DNA of 64,000 nucleotides, taken from assembly GCF_037031285.1 (NCBI RefSeq), contig NZ_JAYEZO010000001.1, forward strand, positions 1,612,001-1,676,000, given 5' to 3'. Of this stretch, positions 1 through 64,000 are shown in pieces (position 1 is the first letter of the stretch; each line of letters starts with the position of its first letter). The translations under genes were made by a program, and so were the position numbers. The stretch comes from Halobellus sp. LT62. Its GTDB lineage: Archaea; Halobacteriota; Halobacteria; Halobacteriales; Haloferacaceae. The notes beneath the pieces were generated by a model. The model was given only the letters and a program-made list of their open reading frames with translations. It did not search any database and was not told the DNA's origin.

Positions 1-201
1 CGGTTCGTCAGATGAACTGCTAATTTCATGTGCTAGACACTGCGGTTCCGACCCCTCCTTCCTCGATGCTGCCGCGATAGTATTCCTACTATCCATATGG
101 AGCGATTACCGTTCAGATACGGCTCTCTTACTGGTAACAAAAGTACGTTTGTTATGGAAATAAGCGAGGGCTTCCATTCACTTCGATCGCACACGCTCTT
201 G
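1..201. other. Intergenic, left window edge
   Basis: No gene is supported here. The open frames are short and lack the acidic composition of the neighbouring proteins. The stretch lies downstream of the PAC2 gene, which is read leftwards, so it is probably its 3' region. I see no RNA gene or repeat. Confidence 0.5.
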
Positions 202-966
202 TTACTGGTACATCGTCGGTCCCCGAGGTTCTTCGAGTTCCGACTGTTGCGCCGCGGCGATCTGTTGGTAGTGGCGTGCGACCTCTTCCATCTGGGTCCG
301 AATCTGATCGGCCTGCGCTTCCAGTTCCGTCGTGTCGATGTCGAACTCCACCAGCGGTTCGAGCGCGTTCTCGATTACCGAACGAGCGGCGGCGGGGTCA
401 GGAAGGTACGGGTTCGACTTCACGATTAGAACTGCGGCCGGAACGCCGGCCTGATTGCACTCGGAGACGAGCGCGCCGGTTATCCCTCCGAGTAGTCCGA
501 GGCCCGGCGCGGGTTCGATGTCGGCGTCTCGGAGCTGAGACTCGACGGCGTCTGTGGTGGCGATGCCCACGACATCGCCGATTTGCGCTTCCGTTTCCGC
601 GGGCGCGCCGGCGAGAAAGACCGCCCGTTCGAACTCCTGTGCGAGGTCGTCGAGGATGCACCGACTCAACGCTCTGAACGACTGGCCGGGGAGTGCTACG
701 TCACTCCGTAGGGTCATTACGTCCGGACCCTCGCCCGCATACACTCTAACGAGGTCTCGGACGCGGCCGTCTTTGAACGAGGTGATCGGCGGGAAATCCG
801 CGGAGATGACGTTTCCGTGGTGTTCGAGATCGAGCTGTCTGGTGATGACGTCCGCGGCGATTGCTGCCACTAATCCGTGGCCGGGAAGGCCCTCGATCAA
901 CGTCGGTTTCGATGCGTTGAGCTGTGTGATTCTCTCGAATCTGACCGAACTGTTTTCCTTCGACAT
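202..966 (-). CDS. PAC2 family protein (proteasome-assembly-chaperone-like)
   Basis: 254 residues, about the usual length for archaeal PAC2 (formerly DUF75) proteins. Family signs are the N-terminal LIEGLPGHGLVAAIAADVI segment (about 23-41), the Gly/Pro-rich GLGLLGGITGALVSE loop (about 153-167) and the PYLPDP motif (about 187-192), then a C-terminal coiled-coil-like helix rich in Glu, Gln and Ala. In eukaryotes the fold helps assemble 20S proteasomes; archaeal members are mostly uncharacterised, and several occur per haloarchaeal genome. The gene stands alone, upstream of a small inverted-repeat element at 1021-1200. The ATG is the first in frame and begins the conserved region at a normal distance. 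The family call is firm, the cellular role is not. Confidence 0.85.
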   Translation of the reverse strand: MSKENSSVRFERITQLNASKPTLIEGLPGHGLVAAIAADVITRQLDLEHHGNVISADFPPITSFKDGRVRDLVRVYAGEGPDVMTLRSDVALPGQSFRALSRCILDDLAQEFERAVFLAGAPAETEAQIGDVVGIATTDAVESQLRDADIEPAPGLGLLGGITGALVSECNQAGVPAAVLIVKSNPYLPDPAAARSVIENALEPLVEFDIDTTELEAQADQIRTQMEEVARHYQQIAAAQQSELEEPRGPTMYQ

Positions 967-1020
967 CGTATCAACGAAATCGGATTACTTCGTATTCAGT
1001 GTATCCGTCGTCTGAGCGAT

Positions 1021-1200
1021 ACTGTTTAGTTGAAGTGAAAGTGGAGGGTCGATACGGAGAAGACTGCGGAAGCCCCCGCTGTCTCGGTTTCTAGGGCTCG
1101 CTGTCACCGAGGGCCGAAGTTTTCCGAGATGATGAGAGCGCGGCCTCTTCCAATCCCACCCAGCAGCGGTTCTTCGGCCGGCTATCGCGTAACTAAACGC
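1021..1200. repeat. Inverted-repeat-bounded element, copy A
   Basis: About 180 bp bounded by TGTTTAGTT on the left and AACTAAAC on the right, which are reverse complements. Just inside the left end is GAAGACTGCGGAAGCCCCCG and inside the right end CAGCGGTTCTTCGGCC. Both ends recur in a second element at 42138-42308, while the centres differ. No coding capacity. It behaves like a miniature non-autonomous element whose mobilising transposase is not in this window. Confidence 0.7.
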
Positions 1201-1295
1201 GACCGCCGTATCCGGAACCACAAGCTAGTGCTGTCGGTTTCGCATCGGAGAGTGGTTCCTACTGGTCGGGGGCGTATCGGAATCCACCGACGTCG

Positions 1296-2360
1296 CTATA
1301 TGCCGAATAGCTCCCGAGCGTTTGTCTCGAATATCTTTTGCTTCTGTTCATCACTCAGACCTTCGACATTATCGACTGCAGCCGGGGCGTCGAAGTCTTG
1401 GTGCGGGCGATCCGAACAGTATATCACTTGATCTTCGAGGTCGGCGCGTTCGATGAGGTCGACGACGTCGACCATTTTGGTCGCCTCCTCGGGAAGCGGT
1501 TGGGTGCCGTAGTAGAACTCAGAGAGATACTCGCTCGGGAGTTGTGAAAGCTCGGCGAACTCGCTGGACCGTTCGAGGTACTCACGGTCTAGCCGCTCGC
1601 CCAGCGCGGGAATCCACGAGAGGCCGCCCTCCCAGAACCCGAAGTCGACGTCGTACTTTTCGGCGATCCCGCGTAGGATCAGGCTGTTCGCGTGCCACAT
1701 CTTCGGGATCGTGTGCCCGAGCGTGTGGAACTCCGCGAAATTCTTCGGCTGCATTCCGGCGATCGGGAACCCGGCGACGATGCCCGTCGTCGAGTGCAGA
1801 ATGATCGGCAGGTCGTGTTTCTCTGCGGCCTCGTAGATCGGTTCGTAGCTTTCGTGCCCCATCGGGAACGTGGGGCCGACGTCGGTGATCATCGCGCCGA
1901 CGATGCCGTCTTCGTCGCCGTAGCGTTCGATTTCCTCGGCGCTTTCTTCGGGGTGGTTGCCGAATATGTAGAGCTTCGCGTAGTAGGTGCCGTCCCCGCG
2001 GGCGAACCGGTCGACGGTGAGGTCGTTGAACGCGCGCATATACATTACCTGCTTGTCCTGTGCGGGAATCGTCGTCATCCGGAACTGCCCGGGCGAAAAG
2101 ACGACGGTATCGATTCCGAGCTGCTCACGAATGGAATCTACGTCCTCAGCTTGGGTGATATCCGGCGAGTGAATGTTGATTTCAGTCCGACCACCGGCGC
2201 TGCGGTCCCAGCCGTCCCACTGAATCGGACCCCAGTCTTTCGGACCGGCGAGATAGCCCTGTTTCTCGTTTTCGCGCATTTCATCGTCCGCGATGTACTC
2301 GCGGATGTCCGCTCCGGACTCGGCACTGTGCCATTCGCCATCAATCACCGTGTGACCCAT
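1296..2360 (-). CDS. Amidohydrolase-family (ACMSD-like) metal-dependent hydrolase or decarboxylase
   Basis: 354 residues from ATG 2360. A TTG four codons upstream would also be open, but the ATG sits about 30 nt from a TATA-like GATATTAAG near 2390, so I prefer it. The protein resembles the amidohydrolase-2 group (TIM barrel; aminocarboxymuconate-semialdehyde decarboxylase and relatives): GAMITDVGPTFPMGHESYEPI, LPIILHSTTG with a candidate metal-binding His (about 193), a second His in the FHTLGHTIP region, and a late VIYCSDRPHQDF with the typical catalytic Asp. The N-terminal HxH metal pair of classic members is not obvious. The next gene, same strand, is a Rieske ferredoxin, so an oxygenase or decarboxylase system for a ring compound is possible. 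Substrate unknown. Confidence 0.7.
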   Translation of the reverse strand: MGHTVIDGEWHSAESGADIREYIADDEMRENEKQGYLAGPKDWGPIQWDGWDRSAGGRTEINIHSPDITQAEDVDSIREQLGIDTVVFSPGQFRMTTIPAQDKQVMYMRAFNDLTVDRFARGDGTYYAKLYIFGNHPEESAEEIERYGDEDGIVGAMITDVGPTFPMGHESYEPIYEAAEKHDLPIILHSTTGIVAGFPIAGMQPKNFAEFHTLGHTIPKMWHANSLILRGIAEKYDVDFGFWEGGLSWIPALGERLDREYLERSSEFAELSQLPSEYLSEFYYGTQPLPEEATKMVDVVDLIERADLEDQVIYCSDRPHQDFDAPAAVDNVEGLSDEQKQKIFETNARELFGI

Positions 2361-2476
2361 ACCCCTTCCCAAGGGGGTTCACAACTTAATATCCTCGGTT
2401 TCGAGTATTTCCACCGGGCATTCCAAGTTCTACTGCTTTCAGCCACCGCGTCGTGACACAGTGTCGCCCGCAGAAC

Positions 2477-2797
2477 TCACACGCGGACGTGAATCTGATC
2501 GCCTTCGACGACCACGTCGTACGTTCCGACTGCGTCGTCTCCTTGGACGTGTTCTCCCGTTTCGACGTCGAACTGCCACCCGTGCCAAGGGCAGTACACG
2601 CAGTCGTCCTCGATGCGGCCCTGTCCGAGTGGACCGCCTTGGTGGGGGCAAACGTTGCTCAGGGCGAAGTACTCGTCATCGACGTGAAACAGCGCGATCT
2701 GTTCTCCCTCGACTTCGACTACCGTAGAGGTCCCGGGTTCTAGTTCGGCTACGGTCGCAACCTGATGGAGTGCGGTGTCGTCTGCGGTCTCCGTCAT
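2477..2797 (-). CDS. Rieske-type [2Fe-2S] ferredoxin
   Basis: 106 residues, the size of a stand-alone Rieske ferredoxin of aromatic dioxygenase systems. Both cluster motifs are present: CPHQGG (about 50-55) and CPWHGWQF (about 69-76), giving two Cys and two His ligands. No signal peptide, so it is a cytoplasmic electron carrier. A TATA-like TAATATATATGG lies about 25 nt upstream of the ATG, suggesting a short or absent leader. It lies upstream of, and in the same direction as, the amidohydrolase gene with a gap of about 115 bp. It may pass electrons to an oxygenase encoded elsewhere; none is in this window. Confidence 0.9.
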   Translation of the reverse strand: MTETADDTALHQVATVAELEPGTSTVVEVEGEQIALFHVDDEYFALSNVCPHQGGPLGQGRIEDDCVYCPWHGWQFDVETGEHVQGDDAVGTYDVVVEGDQIHVRV

Positions 2798-3237
2798 ACA
2801 CCCCCGTTGGAATCCATATATATTAGATTTTCTTTTGTGCTAATCGACGCCTCGAACGCTTCGTCACTCGATGGGTCCATATTTTCCGATTCTATCGGAT
2901 AGTACTTCCACTGAAACAGATCTCTTCTTTTATCTGTCATCCTCTGACAGCAGCTATAGTGCCCGTATATCCCTTTGAAACTTTGATTCTCTCGGCTACT
3001 CTCTGGTTTTGCGCTGGGTTTGTTTACGATACTATCGGAACAATTTCGCTACGTCAGTGACAACAAGATATTACAAAAATAGAGATGTAAAGACGATAAC
3101 GGTACCTGTGTCTCTCGGTATTCTCGTCCCGGTCCTATCCTGCTCGTGTTTGGTATCGAACGAACACACTGAATGATACGCTGCCCCCCAATGATACTGC
3201 CACGAAGTCACGTACTCACGCATTCGGCATTGTCGGA
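2798..3237. other. Intergenic region between rieske and rdfA genes
   Basis: 440 bp, more AT-rich than the surrounding genes. It holds the Rieske promoter at its left edge and the 3' region of rdfA at its right edge. I see no further open frame with haloarchaeal composition, no RNA gene and no repeat. Confidence 0.5.
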
Positions 3238-3846
3238 TTATTCTTGGCAATCGCAGCCGCCGCGGTCGAGCAGCGCTGTGATCGAATAGCTGGCACCACA
3301 GTCCTCACAGAGTATCTGCACGTCGACGAGGACGTTGAAATCGCCGAGCGTGAGTCGGTCGGTCGCACGGAGTTGTTCGAGGTTGTTCTCGATGACGGCG
3401 ACGAGACGACTCTGCAGGCGTTGGACCGTCGTACGGACCTTTTCGACCCGGTTTCCGGACGACCGCTCCTTCGAGGCCTCTCTGAACTCGGTGAGGTACG
3501 TGTAGACCGCTTGGTGAGACACGAACTCGGTTCGGGCCGTCTCGGGGTCGATCCCGTTACGTTCGAGGGTCGCTTCCGCGTCGATGCGCATACCCGCAGT
3601 CACGTCATCTTCGGTGAGTAGGCGATACAGATTCGCGACCTCACCATCGATCGGGTTCTCACCCGCTTGTTCCAACTTCGCGGCGAGTAACCGCCGGTTG
3701 AACCAGTCAGCGAGCGATCTGAGGCTTTGGCTCTCGTAGCCCTCGCCGATCCATCGGTCTTCGAGTTCTTGGCCGATGTTCTCCATCCCGTAGGTGTCGA
3801 TGAGGCGGCCGACTTTCGAGCGAGTGGGGTCGGGCGTTTCACTCAT
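3238..3846 (-). CDS. rdfA: Rod-determining factor RdfA family protein
   Basis: 202 residues from the ATG at 3846. The frame is open for 37 more codons upstream, but that stretch lacks the acidic composition and the conserved family start (SKVGRLIDTYGM at about 9-20). Family features follow in order: LADWFNRRLL, PIDGEVANLYRLLTEDDV, EFVSHQAVYTYLTEFR, a central helical stretch, TLGDFNVLVDVQI, and a C-terminal Cys cluster (CEDCG ... GCDC) that looks like a zinc ribbon. In Haloferax volcanii RdfA is needed for rod shape; haloarchaea usually carry several paralogues, so this one may have another role. It stands alone with no operon partner. Confidence 0.8.
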   Translation of the reverse strand: MSETPDPTRSKVGRLIDTYGMENIGQELEDRWIGEGYESQSLRSLADWFNRRLLAAKLEQAGENPIDGEVANLYRLLTEDDVTAGMRIDAEATLERNGIDPETARTEFVSHQAVYTYLTEFREASKERSSGNRVEKVRTTVQRLQSRLVAVIENNLEQLRATDRLTLGDFNVLVDVQILCEDCGASYSITALLDRGGCDCQE

Positions 3847-4566
3847 ACGTGGGCGTTGCTCCGAGCCTATGTAAATGTGCGAGTGATCTGCCGTGGGTAC
3901 TGTATCGTTAGGCGTGAAATCGGCAACGTAGTTCGGAAAAAACCGTGAAATCCCCACTCAACGGCGGTTGTGTGGTACAATCGCGTAGCTATACGTGATC
4001 CTGTCGTGTGCCCCGTCGCCGTTTCAATACCTCCCAAAAACATAAAATAAAATTTGTATCTCTATAATTGATAATAAACGCGACGAGGGAATCAGCGTAT
4101 TCGCTCTGTGATCTCCCTTCGACTTTTCTAACGGTACGCCGGTTGATCCCAATGTGCCGCTCTTCGCTTCACTTGTTAACGTACAAATCACGGTTTTCCC
4201 GTCCGAGGACGACTCTTTGGCTCGCGTTCGGGACCGTTCCCACACACGACGGGTAGGGTTTACTTTGGGGCGTCGAACCGGGCAGCAAATGCTTGGAGTC
4301 AATTTTCGGCAGTTTGCGGTCAACTAATCACGACCTAGATCACATCTAGGACGGGTTTGTACTGGTCTCACAGAGATGCCGGAGTTCGGAGACGGACTGT
4401 GCCTCGAAATCCCGATGGCTACGGTTAGCACTGCAGCAGTGTGATCTTTCGAAGTCGGTATGTACATTTCGACCCCGATCTGTTCCGATAAATAGTCAGA
4501 ACCACATACGTTCGACTCGAATTTCCCCGTATATTGTTTATATAGTGGCTAACAACCCCTGCCCGG
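3847..4566. other. Long AT-richer intergenic region
   Basis: About 720 bp without a supported gene. AT-rich runs lie at 4028-4080 and 4527-4550 (TATTGTTTATATAGTGGC). A short minus-strand stretch around 4090-4150 reads like part of a helix-turn-helix (INRRTVRKVEGRS) but is interrupted by stops, so it is at most a relic. No RNA gene or repeat recognised. Confidence 0.45.
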
Positions 4567-5889
4567 TTACCCGCTCTGTCCGTAGTCGCTGAACCGGTCG
4601 AACAGGTGCTCTAGTTCCGCGTCGGGCAGATGGACGGGTTCGCCGATGTTGCTTCCTTGGTAGTGGACGCGTGCACAGTATTCGACCATCAGTGCGACCT
4701 CGAAGGCGGCTTCGGCGTCCTCGCCGACGGTGATGACGCCGTGGTTCCCCAAGAGGCAGGCGTTGTGGTCGTCGCCCAGCGCTTCGACGGCCGCAGCCCC
4801 GAGTTCCTCGCTGCCCGGTTTGGCATACGGCGTGACCGGAACTTCCTTGCCGGCGAAGGCGATGAGGTAGTGCGTGGCCGGAATCGGCTCGTGGAGGCTC
4901 GCGAACGTGCTCGCGTACGGCGAGTGGGTGTGAACGACCGCGCCGACGTCGTCACGCTCGCGCATAATCTGCAAGTGCATCGGCTTCTCGGAGGACGCCC
5001 CCAGTTCGCCAGCGATCTGCTCGCCGTCGATATGAACGAGGGGGACGTCCTCGGAATCGATCTCTTGGTAGGGGATTCCGGAGGGGTTGATCGCGACGCG
5101 GTCGCCGTTTCGCGTGCTGATGTTGCCGCCGGTTCCCTCGGTGAGTCCTTGGGCCAACATCTCCCGGCCCAAGTCTGCGACGGCCTCCCGTTCGGTCTGG
5201 AGGTCGGTCGCCGGCTCCGCAATCGCCGTCTCGGTGTCGCCGCTCTGGCCGTACCCCTCGAAGATCTCGATGAGGTCGGCGACTTCCTCGTCCGCGAGGT
5301 ACTCCGGATCGCCGGCGTTCAGCGCCTGGTAATGAACGCGAGAAACGTACTCGACCATCAGCGCGACCTCGTATGCGGCCTCGGCGTCCTCGCCGGTGGC
5401 GATGACGCCGTGGCTCTGCAGCAAACAGGCATTGTACTCGTCGCCGAGCGTATCCAGCGCCGCCTCCGCCAACTCGGCGGTTCCGTAGGTCTCGTACGGC
5501 GCGACAGGAATCTCGTCGCCGACGAAAGCGATGAGATAGTGCGACGGCAACACCGGTTCGTCGAGGCTCGCAAACGTGCTCGCGTACGGCGAGTGGGTGT
5601 GGACGACCGCGCCCACGTCGTCGCGCTCGCGGATGATCCCGGCGTGCATCCGGGACTCGCTCGATGGATCGGTATCGCCGGCGACCTGCTCGCCGTCGAT
5701 GCCGATCACCGGGACATCCTCGGGGTCGATCTCGTCGTACGGGATCCCGGAGGGACTGATCGCGATCTGATCACCCTCCCGGACGCTGATATTGCCGCCA
5801 GTGCCTTTGGTGAGCCCCTGCTGGAGCATCCTGCGCCCGAGTTCGCTGACTGTTCGCCGTTTGTCGTCGAGTTGTGTGTTGTGTGCCAT
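4567..5889 (-). CDS. Tandem-duplicated class II aldolase/adducin-domain protein
   Basis: 440 residues from ATG 5889; the open frame continues upstream, but that part is Arg-rich and follows the ATPase stop at once. Two complete class II aldolase domains lie head to tail. The first has LTKGTGGNISVR, SSESRMHAGI and HTHSPYAS; the second repeats LTEGTGGNISTR, SSEKPMHLQI and HTHSPYAS. Each has the later His-bearing loop (QSHGVI and GNHGVI). Family members such as L-fuculose-1-phosphate and L-ribulose-5-phosphate enzymes are single-domain, about 210 residues, and bind Zn through three His; both copies keep HTH plus the later His. It is the last gene of the sugar-acid operon, so it likely cleaves or epimerises the phosphorylated intermediate. 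Confidence 0.85.
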   Translation of the reverse strand: MAHNTQLDDKRRTVSELGRRMLQQGLTKGTGGNISVREGDQIAISPSGIPYDEIDPEDVPVIGIDGEQVAGDTDPSSESRMHAGIIRERDDVGAVVHTHSPYASTFASLDEPVLPSHYLIAFVGDEIPVAPYETYGTAELAEAALDTLGDEYNACLLQSHGVIATGEDAEAAYEVALMVEYVSRVHYQALNAGDPEYLADEEVADLIEIFEGYGQSGDTETAIAEPATDLQTEREAVADLGREMLAQGLTEGTGGNISTRNGDRVAINPSGIPYQEIDSEDVPLVHIDGEQIAGELGASSEKPMHLQIMRERDDVGAVVHTHSPYASTFASLHEPIPATHYLIAFAGKEVPVTPYAKPGSEELGAAAVEALGDDHNACLLGNHGVITVGEDAEAAFEVALMVEYCARVHYQGSNIGEPVHLPDAELEHLFDRFSDYGQSG

Positions 5890-5923
5890 TCGTGGAATCT
5901 CGCGTTTATGCGTATCTCTTCGT

Positions 5924-7114
5924 CTACTGTTGTCCGACCGGAACGGATTCGTCGGCTCCCCTGTGGAACGATTCCTCACTCACGCCCTGTGATTTGAGCG
6001 TGTCGCCGGTTTCATCAAACAGGTGGACCACGCTCTCGTCAAACGCGACCGCCACCTGCGTTCCGACCTCAGGCGCGTACGCCGAATCGACGCGGGCGTC
6101 CCACATTTCGCCGGCCCCGTTCACGTCGAGCGTGAGGAAGTTGTCGCTGCCCATCGGTTCGACCACCTTGATCGTCGCGTCGAACAGTTCCGCCTGTTCC
6201 CACCCTTCGGGGTCCCGAACGACCTGCAGGTCCTCGGGGCGCACGCCGATCCGAATTCGGTCGCCGGGGGCGGCGTCGATCTGTTCGTCGATCCGTTTCG
6301 CCAACGGATATTCGGTCTGTTCGTCAGTGCTGACTAGCGTCGCGGTTCCGGCGTCGCTCTCGTAGGTCGCCGAGAGAAAGTTCATCGACGGCGACCCGAT
6401 GAACCCGGCGACGAATTCGTTGGCCGGGTGATTGTACACCTCGTCCGGCGGGGCCGCCTGCTGGAGCCTCCCGTCGTTCATCACGGCGACGATGTCGCCC
6501 ATCGTCATCGCTTCCGCCTGATCGTGTGTGACGTAGATCGAGGTGATTCCGAGTTCGTTTTGGAGCTGTGAGATCTCGGTCCGCATCTTGGTCCGGAGCT
6601 TCGCGTCTAGATTCGATAGCGGCTCGTCGAACAGGAACACCTGCGGTTGGCGCACGATGGCGCGGCCTAACGCGACCCGCTGGCGCTGTCCGCCGGACAT
6701 CTGGTCCGGCTTCTCCGAGAGCTGGTCGCCGATGCCCATCATCTCTGCGGTCTCGCGAACCCGTTCGTTGATCTCCTGTTTCGAGAAATCACTGGAGTAC
6801 TTCAGCCCAAACGCCATATTCTCTTGGACGGTCTTGTGCGGGTACAACGCGTAGTTCTGGAACACCATCGCGATGTCGCGCTCCCGGGGCTCCAGTCCAT
6901 TGACGACGGTGTCGCCGATGGAGATGGTCCCCTCGGTGATCGTCTCAAGACCTGCGACCATCCGCAGCGTCGTCGACTTCCCGCAGCCGGAGGGGCCGAC
7001 GAGGACGAGGAAGTCGCCGTTGTCGATCGAGAGGTTCAGGTCCTCGACCGCGACGATATGCTCGTTGTTATCATTGTACACTTTCTTCACGTCATCGAAC
7101 GTGACCCCCGCCAT
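5924..7114 (-). CDS. ABC transporter ATP-binding protein, MalK/UgpC type
   Basis: 396 residues, normal for carbohydrate (CUT1) ATPases that carry a C-terminal regulatory TOBE/OB domain. Motifs in order: Walker A GPSGCGKST (about 40), Q-loop VFQNYALYPHKT, signature MSGGQRQRVALGRA, Walker B VFLFDEPLSNLDAKLR, and switch His in VTHDQAEAM. The C-terminal third (IRIGVRPEDLQ ... VEPMGSDNFL) is the MalK-type regulatory domain. The ATG overlaps the stop of the dehydrogenase gene as TGATG, so translation is probably coupled. It powers the two permeases encoded upstream in the same operon. Confidence 0.95.
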   Translation of the reverse strand: MAGVTFDDVKKVYNDNNEHIVAVEDLNLSIDNGDFLVLVGPSGCGKSTTLRMVAGLETITEGTISIGDTVVNGLEPRERDIAMVFQNYALYPHKTVQENMAFGLKYSSDFSKQEINERVRETAEMMGIGDQLSEKPDQMSGGQRQRVALGRAIVRQPQVFLFDEPLSNLDAKLRTKMRTEISQLQNELGITSIYVTHDQAEAMTMGDIVAVMNDGRLQQAAPPDEVYNHPANEFVAGFIGSPSMNFLSATYESDAGTATLVSTDEQTEYPLAKRIDEQIDAAPGDRIRIGVRPEDLQVVRDPEGWEQAELFDATIKVVEPMGSDNFLTLDVNGAGEMWDARVDSAYAPEVGTQVAVAFDESVVHLFDETGDTLKSQGVSEESFHRGADESVPVGQQ

Positions 7115-8220
7115 CAGTCACCATCCCCACTGGCCTCGGCCGTGAGCACCTCGTCATTTGCGATGTACTTCGGCGTGCCCTCGTTCAGAAGTGCTTCGAT
7201 ATCGTCCGTCACCATCTTCGAGTGGCGGTCGATGACTTCCTCGGCAGCTCCGGCGAGGTGCGGCGTCGTGACGACATTCGAGAGTTCGAGCAACGGGTGG
7301 TCGTCGGGGAGCGGCTCCTCGTCGTACACGTCGAGCGCCGCACCGCGGAGCGTGCCCGCTTCCAGTTCAGCGAGGAGAGCATCTTGATCGATGATCGCCC
7401 CCCGCGCGGTGTTGATGAAGTACGTCGAATCGGCCATCAGATCGAACTCCTCGGCACCGATCAGCCCGCGGGTCGAGTCGGTAACCGGCGTGTGAACGGT
7501 GACCACGTCGGCCCCGCGGCAGAGATCGTCGATACCGACCTTCTCGACGCCCCACTCGGCCATCTGTTCGGCGTCGACGTAGGGATCGAACCCGAGAAGG
7601 TCCATATCGAACCCGGCCGCGCGCTGGGCTACTCGCTTGCCGATTGCGCCTAGGCCGACTATGCCGAGGGTCTTGTTCGCGAGTTCGGGGCCTTTGAGTT
7701 CGACGTACGGCGATCCCTTGGCGATGCCCCAAGTCACGTCTTCGCGTTCGCCACCGGACGCGGAGTCCGACTGTGGTTCGCCGGTGTAACTTCCCGTGTG
7801 AAGCAGGTGGTGGGAGTGTGCAATGTGCCGGGCGGCCGCCAAGATGAGCCCGAGCGTGAAATCTGCGACGCTGACCGCGTTGCGTCCCGGCGCGTACAGC
7901 ACCGGGATCCCGCGTTCGGTCGCCGCGTTGATGTTCACGTTCGCGTCCGGACCGCCGCGGGGACACGCGATGATCCGTAGATCGTCGACCGCGTCGAGGA
8001 CCTCCTCGGAGACGCCCTCGAAGCCGACGATGAGGATTTCGACGCCGTCGAGTCGGTCGATGAACTCCTCCGGCGGGAATCGGCCATCACGCTCCGCGAT
8101 CGGGTGGTACTCGACGTCGAGTCCGATGTCGTTTTCGAGCCGGTACAAGCTGTCGTCGTTCATATTCGAGGTTATCAGCGTCTTCATAGATTTAGTGTCG
8201 TATCGTAGCGTAGCGTTCAT
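7114..8220 (-). CDS. D-isomer-specific 2-hydroxyacid dehydrogenase
   Basis: 368 residues from ATG 8220, which overlaps the upstream permease stop as ATGA. An internal ATG at 8187 would give a more typical N-terminus (MKTLITSN); I keep the longer form because every junction from the first permease to the ATPase overlaps. The Rossmann motif GIVGLGAIGKRV lies mid-protein. The catalytic Arg is in NTARGAI, the Glu in DVYDEEPLP and the His in TTPHLAGAA, the standard R-E-H set of the family (phosphoglycerate and glyoxylate/hydroxypyruvate reductases). Its place between transporter genes implies NAD(P)-linked oxidation or reduction of the imported hydroxyacid or of a glyoxylate-type product. Confidence 0.9.
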   Translation of the reverse strand: MNATLRYDTKSMKTLITSNMNDDSLYRLENDIGLDVEYHPIAERDGRFPPEEFIDRLDGVEILIVGFEGVSEEVLDAVDDLRIIACPRGGPDANVNINAATERGIPVLYAPGRNAVSVADFTLGLILAAARHIAHSHHLLHTGSYTGEPQSDSASGGEREDVTWGIAKGSPYVELKGPELANKTLGIVGLGAIGKRVAQRAAGFDMDLLGFDPYVDAEQMAEWGVEKVGIDDLCRGADVVTVHTPVTDSTRGLIGAEEFDLMADSTYFINTARGAIIDQDALLAELEAGTLRGAALDVYDEEPLPDDHPLLELSNVVTTPHLAGAAEEVIDRHSKMVTDDIEALLNEGTPKYIANDEVLTAEASGDGD

Positions 8221-9098
8221 TGTTTGACTGCTCCCATTGTGAGTCCCTCGACCAAGTGGTTCCGCAGAGCGAGGCTAATCAGAACGACAGGTAGGACGGT
8301 GACTGTGCCGGCGGCACCGAGCATCCCCCAGTTGATGGAGAGGTACCCCATCGACGACTGGATGACGAGCGGTGCCGTCCGCGTGCCGCCGCCGGTCAGC
8401 ACCAGCGCCAAGAGGAAGTTGTTCCAAGAGAAAATGAACGAGATGAACGCCGCGGCGGCGATGCCGGGCATCACCAGCGGCACGACGATCTCGCGGAACG
8501 CTTGGATGCGGTTACATCCGTCAACCATCGCCGACTCCTCGAGCGATTGCGGCAACTCGTCGATGAACCCCTTCACGATCCAGATGATCATCGGGAGCGT
8601 GATGAGGAAGTGGACGATCATCAGTCCGACCAAGCTTCGATTGAGCCCGACGTCGCTGAAGAAGATGAAAAGCGGCACCATAATCGAGAGCGGCGGGATC
8701 ATCCGGGTCGAGAGAATCCAGAAGCCGATGTGGTGACCGCCGTACACGTCCATCCGCGAGAGACTGTACGCCGCCGGAACGCCGATGACGATGCTGATCG
8801 ACACCGCCCCGGCCGCGACCACGAAGCTGTTGAACAGGTACCGACCGAAGTTCTGCTCGGTGAAGAGCGTCACGTAATTCTCGATAACCGGCGTGAAGAA
8901 CAGGAACCGCGGCGGCCAGTTCATAATGACCTCCTGCGGCTGGATGCTTACTGTCACCATCCAGTAGATGGGAAACAGCATCCAGAGGGCGACAATAATG
9001 CCCGCGCCGTACTTGATCGCGGTCGCGAGTGCCGCCCAGGGGTTCTCGGTCGCGAACGTCACTGTCGAGCCGATGTCCGGAAGGTTTCTCATACTCAT
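8217..9098 (-). CDS. Carbohydrate ABC transporter permease, MalG type
   Basis: 293 residues with six predicted membrane helices, the usual MalG-like size. The EAA loop that docks on the ATPase reads ESAMVDGCNRIQAFREIVVP, with the conserved Gly. The first helix is at about residues 28-50 and the C-terminus is short (TMGAVKQ). The ATG overlaps the stop of the preceding permease gene (ATGA) and its own stop overlaps the dehydrogenase ATG. With its partner it forms the membrane channel of the importer. Confidence 0.93.
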   Translation of the reverse strand: MSMRNLPDIGSTVTFATENPWAALATAIKYGAGIIVALWMLFPIYWMVTVSIQPQEVIMNWPPRFLFFTPVIENYVTLFTEQNFGRYLFNSFVVAAGAVSISIVIGVPAAYSLSRMDVYGGHHIGFWILSTRMIPPLSIMVPLFIFFSDVGLNRSLVGLMIVHFLITLPMIIWIVKGFIDELPQSLEESAMVDGCNRIQAFREIVVPLVMPGIAAAAFISFIFSWNNFLLALVLTGGGTRTAPLVIQSSMGYLSINWGMLGAAGTVTVLPVVLISLALRNHLVEGLTMGAVKQ

Positions 9099-10030
9099 TG
9101 CATACCCAGCCCCCTGATGATGCCCATCGTGATTGCGATCGTCACGACGAGCAGGATGATTCCGAGCGCGGCCGCTTGGCCGCCTTGGAGGTTGACGAAC
9201 GCGACCCGGTAGAGGTAGATGTTCAGGATCTCCGTCGCGGTCCCGGGACCGCCGTTCGTCACCAGCCAGATGATGTCAAAGCTACGGAAGCTTCGCATCA
9301 GCCGGAAGACCACTGCGATTCCGATCATATATTTGATCTGCGGCAGCGTGATGTGTCGGAACACCGCGAGCCGGGGTGCCCCGTCGACGCGAGCCGCTTC
9401 GTACATCGTCTCGGGGATGGACAACAGCCCCGCGTACACGATCATCACGATGAGCGGCGTCCACTGCCAGATGTCTATCATAATGACCGTTGCCATCGCG
9501 ACCGTCGGCGACGACGTCCAAGAGGGCGGCGACATCCCTAGGAAGTTAATGAGCATCCAGTTCACGACACCGATCTGACCGTTGAGCAGCAGCCGCCACA
9601 TCAGTCCGGTCGCGATCGGCGTCATCACCATCGGGAGGATGAAGATCGTCCTGAATATCGGCCGCCAGTTGCTGGAGAGCGACCGCAAGTACAGCGCCAA
9701 CGCGATGCCGAGGATCAGCTCGAGCGTTACCGAGACGCCGGTGAATACGACGGTCGCTCTGGCGGATCCGAGGAAACGATCGGACTCCACGAGCGCCTCG
9801 TAGTTGGCGAGCCCGACCCACGTCCGCGTGTCAGCCGCGAGCGGCCACTCGTGGAAACTCATCCAGATGCCCTGAATGAACGGATAGATCGCGAGGAAGG
9901 CCAAGATTGCGACCGAGGGGAGCAGAAACAGCCATTTGAGCGTCCGGTCGGAGATGTCGATCCGGTTCAGCAGTGGCTCTCGAGCGCCGGCTCTCCCCAA
10001 CCGCGAACGCACGTATTTTGTTCCGAGCAT
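9095..10030 (-). CDS. Carbohydrate ABC transporter permease, MalF type
   Basis: 311 residues, six predicted helices beginning at WLFLLPSVAILAFLAIYPF (about 34-52). The EAA loop reads EAARVDGAPRLAVFRHITLP, matching the consensus well. It follows the binding-protein gene after 43 bp and overlaps the second permease gene by four bases. It is the second half of the membrane channel. This short type lacks the large periplasmic loop of E. coli MalF, as in most CUT1 systems. Confidence 0.93.
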   Translation of the reverse strand: MLGTKYVRSRLGRAGAREPLLNRIDISDRTLKWLFLLPSVAILAFLAIYPFIQGIWMSFHEWPLAADTRTWVGLANYEALVESDRFLGSARATVVFTGVSVTLELILGIALALYLRSLSSNWRPIFRTIFILPMVMTPIATGLMWRLLLNGQIGVVNWMLINFLGMSPPSWTSSPTVAMATVIMIDIWQWTPLIVMIVYAGLLSIPETMYEAARVDGAPRLAVFRHITLPQIKYMIGIAVVFRLMRSFRSFDIIWLVTNGGPGTATEILNIYLYRVAFVNLQGGQAAALGIILLVVTIAITMGIIRGLGMQ

Positions 10031-10073
10031 AGTTGTGAGTGGAACCTAGTCGGATGCGTCCCCTCGAAGGGGG

Positions 10074-11588
10074 TTACAGGTACTCCTCCGGGATTTCCTT
10101 CGCGTACTCCGTAATCGGCGGAGCCGCGTCGTTGAGCGCCTCGGAGGCACTCTTGCTGTCGGTCACGGCACTGTTCATCGCGATCGCCCCCTCGGTCATC
10201 ATATCCATATTCTGCGGCGTGTGGAGCGGAACCGGCGGCGGATCCGAGGGCACCATCTCCATACCCTGTCTGTGTGCCTCGTTCCAAGATTCCTTTGGAC
10301 CCAGCTCTTGGTACTCGTCCTGCTCGAACAGCCAGTTGGAGCGAGCAGGACCGTAGACGGCCTGTCCCTCCCACTGCTGGGTGTTCGTGAGCAGCATCAT
10401 CGGTCGCGAGAGCGCCCACTGCATAAAGAGCCACGCAGCACCGGGGTTTCCGGTGTACTCGCTGATTCCGAGCCCCCACTCCCAGGTACTCGCGAGTTGC
10501 GTCCCGTCGGGACCGGGAAGCGGCGGGAGCCACTCCGTCCGGTCGATCTGTTCCTGCGTCCAAGGACCGATCGCCGACGGGGTGTGCAGCGCCATTCCGA
10601 CATCCCCGTTGCCCATCGCTTGGTTCGAGCGGTACCAATCGAAGTTTCCGATGTCGGCCGGGCCGTAATCGCCCATCATTTCCGCGAAGATCTCCAGCGA
10701 CGCGATCCCCCGATCCGAGTTCAGTGCCGCCTCACGAGCGTCGTAATCGAGCCACTCGGCGTCGTACGATTTGAACACTGTCGCCCAGTTTGCCGACGAC
10801 AGCGTCGTCGAACTCGCCCGCGATGCGATCCCCGCGCGGTCGATCTCGTCGGATTCGTGGATTGCCTGTGCGAGGTCACGGAGCTCCGGATAGCTGGACG
10901 GCGGCTCCATACCGACCGCCTCCACGGACGGTACGTCGTACGCCACTGCACCGTATGCCTCGACGCCGAACGGTAGCGATACCAAGTCGTCGTCGCCATA
11001 CGTGAACGCGTTCAGCGCCGACTCCGGCCAATCTCCCGTCGCGAGCCAGTCCTGATCGGTCAGGCTCGAATCATTGATGTACTGGTTGAGGTCCTTGACC
11101 CAGCCCGCATTGTGGTAGCGGGCGCTAGGCCACAGCCCGAGGAAGAAGCCGTCGAAGACACCACTCTCGTTGTTGAGGTCGAGTGTGAGCTTCTGCCAGA
11201 GCTGGTCCTCCGGGAAGGTGTTATACGTGACTGAGATCCCCGTCAATTCCTCGAAGTACGGAAGCAGCGGTTCGGTGACTGAGGTGAACGGATGTACGTT
11301 CATCCCGAAGATCAGCGACGTGCCCTCGAACTGCTGCCAGTCTATCCCCGACTGCCGCGCGTATTCATTGATTCGCTGCCCCCACTCCTCGACAGCTTCC
11401 GACTGCGACGGGAGGCCGCTATCGCCGCCACCGCTGCCGGAGTCACCGCCGCCTTCGCTACTGTCCGTATCTGTCGACGTTGACCCGCCGCCTCTGCCGC
11501 CACAGCCGGCAAGCCCGGCCGCGGCGGAGACGCCGAGTGCCTGAAGCATTCTACGACGCGAGACTCGCTTGCGATTGTTGTCTACCAT
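10074..11588 (-). CDS. Tat-exported lipoprotein, sugar ABC transporter substrate-binding protein
   Basis: 504 residues. The N-terminus carries a twin-arginine signal (SRRRMLQALGVSAAAG) ending in the lipobox LAGC, then a Ser/Gly/Asp/Thr-rich linker (about 32-60) typical of anchored haloarchaeal binding proteins. The rest reads as a family 1 solute-binding protein: long, Trp/Tyr-rich, with SVTYNTFPEDQLWQKL. It is the first gene of the operon. AGGAG lies about 10 nt before the ATG and the TATA-like ATATTTATTATGG is far upstream near 11685, so unlike many haloarchaeal genes this transcript probably has a leader of about 75 nt. Ligand unknown; the enzymes in the operon suggest a sugar acid or polyol. 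Confidence 0.9.
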   Translation of the reverse strand: MVDNNRKRVSRRRMLQALGVSAAAGLAGCGGRGGGSTSTDTDSSEGGGDSGSGGGDSGLPSQSEAVEEWGQRINEYARQSGIDWQQFEGTSLIFGMNVHPFTSVTEPLLPYFEELTGISVTYNTFPEDQLWQKLTLDLNNESGVFDGFFLGLWPSARYHNAGWVKDLNQYINDSSLTDQDWLATGDWPESALNAFTYGDDDLVSLPFGVEAYGAVAYDVPSVEAVGMEPPSSYPELRDLAQAIHESDEIDRAGIASRASSTTLSSANWATVFKSYDAEWLDYDAREAALNSDRGIASLEIFAEMMGDYGPADIGNFDWYRSNQAMGNGDVGMALHTPSAIGPWTQEQIDRTEWLPPLPGPDGTQLASTWEWGLGISEYTGNPGAAWLFMQWALSRPMMLLTNTQQWEGQAVYGPARSNWLFEQDEYQELGPKESWNEAHRQGMEMVPSDPPPVPLHTPQNMDMMTEGAIAMNSAVTDSKSASEALNDAAPPITEYAKEIPEEYL

Positions 11589-11779
11589 GTTTTCGACTCC
11601 TAAACAGGAATCTTGTCCCCGCTGATCGACTTCGCAGTCGTAGCGGTGCCTGTTCCTGCCTCGTCACCACCCGATGTAAGCAACCATAATAAATATTGCC
11701 CCAAAATAGGGATCGAATTTCGGATCGGGACCAGTCGGCCGGTAGCGACCGTGTGAGAGCGAACTTACACTGCATTTCG

Positions 11780-11802
11780 ATTGTTCGTCAACTCCGAACA
11801 AT
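11780..11802. promoter_or_regulatory. Palindromic operator over the IclR-gene promoter
   Basis: A perfect 8-bp inverted repeat with a 7-base spacer: ATTGTTCG, then TCAACTC, then CGAACAAT. Its right arm runs into the likely TATA box (AACAATTATG) about 30 nt before the IclR-gene ATG at 11832. The position fits repression of the regulator's own promoter. IclR proteins bind dyad sites of this type, but binding here is inferred. Confidence 0.65.
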
Positions 11803-11831
11803 TATGTGGGTTGGGCACAAGGCACAGACAT

Positions 11832-12584
11832 ATGAACGAGAACCCACCAGTCAAGGCGACAGCCACCAGTGCGCGCGTCATCGACGCCTTGCTCGACTTG
11901 GAGGGAGCAACAGTCACAGAGCTCACCGATTACCTCTCGCTGTCGAAAAGCTCCGTCCACAACCACCTCCAGACGCTCGTGGACCTCGGATACGTCGAAC
12001 GGGACGAGTGGGAGTACAATGCGAGTCTCAGATTCCTCGAGGTGGGAACGACCGTCCGACACCGATACCGGATCTACCAAGCGGGGGCCGACGAGGTTCG
12101 GGCACTCGCGAGTGCGGGGTTCGCCGCAAACCTTGTCGTGGTACAGGACGAAGCGGCCGTCTGTATCGAGACCGCCACGCACAGTGACAGGGAACGGATC
12201 GTCGAGATCGGCGATCGGCTCCCGCTACACTGTTCAGCGGGCGGGAAGGCGATGTTGGCAGCGATGGACCACGAGGAACGCACGGCGGTCCTAGACGACA
12301 TCCCGTTGGAATACCACACCGAAAGCACGCTGACCGACAGGTCGAAGCTGTTGAGCCACCTCAACGAGGTTCGGAGCCGGGGGCTCGCGCTGAACAGAGA
12401 GGAGTGGCGCGACGGCGTCCGAGGCATCGCCTCCGCGGTTTCCGCCCCCGATGACACGTTGCTCGGCGCTGTCTGCGTGACTGGAAGCGACGAACACCTC
12501 TCGGGCAAGACGCTCCAGCAGGACGCGTCGGGGCTCGTTCTCAGCTCGGCCAATCGGATTCGACGACGAATACGGCAGGAGTAG
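11832..12584 (+). CDS. IclR family transcriptional regulator of the sugar-acid locus
   Basis: 250 residues from ATG 11832; the open frame extends upstream but that part covers the palindromic promoter. An N-terminal winged helix (about 12-68; KSSVHNHLQTLVDLGYVERD) is followed by the IclR effector-binding domain with the conserved LPLHCSAGGKAMLA segment and the REEWRDGVRGIASAV loop. It is divergent from the transport operon (start 11588), with about 240 bp between, and is the likely regulator of that operon and perhaps of the dehydratase, kinase and PdxA-like genes nearby. Effector unknown. A T-rich run follows the stop codon. Confidence 0.9.
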   Translation: MNENPPVKATATSARVIDALLDLEGATVTELTDYLSLSKSSVHNHLQTLVDLGYVERDEWEYNASLRFLEVGTTVRHRYRIYQAGADEVRALASAGFAANLVVVQDEAAVCIETATHSDRERIVEIGDRLPLHCSAGGKAMLAAMDHEERTAVLDDIPLEYHTESTLTDRSKLLSHLNEVRSRGLALNREEWRDGVRGIASAVSAPDDTLLGAVCVTGSDEHLSGKTLQQDASGLVLSSANRIRRRIRQE

Positions 12585-12700
12585 CGTCGTCTCGTTGCCT
12601 CCCCGACATTGATTATTCACTAATTCGGAATTTTTTGAGAGCCCAGAGTCGGACCAAAATAGACAATATGATTATTAATGATAATATGGCCGGATGGGCT

Positions 12701-12718
12701 CTTATTCTTCGGAATAAG
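12701..12718. terminator. TTCG-loop hairpin in convergent gap
   Basis: CTTATTC, TTCG, GAATAAG: a perfect 7-bp stem closed by a TTCG tetraloop sequence. It lies 117 nt past the IclR stop in the gap between two converging genes. It could be an RNA hairpin or an operator-like dyad; nothing in the sequence decides this. Confidence 0.35.
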
Positions 12719-12972
12719 TGAACAAATTCTCCAGTGCTACGGATCAAAGTGCAGGAGTTGGAATAGTACAGCGCACACGAGAGAAGCCGATGAAGAAATA
12801 ACGAATGTACGTCCGTTAGTATACGTGTGAATATCCCTCCCAGAAGGGAGAAATATGAAACCGGATCTCACTCGTTTCGACAGAGAACGACGTGTGGCAG
12901 ATTCACACGGGAGGTAATCGGGAGGAACAGTCGACAGGACAGTCCTGTTTGCGTGTGAGTCACATCAGTAAT

Positions 12973-12997
12973 AATTATTCAGTAATAGTGAATAATT
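12973..12997. terminator. AT-rich palindrome downstream of dehydratase gene
   Basis: AATTATTCA, seven bases, TGAATAATT: a perfect 9-bp inverted repeat, 32 nt past the stop codon of the minus-strand dehydratase gene. A related but imperfect version (ATTATTCACTAATTCGGAAT) follows the IclR stop. Paired 3' positions suggest termination for both converging transcripts. Confidence 0.4.
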
Positions 12998-13028
12998 TTG
13001 GGTAGTGGACTCGAAGTGTCCGTTTGAG

Positions 13029-14180
13029 CTACCACTCGGCGACGCTACCGTCGTGGTGATACCAGATCGGGTTCTGCCAGTCGAGTCCGGGTTGGGATCG
13101 TTCTCGGACTGCGTCTCCGTCGATTTCGATGCCCAGTCCCGGCGCATTCGGGACCGTCACGTACCCGTTCTCGAAGCCGAAGACGTCCGGATCGTCGAGG
13201 TACGCGAGATGCTCGTTTTCGTACGGTGCGTGGATGTCGAGATTCTGCGCCTGCGCGATCGCGTTGTGAATCGACATATCGAGCTGGACGCAGGTCGCAA
13301 ACGCAATCGGTCCCAACGGGCAGTGGAGTGCGACTTGGATGTCCGCCGCCTCGGCCGCGCTGGCGATCTTTTTCGTCTCCGAGATGCCCCCGGCGTGTGA
13401 GGGATCCGGCTGGACGATATCCACGAGCCCCTCGTCGATCGTGCGTTTGAACTCCCACCGGGAGTACATCCGTTCGCCCGACGCCAGCGGCGTCTTACTG
13501 TGGGCGGCAACGTCGGGGAGCGCGTCGAAGTGTTCGGGCAGCAACGGTTCCTCGTAGAACATCGCGTCGTACTCGTCCATCTCGGCCGCTGTCCACTTGG
13601 CCATCCCTTTCGTGACTCGACCGCGGAAGTCGACTGCGATGTCGATGTCGTCACCAACAGCGTCGCGCACGGCGCCGACACGCTCGCAGGCCTTCGAGAC
13701 CGTCGCCGGGGAATCGATCCGCCGGAACTGTCCGATCGGTGCCATCTTGAGCGTGTTGTATCCGTTTTCGACTGCCATAATCGCCGCATCCGCCAGCTCG
13801 GCGGGGGTGTCGCCGCCGATCCACTGGTAGACCTCGATCCTATCGCGGGTACGTCCGCCGATCAGATCGTAGATAGGCGCGCCGTAGTGTTTGCCTTTGA
13901 TGTCCCACAGCGCTTGGTCGATACCCGCGATTGAGCTCATCAGGATCGGTCCTCCGCGGAAGTGCCGACCGCGATACATCGCCTGCCAGTGCCGCTCGAT
14001 ATCCAGCGGGTCCTTGCCGATGAGGTAGTTGTCGATGATCTCAGAGACGGCGGTAACCGTGGTCCGGGCGTGCCCTTCTACGATCGGTTCCCCCCAGCCG
14101 ACCAGTCCGGTGTCGGTTTCGAGCCGGAGGAAGACCCACCGGGGCGGAACCTCGAACAGTTCGTAGTTGCTGACTTCCAT
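13029..14180 (-). CDS. Enolase-superfamily sugar-acid dehydratase, D-galactonate dehydratase-like
   Basis: 383 residues, matching DgoD length. Metal ligands align with the family: Asp184 in VDFRGRVT, Glu210 in FYEEPLLPEH, Glu236 in ASGERMYSR. Also typical are QPDPSHAGGISETKKIA and HCPLGPIAFATCVQ. Family members remove water from an aldonate to give the 2-keto-3-deoxy acid, with Mg2+. The gene lies downstream of an FGGY kinase on the same strand after 102 bp, with its own TATA-like GTATATGAC near 14203. It is separate from the transport operon but probably belongs to the same pathway. D-galactonate is a guess; other aldonates are possible because close relatives differ in substrate. Confidence 0.85.
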   Translation of the reverse strand: MEVSNYELFEVPPRWVFLRLETDTGLVGWGEPIVEGHARTTVTAVSEIIDNYLIGKDPLDIERHWQAMYRGRHFRGGPILMSSIAGIDQALWDIKGKHYGAPIYDLIGGRTRDRIEVYQWIGGDTPAELADAAIMAVENGYNTLKMAPIGQFRRIDSPATVSKACERVGAVRDAVGDDIDIAVDFRGRVTKGMAKWTAAEMDEYDAMFYEEPLLPEHFDALPDVAAHSKTPLASGERMYSRWEFKRTIDEGLVDIVQPDPSHAGGISETKKIASAAEAADIQVALHCPLGPIAFATCVQLDMSIHNAIAQAQNLDIHAPYENEHLAYLDDPDVFGFENGYVTVPNAPGLGIEIDGDAVRERSQPGLDWQNPIWYHHDGSVAEW

Positions 14181-14282
14181 ACGCCGTCAACGGCCAGAGC
14201 CGTCATATACATTTGGTCGTTATCCCGCTCCGAGCCCGAGAAATCCGACCGCATGCCCCCGGCATCGACAGCGTCGTTGCAG

Positions 14283-15812
14283 TCACGCCTCGTAGGAGAG
14301 CCCCGTCTCCTCCCGAAGCCGGTCGACAGTTCGCGCCCGCTGATGCCATACAGATCTCATTTGTTCGTATGTCTTATGGTAGGTGCCGTACCACTCGTCG
14401 TAAATCCGGACGTACCGGTCGCGCGGTTTCCACACCTGTTCGTACGTCGTCGTCTCCCGAACGGTCGACGCCAGATCATCAATCTCGCCGGCCCCGACGC
14501 CGGCCAAGAGCGCGACGCCCCGAGCGCCAAACTCATCGCCGGTCGGCACGGTAATCTCCGCGTCGATGCAGTCCGCAAACAGCTGGCACCACAGGTCCGA
14601 TCGCGCGCCGCCGCCACTCATCCTAATCCGATCGGCGTCGGTCTCGATGTGCTCGTAGCAGTCCCGCATCGCGAGTGCGACTCCCTCGTAGACGGCTCGG
14701 AGCACATCCGCTCGGCTGTGGTTCGGCGACAGGCCGACGAACTGCCCGCGAGCGTCCGGATCGTTGAATGGACTCCGCTCGCCCGCTGCGCTCAGGTACG
14801 GATGATACAGGAGCCCTTTCGCCGTCGCAGGGACATCCTTCGCCGCGCGCTCGGCGTCCGCGAAGTCCCAGTCTGGCGTCAGTTCCGACAGCACCCAATC
14901 GAGGTTCGGGGTCCCCGCCATCGACGCCATCGCCCGGCAGTAGAGGCCCTCAGACAGCGCCAGCGTGAACCCGTGGCCCGTCAGTTCCTCGGGAACCGAC
15001 GAAAGAAACGTCTGGTTGAGCGACGTGGTCCCGACCACCGAGGAGCTGTCCCCGGGCTCGACCACACCGCAGCCGATCGCGCTCGCCGCGACGTCGATCA
15101 ACCCGGAAACGACGGGAGTTCCAACCGGGAGTCCCGTCCGGTCAGCCGCAACGTCGGTTACGGTTCCGATAACTTCGCTGCCGGGTGCCAGCGGGGGGAG
15201 CATCTCGGCTAATCCGGGAACGTCGACGAGGTCCGGGACCGTAGAGGAGTATTCCAACTGGTCGATGTCGAGGAACGGCAGCGACGCGTCGCTGTAGTCC
15301 ATCACGCGTTCGCCCGTACATCGGTATTTGATCCAGTCTTTGCAGAACAACACCGTGTCGGCGTCGGTGATCGCCTCCGGTTCGTTGTCCGCGAGCCACT
15401 GGAGGATGGGCAGCGCGGCCCCCGCAAACAGGTCGCTGCCGGTGATCTGTCGGATCCGATCGGCCGTGCCGTCATCCTTCCAGTCGTTGAGATACCCCGC
15501 TGCTCGGCCGTCGGACCAGAGGATGGCGTCCCTGACCGGATCACCGTCGTCGTCAAGCAGCCAGCAGCCGTCGCCCTGCGCAGTCACGCCCAGGGCGACC
15601 ACCTCGGCGTCGGCGAGGGATTCGACAACCTCACGGATCGTCGCGGCGGTCCGATCCCAAGTCGCTGCCATATCCTGTTCGATCCACCCGTCCCGCGGCG
15701 CTTCGAGCGGTGTTTTGCGCGTCGCTTGGGTGATCTCCTCCCCGTCGAGGGTAAACGCCGCGGTCTTGATGTTCGTAGTGCCCGCGTCGACACCCACCAG
15801 TACTGGCTCCAT
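14283..15812 (-). CDS. FGGY-family carbohydrate kinase
   Basis: 509 residues, the normal FGGY size. The first ATPase lobe opens with VGVDAGTTNIKTAAF (phosphate-1 loop). The second lobe has the Ser/Thr-rich VVGTTSLNQTF loop and the adenosine motif RMSGGGARSDLWCQLFADC. The catalytic Asp is probably in the AQGDGCWLLDDDGDP region. It resembles xylulose, L-xylulose or erythritol kinases more than glycerol kinase. A TATA-like TTTATAGTAAATAC lies about 20-30 nt before the ATG, implying a near-leaderless transcript, divergent from the PdxA-like gene. It probably phosphorylates the imported polyol or ketose before aldolase or dehydrogenase steps. Confidence 0.85.
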   Translation of the reverse strand: MEPVLVGVDAGTTNIKTAAFTLDGEEITQATRKTPLEAPRDGWIEQDMAATWDRTAATIREVVESLADAEVVALGVTAQGDGCWLLDDDGDPVRDAILWSDGRAAGYLNDWKDDGTADRIRQITGSDLFAGAALPILQWLADNEPEAITDADTVLFCKDWIKYRCTGERVMDYSDASLPFLDIDQLEYSSTVPDLVDVPGLAEMLPPLAPGSEVIGTVTDVAADRTGLPVGTPVVSGLIDVAASAIGCGVVEPGDSSSVVGTTSLNQTFLSSVPEELTGHGFTLALSEGLYCRAMASMAGTPNLDWVLSELTPDWDFADAERAAKDVPATAKGLLYHPYLSAAGERSPFNDPDARGQFVGLSPNHSRADVLRAVYEGVALAMRDCYEHIETDADRIRMSGGGARSDLWCQLFADCIDAEITVPTGDEFGARGVALLAGVGAGEIDDLASTVRETTTYEQVWKPRDRYVRIYDEWYGTYHKTYEQMRSVWHQRARTVDRLREETGLSYEA

Positions 15813-15933
15813 AGCCCTACAGTGAGCAAGTATTTACTATAAACTTTCCTTACGGACGAGGATCGACCGACGCTCACAGATCAACTAGCGATTGGGTTTC
15901 GGTACGAGGTTGTCGCCCGTGAACTGGACAAAT

Positions 15934-15941
15934 TTTAAATA
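15934..15941 (+). promoter_or_regulatory. TATA box deciding the PdxA-like start
   Basis: TTTAAATA centred about 26 nt before GTG 15964. The longer reading frame upstream would run through this box, so GTG 15964 is the better start and the transcript is probably leaderless. Confidence 0.6.
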
Positions 15942-15963
15942 CCATCTCGCGGCACAGGGGACC

Positions 15964-16971
15964 GTGTCGACACGAAAGCCAGTCATCGGCGTGACGATGG
16001 GCGATCCCGCCGGAATCGGTCCCGAAGTGACGCTCAAAGCCGTCGCGAGCGACCGCGTCCGGGAGGCCGCGACCGTCGTCGTCCTAGGCGATTACGACCA
16101 CCTTGAGACGCTCGCAGAACGGTACGGGATCGACGTCGGTCTCCACCGGACCGACGGTAGCAACGAGATAACGGACGACGGCTTCGTCGACGTCATCGAT
16201 TTCGACAACGTCGACGAGTTCGAGTTCGGCGATCTCCGCGCTGAGAACGGACGGGTGAGTCTCGAATACGTGGACAGAAGCATCGACCTCGCGATCTCCG
16301 GTGAGGTCGACGGACTGTGCAACGGGCCGATTCACAAACGGGCGATCGGAATGGCGGGCAGCGAGTACGCCGGGCACACCGATATGATGGTCGATCGAAC
16401 CAACACGGAGAGCCACACCGCGCTCCTGACCGATGGCGAGATTTACGTGACCCACCTCAGCATTCACGTTCCACTGTCGGAGGCGATCGAGCGCGTCACC
16501 ACCGAAAACGTCCTCGAATCCATCCGGGTCACTCACGAGAAGCTGCCCGAAGCCGGGATCAAGGACCCCTTGCTCGGCGTCGTCGGTATCAACCCCCACG
16601 CGGGCGACGGCGGCGTGATCGGAACACTCGACGACGAGGAGATCGCCCCCGCGGTCGAAGCGGCCCTTGAAGAGGGAATCGACGCGTCGGGACCGCTCCC
16701 GCCCGACAGCGCGTTCAACCGGGCACTCGATGACGACTACGACTGTCTGGTCGCGATGTACCACGACCAGGGGCACATTCCGCTCTTCGTCAATAGCCAC
16801 GTCGACGGCGGCGGCGTCGGCGCGACGGTCCTCATCCTCGGACTCCCGTTCGTTAGGGCCACGACGCTTCACGGGACCGCCTACGACATCGCCGGTCGGG
16901 GAATCGCGGAGCCCGAAAGTATGATCACCGGAATCACGCTCGCCGCGGATGCGATCCGACAACGGTCCTGA
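15964..16971 (+). CDS. PdxA-like 4-phospho-sugar-acid dehydrogenase
   Basis: 335 residues from GTG 15964. The diagnostic VTMGDPAGIGPEVTLKA lies right at the N-terminus, and later motifs are GPIHKRAI, SEYAGHTDMM, THLSIHVPL, GINPHAGDGGVIG, YDCLVAMYHDQGHIPL and TTLHGTAYDIAG, with the metal-binding His residues. Haloarchaea do not make PLP by the PdxA route, and paralogues of this group (PdxA2) oxidise and decarboxylate 4-phospho-D-threonate or -erythronate to dihydroxyacetone phosphate. With a divergent kinase and a second kinase just downstream, a sugar-acid role is much more likely than vitamin B6 synthesis. Confidence 0.85.
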   Translation: MSTRKPVIGVTMGDPAGIGPEVTLKAVASDRVREAATVVVLGDYDHLETLAERYGIDVGLHRTDGSNEITDDGFVDVIDFDNVDEFEFGDLRAENGRVSLEYVDRSIDLAISGEVDGLCNGPIHKRAIGMAGSEYAGHTDMMVDRTNTESHTALLTDGEIYVTHLSIHVPLSEAIERVTTENVLESIRVTHEKLPEAGIKDPLLGVVGINPHAGDGGVIGTLDDEEIAPAVEAALEEGIDASGPLPPDSAFNRALDDDYDCLVAMYHDQGHIPLFVNSHVDGGGVGATVLILGLPFVRATTLHGTAYDIAGRGIAEPESMITGITLAADAIRQRS

Positions 16972-17025
16972 GAGCCTCCTCCAGCGGCGCAACTGTTATA
17001 ACACAGTCCATAATCAACGACGGTT

Positions 17026-18558
17026 ATGGACGAGTGTCTGCTCGGCTTCGACATCGGGACCACAAACTCGAAGGGGCTCCTGATCGATCCCGATCTCAAC
17101 GTGATCGAGTCGGCGTCGATCCCGCACGGGGTGTCGACGCCGGAGCCGGGGTGGGTCGAACACGACCCGACCGAGGTCTGGTGGGGTGAGTTCATCGACG
17201 TAACCCGGAAACTGCTGACGGAGTCGGAAATCACTCCCGAGCAGATCGCCGGGGTCGGGATCAGCGGGTTGGCACCGAGCGTGTTACCGCTCGACGAGTC
17301 GGGCGCTCCGCTTCGGCCCGGAATGCTATACGGCGTCGACACACGCGCCGGGGAAGAGATCAAACTCCTCAACGAGTGGATCGGTGAGGACCGAATCTTC
17401 GAGGTGTGCGGCAACTCGCTTTCGTTTCAGTCGGCTGGGGCGAAGATCCTCTGGTTGAAACGCAACGAACCGGAGATTTTCGAGCGGACGGAGACCATCG
17501 TCGACGCGGTCGGGTACGTCGTTTCCCAACTCGCCGACGAGCACGTGATGGACAACGCCGTGGCCTCTTTTTTCAGCCCTCTCTACAATCTCAGGGAACT
17601 GGAGTGGGATACAGAGATGTTCGAGCTGGCCGGGCTCGACCCCGAACTGCTGCCCGAGACGAAATGGTCGGCGGAGATCGCCGGCGCGGTCACGCCCGAC
17701 GCCGCCGAACAGACCGGACTCGCGGTCGGGACCCCAGTCGTGACCGGCGCGGTCGACGCGATCGCGTCGCTGCTGAGCGTCGGCGGCGTCGATCCCGGCG
17801 ACACCGTGTTTATGTACGGGACGACCGGCGTCGTCTACTCCACGTTCGCCGAACCGCGGACGGTTCCCGGATTATGGTCGACGCCGCACAGCGTGGAAGG
17901 CAAGTACGCGGTCGGTGGCGGGATGGCGACATCGGGTGCGATCACGGAGTGGTTCGCGGACCGGTTCGCGGGCGACGCGGTGCTCGACGATGGGGTCGGA
18001 AAGGCGAAATACGACCACCTCACCGAGGAGGCGGCGAAGATCGATCCCGGCTCGGAGGGACTCGTCGTGCTCCCGTACTTCAGCGGATCCCGAACCCCGC
18101 TCAACGACGATCAGGCTCGGGGGACGATCGCCGGGCTGACGCTCTCACACACGAAATACCACGTGTATCGAGCGATCCTCGAAGGAGTGGGGTACGGGTT
18201 CAGACACAACCTCGAAATGATGGAGCAGGGCGACGTGTCGATCGGACGGACTTTCGCTATCGGCGGCGGCGCACAGAGCGACCTCTGGCGACAGATCGTC
18301 AGCGACATCACGGGGTACGAACAGGAATATGTCAGCAATCCGCTGGGCGCGCCGCTGGGCAGCGCGTATCTCGCAGGGATCGGAAGCGGCGTGTTCGACG
18401 GATATGATATGCTCAAAACGTCGACGACGGTGGCGACCACGACGACACCAAATCCCGAGCGGACGGCGACGTACGACGAGTATTACGACGTGTACCGGGA
18501 TCTGTATCCGGCGATGAAAGGCGAGATGCACCGGCTGGCGTCGCTAAGCAACAAATAA
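17026..18558 (+). CDS. FGGY-family carbohydrate kinase, second copy
   Basis: 510 residues. The nucleotide-binding start is LGFDIGTTNSKGLLID, with VEHDPTEVWW, a VFMYGTTGVVY loop in the second lobe and FAIGGGAQSDLWRQIVSDITG near the C-terminus. It is only distantly similar to the kinase at 14283-15812, so the two probably act on different substrates. It looks gluconokinase- or xylulokinase-like. A TATA-like TTATAAC about 28 nt before the ATG suggests a separate leaderless transcript, although it lies only 54 bp after the PdxA-like gene and in the same direction. Confidence 0.85.
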   Translation: MDECLLGFDIGTTNSKGLLIDPDLNVIESASIPHGVSTPEPGWVEHDPTEVWWGEFIDVTRKLLTESEITPEQIAGVGISGLAPSVLPLDESGAPLRPGMLYGVDTRAGEEIKLLNEWIGEDRIFEVCGNSLSFQSAGAKILWLKRNEPEIFERTETIVDAVGYVVSQLADEHVMDNAVASFFSPLYNLRELEWDTEMFELAGLDPELLPETKWSAEIAGAVTPDAAEQTGLAVGTPVVTGAVDAIASLLSVGGVDPGDTVFMYGTTGVVYSTFAEPRTVPGLWSTPHSVEGKYAVGGGMATSGAITEWFADRFAGDAVLDDGVGKAKYDHLTEEAAKIDPGSEGLVVLPYFSGSRTPLNDDQARGTIAGLTLSHTKYHVYRAILEGVGYGFRHNLEMMEQGDVSIGRTFAIGGGAQSDLWRQIVSDITGYEQEYVSNPLGAPLGSAYLAGIGSGVFDGYDMLKTSTTVATTTTPNPERTATYDEYYDVYRDLYPAMKGEMHRLASLSNK

Positions 18559-18839
18559 CCCAGACCGGACTTCCGGTCGGTGGTAAGTTGAGAACGAGCG
18601 GAGCGATCTTCTCGTTTCTATCCAGAAATCACCCGCCTCATTTATTCGTCCGAGTGGATTGACACGGTGGTTGTGGAGCGAGAGCGGACACCCTGCGATC
18701 TCATTGTCAGCCCTATCTTGATGATATCGGTTTCGAATACTGTTTCTCAGCTTTAGAAATTCGGTATCAAACGGAGTCGAGCAGCAGTTCCTATTGAGTT
18801 CAGAAGACTGACTTACAGCCAGTAGGCGGTGCGATCACG
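18559..18839. other. Gap before insertion-sequence relics
   Basis: About 280 bp after the second kinase. It begins with CGGACTTCCGGTCG, which can form a short hairpin 3' to the kinase gene. The rest shows no gene and probably marks the left edge of old insertion-sequence debris. Confidence 0.4.
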
Positions 18840-19136
18840 GATCGCGTTGCTGTCGATCGAAAGGCGATCCGAGTCAACGATAAGAGTGCAGGCTGTACGC
18901 TGCTGTCGACCCTGAAACCAACAGAACTCTCCGCTCTCGACTCCCTCCGTGTACTAATCCCAATTGCACGAGAAATCCCCATTGAGCTAGCTGAGAAACA
19001 CGATGTCGAAGATACCGTGTTTCTCGTCGATGATTCTGACGATCCTCACGGAGCACTCCACCGAGAAAACCTCCGTTTTATGTCGAGATCTACGGCGATC
19101 GAAGTAGTATTAGAAAACACATTTTATGAGATATAA
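18840..19136 (+). pseudogene. IS6-like haloarchaeal transposase fragment
   Basis: One frame of 98 codons lacks a start and reads DRVAVDRKAIRVN, then a diverged middle, then EKHDVEDTVFLVDDSDD, ALHRENLRF and a stop. DRxAVDxxxIRxN and EKHDxxDTVFLVD are typical of the catalytic core of IS6-type transposases of haloarchaea, with two of the DDE acidic residues visible. Both termini are missing and the end is scrambled, so it is an inactive relic. A further relic of the same family lies at 23570-23754. Confidence 0.65.
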
Positions 19137-19353
19137 TAACGATCTTCCTCGATTCCAAACCATTTCAGTCACGTCACCCACCGACCGCGGAAACGTGGTT
19201 ACAAGCCCAAGTTGGCTGGTGGGACCGTGCTTCAGTAGACACAACTCTCGATGTCCCGCGACCGCGCGAGATTCCGTCTCGTGGCCCTCGTTCGCTCCGC
19301 TCACGATGACGCCGCTGCAACCCTCCCGTCGCTCGCAAGCGCGAGTTCAGCCG

Positions 19354-19947
19354 CGTGATGGAGACTTTGACTGTGTGTTCGCCGCCGTCAACGGGGAGAA
19401 GAGCCGAACCGCATATGTCGCGAGCGGCTGCTACGACGAACTCCACCGAGCGTCGAATCGGATTCTCGAAGAAGCCCGCGACCACGACTGTACGCACGTC
19501 GCGTTTGAGAATCTGACCGACATTCGCAAGCGACTGGCTAGTGCAAAGCGATTCCACATATGGGCATTTCGACGCCTCTACCAGTACACCGAATACAAAG
19601 CCGAGATGTTCGGTATCGAGGTCGAGCAGGTGAGTCCTGCGTACACGTCTCAGCGGTGTTCGTCGTGCGGATTTACGCACGAGAACAATCGGCAGTCGAA
19701 GCACCAGTTCGTGTGTCAGAAGTGTGAGTACGAACTGAACGCGGACTATAATGCGAGCAAGAACATCGCTCGTAAACTTCTCAAACGTCTCCACTCGGGG
19801 CAGACGTCTTCGAGTGGAGGCGCACCCTGTCAGTGTGCGCTGAAGTCAGGGACGCTGAACCTGAACGGCGATTACACCGCCTCCGATTTTGCGTCGGCAG
19901 AAGGGGAGTCCACTGACAAGCCCACGACTTCAGTCGTGGGTCACTGA
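19354..19947 (+). pseudogene. tnpB: N-terminally truncated TnpB (IS200/IS605 type)
   Basis: The C-terminal half of TnpB is intact. It has the RuvC Glu motif HVAFENLTDIRKR, the zinc finger CSSCG and CQKCEYE, and the last RuvC Asp in LNADYNASKNIA. The first half, with the first RuvC Asp and the guide-RNA-binding region (about 200 residues), is gone, so the nuclease must be dead. The open frame runs upstream to 19126 but that part is not TnpB-like. The frame ends in PTTSVVGH over the terminal hairpin at 19921-19940. Its neighbour is another IS relic. Confidence 0.85.
19921..19940. repeat. IS200/IS605 right-end hairpin
   Basis: CCCACGACTTCAGTCGTGGG: an 8-bp perfect stem at the 3' end of the tnpB fragment, as expected for the subterminal hairpin recognised by TnpA in this IS family. 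In intact elements the guide RNA spans this end. No matching left end was found. Confidence 0.7.
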
Positions 19948-20070
19948 CAAAGCGGTTCCCACGGCACGTACCTCGCCGGGTGCCGATGGACGCCACCTGA
20001 GTTCGGCGACAGAGCGGCGAGAACCGTACTACTATGTGGGCCCCACTAGGATCCATACACAGTTGATTCG

Positions 20071-22068
20071 GTGACGAAGCCACTACACGAACTCGCACTG
20101 GCGACGCCGACACTCCTCCAGCAGCTCCCGGTAGAGCTGCCTGTTTCTCCCGACGTGTTCGTCGTGCTCGCCGTCGTCGCCGTCGCACTCGCCCTGTTCG
20201 TTCTCCAGCCGGTCTCGATCGACACGACTGCCATCGCGTTGATGGTCGCGCTCATCCTCCTCGGTCCGTGGACGGGCGTCTCCCCGGAGGAGGGCGTGTC
20301 AGGCTTCTCGAACCCCGCGACGCTCACCGTGTTGGCGATGTTTATCCTCAGCGAGGGCGTTCGACAGACCGGCGTCATCCAGATCCTCACCCAGAAGATG
20401 GAGTCGTTCGCGGGCGACAGCGAATTCCGACAGCTCCTCGCGACGGTCGGGCTGTCCGGTCCGTCGGCGGGCTTCGTCAACAACACGCCCATCGTCGCAG
20501 TGCTCATCCCCGCCGTCACGAACCTCGCCCGGAAGACTGGGACCTCGCCGTCGAAGCTGCTGATTCCGCTGTCGTTCGCCTCGATGATGGGCGGGACGCT
20601 CACCGTCATCGGGACGTCGACAAACCTGCTTGCGAGCGATATCTGGGCGCAGATCGGCCCGACCGGCGAGCCGTTCTCCCTGTTCGAGTTCACACAACTG
20701 GGGGCCGTCGTACTGGCCGTCGGTATCGTCTATCTGCTGACCGTTGGGCGATACCTCACGCCCGCCCGGATCACCGCGGAGGGGTCCCCTACAGACCAGT
20801 TCGGGATGGCCGACTACCTGACCGACGTCGTCGTGCACGAGGACTCCGATCTCGTCGGATCGCAGGTGCGAGAGCTGCGTCGCGGCGACCTCGACTTGGA
20901 CGTGTTCCAGATCGTGCGCAACGGCCGCAGCATCGTCCGCGGCCTCCCGAGCGAGCGGATCCGCGCCGGCGACGTCCTCTCGGTGAGAGCGAGCCAAGAG
21001 ACGCTCGAACAGGTCATCGAGAACGAACACCTCGTCCTCCTTCCGGAACTCCGCGACGCCGCAGCCGACGAGGACGAACCGCTCCCCGAGGGGTTCGCGC
21101 CGGAACACCACGCGTGGAACCAGCCACCGGCAGTAGCCGGTGTCAGCCCGACGGCCGATGAGAACGATGAAGAAGCCGAAGGGGACGGAAACGGGAAAGC
21201 GGATGATACCGAGGTGGAGACTTCGCTCACGGAGGTTGTGTTACTCCCCGGACCGTGGTCGAACAGGCGAGATGGCGTCGCCGGCTTCGAGCGTGAGTTC
21301 GACGCGACAGTCCTCGCGATCCGCCGGGGCAACGAGGTGATCCGCCAGCGCCTCCGAGACGTCGACCTACAGGCCGGAGACGTGTTGCTCGTGCAGACGA
21401 GCGCAGACGTCCGAGACCGGCTTCGGGCCGACACCAACGTCGTCGTCTCCAGTGACGAGCGCTGGGAGGAGTTCGATCGGCGGCAGATCCCCATCGCGCT
21501 GGGGATCGTCGCCGGCGTCGTCGGACTGGCCGCCCTCGAGTACCTCCCCATTATGGTCAGCGCCCTCGCCGGTGTGGTGGCGATGCTCTTCTCGGGCATC
21601 CTCCGCCCTGCGGATGCCTACGAAGCCGTCGACTGGGACGTCATTTTCCTGCTGGCAGGGGTCATCCCCCTGGGCATCGCGTTCGAGGCCTCCGGGACGG
21701 CGGACCTGATCGCGACGGGAATCGTCGCCGGGAGCGCCGTGCTCCCTCCAATCGCGATGCTCGCGACGTTCTATCTCGGCACCGCGATCATCACGGAGAT
21801 GGTGAGCAACAACGCCAGCGTCGTGCTGATGCTTCCCATCGCCGTCGAGGTCGCGGAACAACTCGGCGTCAACGCCTTCGCGTTCGCCCTCGCGGTGACG
21901 TTCGCCGCCAGCACACCGCTGCTCAGCCCGGTCGGCTACCAGACGAACCTTATGGTCTACGGGCCTGGCGGCTACAAGTTCACCGATTTCGCGCGCGTCG
22001 GTGCACCGCTCCAGCTCATCCTGACCGTTGTCACGACGGCCGGTATCGCGTTCTTTTGGGGGCTGTGA
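20071..22068 (+). CDS. SLC13-family (DASS) permease with TrkA-C domains
   Basis: 665 residues from GTG 20071. About 11-13 membrane helices are split by a long cytoplasmic middle (about 240-470). The middle contains two TrkA-C-like modules (VVVHEDSDLVGSQVRELRRGDLDLDVFQIVRNGR and the later LLPGPWSNRRDGVAG to LLVQTSADV) joined by a very acidic linker. SLC13 hallmarks are the repeated SNN loops: FVNNTPIVAVLIPAV and later MVSNNASVVLMLPIAVEV, plus IGTSTNLL and SPVGYQTNLMVYGPGGY. Family members carry dicarboxylates, citrate or sulfate with Na+. It follows the TnpB relic and precedes a CorC-type gene on the same strand. Confidence 0.85.
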   Translation: MTKPLHELALATPTLLQQLPVELPVSPDVFVVLAVVAVALALFVLQPVSIDTTAIALMVALILLGPWTGVSPEEGVSGFSNPATLTVLAMFILSEGVRQTGVIQILTQKMESFAGDSEFRQLLATVGLSGPSAGFVNNTPIVAVLIPAVTNLARKTGTSPSKLLIPLSFASMMGGTLTVIGTSTNLLASDIWAQIGPTGEPFSLFEFTQLGAVVLAVGIVYLLTVGRYLTPARITAEGSPTDQFGMADYLTDVVVHEDSDLVGSQVRELRRGDLDLDVFQIVRNGRSIVRGLPSERIRAGDVLSVRASQETLEQVIENEHLVLLPELRDAAADEDEPLPEGFAPEHHAWNQPPAVAGVSPTADENDEEAEGDGNGKADDTEVETSLTEVVLLPGPWSNRRDGVAGFEREFDATVLAIRRGNEVIRQRLRDVDLQAGDVLLVQTSADVRDRLRADTNVVVSSDERWEEFDRRQIPIALGIVAGVVGLAALEYLPIMVSALAGVVAMLFSGILRPADAYEAVDWDVIFLLAGVIPLGIAFEASGTADLIATGIVAGSAVLPPIAMLATFYLGTAIITEMVSNNASVVLMLPIAVEVAEQLGVNAFAFALAVTFAASTPLLSPVGYQTNLMVYGPGGYKFTDFARVGAPLQLILTVVTTAGIAFFWGL

Positions 22069-22152
22069 CTCGACGGATGTTCGACTTGGACGTGCGCTAC
22101 AGCTGCGCGTAGCAGCCGCCCCCTACAAGACCCCACACGCCAATACTGGAGT

Positions 22153-23493
22153 ATGGTCGAGTTGATCTCTATTGGTGGGCTGTTGCTCGCCTTCTTCCTC
22201 GTCGTGATGAACGGGGTGTTCGTCGCCGCCGAATTCGCGTTCGTGAAAATCCGGCCGACCCGGGTGGCTGCGCTCGTCGACCGCGGGAAACCCGGTGCGG
22301 GGCTGGTACAGGACGCAATCGAGAACCTCGACGGCTATCTCGCCGTCAGCCAGCTCGGGATTACGCTCTCCTCACTCGGCCTCGGATGGATCGGTGAACC
22401 GGCTGTCGCAGCGCTCATCGAACCGGTTCTCGGGCAACTGCTGCCCGCCGGCGTGATTCATCTCGTTGCGTTCGCGCTGGGATTCGGCTTCATCACGTTC
22501 CTCCACGTCGTGTTCGGGGAACTCGCACCCAAGACCTTCGCCATCCAAGAGGCCGAGCGCGTGGCGCTCCTCGTTGCGCCGCTGATGAAATTCTTCTATT
22601 ACCTGTTCTTGCCCGGCCTCATCGTCTTCAACGGCACCGCCAACTACTTCACCAGCCTCGTCGGCGTCTCGCCGGCGTCCGAGAGCGAGGAAACCCACTC
22701 CGAAGAAGAGATCCTGATGATCCTCACGCGCTCGGAGGAGACGGGACACGTCGACCTCGACGAGGTCGAGATGATCGAGAGCGTCTTCGAGCTCGGCGAC
22801 ACGCTCGCCCGCGAGATTATGGTGCCGCGCCCCGACGTCGAAACCGTGTCCGCCTCGATGGCGCTTTCAGACCTTCGCGCGGTCGCCGCCAGCGGAACCT
22901 ACACTCGCTACATCGTCCTCGACGAAGCCGGGGACAAGCCAGTCGGGTTCGTTCACGCGAAGGACATCCTTCGGGCGAGCGAAAACGAAGTCGATCGCGA
23001 CTCAGTCACCGCACGTGACCTCGCACGGGACGTTCTGGTAGTCCCGGAGACGCGACGGATCGACGCGATTCTCGCCGAGTTTCAGACGCACGGAGGCGGG
23101 CAGATCGCTGTTGTCATCGACGAATGGGGCGTTTTCGAGGGGATCGTAACCATCGAGGACATCCTCGAGGAGATCGTCGGCGACATCAGAGACGAATTCG
23201 ACACGGCACCGCAGGGCCCCGCTATCGAGCAACGAGACGACGGAACGTACGTCGTCGACGGCGGCGTCCCAGTCCAAGAGGTGAACGAACGTCTCGGCGC
23301 TACGTTCGAGGTCGACGGGGTCGAGACGATCGGCGGATTCGTCTTTAGTCAACTCGGACGAGAGCCGGAGATCGGTGACCGAGTCGAACAGCAGGGGTAC
23401 GTCCTTCGCGTCGATGCCATCGATGACGCACGAATCGAACGGCTGGTGATTCAGCCACCTGAGACGCCTCAGACGGAAACCACTACGAGATGA
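22153..23493 (+). CDS. CorC/HlyC-type (CNNM-like) membrane protein with CBS pair
   Basis: 446 residues. Order: DUF21 membrane domain (about 1-190; GVFVAAEFAFVKIRPTRV at the start), linker with EEEILMILTRSEE and MIESVFELGDTLAREIMVPRPDV, two CBS motifs (about 225-345; VVIDEWGVFEGIVTIEDILEEIVGDI), then a CorC_HlyC C-terminal domain (about 360-435). Family members are proposed Mg2+ or Co2+ transporters or exporters. It starts 84 bp after the SLC13 gene on the same strand, so the two may be co-transcribed. Confidence 0.9.
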   Translation: MVELISIGGLLLAFFLVVMNGVFVAAEFAFVKIRPTRVAALVDRGKPGAGLVQDAIENLDGYLAVSQLGITLSSLGLGWIGEPAVAALIEPVLGQLLPAGVIHLVAFALGFGFITFLHVVFGELAPKTFAIQEAERVALLVAPLMKFFYYLFLPGLIVFNGTANYFTSLVGVSPASESEETHSEEEILMILTRSEETGHVDLDEVEMIESVFELGDTLAREIMVPRPDVETVSASMALSDLRAVAASGTYTRYIVLDEAGDKPVGFVHAKDILRASENEVDRDSVTARDLARDVLVVPETRRIDAILAEFQTHGGGQIAVVIDEWGVFEGIVTIEDILEEIVGDIRDEFDTAPQGPAIEQRDDGTYVVDGGVPVQEVNERLGATFEVDGVETIGGFVFSQLGREPEIGDRVEQQGYVLRVDAIDDARIERLVIQPPETPQTETTTR

Positions 23494-23569
23494 AGAGTGA
23501 GGCGGTGTGGTTCGAGTCAATGGTCCGCAACTCTAGCTGTACGCTGTGACCGGAACGCTCTGTGTTCTG

Positions 23570-23754
23570 GATTACTCACGAGAGCCCCGCTCTCCTGAAT
23601 TCCATCGGTCCCGACACAAACGATCTGCTGCATCTGCGGCTGTTTCCGACGACAACGACCGCAGTAACTGAGATCTTGTTTCAGCCACCCTGAGCCGAAA
23701 CCAGCCGAAAATTGGCTCCAAGCGTTCGCTACTTGGCTCAATGCTCCAAAGTGA
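23570..23754 (+). pseudogene. IS6-like transposase C-terminal relic
   Basis: The plus strand reads SCFSHPEPKPAENWLQAFATWLNAPK in parts followed by a stop at 23752-23754. SxxFSHxxPxxAENWLQAFAxWxN is the usual C-terminus of a haloarchaeal IS6-like transposase. Upstream the similarity continues with a frame change and a stop. It lies between the CorC-type and RHH-like genes and is inactive. Confidence 0.55.
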
Positions 23755-23811
23755 ACACGACCAGATGTCGAAGCCCACAACTCAAGTACCCGGAGGACGA
23801 ACCGGGTTTCA

Positions 23812-24051
23812 ATGCCAATCGTCGAAGTCACGCTGCCCGACGAACTCCTCAGCGAGTTCGAACAGCTAGTCGATGAAGAGTTCGTCACCGAAGAGCAGGC
23901 CGTCGAGGAGCTCCTCACGATGGGAATCGATGCCTACAACGTCGATATCGTCGACGACAGCGAGCCCGGCGACGACTTTATGCAGGGTGCGGAAAACAAC
24001 CTCTTCGACACGGCGTCCGATCCCGGCGATCTCGACGACGACCGACTGTGA
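23812..24051 (+). CDS. Small ribbon-helix-helix-like acidic protein
   Basis: 79 residues. The N-terminal MPIVEVTLPDELLSEFEQL followed by FVTEEQAVEELLTMGI has the strand-helix-helix layout of CopG/RHH proteins, with an acidic C-terminal tail (about 50-79) that probably does not bind DNA. Similar small proteins are common in haloarchaea and mostly uncharacterised. It stands alone; its stop codon almost abuts the palindromic element at 24055-24135. It may be a transcriptional regulator or an antitoxin-like protein, but no toxin gene is adjacent. Confidence 0.65.
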   Translation: MPIVEVTLPDELLSEFEQLVDEEFVTEEQAVEELLTMGIDAYNVDIVDDSEPGDDFMQGAENNLFDTASDPGDLDDDRL

Positions 24052-24054
24052 ACC

Positions 24055-24135
24055 GCCTCGGGGTCAAGTGGTTTGAGAGACCTAGGGTCTCTCGTCATCA
24101 CGAAACGGCTACGCCGTTTCGGACGACCCCGAGGC
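24055..24135. repeat. Modular palindromic element, short form
   Basis: 81 bp bounded by perfect 11-bp inverted repeats GCCTCGGGGTC and GACCCCGAGGC. Inside are two hairpins: GAGAGACC-TAG-GGTCTCTC (24075-24093) and CGAAACGGC-TAC-GCCGTTTCG (24101-24121). A longer relative is at 48400-48532. It begins 3 nt after the stop codon of the RHH-like gene, so it would lie in its 3' untranslated RNA. Confidence 0.8.
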
Positions 24136-24289
24136 ACTCGCCTTGTTTATTCCGTAGATCGCACCGAGTCGTCCGAGAGGCCGAAGGCGAGCGAAAGACT
24201 TCCCCTCGTCGGCGACGTTTTCACACTCCTCGTTTCGATGCCGTCGGCTGCCGCTACCTGCCTGTGAAACCGGTTTGCGGGTCGGTACG

Positions 24290-25756
24290 CTAGTCGTCGG
24301 CTGGTGTCGGCTGGCGAACGGACCCCGCCCGCCACGTGCCTCGCCGGTACCACGCGAAGGCGATAGTGGCACCGACGACGTTCGAGATGAGGAACGCCGA
24401 CCAGATACCCTCAGCTCCGATACGCAGTGAGCTGAAATACGCCACCGGGATCCGGATCACTCCTAACATAAAGATCGAGATCGCGGCGGCGGTCAGCGTC
24501 TTCCCGGCACCGCGGAAGCTCCCCGAGTAGGCGCGCATCACGCCGATGAATCCGAAACTGGGCGCGACCCACCGGAGGAAGTTGCTTCCCTCTTCGATCA
24601 CGGCCGGATCGTTCGTGAAGACGGCGATGATGGGCTCTGCGGCGAAGATCGCCACGACGCCGAGCACCGTGAGGACGACGAACATCGTTTTCGCGGCGAA
24701 ATCGGCGGCCGTTCCGGCACGATCGGGTTTCCCGGCACCGATATTCTGTCCGGTCATCGTTTCGACGCCGCGTGCGACCGCAATCGCGGGCAGGAAGATG
24801 ACGGAGAAGACGCGGACGCCGATACCGAAGGCGGCGACGACGGTCGTCGGAAACATCCCGACGACGATCAGCAGGAGGTTGACCGAGAGCGCACGTCCGG
24901 TCACTTCGACCGACGCGGGGAGGCCGATATCGACGAGCTTTCGGAGGTACCCGAAGTTCGGCCGCATCTGACTCGGGTGGATCATCACCCCGCGGACGCC
25001 CTGTAACATCACGACGATCCCGACGACGAACGCCAAGGCGCGCGAGAAGATCGTCGCGATCGCCGCCCCGGCGACTCCCGATCCCGTGTAGCCAGTCGAT
25101 GCGAAAAGCGATGCTTCCACGCCGCGCAGGCCGAGCATCCCGAAGAGCGGGTTGCCGTCGAACCCGAAGATCAGGATCGGGTCGATCGCGATGTTCAGCA
25201 CGACGGAGCCCAACATCACGAGCATCGGGGTGACGGTGTCGCCGTAACCGCGCATCAGCGCAATGAACACGAAGAAACCGAACATGAACGGCATCCCCGC
25301 GGAGATCACCTGCATATACCCCGCCGCGAGCGGTTGGACGTCCGGCGAAGCCCCGAGAAAACTAATGAACGGGCCGACGGCGAAGTATCCGACTACACCC
25401 AGTAGAATCGAGCCCAACGTGGCGAACGCCACGGTCTGAGAGGCCGCGTACTCGGCTTCGCCCTCTTCGCCCGCCCCGGTGTGCTGGGCGACGAGGACGC
25501 TCCCGGCGACCGAGAGGCCCATTCCCAGCGAGATGAGCAGGAATACCATCGGAAAGGCGAAACTGATCGCCGCCAGCGCCTCCGTGCTGTACTGGCCGAG
25601 CCAGAAGGTATCGGCGAGGTTGTACGCCGTCTGGAGGAGGTTCGTGATGACGATCGGCAAGGAGAGATAGAACAGCGGCCGACCGATGTCTCCGCTCGTC
25701 AGATTCAGCTCCTCCGGCCCCTTGAACAGCGAGCCGATACGGTTTCGGAGGCTCAT
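24290..25756 (-). CDS. MATE-family multidrug or metabolite efflux transporter
   Basis: 488 residues with 12 predicted helices in two similar halves, as in NorM/DinF proteins. Features: GRPLFYLSLPIVITNLLQTAYNLADTFWLG near the N-terminus, the VSAGMPFMFGFF region, and the second-half repeat VDIGLPASVEVTGRALSVNLL. MATE proteins exchange Na+ or H+ for drugs or metabolites. The ATG overlaps the stop of the TetR-family gene (ATGA), so this is a two-gene operon whose regulator probably represses its own transporter. Confidence 0.92.
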   Translation of the reverse strand: MSLRNRIGSLFKGPEELNLTSGDIGRPLFYLSLPIVITNLLQTAYNLADTFWLGQYSTEALAAISFAFPMVFLLISLGMGLSVAGSVLVAQHTGAGEEGEAEYAASQTVAFATLGSILLGVVGYFAVGPFISFLGASPDVQPLAAGYMQVISAGMPFMFGFFVFIALMRGYGDTVTPMLVMLGSVVLNIAIDPILIFGFDGNPLFGMLGLRGVEASLFASTGYTGSGVAGAAIATIFSRALAFVVGIVVMLQGVRGVMIHPSQMRPNFGYLRKLVDIGLPASVEVTGRALSVNLLLIVVGMFPTTVVAAFGIGVRVFSVIFLPAIAVARGVETMTGQNIGAGKPDRAGTAADFAAKTMFVVLTVLGVVAIFAAEPIIAVFTNDPAVIEEGSNFLRWVAPSFGFIGVMRAYSGSFRGAGKTLTAAAISIFMLGVIRIPVAYFSSLRIGAEGIWSAFLISNVVGATIAFAWYRRGTWRAGSVRQPTPADD

Positions 25757-26388
25757 TCAGTCGCGCTCCCGACTCCGGCCGCTTCCGCACCCAGTTCGAT
25801 GTTGTCGGGCGCGACGTCCCCTGCACAGAGCGTCTCCGCGATGTACTCTTTCAGTGCGTCAGCGGACTCCTCGGGCGGGTGACCGACGCCGACGTGCCTC
25901 GTTTGGACGCCGTTGACGAACGTCGTGAGGAACGATGCGACCGCATCGGGATCGACGTCGTCGTCGAATCGCCCCGATTCGATACCCTCCTCGACGATAT
26001 CTCCGATCGCGTTCGAGAACGACTCGTCGAACCGCTCCAGCCGGTCCCGAAACGCGGAATCGTACGGTGACTGGGCTTTGATCTCCAAGAGTGCGGTCTG
26101 AAACGCCTGCTCGTCTTCGCGGTCACTAATGAACGTATCGACCAGCATATAGAGACGTTCCTCGGCCGGATATCCCTCCGTACCGGAAAGCCGATCGGTG
26201 AATCGGTCGTAGAGGTGATCGAGATACGCCAACAGCAGGTCGTGCTTCCCGTCGTAGTGATAGTGAATCGAGGCCTTGCACAGATCCACTTCGTCCGCGA
26301 TGTCCTGCATCGTTACGTCCGCGTACCCGTGCGTGCACAGCGCGTCGTGAGTGGCGTGTAGAATTTCGACCGCCGTGTCCTCAGTCAT
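25753..26388 (-). CDS. TetR/AcrR family repressor of the MATE transporter
   Basis: 211 residues. The N-terminal helix-turn-helix (about 8-52) reads GYADVTMQDIADEVDLCKASIHYHYDGKHDLL, a close match to the TetR signature. The C-terminal ligand domain is helical and ends in an acidic tail. It is the first gene of an operon with the MATE gene. A dyad at 26414-26433, 25 bp before the ATG, is the likely operator and would block the promoter. A drug or metabolite carried by the MATE protein is the likely inducer. Confidence 0.92.
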   Translation of the reverse strand: MTEDTAVEILHATHDALCTHGYADVTMQDIADEVDLCKASIHYHYDGKHDLLLAYLDHLYDRFTDRLSGTEGYPAEERLYMLVDTFISDREDEQAFQTALLEIKAQSPYDSAFRDRLERFDESFSNAIGDIVEEGIESGRFDDDVDPDAVASFLTTFVNGVQTRHVGVGHPPEESADALKEYIAETLCAGDVAPDNIELGAEAAGVGSATE

Positions 26389-26413
26389 GTGTGGCGCTCC
26401 ATTCGTTGTCGAA

Positions 26414-26433
26414 ACTGACTGTCCGGTCAGTCA
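26414..26433. promoter_or_regulatory. TetR-type operator
   Basis: ACTGACTGTCCGGTCAGTCA contains two overlapping dyads, ACTGAC-N6-GTCAGT and TGACTG-N6-CAGTCA. TetR proteins bind dyads of this type, and the site covers the promoter position for ATG 26388. Confidence 0.75.
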
Positions 26434-26647
26434 AAAACTGTTCGATCTCGAAGTGGTAGTCGTCTCAACCCCGGTCCGGTTCGCTGGCTCACTACGGAAT
26501 GAGAACCGCCCGCGACTGCAGGGCTGAAACGCTACTCGGGCGTTCACTGCGCCCCGACTCACGAACTCGTGGTGATCCACCTCCGGACCGATCGCCCGGC
26601 CGGCGCTTCGGCCGGGGATTTATCGCATCCTGTCACAAGGTGTCCGT

Positions 26648-27379
26648 ATGACCGGGAACCTCGTCGGGGCCGACGAAACGCTCTTTCGGATCGTCGAGGC
26701 GATGGCGGGGGCGGGTTCGATGGGTGTCACCGAAGTCGCGACTCGCCTCGATCTCACAAAGAGCACAGCGCACAGGCATTTACAGACGCTCGCGGCGCAC
26801 GGATACGCGGTCAACGACGGGGGCACGTACCGTCTCTCTCACCAGTGGTTCCACCTCGGGACCGCCGTGAAATCCAGCGACCCGTTCTATCTCGCCTCCC
26901 GACGCGAACTCGTGGTGCTCGCCGATCGGACGGGGAAGACGGTCTGGGGGGCCGTCGAGGAGATGGGCGAGTTGATGTTCGTCAACGGAGCCGGCGCGCG
27001 TCCCACGCACAACCCCGATCTGCTGATCGGCAACTGGTCGTCGATCACGGAAACGGCCGCCGGGAAGGCGATTCTCGCCGCGCTTTCCGAGGAGCGGACC
27101 GCCGAGATCGTCGAGAACGCCGGCGGTGAGAAGTCGATCGAAGATATCCGAACCGAGCTCGAGTACGTCAGAACGCGCGGCTACGCCACCAATCTGGGCG
27201 AACGAATCTCGGGAATCTACGCGATGGGGATGGCAGTCGTCGTCGACGACAGCGTCTTCGGAGCGATCTCGTTGTCGAGTTCGTCGGACGACCTTATCAC
27301 GACCGACCGCGAGGCGTCGGTGGCCGCGCTGTCGGAGGCCGTCGAGCGTGTCGAAGAGAACGTGAGCGAACACACCTGA
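26648..27379 (+). CDS. IclR family transcriptional regulator, orphan
   Basis: 243 residues. The N-terminal winged helix (about 10-65; LDLTKSTAHRHLQTLAAHGYAV) and C-terminal effector domain with ETAAGKAILAALSEE and ERISGIYAMGMAVVV are typical. It differs clearly from the IclR protein at 11832-12584. There is no adjacent metabolic gene; the TetR-MATE operon is divergent on its left and a miniature element and a convergent Bat-type regulator lie on its right. Its targets cannot be told from this window. Confidence 0.88.
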   Translation: MTGNLVGADETLFRIVEAMAGAGSMGVTEVATRLDLTKSTAHRHLQTLAAHGYAVNDGGTYRLSHQWFHLGTAVKSSDPFYLASRRELVVLADRTGKTVWGAVEEMGELMFVNGAGARPTHNPDLLIGNWSSITETAAGKAILAALSEERTAEIVENAGGEKSIEDIRTELEYVRTRGYATNLGERISGIYAMGMAVVVDDSVFGAISLSSSSDDLITTDREASVAALSEAVERVEENVSEHT

Positions 27380-27455
27380 GGACGGGGGTCGCTCATTCAA
27401 CGCGCCACGCTCGACGGTTGAGCTCTCAAAGGGATTATCGTAACTGTCCATAGAT

Positions 27456-27478
27456 TCTCGCCACGTGGGGTGGCGAGA
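27456..27478. terminator. Hairpin after orphan IclR gene
   Basis: TCTCGCCAC-GTGGG-GTGGCGAGA: a perfect 9-bp stem with a 5-base loop, followed by CTTCTATAG. It lies 77 nt past the IclR stop and directly before the 84-bp palindromic element. It probably ends the IclR transcript or is part of the element's flank. Confidence 0.45.
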
Positions 27479-27482
27479 CTTC

Positions 27483-27566
27483 TATAGTAGCATTTGCAAG
27501 TCCTCACTCACTCGATCGCGCGACTGCGTGCGATCAGATGAGAGGTCAGTTGCAAATGCTACTATA
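27483..27566. mobile_element. 84-bp palindromic miniature element (MITE-like)
   Basis: It is bounded by perfect 17-bp inverted repeats, TATAGTAGCATTTGCAA and TTGCAAATGCTACTATA. The interior is also largely self-complementary (CCTCACTCACTCGATCGC against GCGATCAGATGAGAGG). It has no coding capacity and sits in a convergent gap. It has the form of a non-autonomous element mobilised by an IS not present here. No obvious target-site duplication is visible. Confidence 0.75.
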
Positions 27567-27588
27567 TGAGGATTTACGAGAATCCCTA

Positions 27589-28227
27589 TCACTCCGCGCG
27601 CTCGCCGCCGGAGACGAACTCCTTGATCACCGTTCCCTCGGCGCGGTGGAGTTTCTCGCTCGTTGTCGATTTGGCGAGGCCCACCGCCTCCGCCAGTTCG
27701 GTGAGCGTGCTCGTCCGCGGCGTGTCGTAGTAGCCGCGCTCGACCGCCGTTTCGAGAAGCTCGTACTGCTCGTCGGTGAGAAGCGCTTGGGTGCCGATCG
27801 ATTGCGTGATCCAGACGAGATCGAACGGGATGCCGAACTGTTCGAGGAGCGCGCCGAGCTCCGAGAGCTTCTCGCGGGGTGCGGTCAGTTCGACCGTCAC
27901 CTCGCCGTCGACGATCGTTATCGGGAGTTCCAACGGGATCCCCGCCTCGCTCAGCGAGCGGATCAACAGCGGTTCGGTGGTCTCGAACTGCACGAGCGCT
28001 CGGGTGGCCTGTGCCTCCAAAACTGTGACCGAGGTCACCGTGTCGTAGTCGTCGATCGCGCTCACGATCGGTTCGATGTCCGCGGCGGTCACCTCGACGA
28101 GACCGACGCCGGTGTCGCCCGCGGGCATCGCCGCGAGCACCGTGAACTCGGCGTCGGGGTGGTCCGTCGAGAGCGCCGAGACCCACACCTGTTCGGGGAG
28201 ATCCAAGGAGAGTTTCGCTCGGGGCAT
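27589..28227 (-). CDS. Bat/HTH_10-type transcriptional regulator
   Basis: 212 residues from ATG 28227; the frame is open further upstream but that part is Arg-rich and unlike the protein. An N-terminal sensor-like domain (about 1-150) is followed by the HTH_10 domain (about 155-205) with LTDEQYELLETAVERGYYDTPRTSTLTELAEAVGL and the recognition helix AKSTTSEKLHRAE. There is no Cys in the whole protein, unlike redox-sensing relatives. It is divergent from the halocyanin gene with a NarO-type box between them (28270-28281), so it may be a regulator of the denitrification genes or one of their targets. Confidence 0.85.
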   Translation of the reverse strand: MPRAKLSLDLPEQVWVSALSTDHPDAEFTVLAAMPAGDTGVGLVEVTAADIEPIVSAIDDYDTVTSVTVLEAQATRALVQFETTEPLLIRSLSEAGIPLELPITIVDGEVTVELTAPREKLSELGALLEQFGIPFDLVWITQSIGTQALLTDEQYELLETAVERGYYDTPRTSTLTELAEAVGLAKSTTSEKLHRAEGTVIKEFVSGGERAE

Positions 28228-28269
28228 CGGTACACGATCGTTATTCGAGCGGAGAAAGTAAAGTACCCG

Positions 28270-28281
28270 CGAATATGTTCG
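28270..28281. promoter_or_regulatory. CGAA-N4-TTCG box, halocyanin/regulator divergent promoter
   Basis: CGAATATGTTCG, a perfect outer dyad. It ends 70 nt before the halocyanin ATG and begins 42 nt before the divergent Bat-type regulator ATG. The pattern matches the inverted repeat reported for NarO-dependent denitrification promoters in Haloferax. Confidence 0.75.
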
Positions 28282-28351
28282 GTCTATGCGCGCCCATCCG
28301 AGAATGGCCGCGTCGTGTTTTCTCTGTCGTCGTCTATGATCCGACTGTCCT

Positions 28352-29086
28352 ATGACTCCGACGGAACCCAACGCGGACGAACGCGGTGCAGCGTCGCCGA
28401 TCACCCGTCGTGGCGTGCTCCGGGCCCTCGGCGGCGTCGCCGCCACGGGAACGCTCATCGGCGGTGCATCGGTCGGCGCTCGCGCGCAATCGTCCGGAAC
28501 GGATCTCGATTCGTGGTTCGAGAACACCTCCAACTACGACGGCGTCGTCGATCGAACCGACGGCGACGCGGTGACGGTCGAGGTCGGCGTGGACGCGAAC
28601 GACGGCGCGTTCGGGTTCGGCCCAGCCGCGATACGCGTCGCTCCGGGAACGACGGTCACGTGGTCGTGGACCGGTGGCGGGGGATCGCACAACGTCGTCG
28701 ACGTCGAGGGAAACTTCGAATCTGATCTCGTCGACGCCACGGATCACACGTTCGAGCACACGTTCGAGAGCGAGGGCACGTACACCTACTCCTGCGTCCC
28801 GCACGAGCAGATGGGAATGAAGGGCGCGGTCGTCGTCGGCGAAGGCGGCGGTGGAAGTGACGGAGGTGGAAGCGGTAGCGCCGGCGGAAACGGTGGCTCG
28901 GGCGGAAGCAGTGGCGAGAGTGAAGGCGAGTCTGCGGGCTCTGGAGCGGCGGTTGCGGCTCCCTTCGGCGACTCCGGAACCCGTAACCTCGGCGGCCTCG
29001 CGCTCGGTGGCGTTTTCGCGACTGCGCTGGCGTCACCGGGGCTCTTCGGTGCCTTCCTCTGGTTCAAACAGCGCGGCGACGAGTGA
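28352..29086 (+). CDS. Halocyanin-type blue copper protein, Tat-exported
   Basis: 244 residues. The twin-arginine signal (ITRRGVLRALGGVAATG) is followed by one cupredoxin domain (about 65-165). Type 1 copper ligands are visible: His in GGGGSHNVV, then Cys, His and Met in CVPHEQMGM. A Gly/Ser-rich linker (about 168-205) leads to a C-terminal membrane helix (about 215-237), so the protein is anchored outside the cell by its tail. Halocyanin is the small electron carrier proposed to feed haloarchaeal nitrite reductase. The NarO-type box upstream and the NirK and NorB genes downstream support that role here. Confidence 0.92.
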   Translation: MTPTEPNADERGAASPITRRGVLRALGGVAATGTLIGGASVGARAQSSGTDLDSWFENTSNYDGVVDRTDGDAVTVEVGVDANDGAFGFGPAAIRVAPGTTVTWSWTGGGGSHNVVDVEGNFESDLVDATDHTFEHTFESEGTYTYSCVPHEQMGMKGAVVVGEGGGGSDGGGSGSAGGNGGSGGSSGESEGESAGSGAAVAAPFGDSGTRNLGGLALGGVFATALASPGLFGAFLWFKQRGDE

Positions 29087-29135
29087 GCGCTGCGCACGGC
29101 AGACGGCTCGGAACCGCTGGTTCTCGCCCCGGAGG

Positions 29136-29504
29136 CTACTCCCCGCTCGTCTCGGATCTGACTTCGCCCCACATCTCCGACAGTTGGTCGGCGGCCGAGC
29201 GCGACGGCGGGACCACTGTCAGCTCTAGTTCGCCCTTCGAGCGCGTGACGACGACTTCCTCGAAATCGATCGAGTACCGCGCGGCGTCGGCGCGCTTACG
29301 CTTCCGGAGTAATCCGGCCTCGGCCATCGCTTCGAGTTTCTGATACGCGGTCGATCGGGGGATGTCGCACGCGTCAGCGATTTCGGCCGCCGTCTTCGCG
29401 TGATCGAGCGTGCGGAGGACGTCCCAGCACTGCTCGCTCGCGAGCGAGCCGAACACCGCGTCGAAATCCGGATCGAGTGCGTTAGAGAGCGGATTCGAGG
29501 TCAT
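29136..29504 (-). CDS. Small winged-helix regulator (ArsR/TrmB-like)
   Basis: 122 residues. A winged helix spans about 15-85: SLASEQCWDVLRTLDHAKTAAEIADACDIPRSTAYQKLEAMAEAGLLRKRKR, then YSIDFEEVVV as the wing. There is no sensor domain and no Cys cluster. It is convergent with halocyanin and divergent from the multicopper oxidase gene, and the box at 29634-29645 lies between the last two. It may adjust the denitrification genes. Confidence 0.8.
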   Translation of the reverse strand: MTSNPLSNALDPDFDAVFGSLASEQCWDVLRTLDHAKTAAEIADACDIPRSTAYQKLEAMAEAGLLRKRKRADAARYSIDFEEVVVTRSKGELELTVVPPSRSAADQLSEMWGEVRSETSGE

Positions 29505-29633
29505 CTCAGATCGTGTTCTCCCCGAACGTCGTCGTTCGGTACGTCGGTTTCTCGTCGCCGTTTGTAAACACTCCGCTCCGGCCCCCGAGTCGCATTGCCG
29601 ATTCTTCGCTCTCGACGGAGTTCCGATTCGCCC

Positions 29634-29645
29634 CGAATATGTTCG
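29634..29645. promoter_or_regulatory. CGAA-N4-TTCG box, multicopper oxidase promoter
   Basis: CGAATATGTTCG, identical to the box at 28270. It ends 67 nt before ATG 29713 and is followed by a TATA-like CTTATACGG near 29680. Confidence 0.75.
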
Positions 29646-29712
29646 ATCAGATCTGTCGCCGTTGGAACCGCGTTGACCTTATACGGGGCCTACCCGCCGA
29701 GGGAGAACTGCA

Positions 29713-30864
29713 ATGGCTACCTACGGTGCACCCGGTTCGACGATGTCTCGTCGCGAGTTCCTCGCAGCGACTGGGAGCGCGGGACTCCTCGGCGCGGCAG
29801 GTTGTACGGCACCGACGAACGAGCGGACGCAGGCCGGGGTGGGAGCCGGCGCTACCGCGGCGGCGACACAGGACGAATCGCTTCCGTCGACCAGCCCGCC
29901 GGAGGTCGTCGACGTCGACGAACAGGGCGGGTCGGTGACGCTGAAATCTCGCCCCGCGCGCCACACGGCACATCCGTTGGAGACGATGGGCGGCCCGGTC
30001 GACATCCCGCAGGTGTGGGCGTTCCAGGCCGACGACGGCGATCCGAGCGTCCCCGGGCCGATCCTCCGGACGACTGAGGGGAACGATATGGAGGTTACCT
30101 TGGACAACACGGAGGGAATGCGGCCGCACACGCTGCACTTCCACGGGGTCCGGAAGGCGTGGAAAGACGACGGCGTGCCGACGACGACGGGGATTCGCGT
30201 GGATCCCGGCGAGGAGCACACGTACACGATCCCCGCGAACGTGCCCGGCACCCACCTGTATCACTGCCACTACCAGACGCACCGGCACATCGAGATGGGG
30301 ATGTACGGGATCTTCCGCGTCGATCCCGAGGGGTACGAGCCCGCCGATCGGGAGTACTTTATGACCGTCAAAGACTGGGACTCTCGGCTCCCGCGGCAGA
30401 TGGCCGGCGAGGACGTGAGCTACGATCCCAGAAATCGCAACCCCGACATCTTCACCGTCAACGGCAAGAGCGCGCCGCGGACGCTGCACCCCGAGGACGG
30501 CTCGCCCATCATCGTCAGCGAGGGCGATCAGGTCCGAGTCCACTTCGCGAACAACGGCTATATGAGCCACCCGCTGCACATCCACAACCACCGCTTCAAG
30601 CGGGTCGAGAAGGACGGCGGACGGATTCCCGAGGCCGCCCAACACGAGATGGACGTCACGAACGTCGCGCCCGCCGAGCGCCACACGATCGAGTTCACCG
30701 CGGACGCGGAGCCCGGGATCTACCTGCTGCACTGCCACAAGGTGAACCACGTGATGAACGGCGGCTTCTACCCCGGCGGGATGCTCGGCGGCGTCGTCTA
30801 CGAGGCGGCGATGGATACGGACATCTTCGCCCAGCTGATGGAGTACGCCGGTTACGAGGGATAG
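29713..30864 (+). CDS. Two-domain multicopper oxidase, Tat lipoprotein
   Basis: 383 residues. The Tat signal with lipobox reads SRREFLAATGSAGLLGAAGC; a second ATG at 29743 starts right at this signal, but the TATA position favours 29713. Domain 1 has HTLHFHG and then HLYHCHYQTHRHIEMGM; domain 2 has HPLHIHNHRF and LLHCHKVNHVMNGGFYPGGM. Both halves therefore keep a Cys-His pattern of type 1 copper plus the HxH motifs for a trinuclear centre. Two-domain enzymes of this sort are laccase- or nitrite-reductase-related. Its place between halocyanin and the nitric oxide reductase, with the shared box, ties it to denitrification. Confidence 0.85.
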   Translation: MATYGAPGSTMSRREFLAATGSAGLLGAAGCTAPTNERTQAGVGAGATAAATQDESLPSTSPPEVVDVDEQGGSVTLKSRPARHTAHPLETMGGPVDIPQVWAFQADDGDPSVPGPILRTTEGNDMEVTLDNTEGMRPHTLHFHGVRKAWKDDGVPTTTGIRVDPGEEHTYTIPANVPGTHLYHCHYQTHRHIEMGMYGIFRVDPEGYEPADREYFMTVKDWDSRLPRQMAGEDVSYDPRNRNPDIFTVNGKSAPRTLHPEDGSPIIVSEGDQVRVHFANNGYMSHPLHIHNHRFKRVEKDGGRIPEAAQHEMDVTNVAPAERHTIEFTADAEPGIYLLHCHKVNHVMNGGFYPGGMLGGVVYEAAMDTDIFAQLMEYAGYEG

Positions 30865-30953
30865 ACGGCTGAGGACCGTCGACGAATGCGACGTCGGCAA
30901 ACATCCTTCGCCGACGTCGCGATCGGTGCGGGGTCCCACCGCGTCCGATCGGC

Positions 30954-30965
30954 CGAACATATTCG
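30954..30965. promoter_or_regulatory. CGAA-N4-TTCG box, nitric oxide reductase promoter
   Basis: CGAACATATTCG, the reverse complement of the boxes at 28270 and 29634. It ends 67 nt before the norB ATG at 31033, the same spacing as at the oxidase gene. Confidence 0.75.
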
Positions 30966-31032
30966 CCCCCACTGAGCCGCTTCGGGAACGGGCGGGACCG
31001 CTCTTTTGTGGGTCGCACCTACGACCCCGTGT

Positions 31033-33315
31033 ATGCAGATACGACGTAAGACAATCGCGAAAGTGATCGCCGTCGTGTTCATTTTCAATCTCGTGGTGAT
31101 GGGCACGGGGGCGTGGTTCGCGTATCAGGAAGCGCCACCGATCCCCGAAGAGGTCGTCGGCCCCGACGGCGACGTCGTCGTCACCGGCGAGGAGATCCGC
31201 GACGGCAAGCGGACCTTCCAACGGAACGGGCTGATGAATCACGGCTCGATCCTCGGTAACGGGGCCTACTACGGCGTCGACTACACCGCCGACGCGCTGG
31301 AGTTGAAAGTCCACCATATGCGTGATTACTACGCGCGGGAGCGCTATGGGAGCGCCTACGCCGACCTCAGCTCCGAACGGCAGGCCGCGATCGCCGACGT
31401 CGTGAAACAGGACCTCGATCTGTCCTACGAGGGCGGACAGATCGAGTACTCCGCGGCGGCGCTGTACGCCCACGAACAGGTGCGTGAGGAGTACGTCCAG
31501 CGGTACCACGAGGGCTCACACGAGCGCGGCGTGGGCGCTGGAACGATCGATTCGGCGTCCGACGCGAGGCAGTTCGCTGACTTCGCGATGTGGACCGCGT
31601 GGTTCTCCCACACCGACCGTCCGGACAGCAGCCACTCGTACACCAACGACTGGCCCTACCAGCCCGGCGCGGGTAACGACGCCACGCCCGCGGCGATGAC
31701 GTGGAGCGTCATCGCGATGGTGTTGCTCGTCGCCGGCGCGGGGGCCGGGATCTGGCTCTACCGATCGGTCCAGCTCCCGGAACCCGAAGCGGCGGGCATC
31801 TCAGTTCCCCAACCGGGCGACGTCAGCGTCTTCCCGAGCCAACGCGCCGCGTTGCGATTCGTCCCCGTGGCCGCCGGACTGTTCCTCGCACAGGTCCTCC
31901 TCGGCGGCTTACTCGCGCACTTCTACATCGAGCGCGCCGGGTTCTTCGGAATCGAGGAAATCTTTGGGATTCATATCCTCCAACTGCTCCCCTTTGCCAT
32001 CGCGAAGACGTGGCACATCGACCTCGGGGTCCTCTGGATTGCCGCGACGTGGCTCGGCGCGGGACTGTACCTCCCGCCGCTGCTTACCGGCCACGAGCCG
32101 AAGCGCCAGTCGACGTACGTCAACGCCCTGCTGGTCGCGATCGTCGTCGTCGTGGTCGGCGGCCTCGCCGGGATCTGGCTCGGCTCGAACGGGTACTTCG
32201 GCGATCAGTTGTGGTGGCTCCTCGGAAACGAGGGCCTCGAGTACCTCGAAGTCGGGAAGATCTGGCAGTTCGGCATCCTCGCCGGATTCGGCATCTGGGC
32301 GGTGCTGGCGATTCGGGGTCTGAAGCCGCTTTTGGACCGCGAACCGGTCTACGGGCTCGCACATATGATCCTCTATGCGGGCGGCTCGATCGCGCTGTTG
32401 TTCGTCGCCGGGTTCCTCTTTACGCCCTCGACAAACATCGCCGTCACCGAGTTCTGGCGCTGGTGGGTCGTCCACATGTGGGTCGAGGGAGCCTTCGAGT
32501 TCTTCATCGTCGCCATCGTCGGGCTCACGCTCGTCTCGATGAACCTCCTCTCGCGACGGAGCGCCGAGAAGGCGGTGATGCTGCAGGCGCTGCTCGTGAT
32601 GGGGACCGGCGTCATCGGCGTCTCGCATCACTACTGGTGGATTGGAATGCCCGATATGTGGGTGCCGATCGGGAGCGTCTTTTCGACGCTCGAACTCATC
32701 CCGCTGGTGTTCATCCTCTACGAGGCGCTCGGCCAGTACAGCGCGATGACGGTCGAGGAGTTCCCCTACCGGCTCCCGTTCCTGTTCATCGTCGCCAGCG
32801 GCGTCTGGAACTTCGTCGGCGCTGGCGTCCTCGGCTTCTTCATCAACCTCCCGCTGATCAACTACTACGAGCACGGGACCTACCTCACCGTCGGCCACGC
32901 GCACGCCGCGATGTTCGGCGCGTTCGGCTTCCTCGCGCTCGGGATGGTGACGTATATGCTCCAGCTCTCGATCGACCCCGAGCGCTGGGACGGCTCGTGG
33001 CTCCGGGCGGCCTTCTGGTGCTGGAACGTCGGACTCGCGCTGATGGTGTTCGTCTCCGTCCTGCCGGTCGGATTCCTCCAACTGGAGGCGGTGTTCACGC
33101 AGGGATACGCCGCCGGCAGAAGCCTCGCCTTCTACAACCAACCGCTCGTGCAGAACCTCTTTTGGGCGCGACTCCCGGGTGATACGCTGATCATCGTCGG
33201 CACTGCGATCTACGCCGCCGACCTGCTCAGAAAGCGCTTCGTCCTCCGGCGCTCCGAGGACGACCCGTCAGTCGAGGATATGGCCGTCGCGGAGGGCGTC
33301 CTGAGCGACGACTGA
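31033..33315 (+). CDS. norB: Quinol-dependent nitric oxide reductase (qNor)
   Basis: 760 residues from ATG 31033; nine more codons are open upstream but precede the expected start. About 14 helices: an N-terminal helix and an extracellular cytochrome-c-like domain without a CxxCH heme site, as expected for the quinol type (GKRTFQRNGLMNHGSILGNGAYYGVDYTADAL), then the catalytic heme-copper core. Core His residues are visible in GIHILQLLPFA, KTWHIDLGVLWIA, WWVVHMWVEGAFEFF, VSHHYWWIG and TVGHAHAAMFG. It reduces NO to N2O in the membrane. It sits in a cluster with nirK, which makes NO, and is preceded by the shared regulatory box. Confidence 0.95.
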   Translation: MQIRRKTIAKVIAVVFIFNLVVMGTGAWFAYQEAPPIPEEVVGPDGDVVVTGEEIRDGKRTFQRNGLMNHGSILGNGAYYGVDYTADALELKVHHMRDYYARERYGSAYADLSSERQAAIADVVKQDLDLSYEGGQIEYSAAALYAHEQVREEYVQRYHEGSHERGVGAGTIDSASDARQFADFAMWTAWFSHTDRPDSSHSYTNDWPYQPGAGNDATPAAMTWSVIAMVLLVAGAGAGIWLYRSVQLPEPEAAGISVPQPGDVSVFPSQRAALRFVPVAAGLFLAQVLLGGLLAHFYIERAGFFGIEEIFGIHILQLLPFAIAKTWHIDLGVLWIAATWLGAGLYLPPLLTGHEPKRQSTYVNALLVAIVVVVVGGLAGIWLGSNGYFGDQLWWLLGNEGLEYLEVGKIWQFGILAGFGIWAVLAIRGLKPLLDREPVYGLAHMILYAGGSIALLFVAGFLFTPSTNIAVTEFWRWWVVHMWVEGAFEFFIVAIVGLTLVSMNLLSRRSAEKAVMLQALLVMGTGVIGVSHHYWWIGMPDMWVPIGSVFSTLELIPLVFILYEALGQYSAMTVEEFPYRLPFLFIVASGVWNFVGAGVLGFFINLPLINYYEHGTYLTVGHAHAAMFGAFGFLALGMVTYMLQLSIDPERWDGSWLRAAFWCWNVGLALMVFVSVLPVGFLQLEAVFTQGYAAGRSLAFYNQPLVQNLFWARLPGDTLIIVGTAIYAADLLRKRFVLRRSEDDPSVEDMAVAEGVLSDD

Positions 33316-33457
33316 CGAGGGGGCGCTTCGTCTCGTTGGCGGTTCGTTATTGTGGCGGTTCCGACTGATTACCACCTACTCGGTTGATACTGGAGCATAT
33401 GTGGCCTTCCGAGCGTACGACGGTGCTAACAAAACATCTGTACGACGCAGCCACAGT

Positions 33458-33817
33458 ATGGCACTCATCGATTCGGCGATCGTGTTCGTCGTCAGTCTCC
33501 TCGTCGGCGGGCTCGGCATCTACGTCGGCGCACGCCTCATTACGGGCGAAGCCGACTACACGTACGCCATCGTGACCGCGTTACTCGGGGCGATCATCTG
33601 GGCGGTCGTCGGGTTCCTGTTCGGCTGGATCCCGCTTCTCGGGCCGCTGCTTGTACTCGTGGCCTACATCGCGGTTATCAATTACCGCTACCCGGGCGGG
33701 TGGGTCAAAGCCGTCCTGATCGCGCTGATCGCGTGGATCGCGACAATCGTGGTCCTCTACGTCCTCGCCGTCGTCGGACTCGCGGGCTTCGAGGCTATCG
33801 GAATCCCGGGTGCGTGA
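33458..33817 (+). CDS. Small four-helix membrane protein
   Basis: 119 residues from ATG 33458; the longer open frame upstream is not hydrophobic and looks non-coding. Four predicted helices with short loops (GIYVGARLITGEADYTYAI, INYRYPGGWVKAV). I do not recognise the family. It lies 142 bp after norB and before nirK, on the same strand, so a supporting role in NO or nitrite metabolism is possible but only by position. Confidence 0.65.
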   Translation: MALIDSAIVFVVSLLVGGLGIYVGARLITGEADYTYAIVTALLGAIIWAVVGFLFGWIPLLGPLLVLVAYIAVINYRYPGGWVKAVLIALIAWIATIVVLYVLAVVGLAGFEAIGIPGA

Positions 33818-33984
33818 CCCGCATAACATGTTTCCGGAGCGAAGCAGACGAGGCGGCCGACGGAGTGGTCACAGCGGTTCGGGGCCGACAACCGAATAGC
33901 GCCTCCACAGGTCTCTCGAGTGGTGAAGACCGCAACCCATTCTGATTCGGGCAGTCAGTAGAGACGTAACAAAACGTTCGGGTC

Positions 33985-33996
33985 GGAATATGTTCG
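33985..33996. promoter_or_regulatory. Near-match denitrification box, nirK promoter
   Basis: GGAATATGTTCG differs from the other three boxes only in its first base. It ends 80 nt before ATG 34077 and 70 nt before ATG 34067. A TATA-like TTATAC lies at 34031-34036. Confidence 0.65.
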
Positions 33997-34076
33997 CTGG
34001 GTGTACACGCACGAAATAATTGGCGCGCTGTTATACCCGATTCGGATCCCTTCGTCCAACTGGAGGATGAAGGCAG

Positions 34077-35152
34077 ATGCTCGCTACGACCCGTCGACGG
34101 ACGCTGAAAGCCCTCGGCCTTGGAGGGGCCGCATCGCTCGCCGGGTGCGTAGCTCCGCACCGACGGCGAACGAATCGCCGGCGACCGACGAAACGGCGGC
34201 GGCCGCGTCACAGCGCCCCGTCGACGTCGACAGGATCGCCGCCGACCCGACGGACATCCCCGACCCCATCGAACGCGACTCGCCCGCGGGGGTCGACGTG
34301 ACGCTCCGCGCCGAGGAGGTCGTCGCCGAGATCGAAGACGGGATCACGTTCACCTATATGACGTACGACGGACGGGTTCCCGGCCCGTTAATCCGCGTCC
34401 GACAGGGCGATACGGTGAATCTGACGTTCGAGAACGGTGAGTCGAACTCGCTGCCGCACAACGTTGACTTCCACGCGGCCGCCGGCCCCGGCGGCGGCGC
34501 GGCGGCGACGACGACCGCCCCCGGCGAGTCAGCGGAGATCAGATTCAAGGCGACGTACCCGGGGGCGTACATCTACCACTGCGCCGTCCCGAATATGGAT
34601 ATGCACATCAGCGCGGGGATGTTCGGCATCATCCTCGTGGAACCGCCAGAGGGGATGCCCGAGGTCGACCACGAGGTCTACATCGGCCAGCACGAACTCT
34701 ACACGAACAGGTCGACCGGCGGGGAGGGCCACCACGAGTTCGATACGGATTCGATGCGCAGCGAGGAACCAACGTACGTACTGATGAACGGCGAGAAGTA
34801 CGCGCTGACGCCCGATCGATACGGCCCCGCGGTGACCGCCGGGACCGACGAGACCGTCCGCGTGTTCTTCGTCGACGGCGGCCCGAACCTCTCCAGTAGC
34901 TTCCATCCGATCGGTAGCGTCTGGAAGACGCTGTACCCGGACGGATCGCTCAGCACGGAGCCGCAGACGCACATCCAGACGCGGCTCGTCCCGCCGGGAA
35001 GCACGACGGTCGCGACGATGAACTCGCCGGTCCCCGGCGACTTCAAACTCGTCGATCACTCGCTGTCGCGGGTCGCCCGCAAGGGTTGTATGGCGATCGT
35101 CCGCGCGGAGGGCGAGAAACGGCCGGAAATATTCGACGCCGACCCGCCGTAA
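34077..35152 (+). CDS. nirK: Copper nitrite reductase NirK, with apparent frameshift after the signal peptide
   Basis: The mature enzyme reads in one frame to 35152. It has YDGRVPGPLIRV, the type 2 copper region NVDFHAA, the shared type 1 and 2 region YIYHCAVPNMDMHISAGM, and FHPIGSVWKT. It reduces nitrite to NO outside the cell. A textbook Tat lipoprotein signal (TRRRTLKALGLGGAASLAGC) starts at ATG 34077 but lies in a different frame; the two frames would join if one base were restored near 34155-34160. The alternative ATG 34067 is in the enzyme's frame but gives an Arg-rich non-signal start. Options are a sequencing error, a real disabling frameshift, or a signal-less variant. SD-like GGAGG lies 10 nt before ATG 34077. 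Confidence 0.88.
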
Positions 35153-35338
35153 GACGCTCCCCTTTCAATTGATGTACGTTCTGGCGACTTTGCCGAAGTG
35201 CGCTTCATTCTTCACATCGTCAGCCGATATGGCAACACTGAAACACGCTATCGGAATACGCTGTGGTCGAGTTCCCGTGTCGAGGCATTGCTAGTCAGTA
35301 CGTTGGCAGGTCGGAACGGAACGGTAGTGAGTGTGGAG
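35153..35338. other. Convergent gap after nirK
   Basis: Short gap between nirK and the convergent TPP-enzyme gene. I see no gene and no clear terminator. Confidence 0.4.
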
Positions 35339-36925
35339 TTACTCAAGCGGAATCTCGACGAGAGACATCTCATCTGTCGCGAGCGCATCCCGCAACGCCT
35401 CCTCGAGTTCGTCCCATTCTCCGGGGCGATACCCCTCGATACCGAAGCTCTCGGCGAGCGTCATGAAGTCCGGATTCGTGAGTCCCGTTCCGAACGATTC
35501 GCCGCGATGAGCGCGCTGCTTCTCGGATATCAGCCCGTAATCGTCGTCGGTAAAGAGGAGGATCGTGTAGCCACACCCCACCCGCGTCGCGGTCTCGATC
35601 TCGGCAGCGTTCATCAGGAACCCGCCGTCGCCGGTCGCTGCTACCACCTCCGCGTCGACCGCGAGATCCGCCGCGATCCCGCCCGGAACCGAGATTCCCA
35701 TCGACGCCAAGCCGTTCGAGATAATGCACGTGTTGGGTTCGTAGGTGAGGAAGTTCTGTGCGATCTGCATCTTGTGGCTTCCGACGTCGGAAATCAGGAC
35801 GTCTTCAGCGCCCATGACGTCCCGTAACACTGGCAGTACCGTCCGGACGGTGAACGGATCCTCCCCCGATGGGTCGGCGGCGACGTCGTCGAGGATGTGT
35901 TTTCGTAAATCGCTGTACCACGTCTCGTCGAACTGCGTCTCGCTTTCGCCCATCCGTTCCGTGAGGTTCCCGAGTGCTGCCGAAAGATCGCAGATGAGTT
36001 CGAGGTTCGGGTTGTACGCATCGTACACCTCTGCCGGTTCACTGTCGATGTGCACGATAACGGTGTCCGTGCCTTTGTTCCAGCCGGCTGGATCGTGTTC
36101 GGCGATGTCGTAGCCGACGGTGAGGATGAGGTCGGCCATTTCGATCGCGTCCGAGGCCTCCTGATGGTCGCCGGAATCGAGAGTCAACAACGACTGTGGC
36201 GAGCGGTCCGAGACCGTTCCCTTTCCCATATACGTGGAAGCGACGGGGATGCCAGTCGTCTCAACGAACTCGCGGAGCCGTGCCGCGGCGTCCGTCCGTA
36301 CCGCTCCGTTCCCCGCGATAATCAGCGGCCGGTCGGCTTCTTCGAGGAATGCATGGGTTCGTTGAAGCAGTTCCGAGTCCGGCGATGCGAGCCGGACACG
36401 CTCACGAGGATCCATTGGGGTGGTGTCAGTCTCCGAGCCGGCGACGTCCTCGGGGAATTCGAGATGGGTCGCGCCGGGTTTCTCGTATTCGGCGACCTTG
36501 AACGCCTTCCGGATGGATTCGCTGATGATGTCGGGATCGTTGAGCTGCGTGTTCCACTTCGTGATCGGGCCGAACATACCGACGATGTCGAGTGCTTGGT
36601 GGCTCTCCTTGTGCAGACGCTCCAATCCACCCTGTCCCGTGATCGCGACGAGAGGAGCTTTATCCAAGTTCGCGTCCGCGACGCCTGTCACGAGATTCGT
36701 CGCACCGGGGCCGAGCGTCCCGAGACAGACGCCCGCGTCGCCAGTGAGTCGCCCGTGAACGTTGGCCATAAACGCTGCTCCCTGCTCGTGTCGGACCGGA
36801 ACGAACGTGATTTTGGAGTCCCGAAGCGAGAAGAGCAGATCCTCGGTCTCTTCTCCAGGAACACCGAACACGTACTCGACGCCTTCGCCCTCGAGACAGC
36901 GCACGAGCAGATCCGATGCGTTCAT
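35339..36925 (-). CDS. Acetolactate synthase-like TPP-dependent enzyme
   Basis: 528 residues with the three-domain TPP-enzyme layout. The pyrimidine domain has FGVPGEETEDLLF with the catalytic Glu in VRHEQGAAFMANVHGRLTG, and GTLGPGATNLVTG. The central domain lies at about 190-330. The pyrophosphate domain has the Mg-binding GDGGFLMNAAE. It is closest in wording to catabolic acetolactate synthase (AlsS), which joins two pyruvates, but no small subunit is nearby. The ATG overlaps the stop of the aldehyde dehydrogenase gene (ATGA), so the pair is an operon. An alternative reading is a 2-oxoacid decarboxylase whose aldehyde product the dehydrogenase oxidises. Confidence 0.85.
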   Translation of the reverse strand: MNASDLLVRCLEGEGVEYVFGVPGEETEDLLFSLRDSKITFVPVRHEQGAAFMANVHGRLTGDAGVCLGTLGPGATNLVTGVADANLDKAPLVAITGQGGLERLHKESHQALDIVGMFGPITKWNTQLNDPDIISESIRKAFKVAEYEKPGATHLEFPEDVAGSETDTTPMDPRERVRLASPDSELLQRTHAFLEEADRPLIIAGNGAVRTDAAARLREFVETTGIPVASTYMGKGTVSDRSPQSLLTLDSGDHQEASDAIEMADLILTVGYDIAEHDPAGWNKGTDTVIVHIDSEPAEVYDAYNPNLELICDLSAALGNLTERMGESETQFDETWYSDLRKHILDDVAADPSGEDPFTVRTVLPVLRDVMGAEDVLISDVGSHKMQIAQNFLTYEPNTCIISNGLASMGISVPGGIAADLAVDAEVVAATGDGGFLMNAAEIETATRVGCGYTILLFTDDDYGLISEKQRAHRGESFGTGLTNPDFMTLAESFGIEGYRPGEWDELEEALRDALATDEMSLVEIPLE

Positions 36926-38322
36926 TCGGTCGGCACCTCGTCTTCGTCACTCTGTTTTGGCTGCTGGAGCCAGACTGTCTTTCGATTGACGAACTCCTTG
37001 ATACCGGCTTCGGAGAGTTCACGGCCGTAGCCGGATTCCTTCACACCGCCGAACGGGACCCGCGGATCGGACTTCACCAGTTCGTTGATGTATGTGCAGC
37101 CAGCGTCGATACGGCTGGCTACCCGCTCGCCGCGCTCGAGATCGTCCGTCCAGATGCTTGCTCCGAGACCGAACGCCGTGTCGTTCGCTTTCTCGATAGC
37201 TGCCTCCTCGTCGGGAACTCGGTAGACGGCTGCCACGGGGCCGAACACCTCCTCGGCGTCGACGGGACATCCCTCTGGAACGTCTACGAGCACCGTTGGC
37301 GGATAGTACGCCCCGTCGCGGTCGAGTGGCTCACCGCCCGTGAGCACCGTCGCGCCGGCGTCGACGCTCTCAGTCACCTGTTCGTGAACCCCTTCCATAA
37401 GGTCCTGTCGCGCCTGCGGTCCGACGTCCGTGTCGTGGTCCGTCGGGTCGCCAACGGTGAACGACTCGACTTCCCCGACGAACCGCTCGATGAACGACTC
37501 GTAGACGGCGTCGTGGACGACGAATCGCTTGGCAGCGATACACGATTGGCCGCCGTTCAGGTTCCGCGCCCAAGCGGCGGTCGTCGCGGCAGTTCCGACG
37601 TCCGCGTCGTCGAGGACGACGTACGGGTCACTCCCGCCGAGTTCGAGGACGGTCTTCTTGAGATTCTCGCCGGCCGTGCCGGCGATCGCTCGCCCCGCCG
37701 AGCTGCTCCCAGTCAGTGTCGCCGCTTTGATGCGTGGATCCGAGAGGACCGCGTCGACGCGATCCGACGGGATCAGCAGTGTCTGGAACGCACCGTCGGG
37801 AAACCCGGCGTCGCGGAACACGTCTTCGATAGCGAGTGCGCACCCCGGCACGTTCGAGGCGTGTTTGAGAAGCCCGACGTTCCCCGCAGCTACGTAGGGG
37901 GCCGCGAATCGAAACACCTGCCAGAACGGGAAGTTCCACGGCATAACTGCGAGTACGGGCCCGAGCGGTTCGTGGACCGTCTTCACGGTCGAGCCCGGCG
38001 GACTCGGATGCTGTTCGGCCTGTAGATAGCGTCCCGCGTGCTCAGCGTAGTGATCACAGACCCACGCACACTTCTCGATTTCGGCCTCGGCCTGAGCGAT
38101 GGGTTTGCCCATCTCGCGGGTCATCAGTTCCGCGTACTCGGCCGTCCGGTCACGAAGCAACGTAGCCACCTCCGCGAGTTTCGTTTCCCGTTCCGCCACG
38201 GACCAGTCTCGGAACACCTCGAACGTCGATTCGGCCCTTGAAAGCCGGTCTTTGACCTCCCTGTCGTCGTGTTCGTCGTATGTTTCCACCGTCTCGCCGG
38301 TTGCGGGATTGGTTCTTTCCAT
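36922..38322 (-). CDS. NAD(P)-dependent aldehyde dehydrogenase (succinate-semialdehyde type)
   Basis: 466 residues. Markers: MPWNFPFWQVFRFAAP (N-terminal cofactor region), the Glu of the active site in LELGGSDPYVVL, the nucleophilic Cys in GGQSCIAAKRFVV, and EVFGPVAAVYRV. Length and motifs fit the GabD branch. It oxidises a semialdehyde to the acid in the cytoplasm. It is the first gene of the operon with the TPP enzyme. A 7-bp dyad at 38364-38384, 41 bp upstream of the ATG, may be its operator. Confidence 0.9.
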   Translation of the reverse strand: MERTNPATGETVETYDEHDDREVKDRLSRAESTFEVFRDWSVAERETKLAEVATLLRDRTAEYAELMTREMGKPIAQAEAEIEKCAWVCDHYAEHAGRYLQAEQHPSPPGSTVKTVHEPLGPVLAVMPWNFPFWQVFRFAAPYVAAGNVGLLKHASNVPGCALAIEDVFRDAGFPDGAFQTLLIPSDRVDAVLSDPRIKAATLTGSSSAGRAIAGTAGENLKKTVLELGGSDPYVVLDDADVGTAATTAAWARNLNGGQSCIAAKRFVVHDAVYESFIERFVGEVESFTVGDPTDHDTDVGPQARQDLMEGVHEQVTESVDAGATVLTGGEPLDRDGAYYPPTVLVDVPEGCPVDAEEVFGPVAAVYRVPDEEAAIEKANDTAFGLGASIWTDDLERGERVASRIDAGCTYINELVKSDPRVPFGGVKESGYGRELSEAGIKEFVNRKTVWLQQPKQSDEDEVPTE

Positions 38323-38788
38323 TAGTGTGTCAGCTCTGTGTTGCTGTTTTTTGAGTGGCTATCGGGTGACAGTCTCCGTCACCCTTCGACGCGGCACATC
38401 CCATCCACAGATCGGGACAGGCGAGTCTCACTACGTTCTGGGCCGTCCGTCGCCACCTCGATCTCTCGGCGCTCCGCAAACCCGTCAGTGTCTGTTACAA
38501 CTCCTCATACTACGTCACGAACTCACTTGAATACCGGCGCTACTCCCCGGGGCAGTGTTCAGATGCAACACCGCGTGGCCGAGCGTCCGTAATCGCGGAA
38601 AAAACGCTTTTAGACGGGGCTCTCAAACCATACAGAGACTCATCGATGCGCGCGTTGTGCGCCCAGTCGATGGGTCGGAACTCGCGGCGCTGGATCAGTG
38701 ATCTATCGGCTTCCTCACGTAACTTGCCGCGCAATCACGCCACAATATCGAGCCAAAGGTACTTTTGTTCAAGAAACCGAGGTGTACT
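38323..38788. other. Intergenic region with gene debris
   Basis: About 465 bp. It holds the dyad upstream of the aldehyde dehydrogenase gene, and near 38650-38695 a short stretch reading RVVRPVDGSELAALDQ followed by a stop, reminiscent of a universal stress protein N-terminus. That relic is too short to call. The truncated DUF2071 gene follows, so this looks like a site of past deletions. Confidence 0.4.
38364..38384. promoter_or_regulatory. Dyad upstream of aldehyde dehydrogenase operon
   Basis: GGGTGAC-AGTCTCC-GTCACCC, a perfect 7-bp inverted repeat with a 7-base spacer, 41 bp before ATG 38322. A regulator binding site in the promoter region is likely; the regulator is unknown. Confidence 0.5.
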
Positions 38789-38965
38789 ATGGTCCCGCTG
38801 GAGATGGGTTGGCGGCAGCTGTTGTTCGAGAACTGGCCGGTCGATCCGGACCTGCTGGACGCGCATCTCCCGCCCGCGCTGGAACCCGACGAGTTCGACG
38901 GCTCGGCGTGGCTGTCGGTGGTTCCGTTCACGAACGTCGCCGTCAGACCGAACGGGGGATCCTGA
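38789..38965 (+). pseudogene. Truncated DUF2071 (YqjF-like) gene
   Basis: 58 codons reading MGWRQLLFENWPVDPDLLDAHLP ... FDGSAWLSVVPF in parts, the typical first quarter of DUF2071 proteins, which are about 230-250 residues long. The frame then stops, and the DCC-family gene begins two bases later (ATG 38967). The remaining three quarters are missing, so it is a deletion remnant, though it may still be translated ahead of the DCC gene. Confidence 0.8.
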
Positions 38966-38966
38966 G

Positions 38967-39485
38967 ATGTCCGGAACCGATCCCGGCGTCGACCGCGACG
39001 GAGACGGCGATGACGGCGACAGCGGCAATGATGGCGACGCCGGCAACGACGGCGACGACGGAGCGCCGGGGCAGATATCCGAGGTTCCCGAAGGACCCGT
39101 GATCCTCTTCGACGGCGTCTGCAACCTCTGTAACGGCGTCGTGAGCTTTCTGATTCCTCGCGACCCCGAGGGTCGGCTCCGGTTCGCACCGCTGCAGTCG
39201 GAAGCCGGCCGCGCGCTGCTCGCCCGCCACGACCTCCCCGCCGAGGATCTCGAAACCGTCGTGCTCGTCGAGGGTGATCGGGCGCACACGAAATCCGACG
39301 CCGCGATCCGCGTCGCGGAGCTACTCGGGTGGCCGTATCGACTTCTCGCGTTGGGGTGGGTCGTCCCCCGCGGCGTTCGCGACGGAATGTACGGTTTCGT
39401 CGCCGAGAACCGCTACGAGTGGTTCGGCCGGAAAGAGCAGTGTATGGTCCCCGACGAGGACGTCAGCGACAGGTTCCTCGGTTAA
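38967..39485 (+). CDS. DCC-family thiol-disulfide oxidoreductase-like protein (DUF393)
   Basis: 172 residues. After an N-terminal low-complexity stretch of Asp, Gly and Asn (about 7-34) comes the DCC motif DGVCNLCNGVVSF (about 49-61), then FAPLQSEAGRALL and the C-terminal RYEWFGRKEQCMVPDEDV typical of this family. The CxxC pair implies redox chemistry. The low-complexity start is odd and may have been created when the upstream DUF2071 gene was truncated, as the two now lie two bases apart. Its stop codon overlaps the convergent cupin gene. Confidence 0.85.
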   Translation: MSGTDPGVDRDGDGDDGDSGNDGDAGNDGDDGAPGQISEVPEGPVILFDGVCNLCNGVVSFLIPRDPEGRLRFAPLQSEAGRALLARHDLPAEDLETVVLVEGDRAHTKSDAAIRVAELLGWPYRLLALGWVVPRGVRDGMYGFVAENRYEWFGRKEQCMVPDEDVSDRFLG

Positions 39486-39787
39486 TCGTCGACGCGTCTG
39501 GCGGGGGCGAGAAGAACTGTACTGGGCATTCTCGCGATCGGTGAGATCTCGCGCTCGCCCTCGAAGCGGGCGACGTCACCCGCTCGCAGCGAGTGCGTCT
39601 CGTCGTCGATGTCGAGGTCGACCGCGCCGTCGACAAGGTAGAACACGATGTCCCGACCGGAATGTCTGTGTGGTTCGATCCGCTCGTCGGCGTCGAGCGA
39701 GAGCCGGACGGTCTTCGGATCTTCATTCGAAAAGACGGCGGCGTGCGGTTCGGCTTCGAGCGCGGGGAGGGTTTCGACGGTCGCCAT
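39482..39787 (-). CDS. Small cupin-domain protein
   Basis: 101 residues from ATG 39787; upstream codons in the same frame are Trp/Arg-rich and unlikely. One cupin barrel: motif 1 reads IEPHRHSGRDIVFYLVDG with metal-type His residues, motif 2 LRAGDVARFEG lacks the usual His. Function unknown; small cupins bind metals, sugars or hydroxyacids. It is convergent with the DCC gene, overlapping by four bases, and follows the copper ATPase gene on the same strand. Confidence 0.75.
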   Translation of the reverse strand: MATVETLPALEAEPHAAVFSNEDPKTVRLSLDADERIEPHRHSGRDIVFYLVDGAVDLDIDDETHSLRAGDVARFEGEREISPIARMPSTVLLAPARRVDD

Positions 39788-39904
39788 AGTCGGACCGAGG
39801 GCGGCCAGCGGCCCATTCTCCCCTGTCCACCAAATAAAGGTTCGAAGTTCCCGCGGGATTCCCGCCAAGTAGTGTCGAACACCGACTCTGAGCGCCAGAG
39901 ACAC

Positions 39905-42085
39905 TCAGTCTGCGGCCTGAGCGTCAGTAGGTGGTGCTACTCCTGGGAGGTTTGGGAGCGACAGATCGACGCGCCGGAGCAGTTGTGCGTTGATTGCGAC
40001 GATCACCGTACTCAGCGACATCAGCAGCGCACCCACAGCGGGCGACAGCAGAATCCCGATCGGAGCGAGGACGCCCGCTGCCAACGGAATCGCGAAGACG
40101 TTGTAGCCGGCGGCCCAGACGATGTTCTCCTGCATTTTCCGGTAGCTCGCCTTGCTTAGCTTGACGAGGCGGACGACGTCTATGGGGTTGTTCTGCACGA
40201 GGATGACGTCTGCGGACTGGACGGCAACGTCGGTTCCGCTTCCAATGGCGATCCCCACGTCGGCTCGCGTGAGTGCAGGTGCATCGTTCACGCCGTCGCC
40301 GACCATCCCCACGAGCTTCCCCTGATCTTGGAGTTCCTGAACTTTCACGTCCTTGTCCTCCGGGAGGACCTCCGCGAACACCGTGTCGATGCCGAGTTCG
40401 TCGGCAACGGCGTTTGCGACGTCTTGGGAGTCACCGGTCAGCATCGCTACCTCTATGCCGAGGTCGTGGAGGGCGTCGACAACGCGGTAACTCTCCTCGC
40501 GGATTACGTCGGCCATAGCGAAAGCGGCAATCAACTCTCCCTCGCGGACGAGATACACGACTGTCTGTGCGTTCTGGCCGGCCTCGTCAGCAAAGTGTTC
40601 GAGGTGAGAAGGAACGTCGCTATCGAGCTGGGTCAGCAGATTTGGCCCGCCGACGTGCACCTCTTCCCCGTCGACGTTTGCTCGGACCCCCCTTCCCTTG
40701 ATCGCCTCGAAATCGAGCGCGTCAGGGACGCTGATATTTCGATCGGCAGCAGCCTCGCGGACGGCACGCGCAATCATGTGCTCTGAATCGCTTTCGACAG
40801 CTGCCGCCAGTGCCAGCGCGTCGTCTTCGTCTACGCTGTCGACGGTCGTCATATCGACGACGCCCTGTTCGCCTTCGGTGAGCGTTCCCGTCTTGTCGAA
40901 GATGATAGTGTCAAGCTTCCGTGCCTCCTCCATCGCGATCCGGTCGCGGACCAGCATCCCGTTGCGAGCTGCCAGCGACGTGTTGATCGCGACTACCAGC
41001 GGAATAGCGAGCCCGAGGGCGTGCGGGCAGGCGATGACGAGCACCGTGACGACACGCTCGATGACCGTCGCTTCGAACGTCGTGGCGACAGTCCAAGCGA
41101 CCGCAGTCACGGCGGCGGCTCCGACGGCGACGTAGAACAACCAGCCAGCCGCTCGGTCGGCAAGGACCTGCGTTCGGGATTTGCTTTGCTGGGCCTCCTC
41201 GACGAGGCGCATAATGCCGGCGAGGGTCGTTTCCCCACCCGTCGCACCGACTCGAACCCGAAGGCTCCCGTCGCCGTTGATCGTCCCGGCGATAACTTCG
41301 TCGCCGGATTCCTTCGAAACCGGCTTCGATTCACCCGTGATCATCGATTCATTGACGTCCGAGTCCCCGTCCTCGACGACGCCGTCGGCGGGCACGCTCG
41401 CACCCGGCCGGACGAGCACGAGATCGCCTTCCGCGAGTTCGTTCACTGGGACTTCCTCGGTATCGCCAGCGTCGGTAATGCGTTCGGCTGTGTCGGGCAT
41501 CAGCTTCGCCAGTTCGTCCAAGGCACTGGAGGCCCGTCGCACTGACCGCATTTCGATCCAGTGGCCCAGCAGCATAACGTCGATCAGCGTCACGAGCTCC
41601 CAGAAGAACGCCGACTCCGTCGGGAAGAACACGCTCGCGAGGCTGTAGATGAACGCGACCGTGATCGCCATCGAGATGAGCGTCATCATCCCCGGCGCAC
41701 GGTCTTTCAGCTCCGGCACCGCCATCCGGAGGAACGGAATTCCACCATATGCGAAGACGACTACCGCGAAGACGGGATTGATCCATTCGCTACCCGGGAA
41801 CGCCGGGACGGAGAATCCGAGCCACCCCTGAAGCGTTTCGCTGTAGAGAAGAACGGGAATCGACAGGAGCGTCGAGACGAAGAACCGTCGGCGGAACATC
41901 TGCTCGTGGCCCTCGTGCATCCCGCCGTGTCCCTCCTCTTCGCGGAGCTGCTGCGGACCTGCCTCGTCTTCGAGTAGCGCTCGTTCCGACTCCGGCTCAC
42001 TGTGAGAGACATTATGCTTACCTTGACCCTCTCTATGACGATGACGGTCCGAGTCGGTACTCGAATTGTTTGACTGATCGTCCAT
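39905..42085 (-). CDS. copB: Copper-transporting P1B-type ATPase, CopB class
   Basis: 726 residues. The N-terminal tail is His-rich ([30 protein letters not shown]) and lacks CxxC domains. The membrane metal site is CPH ([12 protein letters not shown]) rather than CPC, the hallmark of CopB (P1B-3) pumps that export Cu. Other motifs: [13 protein letters not shown] with the phosphorylated Asp, TGES, HP-loop-like [13 protein letters not shown], and [20 protein letters not shown]. It is an inner-membrane exporter. The nearby copper enzymes of denitrification would raise copper traffic, but no shared promoter box is seen. Confidence 0.93.
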
Positions 42086-42137
42086 TATCGACCACTTGCA
42101 TCTGTATACGCTTCAACAGGAGGGTCGATCTAACGGT

Positions 42138-42308
42138 ACTGTTTAGTTAGGAGTGAAACCAGCGTGAACGGTACAGAGAAGACTGTGGAAGCCCCCGCGG
42201 TCCCTTCTATTCCCGATGGACGCGAAGCGTCCATCGACGTCCCGCTCGTTTCACTCGTGGGACTCCCACCCGCCAGCGGTTTTCCGGCCGCAATCGCGTA
42301 ACTAAACA
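42138..42308. repeat. Inverted-repeat-bounded element, copy B
   Basis: 171 bp bounded by ACTGTTTAGTTA and TAACTAAACA. Its inner ends GAAGACTGTGGAAGCCCCCG and CAGCGGTTTTCCGGCC match copy A at 1021-1200, while the middle differs and holds its own hairpin (GATGGACGC-GAA-GCGTCCATC). It lies upstream of the copper ATPase gene. No coding capacity. Confidence 0.75.
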
Positions 42309-42430
42309 CGACCGACCGAGTATGGCGAATCGTTGGGGATGGCGGGCGTGGTTGCGTTCTGCGATTCAAGGATACGTCACGGCAGAGCCGATCTCGGGGC
42401 GACGAAATCAGACTCGTCTGGTGGGAGACT

Positions 42431-43447
42431 CTAGAACGTGGACGCCAGCGAGAACGAGTCGGCCGTGGACGTCTCGGAGTTGTTCGAGGATTCCGTTGTA
42501 TTGGTGGTCGTCGAATTCGAGGTTGCCGTCTGTTCGGCGGGATGCCCCGTCTCGGCCGTGACCGTTCCGCTCGTCAGTTCAGCGAGCGGGGCGCGAATCG
42601 CGTAACTCGGCGTCTCGATCTGGATTGTACTCTGCGCGTCCACCTGTACAAACTTGAGTTCGAGCGTGTAAGACCCGTCGTCGTTGATCTCGGCAGCTTC
42701 AATCTGATCGGTGGGCGGGTGGAACGCCCAAACGGTCTCGCTGGCGTCTGACTCGTCCGTCCGTCCCTCGATCGTCCGGACCGTGTACTCGCGGTTGGTG
42801 TCGTCGCCCGCGAGCGGGTAGTTCCGATCCAACCACGCCTGAAACCCCTCATCGATAGCGTACACGTCCTCGAATCCGTTGGTGAGTAGTGTCGCTGCGC
42901 GAAGCGATGAGAGGTGATGCGGGCAGTGGCAGTAGGTCACGACACGGTCCGACGTGTCCCAGTCGTTCGCCGGGTCCATCCGTCGACCGTCAGGTGCCGG
43001 GCTGAGGACCGCTCCGAAGATGTGCGAAACGTCGTATCCAGTCTCGCTTCGGGCGTCGACGAAGCGCGCCTCGCCTCGCGCATACCAGTAGTATGCGTCT
43101 TCGATCGGGATGAGCGGGACTTCGATCGTCTCACCGTCGATATCTCGTCGCAGGACGTCGTAGGAACTCGTGTCGATGTCGCGTTCTTCGGGCACCGTGT
43201 CGAACTCGGGCGGATACCCGTCGTCGGGGGCGGAGTCAGTCGGTAGGTCGTCGCCATCGCGGGGGCCCTTCATTCGGTTTTCAGGCACGGACGTCGCTGT
43301 CTCCGTCGACGACGATGTCGTCGTTTCGTTCGACGTGGTTGTCGATCCCGAAGGCGTGCTGTTCGAACAGCCGGCGAGGCCGGCGATGGTGGCTACACCG
43401 CTCAGCTGGAGGAACCGTCGGCGACTTGAATGTCGTTGCGTCATCAC
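42431..43447 (-). CDS. Tat-exported rhodanese-domain lipoprotein
   Basis: 338 residues. The signal SRRRFLQLSGVATIAG ends in the lipobox LAGC, then a Ser/Thr-rich linker. One rhodanese domain (about 105-215) has RFVDARSETGYDVSHIFGAV and the active-site loop TYCHCPHHLSSLRAA with its catalytic Cys. A C-terminal beta-rich part and a Ser/Thr/Asn tail follow (about 300-338). Rhodaneses move sulfane sulfur; an anchored extracellular one might serve sulfur or metal-centre chemistry. The promoter shows the 18-bp element also found in the glycosylation locus. Confidence 0.85.
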   Translation of the reverse strand: MMTQRHSSRRRFLQLSGVATIAGLAGCSNSTPSGSTTTSNETTTSSSTETATSVPENRMKGPRDGDDLPTDSAPDDGYPPEFDTVPEERDIDTSSYDVLRRDIDGETIEVPLIPIEDAYYWYARGEARFVDARSETGYDVSHIFGAVLSPAPDGRRMDPANDWDTSDRVVTYCHCPHHLSSLRAATLLTNGFEDVYAIDEGFQAWLDRNYPLAGDDTNREYTVRTIEGRTDESDASETVWAFHPPTDQIEAAEINDDGSYTLELKFVQVDAQSTIQIETPSYAIRAPLAELTSGTVTAETGHPAEQTATSNSTTTNTTESSNNSETSTADSFSLASTF

Positions 43448-43471
43448 CGATCCGTAGTCGGCATCAGGTGT

Positions 43472-43489
43472 TTATTATATGCGGAGTAA
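43472..43489 (-). promoter_or_regulatory. TTAY-N7-ATARTAA promoter element, rhodanese gene
   Basis: Minus strand TTACTCCGCATATAATAA, 24 nt before ATG 43447. The ATAATAA part is at TATA-box distance and TTAC lies one helical turn further out. Confidence 0.6.
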
Positions 43490-43583
43490 GCGGTTTCTGG
43501 AGTGATTCGACCGTCGGACCGATCGATTCGACGGTGTACTCGGCCCGTTCAGCTGTTACACCGGCTCTCGGGTGGACCGCGTA

Positions 43584-43889
43584 TCACCCTCCTAACCGAT
43601 CAGAGTTGGTCCCGGCGACGTAGCGTCGCTCCCAATATCGGCGATCCCGGAGCGCCTCACGCCCCGCGTCCGTGAGTGAGTACTCGTTCGTTCGCCCGTT
43701 TTTGCTCCCCTTCTCGACGTACCCGTATTCGACGAGTTGATTCAGATTCGTGTACACACGCCCCGCGAGCAAGTTGCGTCCCTGCGTTTCTTCGAGCTCC
43801 GTTTTGATAGTCTGTCCGGAAGTCTCGCTCATCCCTCGCACGACGAAAAGGAGATCGCGCTGAATAGCGGTCAATTGGTGAACCTCCAT
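43584..43889 (-). CDS. PadR-family transcriptional regulator
   Basis: 101 residues from ATG 43889; the extension to 43961 is not PadR-like. Winged helix with LTAIQRDLLFVVRGM, the GRVYTNLNQLVEYGYVEKGSKNGRTNEYSLTDAGREAL core typical of haloarchaeal PadR proteins, and no C-terminal dimer helix beyond a short tail. It stands between the rhodanese gene and the start of the glycosylation locus; its targets are unknown. Confidence 0.88.
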   Translation of the reverse strand: MEVHQLTAIQRDLLFVVRGMSETSGQTIKTELEETQGRNLLAGRVYTNLNQLVEYGYVEKGSKNGRTNEYSLTDAGREALRDRRYWERRYVAGTNSDRLGG

Positions 43890-44132
43890 AGTCGTACAGA
43901 AGGATATCATCCCACATGAACTGCTGCGATAGTTGCTAAAATAAACACTCCCTAGTGTCACAGGAGGTCCGGCCGGCGCGAGCTTCCAGTCGCTTCGTCT
44001 GGTGTTACGATCCTCCTAACCGGTGAAACCCTCGTGGAGCGGAAACTCCAGCCGGTGAGGTGAGCGCTCCCTCTCGAACGGGGAGTGTCGGCCGTGGATA
44101 TCCGACGGTGCAGCGATGCGTGCCGCCGTTGC

Positions 44133-44150
44133 TTATCCCTCCCATAGTAA
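44133..44150 (+). promoter_or_regulatory. TTAY-N7-ATARTAA promoter element, phosphohexomutase gene
   Basis: TTATCCCTCCCATAGTAA, 27 nt before ATG 44178; the right half takes the TATA position. Confidence 0.65.
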
Positions 44151-44177
44151 GGAGTCGGGCGTTCCTCCGAAGAGCGT

Positions 44178-45515
44178 ATGTTCGGAACGAGTGGCGTCCG
44201 CGGGACGATCGGAGAGGAAATCACTGCGGATCTGACGCTATCGCTGGGACGGGCCCTCGGGAGTGAGAGGTCCGATCTCATCGTCGTCGGGCGCGATGCG
44301 CGCACGAGCGGGGAGATGCTCGAACACGCGTTCATCGCGGGTGTCACGGAGTGCGGGGCCGACGTAATCCGCATCGGGACGAACTCGACGCCGACGATTG
44401 CGCGGTCGGCAGAGTGGCTGGGGGCCGACGCCAGCGCGGCGATCACGGCGTCGCACAACCCGCCAACCGACAACGGCGTGAAGTTGTGGACGAGTTCCGG
44501 CCGGGCCTTCGGACGCGATCGACGCGAGCGTATCGAGCGCCGCATTCGTGACGAGAAATACGAGTTTGCAGCGTGGAACGGGATCGGGTCCATTCAAGAA
44601 CGAGACACGTACGAACGCCACCGTCAGGAGCTCCGAACGAGCGTCGATCTCGAAACTCCGCTCTCCGTCGTTGTCGGGATCGGGAACGGAACCGGCCGGT
44701 TGACGGCGGACGTTCTCGCGGATCTCGGGTGTACGGTCTCAACGCTCAACGGACAGCGCGACGGGCGTTTTCCCAGTCGGCCCAGTGAACCCACCGCCGA
44801 GGCCATTCGTCCGCTCCGAACGCACGTTGAAGCCGTCGGTGCCGACCTTGGAATCGCACACGACGGGGACGCCGATCGGATGATCGCGGTCGACGGTGAC
44901 GGGCGCGTCGTCGCGGGCGACACGCTTCTATCCGTGTTCGCTCGGGAGGCGGCGGCCGAAGGGGATCAAATCGCCGTTCCCGTCAACACGAGTCTCGCGG
45001 TCGACGACGCCGTCGCTGCCGTTGGTGCGGACGTCGTTCGGACACGAGTCGGCGACACGTTCGTCGCCGAGCGCTGCGCCGAATCGAACGTCGTTTTCGG
45101 CGGCGAACCCTCGGGGGCGTGGATCTGGAGCGAGGAGACGCCCTGTCCCGACGGCACGCTCGCGGCATGCAAACTCGTCGAACTCGTGTCCCGCCGTGGG
45201 CCGCTGGCAGACCTTACCGACGAGATCGACGGGTATCCACTGCGTCGGGGAAGCCTCAGAACGGATCACAAGCGGCGCGTTCTCGACCGGATTGAAGCGC
45301 CGCTCCGCGCGGGGTACGAGCGGATCGACGACCGCGACGGGATCCGCGTCGAGACCGATAACGGGTGGTTCCTCATTCGAGCGAGCGGAACGCAACCGCT
45401 CGTCCGAGTGACTGCCGAAGCGCGAACTGACGCCGAAGCGGACAGGCTGTTCGACGAGGCGATGGCGATCGTCGAAGAGCGCGCCGATCTTGCTTCGGCA
45501 CCCGACCGCGCGTGA
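44178..45515 (+). CDS. Phosphohexomutase (phosphomannomutase/phosphoglucomutase/GlmM type)
   Basis: 445 residues, normal for the family. All four functional loops are present: catalytic Ser92 in ITASHNPPTDNG, the Mg loop HDGDADRM, the sugar-binding GGEPSG, and the phosphate loop RASGTQPLVRV. It interconverts hexose 6- and 1-phosphates, supplying the sugar-1-phosphate used by the nucleotidyltransferase gene at 47179. It opens the glycosylation locus and carries the shared promoter element. A degenerate paralogue lies at 48614-49948. Confidence 0.92.
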   Translation: MFGTSGVRGTIGEEITADLTLSLGRALGSERSDLIVVGRDARTSGEMLEHAFIAGVTECGADVIRIGTNSTPTIARSAEWLGADASAAITASHNPPTDNGVKLWTSSGRAFGRDRRERIERRIRDEKYEFAAWNGIGSIQERDTYERHRQELRTSVDLETPLSVVVGIGNGTGRLTADVLADLGCTVSTLNGQRDGRFPSRPSEPTAEAIRPLRTHVEAVGADLGIAHDGDADRMIAVDGDGRVVAGDTLLSVFAREAAAEGDQIAVPVNTSLAVDDAVAAVGADVVRTRVGDTFVAERCAESNVVFGGEPSGAWIWSEETPCPDGTLAACKLVELVSRRGPLADLTDEIDGYPLRRGSLRTDHKRRVLDRIEAPLRAGYERIDDRDGIRVETDNGWFLIRASGTQPLVRVTAEARTDAEADRLFDEAMAIVEERADLASAPDRA

Positions 45516-45720
45516 GGATTCGGGCGTATTATGATAGTACTCCTATAGTATTCGATGGTTTCTTCGGCTATTTAATTCGTGTATCTCGATTTGGGATTTA
45601 TCCTCGTGGCACTGAAATCGAGTGATTCTGTGTGCTTACCGATCACACGACTATATCAACACTGCATATGTGAAGGACGTTCTTCTCGGGGATCCGGTAC
45701 GTCTTTCGATACGAACGACA
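45516..45720. other. Upstream region of the secreted peptidase gene
   Basis: About 205 bp, AT-rich. GATAGTACTCCTATAGTAT near 45535 partly resembles the shared promoter element of this locus, and an ACTATATC lies near 45650. Neither fixes the start firmly. Confidence 0.35.
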
Positions 45721-47088
45721 GTGAATCCACAACTAACTCGACGCCGTTTTCTCACGGCCACCGGAGGGCTCGCGCTCGTCGGCGCGGCCGGAACGCAGCC
45801 CGTCTCTGCCAGCTTTTCGCCGGGTGCCGTCGGAACCGCACCGCACCTCAGCGATCGATTGTACCCGACGATGGGAACGGACGACAACAATCCCACGCTG
45901 GTCGTCTACGTCAACTTTCTCTCGGAAGCCTCACAGTACTTCGTACAGCACAATTTGGAGGATATCGTCCGCGAGTACGTGGCCCCGGGCCACCTCAATC
46001 TCGAGGTGCGGTTCCTCTCGTATCGACCGGACGACGTCGGCACGTACCTCGTCGGCGATGACGAGGGAGAGGCCCGTGCTGCGCGCGCCGCCCACGGCGT
46101 CTGGGACGTCGAATCGGAGAACTTCTGGACGTTCTTCGAGTTTATGTTCTGGAACTTCACGACGAAGACGTACACTCACTCCCGGTTGGAGGCGTATATG
46201 GACCTCGCGGGCGTCAGAAACGTCACGAAGATTGCCAACCGGGCATACAGGGACCGATACGACGCACTCGTTCGCGGCGCGACCGACGACGCAGTCCGGT
46301 ACGGGATCTCTGACGTGCCGCGAATCCGCCTACTCCGCGATCACAAGCACGGGAACTATGCCGGTGTTCTCGGCTGGATTCAGAAGCGCCTCGACAGAGC
46401 CAACGAAGGGTCGGTTCGGACCCACTCGCTGCTTCCGGGGACCACCTACGAGACGCCGGTGTACGTCATCGAATCGGGGAGGCCCGGGCCGACGGCGTTC
46501 GTCGTCGGCGGGATTCACGGTGAAGAACCGGAGGGATACACCGCCGCGAGGAACGTGACTCGGCTCCGACCGACGGGCGGGAAACTCGTCGTCGTTCCCT
46601 ACGCGAACAAACCCGCCATCGATATCGGAGCGCGGTACACGACCGACGGCGACCTCAACCAACAGTTCCCGACGGGAGAGGAGCCGTCGTCGACTCTCGC
46701 CCGCGCGCTCTGGGACGAAATCCGTTCGCACGACCCGGACGTCGTCGTCGACCTCCACAGTTCGAGCGGCATCTACAAGCACGACGGCAAGGTCGGACAG
46801 GCCATCTTCCCGACTCCTGCGACGCCCGAGAACGCGGTGAGAACCTGCGAATACCTCAACGATCAGTACTTGGAACTCTCGGAGTACCCGACGTACTACG
46901 ACTTCGATTGCGGGAACACCTTGGACGGATCGCATCCGCGACTCGTTCACAAGGTGTACGGCGACCTCCGCCTCCCGGGATATATCGTGGAGACGACCCG
47001 AAAGGAGACTCACTTCGAGGAGGCAGTGACGTGGGAACTCGCCGTGGCGCGCGACCTGCTCTGGCGGCACGGTCTCCTGTACGGATAA
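45721..47088 (+). CDS. Tat-exported protein: thioredoxin-fold-like domain fused to M14/AstE-type zinc hydrolase
   Basis: 455 residues from GTG 45721, which places a Tat signal right at the start (TRRRFLTATGGLALVGAAG, cleavage after VSA). The frame is open 33 codons further upstream without signal character. The first domain (about 50-200) resembles a DsbA/thioredoxin fold (TLVVYVNFLSEASQYF, then YGISDVPRIRLL with its cis-Pro-like VP) but has no CxxC, so it cannot act as a redox enzyme. The second (about 225-450) is a zinc carboxypeptidase or aspartoacylase-like domain with GGIHGEEPEGY (His and Glu ligands) and VVVDLHSSSG (third His). Substrate unknown; surface glycoprotein processing is a guess from context. 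Confidence 0.8.
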   Translation: MNPQLTRRRFLTATGGLALVGAAGTQPVSASFSPGAVGTAPHLSDRLYPTMGTDDNNPTLVVYVNFLSEASQYFVQHNLEDIVREYVAPGHLNLEVRFLSYRPDDVGTYLVGDDEGEARAARAAHGVWDVESENFWTFFEFMFWNFTTKTYTHSRLEAYMDLAGVRNVTKIANRAYRDRYDALVRGATDDAVRYGISDVPRIRLLRDHKHGNYAGVLGWIQKRLDRANEGSVRTHSLLPGTTYETPVYVIESGRPGPTAFVVGGIHGEEPEGYTAARNVTRLRPTGGKLVVVPYANKPAIDIGARYTTDGDLNQQFPTGEEPSSTLARALWDEIRSHDPDVVVDLHSSSGIYKHDGKVGQAIFPTPATPENAVRTCEYLNDQYLELSEYPTYYDFDCGNTLDGSHPRLVHKVYGDLRLPGYIVETTRKETHFEEAVTWELAVARDLLWRHGLLYG

Positions 47089-47133
47089 CGCGTCCTCTGA
47101 GACGCCGGTGAACAGTGTACACGGACTGTGCGC

Positions 47134-47151
47134 TTATCTCACCGATAATAA
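47134..47151 (+). promoter_or_regulatory. TTAY-N7-ATARTAA promoter element, nucleotidyltransferase gene
   Basis: TTATCTCACCGATAATAA, 27 nt before ATG 47179, the same distance as at the phosphohexomutase gene. Confidence 0.7.
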
Positions 47152-47178
47152 CGCCCCTCCGGACCGCACCGGTGGAAT

Positions 47179-48360
47179 ATGCAGGCAATTATACTCGCCG
47201 CCGGACGCGGGACTCGAATGCGACCGTTATCGAACGCGACGCCAAAACCGATGCTTTCGGTCGCCGGCCGGCCAATCGCCGAGCACACCGCTGACGCGGC
47301 GGTCGAAGCGGGAGCCGACGAACTCCTGTTCGTCGTCGGTCACGGCCAACACCGCGTGCGAGATCATTTCGGGGCTGCCCACCGGGACGTTCCTGTCACG
47401 TACGCCGTCCAATCAAAACAGCGCGGAACCGCACATGCTGTTCACGCCGCGAAAGAGCATATCGATGGGCCGTTCGCAGTCCTCTCCGGCGACGCCCTCT
47501 ACGATTCCAACGGCATCGTCAGACTGTTCGAGGCCGCACCGAGTGTCGCTTCTATCCGCGTTCCGGACCCGGGGAACTACGGAGTGTTGACCGTGGCCGA
47601 CGGTGCAGTGACCGATATCATCGAGAAACCGGACGCGCCACAGAACGACCTCGTGAACGCGGGCGCGTACGTCTTCCCGGCTGAGGTGCGCGACGCTCTC
47701 GACGTTCCCGAGAGCGAGCGCGGCGAGCGCGAACTCACCGACGTGCTCGAACGTGTCATCGCGAACTTCAACGTCACTTCGGTGACGCTCGATCGGTGGA
47801 TGGACGTCGGGCGGCCGTGGGAACTCCTCGAAGCGAACGAGTGGAAACTCGGAACGATCGATCGACGGGTCGACGGCGACGTGAGTGACGACACTACGAT
47901 TCGCGGAGACGTCGTCGTCGAGGCTGGTGCGACGATCCGAGAGGGAAGCGTCATCGACGGACCGGCGGTCGTGTCCTCCGGCGCGGAAGTCGGCCCGAAC
48001 GCGTACGTCCGTGGGCGGACGTTTCTCGGCCCAAACGTCAGCGTTGAACACGCAGTCGAGATCGAAAACAGCGTTCTCCTCGCGGATACCCGGGTCGGTC
48101 ACCACTCCTACGTCGGCGACAGCGTCGTCGGGCGAGAGGTCGATTTCGGCCCCGGACTCAAGGTGGTCAACCGCTGTCAGGACGGGAGCGACGTCGTCGT
48201 CACGGTCAAAGACGACCGCGTCTCGACCGGTCGGAAAAGTTTCGGCGTCATCGTCGGTGACGAGGTCGAGACGGGAATTGACGCCACGCTCGACGCCGGC
48301 GTGAAACTTTCCAGCGGGACTGCGACCCCGGCCGGCGAAACAGTGACCCGAGACCGATAG
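47179..48360 (+). CDS. Bifunctional-type sugar-1-phosphate nucleotidyltransferase
   Basis: 393 residues. The N-terminal Rossmann domain opens with IILAAGRGTRMRPLSNATPKPM, the NTP-binding signature, followed by the nucleotide site GTAHAVHAAKE, LSGDALYD and IEKPDAPQNDLVNAG. The C-terminal left-handed beta-helix (about 245-390) has hexapeptide repeats (DTTIRGDVVVEAGATIREGSVI), as in GlmU-like archaeal enzymes. It makes an NDP-sugar for glycan assembly and would use the product of the mutase at 44178. The acetyltransferase activity of the beta-helix cannot be confirmed. Confidence 0.9.
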   Translation: MQAIILAAGRGTRMRPLSNATPKPMLSVAGRPIAEHTADAAVEAGADELLFVVGHGQHRVRDHFGAAHRDVPVTYAVQSKQRGTAHAVHAAKEHIDGPFAVLSGDALYDSNGIVRLFEAAPSVASIRVPDPGNYGVLTVADGAVTDIIEKPDAPQNDLVNAGAYVFPAEVRDALDVPESERGERELTDVLERVIANFNVTSVTLDRWMDVGRPWELLEANEWKLGTIDRRVDGDVSDDTTIRGDVVVEAGATIREGSVIDGPAVVSSGAEVGPNAYVRGRTFLGPNVSVEHAVEIENSVLLADTRVGHHSYVGDSVVGREVDFGPGLKVVNRCQDGSDVVVTVKDDRVSTGRKSFGVIVGDEVETGIDATLDAGVKLSSGTATPAGETVTRDR

Positions 48361-48399
48361 CCCCCTCACACCGGATTGTCGCCTATGCGAGAGTGAACC

Positions 48400-48532
48400 G
48401 CCTCGGAGTCAAGTGGTTTGAGAGACCTACGGTCTCTCGTCAGTGCCGGACTGCCGTCCGGCAGGCAGCCAGAGCGCAAAGCGTTCTGGCCACATCACGA
48501 AACGGCGTAGCCGTTTCGGACGACCCCGAGGC
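48400..48532. repeat. Modular palindromic element, long form
   Basis: 133 bp with ends GCCTCGGAGTC and GACCCCGAGGC (one mismatch). Four hairpins inside: GAGAGACC-TAC-GGTCTCTC, GCCGGAC-TGCC-GTCCGGC, CCAGAGCGC-AAA-GCGTTCTGG (one GT pair) and CGAAACGGC-GTA-GCCGTTTCG. The outer two match the short form at 24055-24135; the middle two are an insertion. It starts 39 nt after the nucleotidyltransferase stop and faces the convergent mutase-like gene. Confidence 0.8.
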
Positions 48533-48613
48533 ACTCGGCCTGCTCCGCCTGTAGACCCGCACTTGGTAACTGTCGCCGACGGCGATCACTGATTTCTGGG
48601 GGCCGGGGCCGGA

Positions 48614-49948
48614 TTACGTGGTAACCGCCGGCTGCTCGTCGCCGACCAAAGAAGTAACGCGCTCGAACAACTGCTTTGCGCTGCGCCTCGATGTCCCCTC
48701 TGCAGTCACCTGAAGGGCAGGTTCGGTTCGATCCGGCCTGACGACGAACCAAGCGTCGCCGGTTTCGCCGAGCACGCAGCCGTCAGTGGAGACGGATTCG
48801 AAGCGTTCCTTCGCGTCTGCGGCGACCCGGATCATCTCGCTGGCGAGACTGTCAACCCCGAATGACTTACAATAGAACGGATACGCAGGAACGTCCGTGA
48901 GCTGCTCCGAGAGAGCCGCCCCGTCGTCAACGAGCCTAGCGAGGTTAATCGCCGACAGCGCGGCGTCCGGACAGGGCGACTCCTCCGGCCACTGGTGGAC
49001 GCCGTTCGGGTCACCGCCGAAGACGACGTTTGCGGACCCTTCCGGACGTGGCCAAGAGCTCTGCTCCGCCTCGGGCTTGGAGATCTGTCCCCCGGCGTCG
49101 GCCACGACGTCGTCGATCCGTCGACTCGCTCCTTGGGGGATCGCAACGCACGCGTTACGGCCTGCGTCGCGGACCGCGCGTCGCGCGAGCAACGCCACTA
49201 GCGAGTTGCCCTCGATGAGCTCTCCGCGTTCATCGACAACGACCAACCGCTCCGCGTCGACGTCGTGTGCGACGCCGAAGTCAGCGTCGGAGGTCGCGAC
49301 CGCACGGCGCAGCGTCGCGCACACGTCGTCGTCCGGCGAGATGCGTCCCTGCGGGAGCGCGTCGTCGCCGGTGCCGGCGAGGCGGTTCACCTCACATCCG
49401 AGACGACCGAGAGCCTCGACCGTGACAGGGGTCTCGTGCTCGCCGACAGCCACGACTACGCGTGTATCGGAGAACGTCGGACGATTCTTGCAGAGTCGGT
49501 CGACGTGATGGGCGGTGGCGTCCTCCCAGCGGCGTTCCGATCCCAATTCCTCCCACGACGCGATGTCGGCTGTCGATCGGTTGACCCGGCGGACGATTTC
49601 GCTCTGCTGCTTCCACGAGAGCGGGGACCCGTCTCCGTCAAACAGCTTCAGACTGGTGCGTTCGGGTCGGCCGTCGACAGCGACGACCGCGACGCCGACG
49701 TCACCGCCGAGCCGCCTGACACCGTTCGCGACCGTTGGGCCGGCCGTCTCCCCGAGTCGAACCACCGTCCCACCGCACTCGCGGACCCCGGTGGAGACGG
49801 CGTCGGCCAAGAGCCGTGCGCTCTCGCTGGGGGAATGTCCGAGGACGACCTCGTCGCGGTTGCTGGTCAGGGCACGGCCGGTCTTGAGGGCGAGTTTCGC
49901 GGTCACGTGGGAACCGTACGTACCTCGGATACGGGCTGATGCGAACAT
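48614..49948 (-). CDS. Degenerate phosphohexomutase paralogue, probable pseudoenzyme
   Basis: 444 residues, colinear along its whole length with the active mutase at 44178 (MFASARIRGTYGSHV against MFGTSGVRGTIGEEI). The catalytic loop TASHNP is replaced by VAVDGR, so the phosphorylated Ser is missing (Val91). The Mg loop DGDADR has become DVDAER, the sugar loop GGEPSG is GGDPNG, and the phosphate loop RASGTQP is RPDRTEP. The open frame and codon use are intact, so it is kept as a protein, not a decaying gene. It has its own copy of the shared promoter element at 49975-49992. A binding or regulatory role, or an altered activity, is inferred. Confidence 0.85.
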   Translation of the reverse strand: MFASARIRGTYGSHVTAKLALKTGRALTSNRDEVVLGHSPSESARLLADAVSTGVRECGGTVVRLGETAGPTVANGVRRLGGDVGVAVVAVDGRPERTSLKLFDGDGSPLSWKQQSEIVRRVNRSTADIASWEELGSERRWEDATAHHVDRLCKNRPTFSDTRVVVAVGEHETPVTVEALGRLGCEVNRLAGTGDDALPQGRISPDDDVCATLRRAVATSDADFGVAHDVDAERLVVVDERGELIEGNSLVALLARRAVRDAGRNACVAIPQGASRRIDDVVADAGGQISKPEAEQSSWPRPEGSANVVFGGDPNGVHQWPEESPCPDAALSAINLARLVDDGAALSEQLTDVPAYPFYCKSFGVDSLASEMIRVAADAKERFESVSTDGCVLGETGDAWFVVRPDRTEPALQVTAEGTSRRSAKQLFERVTSLVGDEQPAVTT

Positions 49949-49974
49949 ACCACACTACACCGCCGAAGCGGTGA

Positions 49975-49992
49975 TTACTATCGACCAGATAA
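49975..49992 (-). promoter_or_regulatory. TTAY-N7-ATARTAA promoter element, mutase-like gene
   Basis: Minus strand TTATCTGGTCGATAGTAA, 26 nt before ATG 49948. Confidence 0.65.
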
Positions 49993-50103
49993 CCCGATGC
50001 AGCGCCGTTTAGCGTCTGCCAAAACCACAGGTGAAGCCGCGCTCCCGACGGACACGTCCTAATCGACGCCGACGTGGAGGTCCCAGTTGCCCCCTCACCG
50101 CGT

Positions 50104-50265
50104 TCACAGCGCGAGGCTGATCGTCCCACAGAGGAGGAACAAGAACACGATCTGGTGCGTCCGAACGAGCGATAGCCGGGTCAGACCCGTGTGCCCTAAT
50201 CCCGAGGTGACGAGCGCGAGTCCGACGAACGTCGCGCTCACCGGGGCGGATTGGCCCGAGAGCAT
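50104..50265 (-). CDS. Small two-helix membrane protein, 53 residues
   Basis: ATG 50265 to TGA 50104. The product begins MLSGQSAPVSATFVGLALVT and has a second hydrophobic stretch QIVFLFLLCGTISLAL at its end, joined by a short basic loop (TRLSLVRTHQ). It lies between the mutase-like gene and the winged-helix membrane protein gene, all on the minus strand. I do not recognise a family. The amphipathic layout, with helices at both ends, argues for a real gene; its size leaves doubt. Confidence 0.5.
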   Translation of the reverse strand: MLSGQSAPVSATFVGLALVTSGLGHTGLTRLSLVRTHQIVFLFLLCGTISLAL

Positions 50266-50440
50266 ACGCTATTTCACCCTCCCGATCGAAGCTCCTGAGA
50301 TGCGGTTCGACTCGGCCACGTTCTGATCGAGCACACCGCTTGCTATGCAAAATCGACACTTGCTTATGTAGGCGATAACCGAATCGGGAGAACCTGCCCG
50401 GATACTGGTGTCCACAGGTTGCTGCGTCAGCGCTCGGCCG

Positions 50441-51025
50441 TCACATGCGTATGAAAAAGTAGAGGACGACGAGCCCGGTCGGAACGAGTGCCATCGACGT
50501 GCCAAAGGGGATCAGATCCGACGCTGCGACGGCGACGCCGAGCAGGCCGACCACAAGGACGGCGAGGTTCGTCAGCAAACTCTTCGACACCGTTACGCGC
50601 TCTTTGGTCGACGCGGTCGCGTCCGACGAACTACCACCGACGGACGTTCCGGGCCGTCGATCCGAATCTGGCGGCACCGATCGCCTCGTTGACTCGTAAT
50701 CAGTCGCGTACACGCGGCCAGTTGCCTCGTCGAAGACTACCCGCCCACTCGCGTCAAGCGCGGGGAGGTCGAAGTCGTAGAGAGTACTGTGTATCTCCTC
50801 GTCGGTCGGGACCATTCCGTCGGTCTCTGCGTGGAACCATTCGGAGAGCTGGACCGTCAACTCGCCGACCGTGTACGCCGTTGTCGGGCGTTCGTCGACG
50901 AGCGAAACGACCTCGTCGCGGCGGTCACTCTCCGAGACGCCACCGAACCCGGGCACAACGGCGAGTTCTGGTGTGGCCCCCGTCTCAGTATCGTCCGAGT
51001 CACTGGGCGACCGCGTCGGAGACAT
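50441..51025 (-). CDS. Winged-helix (DUF7344-like) protein with C-terminal membrane helices
   Basis: 194 residues from ATG 51025. A TATA-like sequence (TTTTTATAG on the minus strand, near 51052) lies about 27 nt upstream, which fits a leaderless start there better than at ATG 51046. The N-terminal winged helix (about 28-110) has SESDRRDEVVSLVDERPTTAYTVGELTVQL, then EEIHSTLYDFDLPALDASGRVVFD and GRVYATD. A Ser/Arg linker leads to two helices (about 145-190). It is a membrane-tethered DNA-binding-type protein, one of three in this locus. Confidence 0.75.
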   Translation of the reverse strand: MSPTRSPSDSDDTETGATPELAVVPGFGGVSESDRRDEVVSLVDERPTTAYTVGELTVQLSEWFHAETDGMVPTDEEIHSTLYDFDLPALDASGRVVFDEATGRVYATDYESTRRSVPPDSDRRPGTSVGGSSSDATASTKERVTVSKSLLTNLAVLVVGLLGVAVAASDLIPFGTSMALVPTGLVVLYFFIRM

Positions 51026-51118
51026 CCGTGTCTGGATACATCGCATCTATAAAAATAAAACCCGGGTGTGTGCCCGTCTGTTGTACGCCAAAACCACTAC
51101 CCCAACGCGTGAACGTGC

Positions 51119-51136
51119 TTATCTGACCCATAATAA
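51119..51136 (+). promoter_or_regulatory. TTAY-N7-ATARTAA promoter element, aminotransferase operon
   Basis: TTATCTGACCCATAATAA. It lies 136 nt before the aminotransferase ATG, much further than at the other genes, so the transcript would carry a leader of about 110 nt that includes a possible short reading frame (51187-51276). Confidence 0.6.
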
Positions 51137-51186
51137 TGCGGAGACAGTTCCGAGCACCGACAGCGGTAGAATCCGCAGGTTATGCT

Positions 51187-51276
51187 ATGAGAGGCACACA
51201 TCGAAACCAGAACAGAGCCGAGCAGTCCGCGGGTGACACCGCGATCGAACCGAACCGGGAGGGGCCACGTCGATGA
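51187..51276 (+). CDS. Possible 29-codon leader peptide
   Basis: ATG 51187 to TGA 51274-51276. The TGA overlaps the aminotransferase ATG as ATGA, the coupling seen elsewhere in this window. The product begins MRGTHRNQNRAEQ and is basic and hydrophilic. It may only serve to couple translation, or be chance. Confidence 0.3.
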   Translation: MRGTHRNQNRAEQSAGDTAIEPNREGPRR

Positions 51277-52412
51277 CCGATCGGATCTCGATCGCCGACC
51301 CGGAACTCGGAGACACGGAACTCGCTAACGTGAAGTCGGTCATCGAGTCCGGGATGCTCGCAGACGGTCCGGAAGTTCGCGACTTCGAGGTCGCGTTCGC
51401 GGACTACTGCGACGTCGGGCACGGCGTCGCGACGTCGAACGGGACGACCGCGCTACACACGGCGCTCGAAGCCGTGGGCGTCGAACCGGGCGACCGAGTA
51501 ATCACCACGCCGTTCTCGTTCGTCGCCACAGCGAACGCGATACGTATCGCCGGGGGCGACCCCGTATTCGCCGACATCGACCCGGAGACGTTCAATCTCG
51601 ATCCCGATCGGGTCGAGGCTATGCTCGAAGCTCTTGACGGCGACGTGGAGGCGATGGTCGTCGTCCACCTGTACGGTCTCTCAGCACCGATGGGTCGCCT
51701 TCGTAGCATCGCCGACAAATACGACGTGGCCGTCATCGAGGACGCCGCGCAGGCGCACGGCGCGAGCTACCGTGGGGACCCGGTGGGGTCGCTCGGGGAC
51801 GTCGCGTGCTTCTCCTTCTATCCGACGAAGAATATGACCACCGGCGAGGGTGGGATGATCGTCACCGACGACGAAGCCATCGCTCGGCGGGCGGCGAGTT
51901 TCATCAACCACGGGCGGGAGTCCGACGGCTACCGTCACGTCTCGGTCGGCCACAACTTCCGGATGACGAGCGTCGCGGCGGCGATGGGTCGCGCTCAGCT
52001 CGATCGGCTCCCCGAGTTCGTCGAACGTCGTCGTGAGAACGCGTCGCGTCTCGACGATCTGCTCGCAGACACGGACGCAGTCACGCCCGCGGTCCCGGAC
52101 GGATACGAACACGCCTACCACCAGTACACGATCCGCGTTGGCAATCGAGCGGACGTGGCCGAACAACTCGACGAGCGGGGTATCGGAACCGGTGTATACT
52201 ACCCACGGTGCATCCACAACCAACCAGCTTACGACATCTACGACGCTCAGGTGCCGAACGCAGAACGGGTTACAGACCAAGTGCTCTCATTGCCAGTCCA
52301 CCCCGCTCTCGAAGATAAAGACGTTTCGCGAGTCGGAACCGTCCTCCGCGATGAAGTGTCGATCGTCTCGCCCGAGGATCCGATCGCTGTCGTGGAGGTG
52401 GCCAATGACTGA
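51273..52412 (+). CDS. DegT/DnrJ/EryC1/StrS-family sugar aminotransferase
   Basis: 379 residues. PLP-binding features: SNGTTALHTALEAVGV near the N-terminus, the IEDAAQAHGASYRGDPVGSLGDVACFSF segment with Asp and Gln contacts, and the Schiff-base Lys in YPTKNMTTGEGGM. Family members move an amino group onto a keto-sugar nucleotide to make amino sugars. The next gene, a Gfo/Idh oxidoreductase, overlaps it by eight bases, the usual partner that oxidises the sugar to the keto form. Together they point to an amino-sugar component of a surface glycan. Confidence 0.92.
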   Translation: MTDRISIADPELGDTELANVKSVIESGMLADGPEVRDFEVAFADYCDVGHGVATSNGTTALHTALEAVGVEPGDRVITTPFSFVATANAIRIAGGDPVFADIDPETFNLDPDRVEAMLEALDGDVEAMVVVHLYGLSAPMGRLRSIADKYDVAVIEDAAQAHGASYRGDPVGSLGDVACFSFYPTKNMTTGEGGMIVTDDEAIARRAASFINHGRESDGYRHVSVGHNFRMTSVAAAMGRAQLDRLPEFVERRRENASRLDDLLADTDAVTPAVPDGYEHAYHQYTIRVGNRADVAEQLDERGIGTGVYYPRCIHNQPAYDIYDAQVPNAERVTDQVLSLPVHPALEDKDVSRVGTVLRDEVSIVSPEDPIAVVEVAND

Positions 52413-53394
52413 CGAGCGACTGAACGCCGGGGTCATCGGCGTCGGCAATATGGGACGGAACCACGCGCGCGCGTACGAGGAAATCGATGAGACGAACCTC
52501 GTCGGCGTGTTCGACGTCGACAGCGAACGCGCGACTGATGTGGCCGCCGAGTACGGAACGACCGCTCTGTCACTGGATGATCTGCTGGCGGTCGCCGACG
52601 TCGTCTCTGTCGCTGTTCCGACGCAGTTCCACTATGAGAACGTCAAACGCGCCCTCCAGTGTGACGTTCACGTGTTGGTCGAGAAGCCCTTCGTCGAAGA
52701 GCCCCGGAACGGCCGGGAGCTGATAGACCTCGCCGACGAACGCGACCTCGCCTTGCAGGTAGGACACATCGAGCGCTTTAATCCGGCGATCCAGACCCTT
52801 GGCGACCTCGTCGACGACCTCGACGTCTACGCGGTTTCGACTGAACGGCTCGGGCCGCCTGTCGACCGGATGATCGACGACACCGTCGTGATGGATCTGA
52901 TGATTCACGACCTCGACATCGTCCTCGACCTCGTCGACGGCGAAGTCGAATCATACAACGCGGTCGGGACGCCCAAGGGCCGCTACGCAAACGCGAATCT
53001 GCGGTTCGACTCGGGGGTGACCGCATCACTTACGACTAGTCGGGTCACCCAAGAGAAGGTTCGGAAGCTCACGATCTCGGCGGCCGACTGTCGGGTGAAA
53101 GTCGACTACATCGACCAGAGTATCGAGATCCACCGATCGTCCGTCCCCACCTACATCGACGACGAGTCGTTCCTCCGTCACCGTCACGAAAACATCGTCG
53201 AGACGCTCTCCGTCGAACAGGTCGAGCCCCTCAAGAGCGAACTCCGGTCTTTCGCGAACGCCGCCCGGTCCGGGTCGGATCCGATCGTCGACGGGAAGCA
53301 GGGCCTTCGTGTGTTACATTTGATAAAGTCTCTCGACGCAGAAACCGGGTCGACGGAGAATCGAAAGACACCGGTTCGAATCGACGCGGACTGA
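52405..53394 (+). CDS. Gfo/Idh/MocA-family NDP-sugar oxidoreductase
   Basis: 329 residues. The Rossmann start is AGVIGVGNMGRNHARAYEEI, followed by HVLVEKPFVEEPRNGRELI with the EKP catalytic Lys and VGHIERFNPAI. The C-terminal alpha/beta domain is typical. It probably makes the 3-keto sugar nucleotide used by the aminotransferase, as in WlbA-type pathways. The ATG lies inside the aminotransferase gene (overlap of eight bases), so the two are translationally coupled. Confidence 0.9.
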   Translation: MTDERLNAGVIGVGNMGRNHARAYEEIDETNLVGVFDVDSERATDVAAEYGTTALSLDDLLAVADVVSVAVPTQFHYENVKRALQCDVHVLVEKPFVEEPRNGRELIDLADERDLALQVGHIERFNPAIQTLGDLVDDLDVYAVSTERLGPPVDRMIDDTVVMDLMIHDLDIVLDLVDGEVESYNAVGTPKGRYANANLRFDSGVTASLTTSRVTQEKVRKLTISAADCRVKVDYIDQSIEIHRSSVPTYIDDESFLRHRHENIVETLSVEQVEPLKSELRSFANAARSGSDPIVDGKQGLRVLHLIKSLDAETGSTENRKTPVRIDAD

Positions 53395-54061
53395 CGCGTT
53401 CCGCTGTGGTCACGGGGGATTTCTGGAGATTATACCGGGTTCACTACCCCGGAATGTGCAGCGTCGCTGCCGATGCCGAATTGTCTTCACCATCCTGCCA
53501 CCCCAAGCCGTTGGGCGTGAATCGCTGACTGTCCGAGGGCCGGAGCCTCACCTACGCATTGTTCGCTGGCTACCGACTACTGCCGGATATAACGGGCAAC
53601 CCCACCTCTGCAGCCATCATCCGGCGCGTCTGTTCGGAAAGAGAGCGCTCGTAGCGGTCCGCGTTCGTCGTAGCTCGGATATCATTTTTAACCGGAAACG
53701 GTCTGTGAGGTGCCCAACCTCTCCCCCGTTCGCTCCGAATTGTCCCGGGTATACCACCGCTTCTGGGATCGTCTAAAACCGGTTCGTGTCCCCGACAGAA
53801 CAGGCCTGAAATAATATCAGAAGAGAGATATTTGTGCTCGGTTTTTGGATGAGTTGAATTGTTTCTCGGAAGGTCAACTCGGTTCTATTCGGATTTAGGA
53901 ACTCCCACGTCAGACAGATATTAGAACCCCTATGTAATTGCTGTCTTGCGATTATCTCCTGAAACAGTTCGAAACAATACCGAAACGATGCTGCAACAGT
54001 CGGGAACAATCGAGATGGACTTGGGCATTTATTTGGGTCCCGGATAACAGTCAGGGCGAGT
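53395..54061. other. Long intergenic region inside the glycosylation locus
   Basis: About 670 bp. The left half is GC-rich with no convincing frame; the right half (from 53800) is AT-rich and holds the promoter of the next gene. I see no RNA gene, repeat or relic that I can name. Confidence 0.45.
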
Positions 54062-54664
54062 ATGACTACTCAAGTAAGCGGGAACGAAAATGCGCTCGTC
54101 GATCAGCACGCGACGCCGAAAGAGCAGAGAACCGAGCTCGGGAAAGACGAGATCTATCACCTGCTCCAAAACGAACGGCGTAGGAAAGTACTGGAGTATC
54201 TTCGCGACCGTGAAGGGCCTGTTCAGATGCGCGACATCGCAGAACAGGTCGCCGCGTGGGAGCACGATACGACCGTGCGGGCGTTGATGTCTGACCAGCG
54301 CCAGCGAGTGTACATTGCGTTGTATCAAGCGCACCTGCCGAAGTTAGACAAGGAGGGCGTCATCGATTACAACCAGAGTCGGGGGATCGTCGAGAAGCAG
54401 CCCCTCGCAGAGGAGCTGATCGCTCACCTCGAAACACCCGACGAGCGGGCCGATGACGCCGAAGACGAGCCGGACCGGTCCTGGGGGCGGTACTACCTCG
54501 GCGTCTCGGGTGCGAGCTCTCTGTTGATCGGAGCGTCGGTTCTCCAAGCGCCGTTAATCGGCGCTGTTTCGTACCTGTCGGTCGCGCTGGCGATTATGAG
54601 TGGCTTCACGACACTCACGTTCTGGCAGGTCCTCGACGATCTCCGTGCGGTCGATGGTAGTTAG
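54062..54664 (+). CDS. DUF7344-type winged-helix protein with two membrane helices
   Basis: 200 residues. The winged helix (about 28-115) has LGKDEIYHLLQNERRRKVLEYL and the strongly conserved RVYIALYQAHLPKLDKEGVIDYNQSRG, diagnostic of the haloarchaeal DUF7344 group. An acidic linker is followed by two helices (about 148-192). It would hold a DNA-binding domain at the inner face of the membrane. It lies 190 bp before the extracellular-repeat winged-helix gene, on the same strand. Confidence 0.85.
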   Translation: MTTQVSGNENALVDQHATPKEQRTELGKDEIYHLLQNERRRKVLEYLRDREGPVQMRDIAEQVAAWEHDTTVRALMSDQRQRVYIALYQAHLPKLDKEGVIDYNQSRGIVEKQPLAEELIAHLETPDERADDAEDEPDRSWGRYYLGVSGASSLLIGASVLQAPLIGAVSYLSVALAIMSGFTTLTFWQVLDDLRAVDGS

Positions 54665-54719
54665 AGCTGCGAAGGGAATGGTCTATTTCCAAATACCTCG
54701 GTACAGGCGTTTTCGGGGC

Positions 54720-54748
54720 TAATTACCATACGTATATATGCGTAATTA
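54720..54748. promoter_or_regulatory. Dyad upstream of TSP3-repeat regulator gene
   Basis: TAATTAC, 15 bases, GTAATTA: a perfect 7-bp inverted repeat around an AT-rich centre, 105 bp before ATG 54854. A regulator binding site is possible, perhaps for the product of the gene itself. Confidence 0.4.
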
Positions 54749-54853
54749 AAATGTGTTACATTACGGTGGGAAGAGCAGTATGACAACGACGTTCGGTTGC
54801 GGGAGATTCATATTGGCTAGTGAAAATTACGCACAAGGACAACGCAGGTACCA

Positions 54854-56134
54854 ATGAGTTCCGACCGCTTCCGATCGCTACCGTTTAAGACGGAACCCGT
54901 CCTACAGGCCCTCCGGAGCGACAGGGTCATCCGTGGAATCGTCGATACGGTGGGCGGCGCGGGGAAACCGACTGGCACTTTCGGTCGGATCTCGTTTCTT
55001 ATCACGGTGTTTGCTCTCGTTGCAATCGTCCTCGCTGCGCCTGTTTCGGCGGCGAACGGATCACAGGTAAACGTCCGAGCGGAGTTTAACAAAACCGTAC
55101 CCGCTAACCAAACGGACGAATCGGTGCTACTCTGGAACTCGGAGCCGAATACACTGAACGCGACGTTCACCGCTACGAACCAGACGAGTATGTACGAAGT
55201 TTGTGTGGAGGACGATACCGGGGAAAACGTGATCTGTAAGACGAGAAGCAGCATTTCGGGGGAGCACACCGTGCAGTTCACCTACGAGAATCTCTCCGCG
55301 TTCGAGGATTCGAGCAACGTCACGGTCTTCGTTCGGGACGATTTCCCCGGTCGGTCCGAGACGCTTGGAAACGACACGATCGAAATAAGGACCATCGCTA
55401 AGGACGGAGACATCGACGGAGACGGACTCTCGAACGTGAACGAGCTGAAGAACGGGACGTCGATGACGACAAGGGACACCGACAGAGACGGTCTCGAAGA
55501 CGGCCCGGAAGTGAAAAACTACGGTACGTCTCCGACCTCACCGGACACCGACGGAGACGGAGTAAACGACGCGCAAGAGGTCTCCATCGGAACCGATCCA
55601 CGAGAGGTCGACACCGACAACGACGGCCTGAACGACAATGTGGAGGTCAAACTGGGCACGAATCCGGCAGATAGGACGACTACAACGGTGCTTCTGCTCG
55701 CGAGTGGAACGTTCTTCGGCGTGGTCGCCGTCTGGGGTTGGATGGCGTTCGATTATTCACGGCTCACGTCAGCGTCGTTGCTACCGACGGGATCTGCCCC
55801 GTTCGACCGCCTCGTGGACGACGACGGTGAGTCGAACGAGGAACAGCAGGAGTCAGCCCTGTCGGTGGAGTTCGACGAGAACGAACTCCTGCAATCGTCA
55901 CAACCGATGTTGAGCGACGAGGACAGAGTCATCCAACTGCTGCGCGAGAACGGAGGGTGGATGTACCAGGGGCGAATCGTCAAGGAGACGGACTGGTCGA
56001 AATCGAAGGTCAGTCGCTTGCTCTCTCGGATGTCCGACGATGAGATGATAGAGAAAATCAGCGTCGGACGGCAGAATATCGTCGCCGAGGAGGGGTCGAT
56101 GCCGGAGGGTGCAAAGTCGCCTTTCGATGAGTAA
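54854..56134 (+). CDS. Membrane-spanning winged-helix regulator with extracellular calcium-binding-type repeats
   Basis: 426 residues. Order: signal or first helix (about 45-66), an extracellular beta-rich domain (about 68-180) with many N-x-S/T sequons, four thrombospondin-type-3-like repeats (DGDIDGDGLSNVNELKNGT, then three of the form DTDxDGxxDxxEV; about 184-275), a membrane helix (about 282-304), and a cytoplasmic C-terminus ending in a winged helix (about 354-415; LLRENGGWMYQGRIVKETDW, KSKVSRLLSRMSDDEMIEKI). The layout suggests a one-protein sensor: outside Ca2+ or ionic state, inside DNA. That function is inferred from architecture only. Confidence 0.85.
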   Translation: MSSDRFRSLPFKTEPVLQALRSDRVIRGIVDTVGGAGKPTGTFGRISFLITVFALVAIVLAAPVSAANGSQVNVRAEFNKTVPANQTDESVLLWNSEPNTLNATFTATNQTSMYEVCVEDDTGENVICKTRSSISGEHTVQFTYENLSAFEDSSNVTVFVRDDFPGRSETLGNDTIEIRTIAKDGDIDGDGLSNVNELKNGTSMTTRDTDRDGLEDGPEVKNYGTSPTSPDTDGDGVNDAQEVSIGTDPREVDTDNDGLNDNVEVKLGTNPADRTTTTVLLLASGTFFGVVAVWGWMAFDYSRLTSASLLPTGSAPFDRLVDDDGESNEEQQESALSVEFDENELLQSSQPMLSDEDRVIQLLRENGGWMYQGRIVKETDWSKSKVSRLLSRMSDDEMIEKISVGRQNIVAEEGSMPEGAKSPFDE

Positions 56135-56138
56135 CCGC

Positions 56139-57059
56139 TCAGGCGTCGTTCGTAACGCCGGCCCGGAGACCTTCGAGCGCGTTGAAGGCCAGCCCCGGTA
56201 GCTGTGACGGGGCGATCGTCGCGCCAGCGCGGAAGTAAGCCAGCGCGGTCCGGAACCGACCCTCGCGAAGATACGTCGACGCCAGCGCGTGCTTTTGGAC
56301 GCCGGTCACGTTGTACCCACGCGTTTCGAGTTCTACCACGTCCTCCGCGAACGTCTTGAGGAAGTGAGCGTTTGCGCGGCGAACCGCGTCCGCGCTCGGG
56401 CCGCCGGAGGGGTATCGACGTAACAGCGGCCCGTCGACGTATGCGATTTTGCCCTCCTTGAGCACGCGAACGAGGAACTCAGTGTCTTGATACCGGTCGA
56501 AGGATTCGTCGAATCCGCCGATCCGGTCGACGACATCGGACTCGACGACGAGCGTCGACCCTGCGCTGGTGTGGACGTTCTCCAAGAACACCTCCTTGAT
56601 GAGGCCTTCTCCCCCCTCTGCCCCCTCCCGTGAGGAGTGTCCGCCGACGAGCGATTTACACCGCTCCCAGAGGGAACTCGTCGCGCCGTCGTCGATAAGC
56701 GTCGTCCCGCAGTAGGCGGCGATCCACTCCTCGGAGCGCCGCTCTAGGGTCCGTATCTGTTGTTCGAGTTTTTCTGGAGCCCACTCGTCGTCGGAGTCGA
56801 GGAGCGCGATGTACTCGCCTATGGCGGCGTCGATACCCGTGTTCCGGGCGGCGCTCCCCCCGCGGTTCGTCTCGTGGGTGAGGTAGGTCACGCGGGAGTC
56901 GTCGTACGCGGTAACGACGGAGTCGGTGTCGTCGGTCGAAGCGTCGTCGACGACGATCACTTCCAGATCCGAGAGCGTCTGATCGAGTGCGCTGTCGATG
57001 GCACGCGGAAGGTCAGACGCGCGGTTGTACGTGGGAATGATGACGCTCACTGTAGGCAT
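56139..57059 (-). CDS. Family 2 glycosyltransferase
   Basis: 306 residues. GT-A fold start SVIIPTYNRASDLPRAIDSAL, VVDDASTDDT, NRGGSAARNTGIDAA and the metal-binding LLDSDDEW are all present, and GGFDESFDRYQDTEFLVRVL supplies the acceptor-side ED motif. It lacks membrane helices, so it probably works at the inner membrane face on a lipid-linked sugar. Its promoter carries the shared element. Confidence 0.92.
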   Translation of the reverse strand: MPTVSVIIPTYNRASDLPRAIDSALDQTLSDLEVIVVDDASTDDTDSVVTAYDDSRVTYLTHETNRGGSAARNTGIDAAIGEYIALLDSDDEWAPEKLEQQIRTLERRSEEWIAAYCGTTLIDDGATSSLWERCKSLVGGHSSREGAEGGEGLIKEVFLENVHTSAGSTLVVESDVVDRIGGFDESFDRYQDTEFLVRVLKEGKIAYVDGPLLRRYPSGGPSADAVRRANAHFLKTFAEDVVELETRGYNVTGVQKHALASTYLREGRFRTALAYFRAGATIAPSQLPGLAFNALEGLRAGVTNDA

Positions 57060-57093
57060 CGAGTATCGATCGACAGTCCCACCCAGCGTCCCA

Positions 57094-57111
57094 TTATTAT
57101 CGGGCGGGTAA
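57094..57111 (-). promoter_or_regulatory. TTAY-N7-ATARTAA promoter element, GT2 gene
   Basis: Minus strand TTACCCGCCCGATAATAA, 34 nt before ATG 57059. It is divergent from the element at 57132-57149, with 20 bp between them. Confidence 0.6.
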
Positions 57112-57131
57112 CCGAGCGGACTGTGTTTGGG

Positions 57132-57149
57132 TTATCACTCGAATAATAA
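57132..57149 (+). promoter_or_regulatory. TTAY-N7-ATARTAA promoter element, MoxR gene
   Basis: TTATCACTCGAATAATAA, 25 nt before ATG 57175. Confidence 0.65.
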
Positions 57150-57174
57150 TACCCTGCTAATTCAAGGCTGACGT

Positions 57175-58143
57175 ATGGATCTCGATGAGGTGCACGAGCG
57201 AGGGGAGCGCGTCCTCGACGAGGTGTCCCGGTCAGTCGTCGCTGATAGGGCCGTGCTGCGACGTGTTCTCACTGGCGTGCTCTCCGGAGAGCACGTCCTC
57301 TTAGAGGACGTTCCTGGGACCGGGAAGACCCTGACAGCGCGGAGTTTCGCCACCGCACTCGGGCTGTCTTTCTCTCGGATCCAATTCACGCCGGATCTCC
57401 TTCCGTCCGACGTGACGGGGACGTACGTCTTCGACGACCGCGAGGGTTCGTTCGAGGTCAACGAGGGACCGTTGTTCGCCAACGTGGTCCTTGCCGACGA
57501 GATCACCCGTGCCTCTCCGAAGACGCGGGCCGCCCTCCTCGAGGCGATGACCGAGCGGCAGGTGACCGTCGACGGCGAGACGCATCCGCTCCCTAGCCCG
57601 TTCTTCGTCGTCGCCACGCAGAACCCAGTCGGGCGGGGAGAGGGTACCTTCTCGCTGCCGGAGGCACAGAAGGATCGGTTTCTCATCAAAGACAGCCTCG
57701 GCTACCCCGACAAAGCGGCGGAACGGAAACTTCTCAACCGCCGAGACGCACGCGACACGTCTACTCCGTCCGTTTCGCGCGTCCTCTCCGCCGATGTCTT
57801 GAACGAGATGCAGCAGGCCACCGAGACCGTCTACGTCGAAGACGGGATCAAAGAGTACATCGTCGACATCGTCCACAAGACTCGCTCGGACCCCCGCGTC
57901 GCCGTCGGGGTCTCTCCGTACGGCTGCCAGCGGCTCTTCGAGGGCGTCCGCGCGACAGCCGCGATCTACGGGCGGAGTTTCGTTGTCCCCGACGACGTGA
58001 AAGCGATCGCCCACGAGACGCTCGCTCACCGCCTCGTCCCGACCGCCGAAGCGAAGGTCGAAAACATAGACCGATGTCAGATCGTCGATGACGTGCTCGC
58101 GGAGGTATCCGTCCCAACTGTCAGTCGTGGAGGGCGAGCGTGA
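57175..58143 (+). CDS. MoxR-family AAA+ ATPase
   Basis: 322 residues. Walker A is DVPGTGKT, Walker B VVLADEITRASPKTRAALLEAM, sensor 1 VVATQNPVGRGEGTFSLPEAQKDRF, and the sensor 2 helix region SPYGCQRLFEGVRA is typical of MoxR. These ATPases usually sit in operons with DUF58 and transglutaminase or DUF4129 genes and act as chaperones for metal insertion or envelope proteins. Here the DUF4129 gene is convergent and no DUF58 gene is present, so the unit looks rearranged or reduced. Confidence 0.92.
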   Translation: MDLDEVHERGERVLDEVSRSVVADRAVLRRVLTGVLSGEHVLLEDVPGTGKTLTARSFATALGLSFSRIQFTPDLLPSDVTGTYVFDDREGSFEVNEGPLFANVVLADEITRASPKTRAALLEAMTERQVTVDGETHPLPSPFFVVATQNPVGRGEGTFSLPEAQKDRFLIKDSLGYPDKAAERKLLNRRDARDTSTPSVSRVLSADVLNEMQQATETVYVEDGIKEYIVDIVHKTRSDPRVAVGVSPYGCQRLFEGVRATAAIYGRSFVVPDDVKAIAHETLAHRLVPTAEAKVENIDRCQIVDDVLAEVSVPTVSRGGRA

Positions 58144-58370
58144 GCGTGACCAGCCTGTTGAGTGCGAGTGAAGCGGTAGTCCGTTGAAAAAGATTCTCGA
58201 CGAACAGTCCGACGCCCATCGATATCGAGCCGGTGAGGACCGTTCCGGCGACCTCAGAGAGGGGCGTTCGATCGGGAAGGGACCCGCCCCTTTCAGAGGA
58301 TGGGCGCGTCTCGAACGCTGGCTTCGCGGCAAGACAGGCACTCCGCTGCCGAAGAAGACGTCTCGGGCGT
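58144..58370. other. Gap between convergent MoxR and DUF4129 genes
   Basis: 227 bp. The minus strand has an open stretch reading VAGTVLTGSISMGVGLF and onward with hydrophobic character but no good start. It may be a relic of another envelope gene of the MoxR operon type. I do not call it as a gene. Confidence 0.35.
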
Positions 58371-59159
58371 TTATGGATCGTCTTCTCCCTCTGTTCCACA
58401 CAGTCGGTCAAGACAGGCCCGCGCACGTCGGCGTCGCTCCTCGGTGACCGGCGCGTCGCCGTACTGTACCTCCTCAAACAGCTCCGTCAGCGACCAGACG
58501 GTGTTTGCGTCCGCCCCTTCCCGGCGGGCGAGGGCGGCCCGTTCGCGCGGTGTCAGTGGCTCTCGGTCTTCGAGTTTCAGCCGGCGGATCATCTCGTGCC
58601 ACGCCTCGGTGACCTCGTTCTGCGGCCGCGGAGTGTCGACACCGTTCTCTACGGTCTGTGTCCCGGCCTCGGACGGAGGACTTCGTTCGTCGCCGTCGGA
58701 CTGCTGACGGTAGCGCTCGATCATCCTTGGTCCGTACCGAGCGGTTAGTGCGGTCACGGCGAGTGCGATGATCGCGCCGAAGACCACGAGGAGTCGGGCT
58801 AGCAACGACTGGAGGAAATCGAGGAGGCGCGTCAGCGCGGCAGTCCGCAGCGTCGACGCGTTCGACTCGGCTGCGGGCCCCCCGGCGTCCGACGACTCGG
58901 TTGAGACTTGGCTCTGTCGCGCGCGCACGGCACCGGACCCCATCACGCCCGCGGACGGTCCCGACTCACCGGCAAGCGTTCGATACGTCTGCTGGATCTC
59001 GCCGCCCCCCTCTCCGCTCACCGGGAGCGAGGCGTAATCGAGGTCGACCGCCTCGCCCGGGGTAGAACCCACCGCAGATTCGAGAGAGCCCGCCGCTGAC
59101 CCAACGGCGAGTAGACAGACGAGAGCTAGCGCGAGAGTGAGCACTCGATCTCCGTTCAT
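58371..59159 (-). CDS. DUF4129-domain membrane protein
   Basis: 262 residues from ATG 59159, which begins a signal peptide (MNGDRVLTLALALVCLLAVG); an ATG 16 codons earlier is possible. An extracellular Ser/Gly-rich part (about 25-105) is followed by a membrane helix (about 120-145) and a cytoplasmic C-terminal DUF4129 domain (EAWHEMIRRLKLEDREPLTPRE ... LFEEVQYGDAPVTEERRRRA). These proteins normally accompany MoxR, DUF58 and transglutaminase genes. A version of the shared promoter element (59224-59241) lies upstream. Confidence 0.85.
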   Translation of the reverse strand: MNGDRVLTLALALVCLLAVGSAAGSLESAVGSTPGEAVDLDYASLPVSGEGGGEIQQTYRTLAGESGPSAGVMGSGAVRARQSQVSTESSDAGGPAAESNASTLRTAALTRLLDFLQSLLARLLVVFGAIIALAVTALTARYGPRMIERYRQQSDGDERSPPSEAGTQTVENGVDTPRPQNEVTEAWHEMIRRLKLEDREPLTPRERAALARREGADANTVWSLTELFEEVQYGDAPVTEERRRRARACLDRLCGTEGEDDP

Positions 59160-59223
59160 TCGAACCACCCTCCGTGAATGTGAATTGATATCACGTTTGT
59201 GGGCCATCGCGCGTCTTCGCTAC

Positions 59224-59241
59224 TAATTATCCGGCCGATAA
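59224..59241 (-). promoter_or_regulatory. TTAY-N7-ATARTAA-like promoter element, DUF4129 gene
   Basis: Minus strand TTATCGGCCGGATAATTA, one mismatch to the pattern, 64 nt before ATG 59159 and 16 nt before the alternative ATG 59207. Confidence 0.5.
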
Positions 59242-59248
59242 GCGGCGG

Positions 59249-59266
59249 CTACGTACTCGATAATAA
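59249..59266 (+). promoter_or_regulatory. Weak TTAY-N7-ATARTAA-like element, lipoprotein gene
   Basis: CTACGTACTCGATAATAA: right half perfect, left half with two mismatches, 35 nt before ATG 59302. It is divergent from the element at 59224-59241. Confidence 0.4.
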
Positions 59267-59301
59267 CGAGGGAAGCGTGTGACGTAGCGGTCGAGACGGA
59301 A

Positions 59302-60258
59302 ATGGAACGCAAATCGAACACAGTGAAACGCGTAAGTATCGCGCTTCTCGTCGGCCTCCTGATGACGACAGCGGGCTGTTCGTCACTGACTGGTGCCGAC
59401 GGACCGACCGTCGAGACCGAGACCGGGACGACCGCCGCCGTCGAGACCAACGAAACGACGAGTGGGGAATCGACCACAGAGGACGGACACTCTCACTCAC
59501 AGACGGAGTCGGGGTCGAACGTGTCGACCGAAGCCAATAGGGCGGAGATAGACGCCGAGCACACTGGAGAGATGGCCGTGATGATCGACGGCGATCGTGT
59601 CGATCTTGAACGGAGTCTCGGCGATGACGCCCCCGTGCGTATGAACGATGTCGACACGTGGTCCACGAACGAGAGCGTGACGCTCGCGAATGTCCTCTCA
59701 GTGGCGGGAGTCGAGGCGGACGAATCGTCGCTCTCCTACGACGGGGAATCCTACGACGAGTCGGTAAACGGGACAGAGATCAGCTATCGTGTCGGTAGCC
59801 ACGAGGTCGATCCCGAGGAGTACGTGCTCGAATCTGATGACAAGGTCTGGGTGCTGATCGTGACTGACGATTCGGACGTCGCCACGCCCGGGGAGTACAT
59901 CCCGCCGGATCAACTCCACGTCCACGGAACGATAGACTTCGTTGTCGACGGGACAGAACTCGACTTCAGCCGCGAAAAATACCAGCAGGCCGGACACAAC
60001 GATCACTTCCACTTCGAGGGCGGCCACGCGGAACCGTGGCACGCTCACTCGCCACACGTCACGCTCGCCTACGGGATGTCGACGCTGGAAGGCATCAATA
60101 TGACCGACGAGGCCGTCGTCTACAACGGGACGAGATACCCTTATGACGGTGAGCGCGGGACCGCCACGGTGACGGTCAACGGCGAGCCCGTCGATCCGAC
60201 CGAGTACTATCTGAAGAACGGCGATTCCGTCGCGATCGAGATCGGGTCCTCGGCCTGA
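59302..60258 (+). CDS. His-rich lipoprotein, probable metal-binding
   Basis: 318 residues. A Sec-type lipoprotein signal (VSIALLVGLLMTTAGC) is followed by a Glu/Thr-rich linker with one His cluster (DGHSHSQTE). The globular part carries LHVHG and the dense HNDHFHFEGGHAEPWHAHSPH (about 232-252), likely metal ligands. The C-terminal part (VVYNGTRYPYDGERGTATVTVNG) has a ubiquitin-like or beta-grasp look. I do not recognise a named family. It lies divergently from the DUF4129 gene, just before the flippase gene. Confidence 0.7.
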   Translation: MERKSNTVKRVSIALLVGLLMTTAGCSSLTGADGPTVETETGTTAAVETNETTSGESTTEDGHSHSQTESGSNVSTEANRAEIDAEHTGEMAVMIDGDRVDLERSLGDDAPVRMNDVDTWSTNESVTLANVLSVAGVEADESSLSYDGESYDESVNGTEISYRVGSHEVDPEEYVLESDDKVWVLIVTDDSDVATPGEYIPPDQLHVHGTIDFVVDGTELDFSREKYQQAGHNDHFHFEGGHAEPWHAHSPHVTLAYGMSTLEGINMTDEAVVYNGTRYPYDGERGTATVTVNGEPVDPTEYYLKNGDSVAIEIGSSA

Positions 60259-60385
60259 TCTCCCGCTATCCCGGATTTATGCACGTACGTCACCGGACAG
60301 CACGCGGTCAGGACTCGACACGCCATCGATATCAGCGGCTCCGACCGACGAGGACATCCACCGCGGGAGACGCGAAGGAACGACG

Positions 60386-62812
60386 ATGAGACGGAATATG
60401 GTCACTGCGTTCCTCTCTATCGTGGGAGGACGCATCTTCATCGTGCTGTCCTCGGTGATACTAACGCCGATTCTCATCACGACCCTCGGATTCGAGCTGT
60501 ACGGGCGATACAGCACACTCACAGCGGTCTTCGGCATCTCGACGATCCTGATGAGTTCGGGGATCAACAGCGGCGCTCGCAAGTACCTCTCCGAGAACCG
60601 AACGCACCGGGACTGGGAGACTCACGTCTTCGGATACTATTTCCGCTTAGGAACCGTCCTAGCGGTGTTGACCGCGGTAGCCTTCGCCGCCGCGGCGCGG
60701 TTTGGAATCGTGACGAGGTACTTGGGCTCTGAGTACGTCGTCGGGTTCTACGGGCTGGCCGGACTGACCATTGCGACGCAGTTCCGCGAGTACTCACGAC
60801 GCGCGCTTATGGGGCTCAAACAGGAACACCGTTCGGAACCACTTCGGGTTCTGAACAAAGTCGGCTCCCGAATCGTTCTCATCGGTATCGCGTACCTCGG
60901 ATTCGAGATCGGCGGACTGATGGTCGGCCTCGTCGTCGTCAACAGCCTCGTCGCGCTGCTCGCGCTGTGGTGGCTCCGAACCAACGTTTCGCTACGCGGT
61001 ATCTTCAGTACGACACCGGAACGGTTCCCGACGAGAGAGCTGTTCAGCTTCAATCACCTCTCGGTGGTATATATGCTGTTTCTCACGTCGATGTACCACG
61101 TCGACGTGCTGATGCTCGCCTCGCACGTCACCGAGACACAGGTCGGATACTACAAGTCCGCGCTGGTCATCAGCCAGTTCCTCTGGGTCATTCCGCGATC
61201 GATCCAGTCGATGCTCATCCAGTCCGTTTCCGACCTGTGGGCGGCCGGCAGAACCGCGCAGATAACCGAGATCGCCTCGCGGGTGACCCGCTATGGGATG
61301 TTGGTCGTGATCCTGTTATCGATCGGGCTCGGGGCGCTGGCGAAGGACTTCGTCCCCCTCTACCTCGGCGAAGGGTCGATGCCCGTCGTTCTGCCGCTCC
61401 TTGTTCTCCTTCCCGGAACGATCGGATTTGCCGTCGTCAGGCCGATTCTCGCGATCAGTCACGCGAAGGCGGATATGAAACCGCTCATCGCGGCGACTGG
61501 TGCTGCGGCGCTGCTCAACCTCGTTTTGAACGCTGTTCTCATCCCCCGATACGGAATCACTGGGGCGGCCATCGCGACGACGACGGGGTATTCCTCGCTC
61601 CCGATATTCAACCTGTTCAGCGCGCGCTATCTCGGATTCAAGCCGTTCGCCGACGCGCGGATCGGCCGCGTGCTCGCGACGGGGCTAATCGCGGGCATCC
61701 CGATCGTCCTGCTCTCGATGACGCTTGACCAACGCCTCCTCGCGCTGGCAGTCGTCCCACCGGTCGGGTTCGTCGTCTTCGTGACGGTGGCGTTTCTGCT
61801 TGGATCGGTCGACGTTGACGAGGCGCTCGACGTACTGTCGTCGCTCCCGGGTCCGATCGGAGCGCGCGCCAGCGCCATCCACGGACGTCGTACCGGACTC
61901 GGTGGTGACGGGCCGTCTTGGGGGAACGAGTCGTGGGGCGACCGTCACAAGGACACGCTCCAGCGCGGCCTTCTCGTGGTCGGGGTGCTCCTCTCGCTCT
62001 CCGGCGTCGTACTCGCCGTGGGAACACCCGGAGTCGACGTCGGACCGTCGGTCGATGGTGACTCCCCGGTTCCGGGGGTGAACGCCACAACGCCGGTCAC
62101 GGACACCCCGGTGCCGACGACGACCGAATCGGGGACCTCGACGGCCACCGCGACCGAGACTCCAGATCCGTCGACGCGGACTGAAACAGAGAGTACGACC
62201 GAGACAGCCACGTCGACGGAGACGACTGAATCGGACGACGACGGCGGATTCTTCGGTGGCGGCGACGGAACGCCCACTGAAACGGCCACAGCGTCGGAGA
62301 CGGCGACACCCGAAACTTCCACGACGTCGGAGACTACGACGACGCAGACGTCGACGACGGACACGACGAGTTCGCCGACCACGGATACCGCGACGACTAC
62401 CGAGTCCTCCACTACGGATACCGCGACTACCACTGAGTCGTCAACGACAACAACCGCAACCGCCACGGAATCATCAACGACGACTACCGCAACCATCACG
62501 GAATCATCGACCACGGACACTACGACGACGACTGAATCGTCCACGACGGCTACCGCAACCATCACGGAATCATCGACCACGGATACTGCGACGCCGACGG
62601 CGACAAACGAGACCACCGGAGATGGCACTTCGACAGCAACCACGACCGACTCCCCGACGACCACTGCCACGGAGACGTCCGACGGATCGCTCCTGATGAT
62701 ACAGCCGCTCTCTTCGATCGGGTCTTGGTGGGCACAGACCGGAGGAACGCTGATGTACCACTCTGCGCTCTTGGGATCGATTGGGATCTTGGCCGGGCGA
62801 AACCTACGGTAG
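60386..62812 (+). CDS. Oligosaccharide flippase (Wzx/MATE-fold) with Thr-rich repeat tail and extra helices
   Basis: 808 residues. The first 490 or so are a polysaccharide-biosynthesis flippase with about 12-14 helices (TAFLSIVGGRIFIVLSSVIL start; LLSIGLGALAKDFVPLYLG). Normal members end here. This one continues with a helix (about 528-552), a stretch of about 190 residues almost wholly Thr, Ser, Ala, Glu and Asp, and a final hydrophobic segment (YHSALLGSIGILAG). The tail contains six 11-residue repeats of the form ESSTTxTxTxT. It flips a lipid-linked oligosaccharide across the membrane; the tail would sit outside and is a likely O-glycosylated stalk. Confidence 0.88.
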   Translation: MRRNMVTAFLSIVGGRIFIVLSSVILTPILITTLGFELYGRYSTLTAVFGISTILMSSGINSGARKYLSENRTHRDWETHVFGYYFRLGTVLAVLTAVAFAAAARFGIVTRYLGSEYVVGFYGLAGLTIATQFREYSRRALMGLKQEHRSEPLRVLNKVGSRIVLIGIAYLGFEIGGLMVGLVVVNSLVALLALWWLRTNVSLRGIFSTTPERFPTRELFSFNHLSVVYMLFLTSMYHVDVLMLASHVTETQVGYYKSALVISQFLWVIPRSIQSMLIQSVSDLWAAGRTAQITEIASRVTRYGMLVVILLSIGLGALAKDFVPLYLGEGSMPVVLPLLVLLPGTIGFAVVRPILAISHAKADMKPLIAATGAAALLNLVLNAVLIPRYGITGAAIATTTGYSSLPIFNLFSARYLGFKPFADARIGRVLATGLIAGIPIVLLSMTLDQRLLALAVVPPVGFVVFVTVAFLLGSVDVDEALDVLSSLPGPIGARASAIHGRRTGLGGDGPSWGNESWGDRHKDTLQRGLLVVGVLLSLSGVVLAVGTPGVDVGPSVDGDSPVPGVNATTPVTDTPVPTTTESGTSTATATETPDPSTRTETESTTETATSTETTESDDDGGFFGGGDGTPTETATASETATPETSTTSETTTTQTSTTDTTSSPTTDTATTTESSTTDTATTTESSTTTTATATESSTTTTATITESSTTDTTTTTESSTTATATITESSTTDTATPTATNETTGDGTSTATTTDSPTTTATETSDGSLLMIQPLSSIGSWWAQTGGTLMYHSALLGSIGILAGRNLR
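62402..62599 (+). repeat. 33-bp minisatellite inside the flippase gene
   Basis: Six in-frame 33-bp units, each coding ESSTT plus six more Thr/Ala/Asp-rich residues. Units 3 to 6 are most alike (GAATCATCGACCACGGA and similar starts). The copy number could vary between strains by slippage without shifting the frame. Confidence 0.85.
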
Positions 62813-62902
62813 CGCGTCTATCTGGTCTCGACTGACGATAGTAAAGTGACCCGTGCGACGGGAAAGGGAGTGGTCTGAAACGGGGCTTCGTGAGCGTGAT
62901 TA

Positions 62903-64000
62903 TCAGGGCGTCGGGGCGACAGGCGTGCTTCGATGTTCGTCGAGGACATCGACGTACAGGTCGGCGATCTGCTCACAGACGGTCTCCCACGTGTACTCGT
63001 TCGCGTACGATTCGATGGCATCCTCGTCCCACTCGCGGTCAAGGGCGGTTTCGATCGCTCCCGCGAGTTCGTCGTGTGCCTCCGGCCCCTCCACGAGGAG
63101 ACCGTACTCGTCGCCCGTGATGACTTCCTCACTGCCTCCGTTCTCGGTGGCAACTACGGGCGTTCCGCAGGCCATCGCTTCCAGTTGGACGACGCCGAAG
63201 CTCTCGCTGTAGCTCGGAAGGACGAACAGGTCTGTGGCGTTCAGCCAGTCGTTCAGCACGTCCGATTCGAGGTAGCCGAGGAGGGCGGTACGGTCCTCGA
63301 TGCCGAGCTCCGCGGCGAGCGTTTCGAGCTCGCCGTACATCCCGCCCTGACCGCCGATGACGAGCCTCGCGTTCGGTTTGGATTTATGGACTCGGGTCAT
63401 TGCGCGCATCAGGTGTTGGAACCCCTTCCGGGGCTTCAGGGTCCCGAGCGCGAACACCACCGGCGATTCCTGATCGATGCCGAGTCGCTCCCGTGCCACG
63501 GCTGTGGAGATCCGCTCAAAGGTATCGGTGTCGTACCCGTTCGGGACGTATACCACGTCGTCGTTGTACGCCTCCAGCTTCGATCGGTCGCTCCGGTTGA
63601 CGCGAATGAGCCGATCGGCGTCCTCCCACGCGGTCTTTAGTCGGTCGTTGTCGGACTCGAGTTGTTGCTCGAACCAGTTCCGATTTGCGTGGACGGTGAG
63701 AACGTACGGAATGTCGAGTTCCTGCTTGAGGCGCGCGCCGACGTAGCCCGATGTCCACGTGATGTGACAGTGTATCAGGTCGAAAGACACGGGGTGCTCT
63801 TCGAGTTTTTTTTCGACTTTCCTAGCGTGCTGTTGCCCGAGGAGGTGATCGCGGTGGAAATCAACGGGGAGATACAAGAGCGGAACCTCGATGACCTCGA
63901 CGTTGTCCGGGACGTTCTTGCGGGCGATCTTCGCATCTTTGCCGAATCCCGCACCGGCGTCAATCGAGAGCCGCGACGCAACGTCTGCGAACCAATTGTA
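62903..64000 (-). CDS. Family 4 glycosyltransferase, 5' end beyond the window
   Basis: 365 codons visible, open to the window edge, so the true start is outside. GT-B fold with FDLIHCHITWTSGYVGARL in the N-terminal half, then the C-terminal nucleotide-sugar site: PVVFALGTLKPRKGFQHLM, PNGYDTDTF, and the EX7E motif in YSESFGVVQLEAMACGTPVV with GGSEEVI after it. It transfers a sugar from an NDP- or UDP-donor to a growing glycan. It faces the flippase gene convergently. Confidence 0.92.
   Translation of the reverse strand, partial: YNWFADVASRLSIDAGAGFGKDAKIARKNVPDNVEVIEVPLLYLPVDFHRDHLLGQQHARKVEKKLEEHPVSFDLIHCHITWTSGYVGARLKQELDIPYVLTVHANRNWFEQQLESDNDRLKTAWEDADRLIRVNRSDRSKLEAYNDDVVYVPNGYDTDTFERISTAVARERLGIDQESPVVFALGTLKPRKGFQHLMRAMTRVHKSKPNARLVIGGQGGMYGELETLAAELGIEDRTALLGYLESDVLNDWLNATDLFVLPSYSESFGVVQLEAMACGTPVVATENGGSEEVITGDEYGLLVEGPEAHDELAGAIETALDREWDEDAIESYANEYTWETVCEQIADLYVDVLDEHRSTPVAPTP

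Follow-up and report, generated by a model that had tools for sequence, protein, structure and literature searches.

A probable non-catalytic phosphoglucosamine mutase paralogue kept by selection in a putative surface-glycan cluster of Halobellus and Haloferax

The window analysed here is a stretch of 64,000 nucleotides from Halobellus sp. LT62. The gene at 48614-49948, referred to below as the pseudomutase, sits in a gene cluster of over 36 kb that extends past the end of the window. The gene families present in this cluster suggest that its product is a surface glycan. The genes considered are:

44178-45515 (+): active cluster-specific GlmM, with TASHN, DGDADR, GEPSG and RASGT intact
45622-47088 (+): thioredoxin-like and AstE/AspA-type zinc hydrolase protein between GlmM and GlmU, in the conserved block
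47179-48360 (+): archaeal GlmU-type sugar-1-phosphate nucleotidylyltransferase/acetyltransferase (TIGR03992, 468 bits)
48614-49948 (-): predicted pseudo-phosphoglucosamine mutase (dead GlmM paralogue), 444 aa
50441-51046 (-): DUF7344 protein, a conserved neighbour
51273-52412 (+): DegT/DnrJ/EryC1 sugar aminotransferase, less than 11 kb from the pseudomutase in 9/9 genomes (see below)
52405-53394 (+): Gfo/Idh/MocA oxidoreductase
56139-57059 (-): family 2 glycosyltransferase
60386-62812 (+): polysaccharide flippase-like membrane protein (Polysacc_synt)

The frame of the pseudomutase is intact over 444 codons, from ATG to stop. When the protein was compared with the NCBIfam model Arch_GlmM (TIGR03990), residues 1-435 were aligned with a score of 239.1 bits, below the equivalog cut-off of 439 bits, whereas the cluster GlmM reached 465 bits. 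The two proteins share 32 % identity from end to end. In the Pfam search, domains I and II of the pseudomutase scored above the cut-off, domain IV was weak and domain III gave no match. By fold and descent it belongs to the alpha-D-phosphohexomutase superfamily, of which the genome encodes six members; TASHN, DGDADR and RxSGT are kept in five of these, the pseudomutase being the sole exception. The original prediction of a full-length mutase paralogue with valine (Val91) in place of the phosphoserine was thus borne out.

A profile search of 170 genomes of the family gave a bimodal result, with nine matches of at least 808 bits and the next best at 411. These nine are complete orthologues, two from Halobellus and seven from a genus (g28) that we read as Haloferax because its members agree in identity and neighbourhood with plasmid records from H. 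gibbonsii and H. larsenii. Among close relatives, a scan of named genomes found the orthologue in Halobellus rufus alone (88 % identical to the window protein). No further orthologues were found among 391 genomes sampled from the class, and no relatives of the pseudomutase among the viral contigs searched. Genome G033 and others with similar matches of 38-43 % were rejected as orthologues, as their SHNP loop is intact or they lie outside the clade. On the phylogenetic tree, the pseudomutases form one clade with support of 100/100 on a long stem (1.6 changes per site); the family had a single origin, followed by slower change. RefSeq names the Haloferax orthologues phosphoglucosamine mutase; the one of H. 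gibbonsii is HfgLR_RS18575.

The positions that distinguish the pseudomutase are as follows:

49931-49933 (-): R6, an Arg in lid loop 0 at an otherwise invariant Gly (FGTSG[IV]RG to FASARIRG); Arg in 9/9 orthologues, Gly in 34/34 actives
49646-49687 (-): phosphoryl-transfer loop, residues 88-101; V91, D92 and G93 take the places of phosphoserine, His and Asn, and K101 is unchanged
49247-49267 (-): metal loop HDVDAER, residues 228-234; the H. rufus copy has GVDAER, and Haloferax copies have DADADR or DPDADR
49061-49069 (-): domain-III loop, residues 294-296, where active GlmMs have an invariant VGD; VGD gone in 9/9
49001-49021 (-): sugar-binding loop FGGDPNG, residues 310-316; the Haloferax members have GEP[ST]G here
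48710-48739 (-): phosphate loop RPDRTEPALQ, residues 404-413; all nine have R407 at an otherwise invariant Gly and retain R404 and T408

Compared motif by motif with active enzymes, the window protein has FASARIRG for FGTSGVRG at the start, VAVDGRPERTS for TASHNPPTDNG in the phosphoserine loop (Ser to Val91), DVDAER for DGDADR in the metal loop, AEQ for VGD in domain III, GDPNG for GEPSG in the sugar loop and RPDRTEP for RASGTQP in the phosphate loop. The phosphoserine and four loops belong to the established mechanism of the superfamily (PMC6443537, PMC7761743), and loops 0 and 4 form the lid over the active site (PMC7761743). In the alignment, the phosphoserine, the His next to it, the Asn and VGD are present in 34/34 active GlmM homologues and gone in 9/9 orthologues. 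The [TS]xSHN loop was likewise found in all 34 active homologues and in the remaining five mutases that this genome encodes; it is VAVDG in the window gene and occurs in 0/9 orthologues. Residues 6 (loop 0) and 407 (phosphate loop), Gly in every active protein, are Arg in all nine. R8 (the equivalent of the proposed general acid), K101, D231, R234, R404 and T408 are kept in 9/9.

The two genera differ in the remaining loops. In the seven Haloferax copies the full metal triad (DxDxDR, 7/7), the phosphate anchors and GEP[ST]G are retained, which is not so in the two Halobellus copies (DVDAER in the window gene, GVDAER in H. rufus). The changes in the magnesium loop (DVDAER) and phosphate loop (RPDRTEP) that had been pointed out in the window gene are therefore real, but they are mostly specific to Halobellus and represent a second, lineage-specific step. 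What changed across the whole family is the loss of Ser, His, Asn and VGD and the gain of two arginines. Ligand residues were retained at 11/13 sites in the seven Haloferax members vs 56/98 other invariant sites (one-sided p = 0.05), and at 6/13 vs 44/98 in all nine (p = 0.58). Preferential retention of the pocket is thus marginal in Haloferax and disappears once the Halobellus members are counted, so we do not take it as established.

A structure model of the window protein was built from 12 sequences, the alignment depth including eight distant mutases from viral contigs (pLDDT 74.6, pTM 0.80). Residues 1-13, among them R6, are of low confidence. The model matches archaeal and bacterial mutases over their full length, the best match being 9ix8 (Z 39.7, 3.1 A over 420 residues). 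Other matches include the inactive PGM5, the CdaA complex of Bacillus GlmM, and the PMM/PGM phosphoserine mutants S108A and S108D, in which the fold is kept.

All nine orthologues have 444 codons and were aligned without gaps at 52-62 % identity. In six matched pairs of genomes, dN/dS of the pseudomutase was 0.195, 0.202, 0.206, 0.324, 0.257 and 0.215, compared with 0.217, 0.245, 0.101, 0.218, 0.160 and 0.173 for the cluster GlmM. The pseudomutase comparisons span dS of 0.9-1.5 with zero indels. At the protein level the pseudomutase diverges faster (52-62 % vs 71-73 % identity for the cluster GlmM). These values, together with conserved synteny and promoter, uphold the proposal that the intact frame is under selection. 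Pseudogene and sequencing-error readings of the window gene were dropped because nine intact frames agree. Since the catalytic residues are gone in all orthologues and selection is purifying, one strain with a nonsense codon being the exception, the protein fits the description of a pseudoenzyme. That strain is H. larsenii NCIM 5678, whose orthologue (L116:18001-19335) has an in-frame TGA at codon 112 in place of an otherwise invariant Trp112 and is annotated in RefSeq as two pieces.

A promoter element, TTATCNNNNCSATARTAA (pattern TTATC-N5-SATARTAA), was derived from three promoters in the window. With two or fewer mismatches allowed, seven sites were found in the window vs 0.18 expected, a number reached in 0/100 shuffles, which confirms the earlier suggestion that the gene has a promoter of a shared type. 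The sites are:

44133-44150 (+): TTATCCCTCCCATAGTAA, upstream of GlmM
47134-47151 (+): TTATCTCACCGATAATAA, upstream of GlmU
49975-49992 (-): TTATCTGGTCGATAGTAA, 44 bp upstream of the pseudomutase ATG, kept at -43/-44 in all orthologues read
51119-51136 (+): between the DUF7344 gene and DegT
57094-57111, 57132-57149 and 59224-59241: further sites in the window

An exact search of the 3.2-Mb genome, with Y allowed at position 4, gave six matches, all within 36 kb of the cluster, and a reversed control pattern gave zero matches genome-wide. In two Haloferax genomes with the cluster, 4/4 matches lie inside it. In Halobellus and Haloferax alike, the element is located at -43 to -45 of the start codons of all three genes (pseudomutase, GlmM and GlmU), with 0-1 mismatches at the pseudomutase and two or three at the Haloferax GlmM and GlmU. 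Many copies contain an inverted TTATC/GATAA. The promoter could be a leaderless one with its TATA box in the 3' half of the element, and PadR (at 43584) and the DUF7344 and DUF7343 proteins are candidate regulators.

The cluster is syntenic between the two genera, with the PadR-GlmM-AstE-GlmU block at its far end in Haloferax. The cluster-specific GlmM was detected in only 10/170 genomes, namely all nine with the pseudomutase and G339. Co-occurrence with the active copy, a check proposed at the outset, therefore holds in 9/9 genomes (hypergeometric p 4e-14); because the cluster is inherited as a unit and the genomes are related, the counts show linkage and not nine independent events. G339, from another genus of the family, carries the whole cluster in the Haloferax gene order (contig 3, 27-68 kb; L118, L130, L131) and has no pseudomutase. 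Orthologues absent or decaying in relatives would have spoken against a selected gene, and this is partly what was found: the gene occurs in two genera only, carries a nonsense codon in one strain and is missing from one complete cluster, but nine intact copies are under selection. From G339 and the nonsense codon we conclude that the pseudomutase is useful rather than indispensable.

Two further features of the cluster were observed. The protein at 45622-47088, encoded between GlmM and GlmU in the clusters of Halobellus, Haloferax and G339, has a twin-arginine-like N-terminus and combines a thioredoxin-like part with one of the AstE/AspA zinc hydrolase type. An aryl-sulfate sulfotransferase and a 567-aa protein with no Pfam match adjoin the pseudomutase in the H. 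gibbonsii group (L115:8906-11972, L074:10204-13267), on the side that faces the DegT block.

Taken from sequence comparison, the gene is very probably a dead mutase under selection that belongs to a surface-glycan cluster. It diverged once from a haloarchaeal GlmM and lost the phosphoserine chemistry, the copy then being kept by selection in one cluster and one promoter group. The four-domain mutase fold is probably retained and, at least in Haloferax, a phosphate- and metal-binding pocket may be as well. As to mechanism, we consider the chances close to balanced, if anything slightly below even, that the protein is a non-catalytic partner or regulator: it would bind a phosphosugar and act on the GlmM/GlmU step of the cluster, presumably the entry of the amino sugar into the cluster glycan. 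The two new arginines, one per lid loop, may alter ligand retention or lock the closed form, an idea that is not drawn from the model. A more specific proposal is a two-component GlmM made of an active subunit and a dedicated dead one, in which the dead subunit would bind glucosamine phosphate (or a bisphosphate) in an arginine-rich remodelled pocket and set the flux into one surface glycan. This proposal is speculative and rather unlikely to be correct.

Alternatively, the protein may be a structural subunit that forms a hetero-oligomer with the cluster GlmM and works by protein contact alone, with no ligand sensing. Bacillus GlmM acts through protein contact in the solved CdaA complexes (PDB 7olh, 7ojs, 9g69), and the co-occurrence with the cluster GlmM, the promoter type that the two genes have in common and the weak pocket retention of the Halobellus members are consistent with such a role. 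However, the cluster GlmM occurs without the pseudomutase in G339, and the phosphate anchors R404 and T408, as well as K101 and R8, would be needless for contact alone and are nevertheless kept in 9/9. We regard this explanation as unlikely.

A change of catalysis, for example to a phosphatase or transferase that uses other residues, is less probable still. The metal triad, sugar loop and phosphate anchors of the Haloferax members would suit it, as would the many fixed clade-specific residues, the two arginines included, and five Haloferax members have a Ser one residue past the lost one. The shifted Ser is missing in the other four members, however; of the metal residues, Asp229 is replaced by Gly in H. 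rufus and Asp233 by Glu in the two Halobellus copies, and no alternative nucleophile or general base common to all nine was recognised in the alignment.

It is very improbable that the paralogue has no present function and is decaying slowly as a passenger of the cluster. Its absence from the complete cluster of G339, the nonsense codon in one strain, a protein divergence faster than that of the cluster enzymes and the extra erosion in Halobellus are what decay would produce, but dN/dS of 0.2-0.3, the lack of indels over dS 0.9-1.5, nine intact frames and a promoter element at the same spacing in both genera disfavour it. The full-length fold match and partial pocket retention might be cited for a working mutase whose active site is unusual. 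This reading is scarcely credible, as all nine orthologues lack Ser, His and VGD and the mechanism of the superfamily requires the phosphoserine (PMC6443537, PMC7761743).

Returning to a dead mutase kept by selection, we compared it with three known systems. It resembles archaeal GlmM (TIGR03990) in end-to-end homology, four domains, the same fold and a setting of amino-sugar nucleotide synthesis, and differs in the missing phosphoserine, His, Asn and VGD, in its score (239 vs 439 bits) and in the two lid-loop arginines. The vertebrate PGM5 (aciculin), of the same superfamily, is also a kept inactive paralogue with lid loops 0 and 4 altered, and it retains substrate binding (PMC7761743). PGM5 keeps the catalytic serine, which is phosphorylated in the herring crystal (PMC7761743), whereas the pseudomutase has lost the serine itself, and their origin and setting are unrelated. 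Bacillus GlmM in its complex with the CdaA cyclase offers a parallel for a GlmM that binds another protein and has a role besides turnover, but it is an active enzyme, and the haloarchaeal protein has no known partner of this sort.

Literature searches on phosphoglucosamine mutase pseudoenzymes, haloarchaeal phosphohexomutases and GlmM in Haloferax N-glycosylation returned nothing on the pseudomutase. It is unmentioned in the genome paper of H. gibbonsii LR2-5, and the HFTV1 infection paper uses 'mutase' only for other enzymes. An inactive relative of this kind is already known in PGM5, but in the papers searched, a set with most subscription journals outside its coverage, we came across no prokaryotic, cluster-bound paralogue that has lost its phosphoserine.

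The family offers a clean case of a phosphohexomutase pseudoenzyme in which the phosphoserine itself is lost, and an evolutionary series in which the metal and sugar loops are kept in Haloferax and eroded in Halobellus. The RefSeq label on the Haloferax orthologues needs correcting, as it would mislead metabolic models. If true, the two-component GlmM would be a regulated phosphohexomutase system of a kind for which the papers searched gave no prokaryotic precedent. The genes that share the promoter element form a candidate regulon, one that would serve an archaeal surface glycan. The cluster of G339 is a natural comparison for the function of the pseudomutase, which can be tested by gene removal because one defined cluster holds both the active partner and a near-private promoter element.
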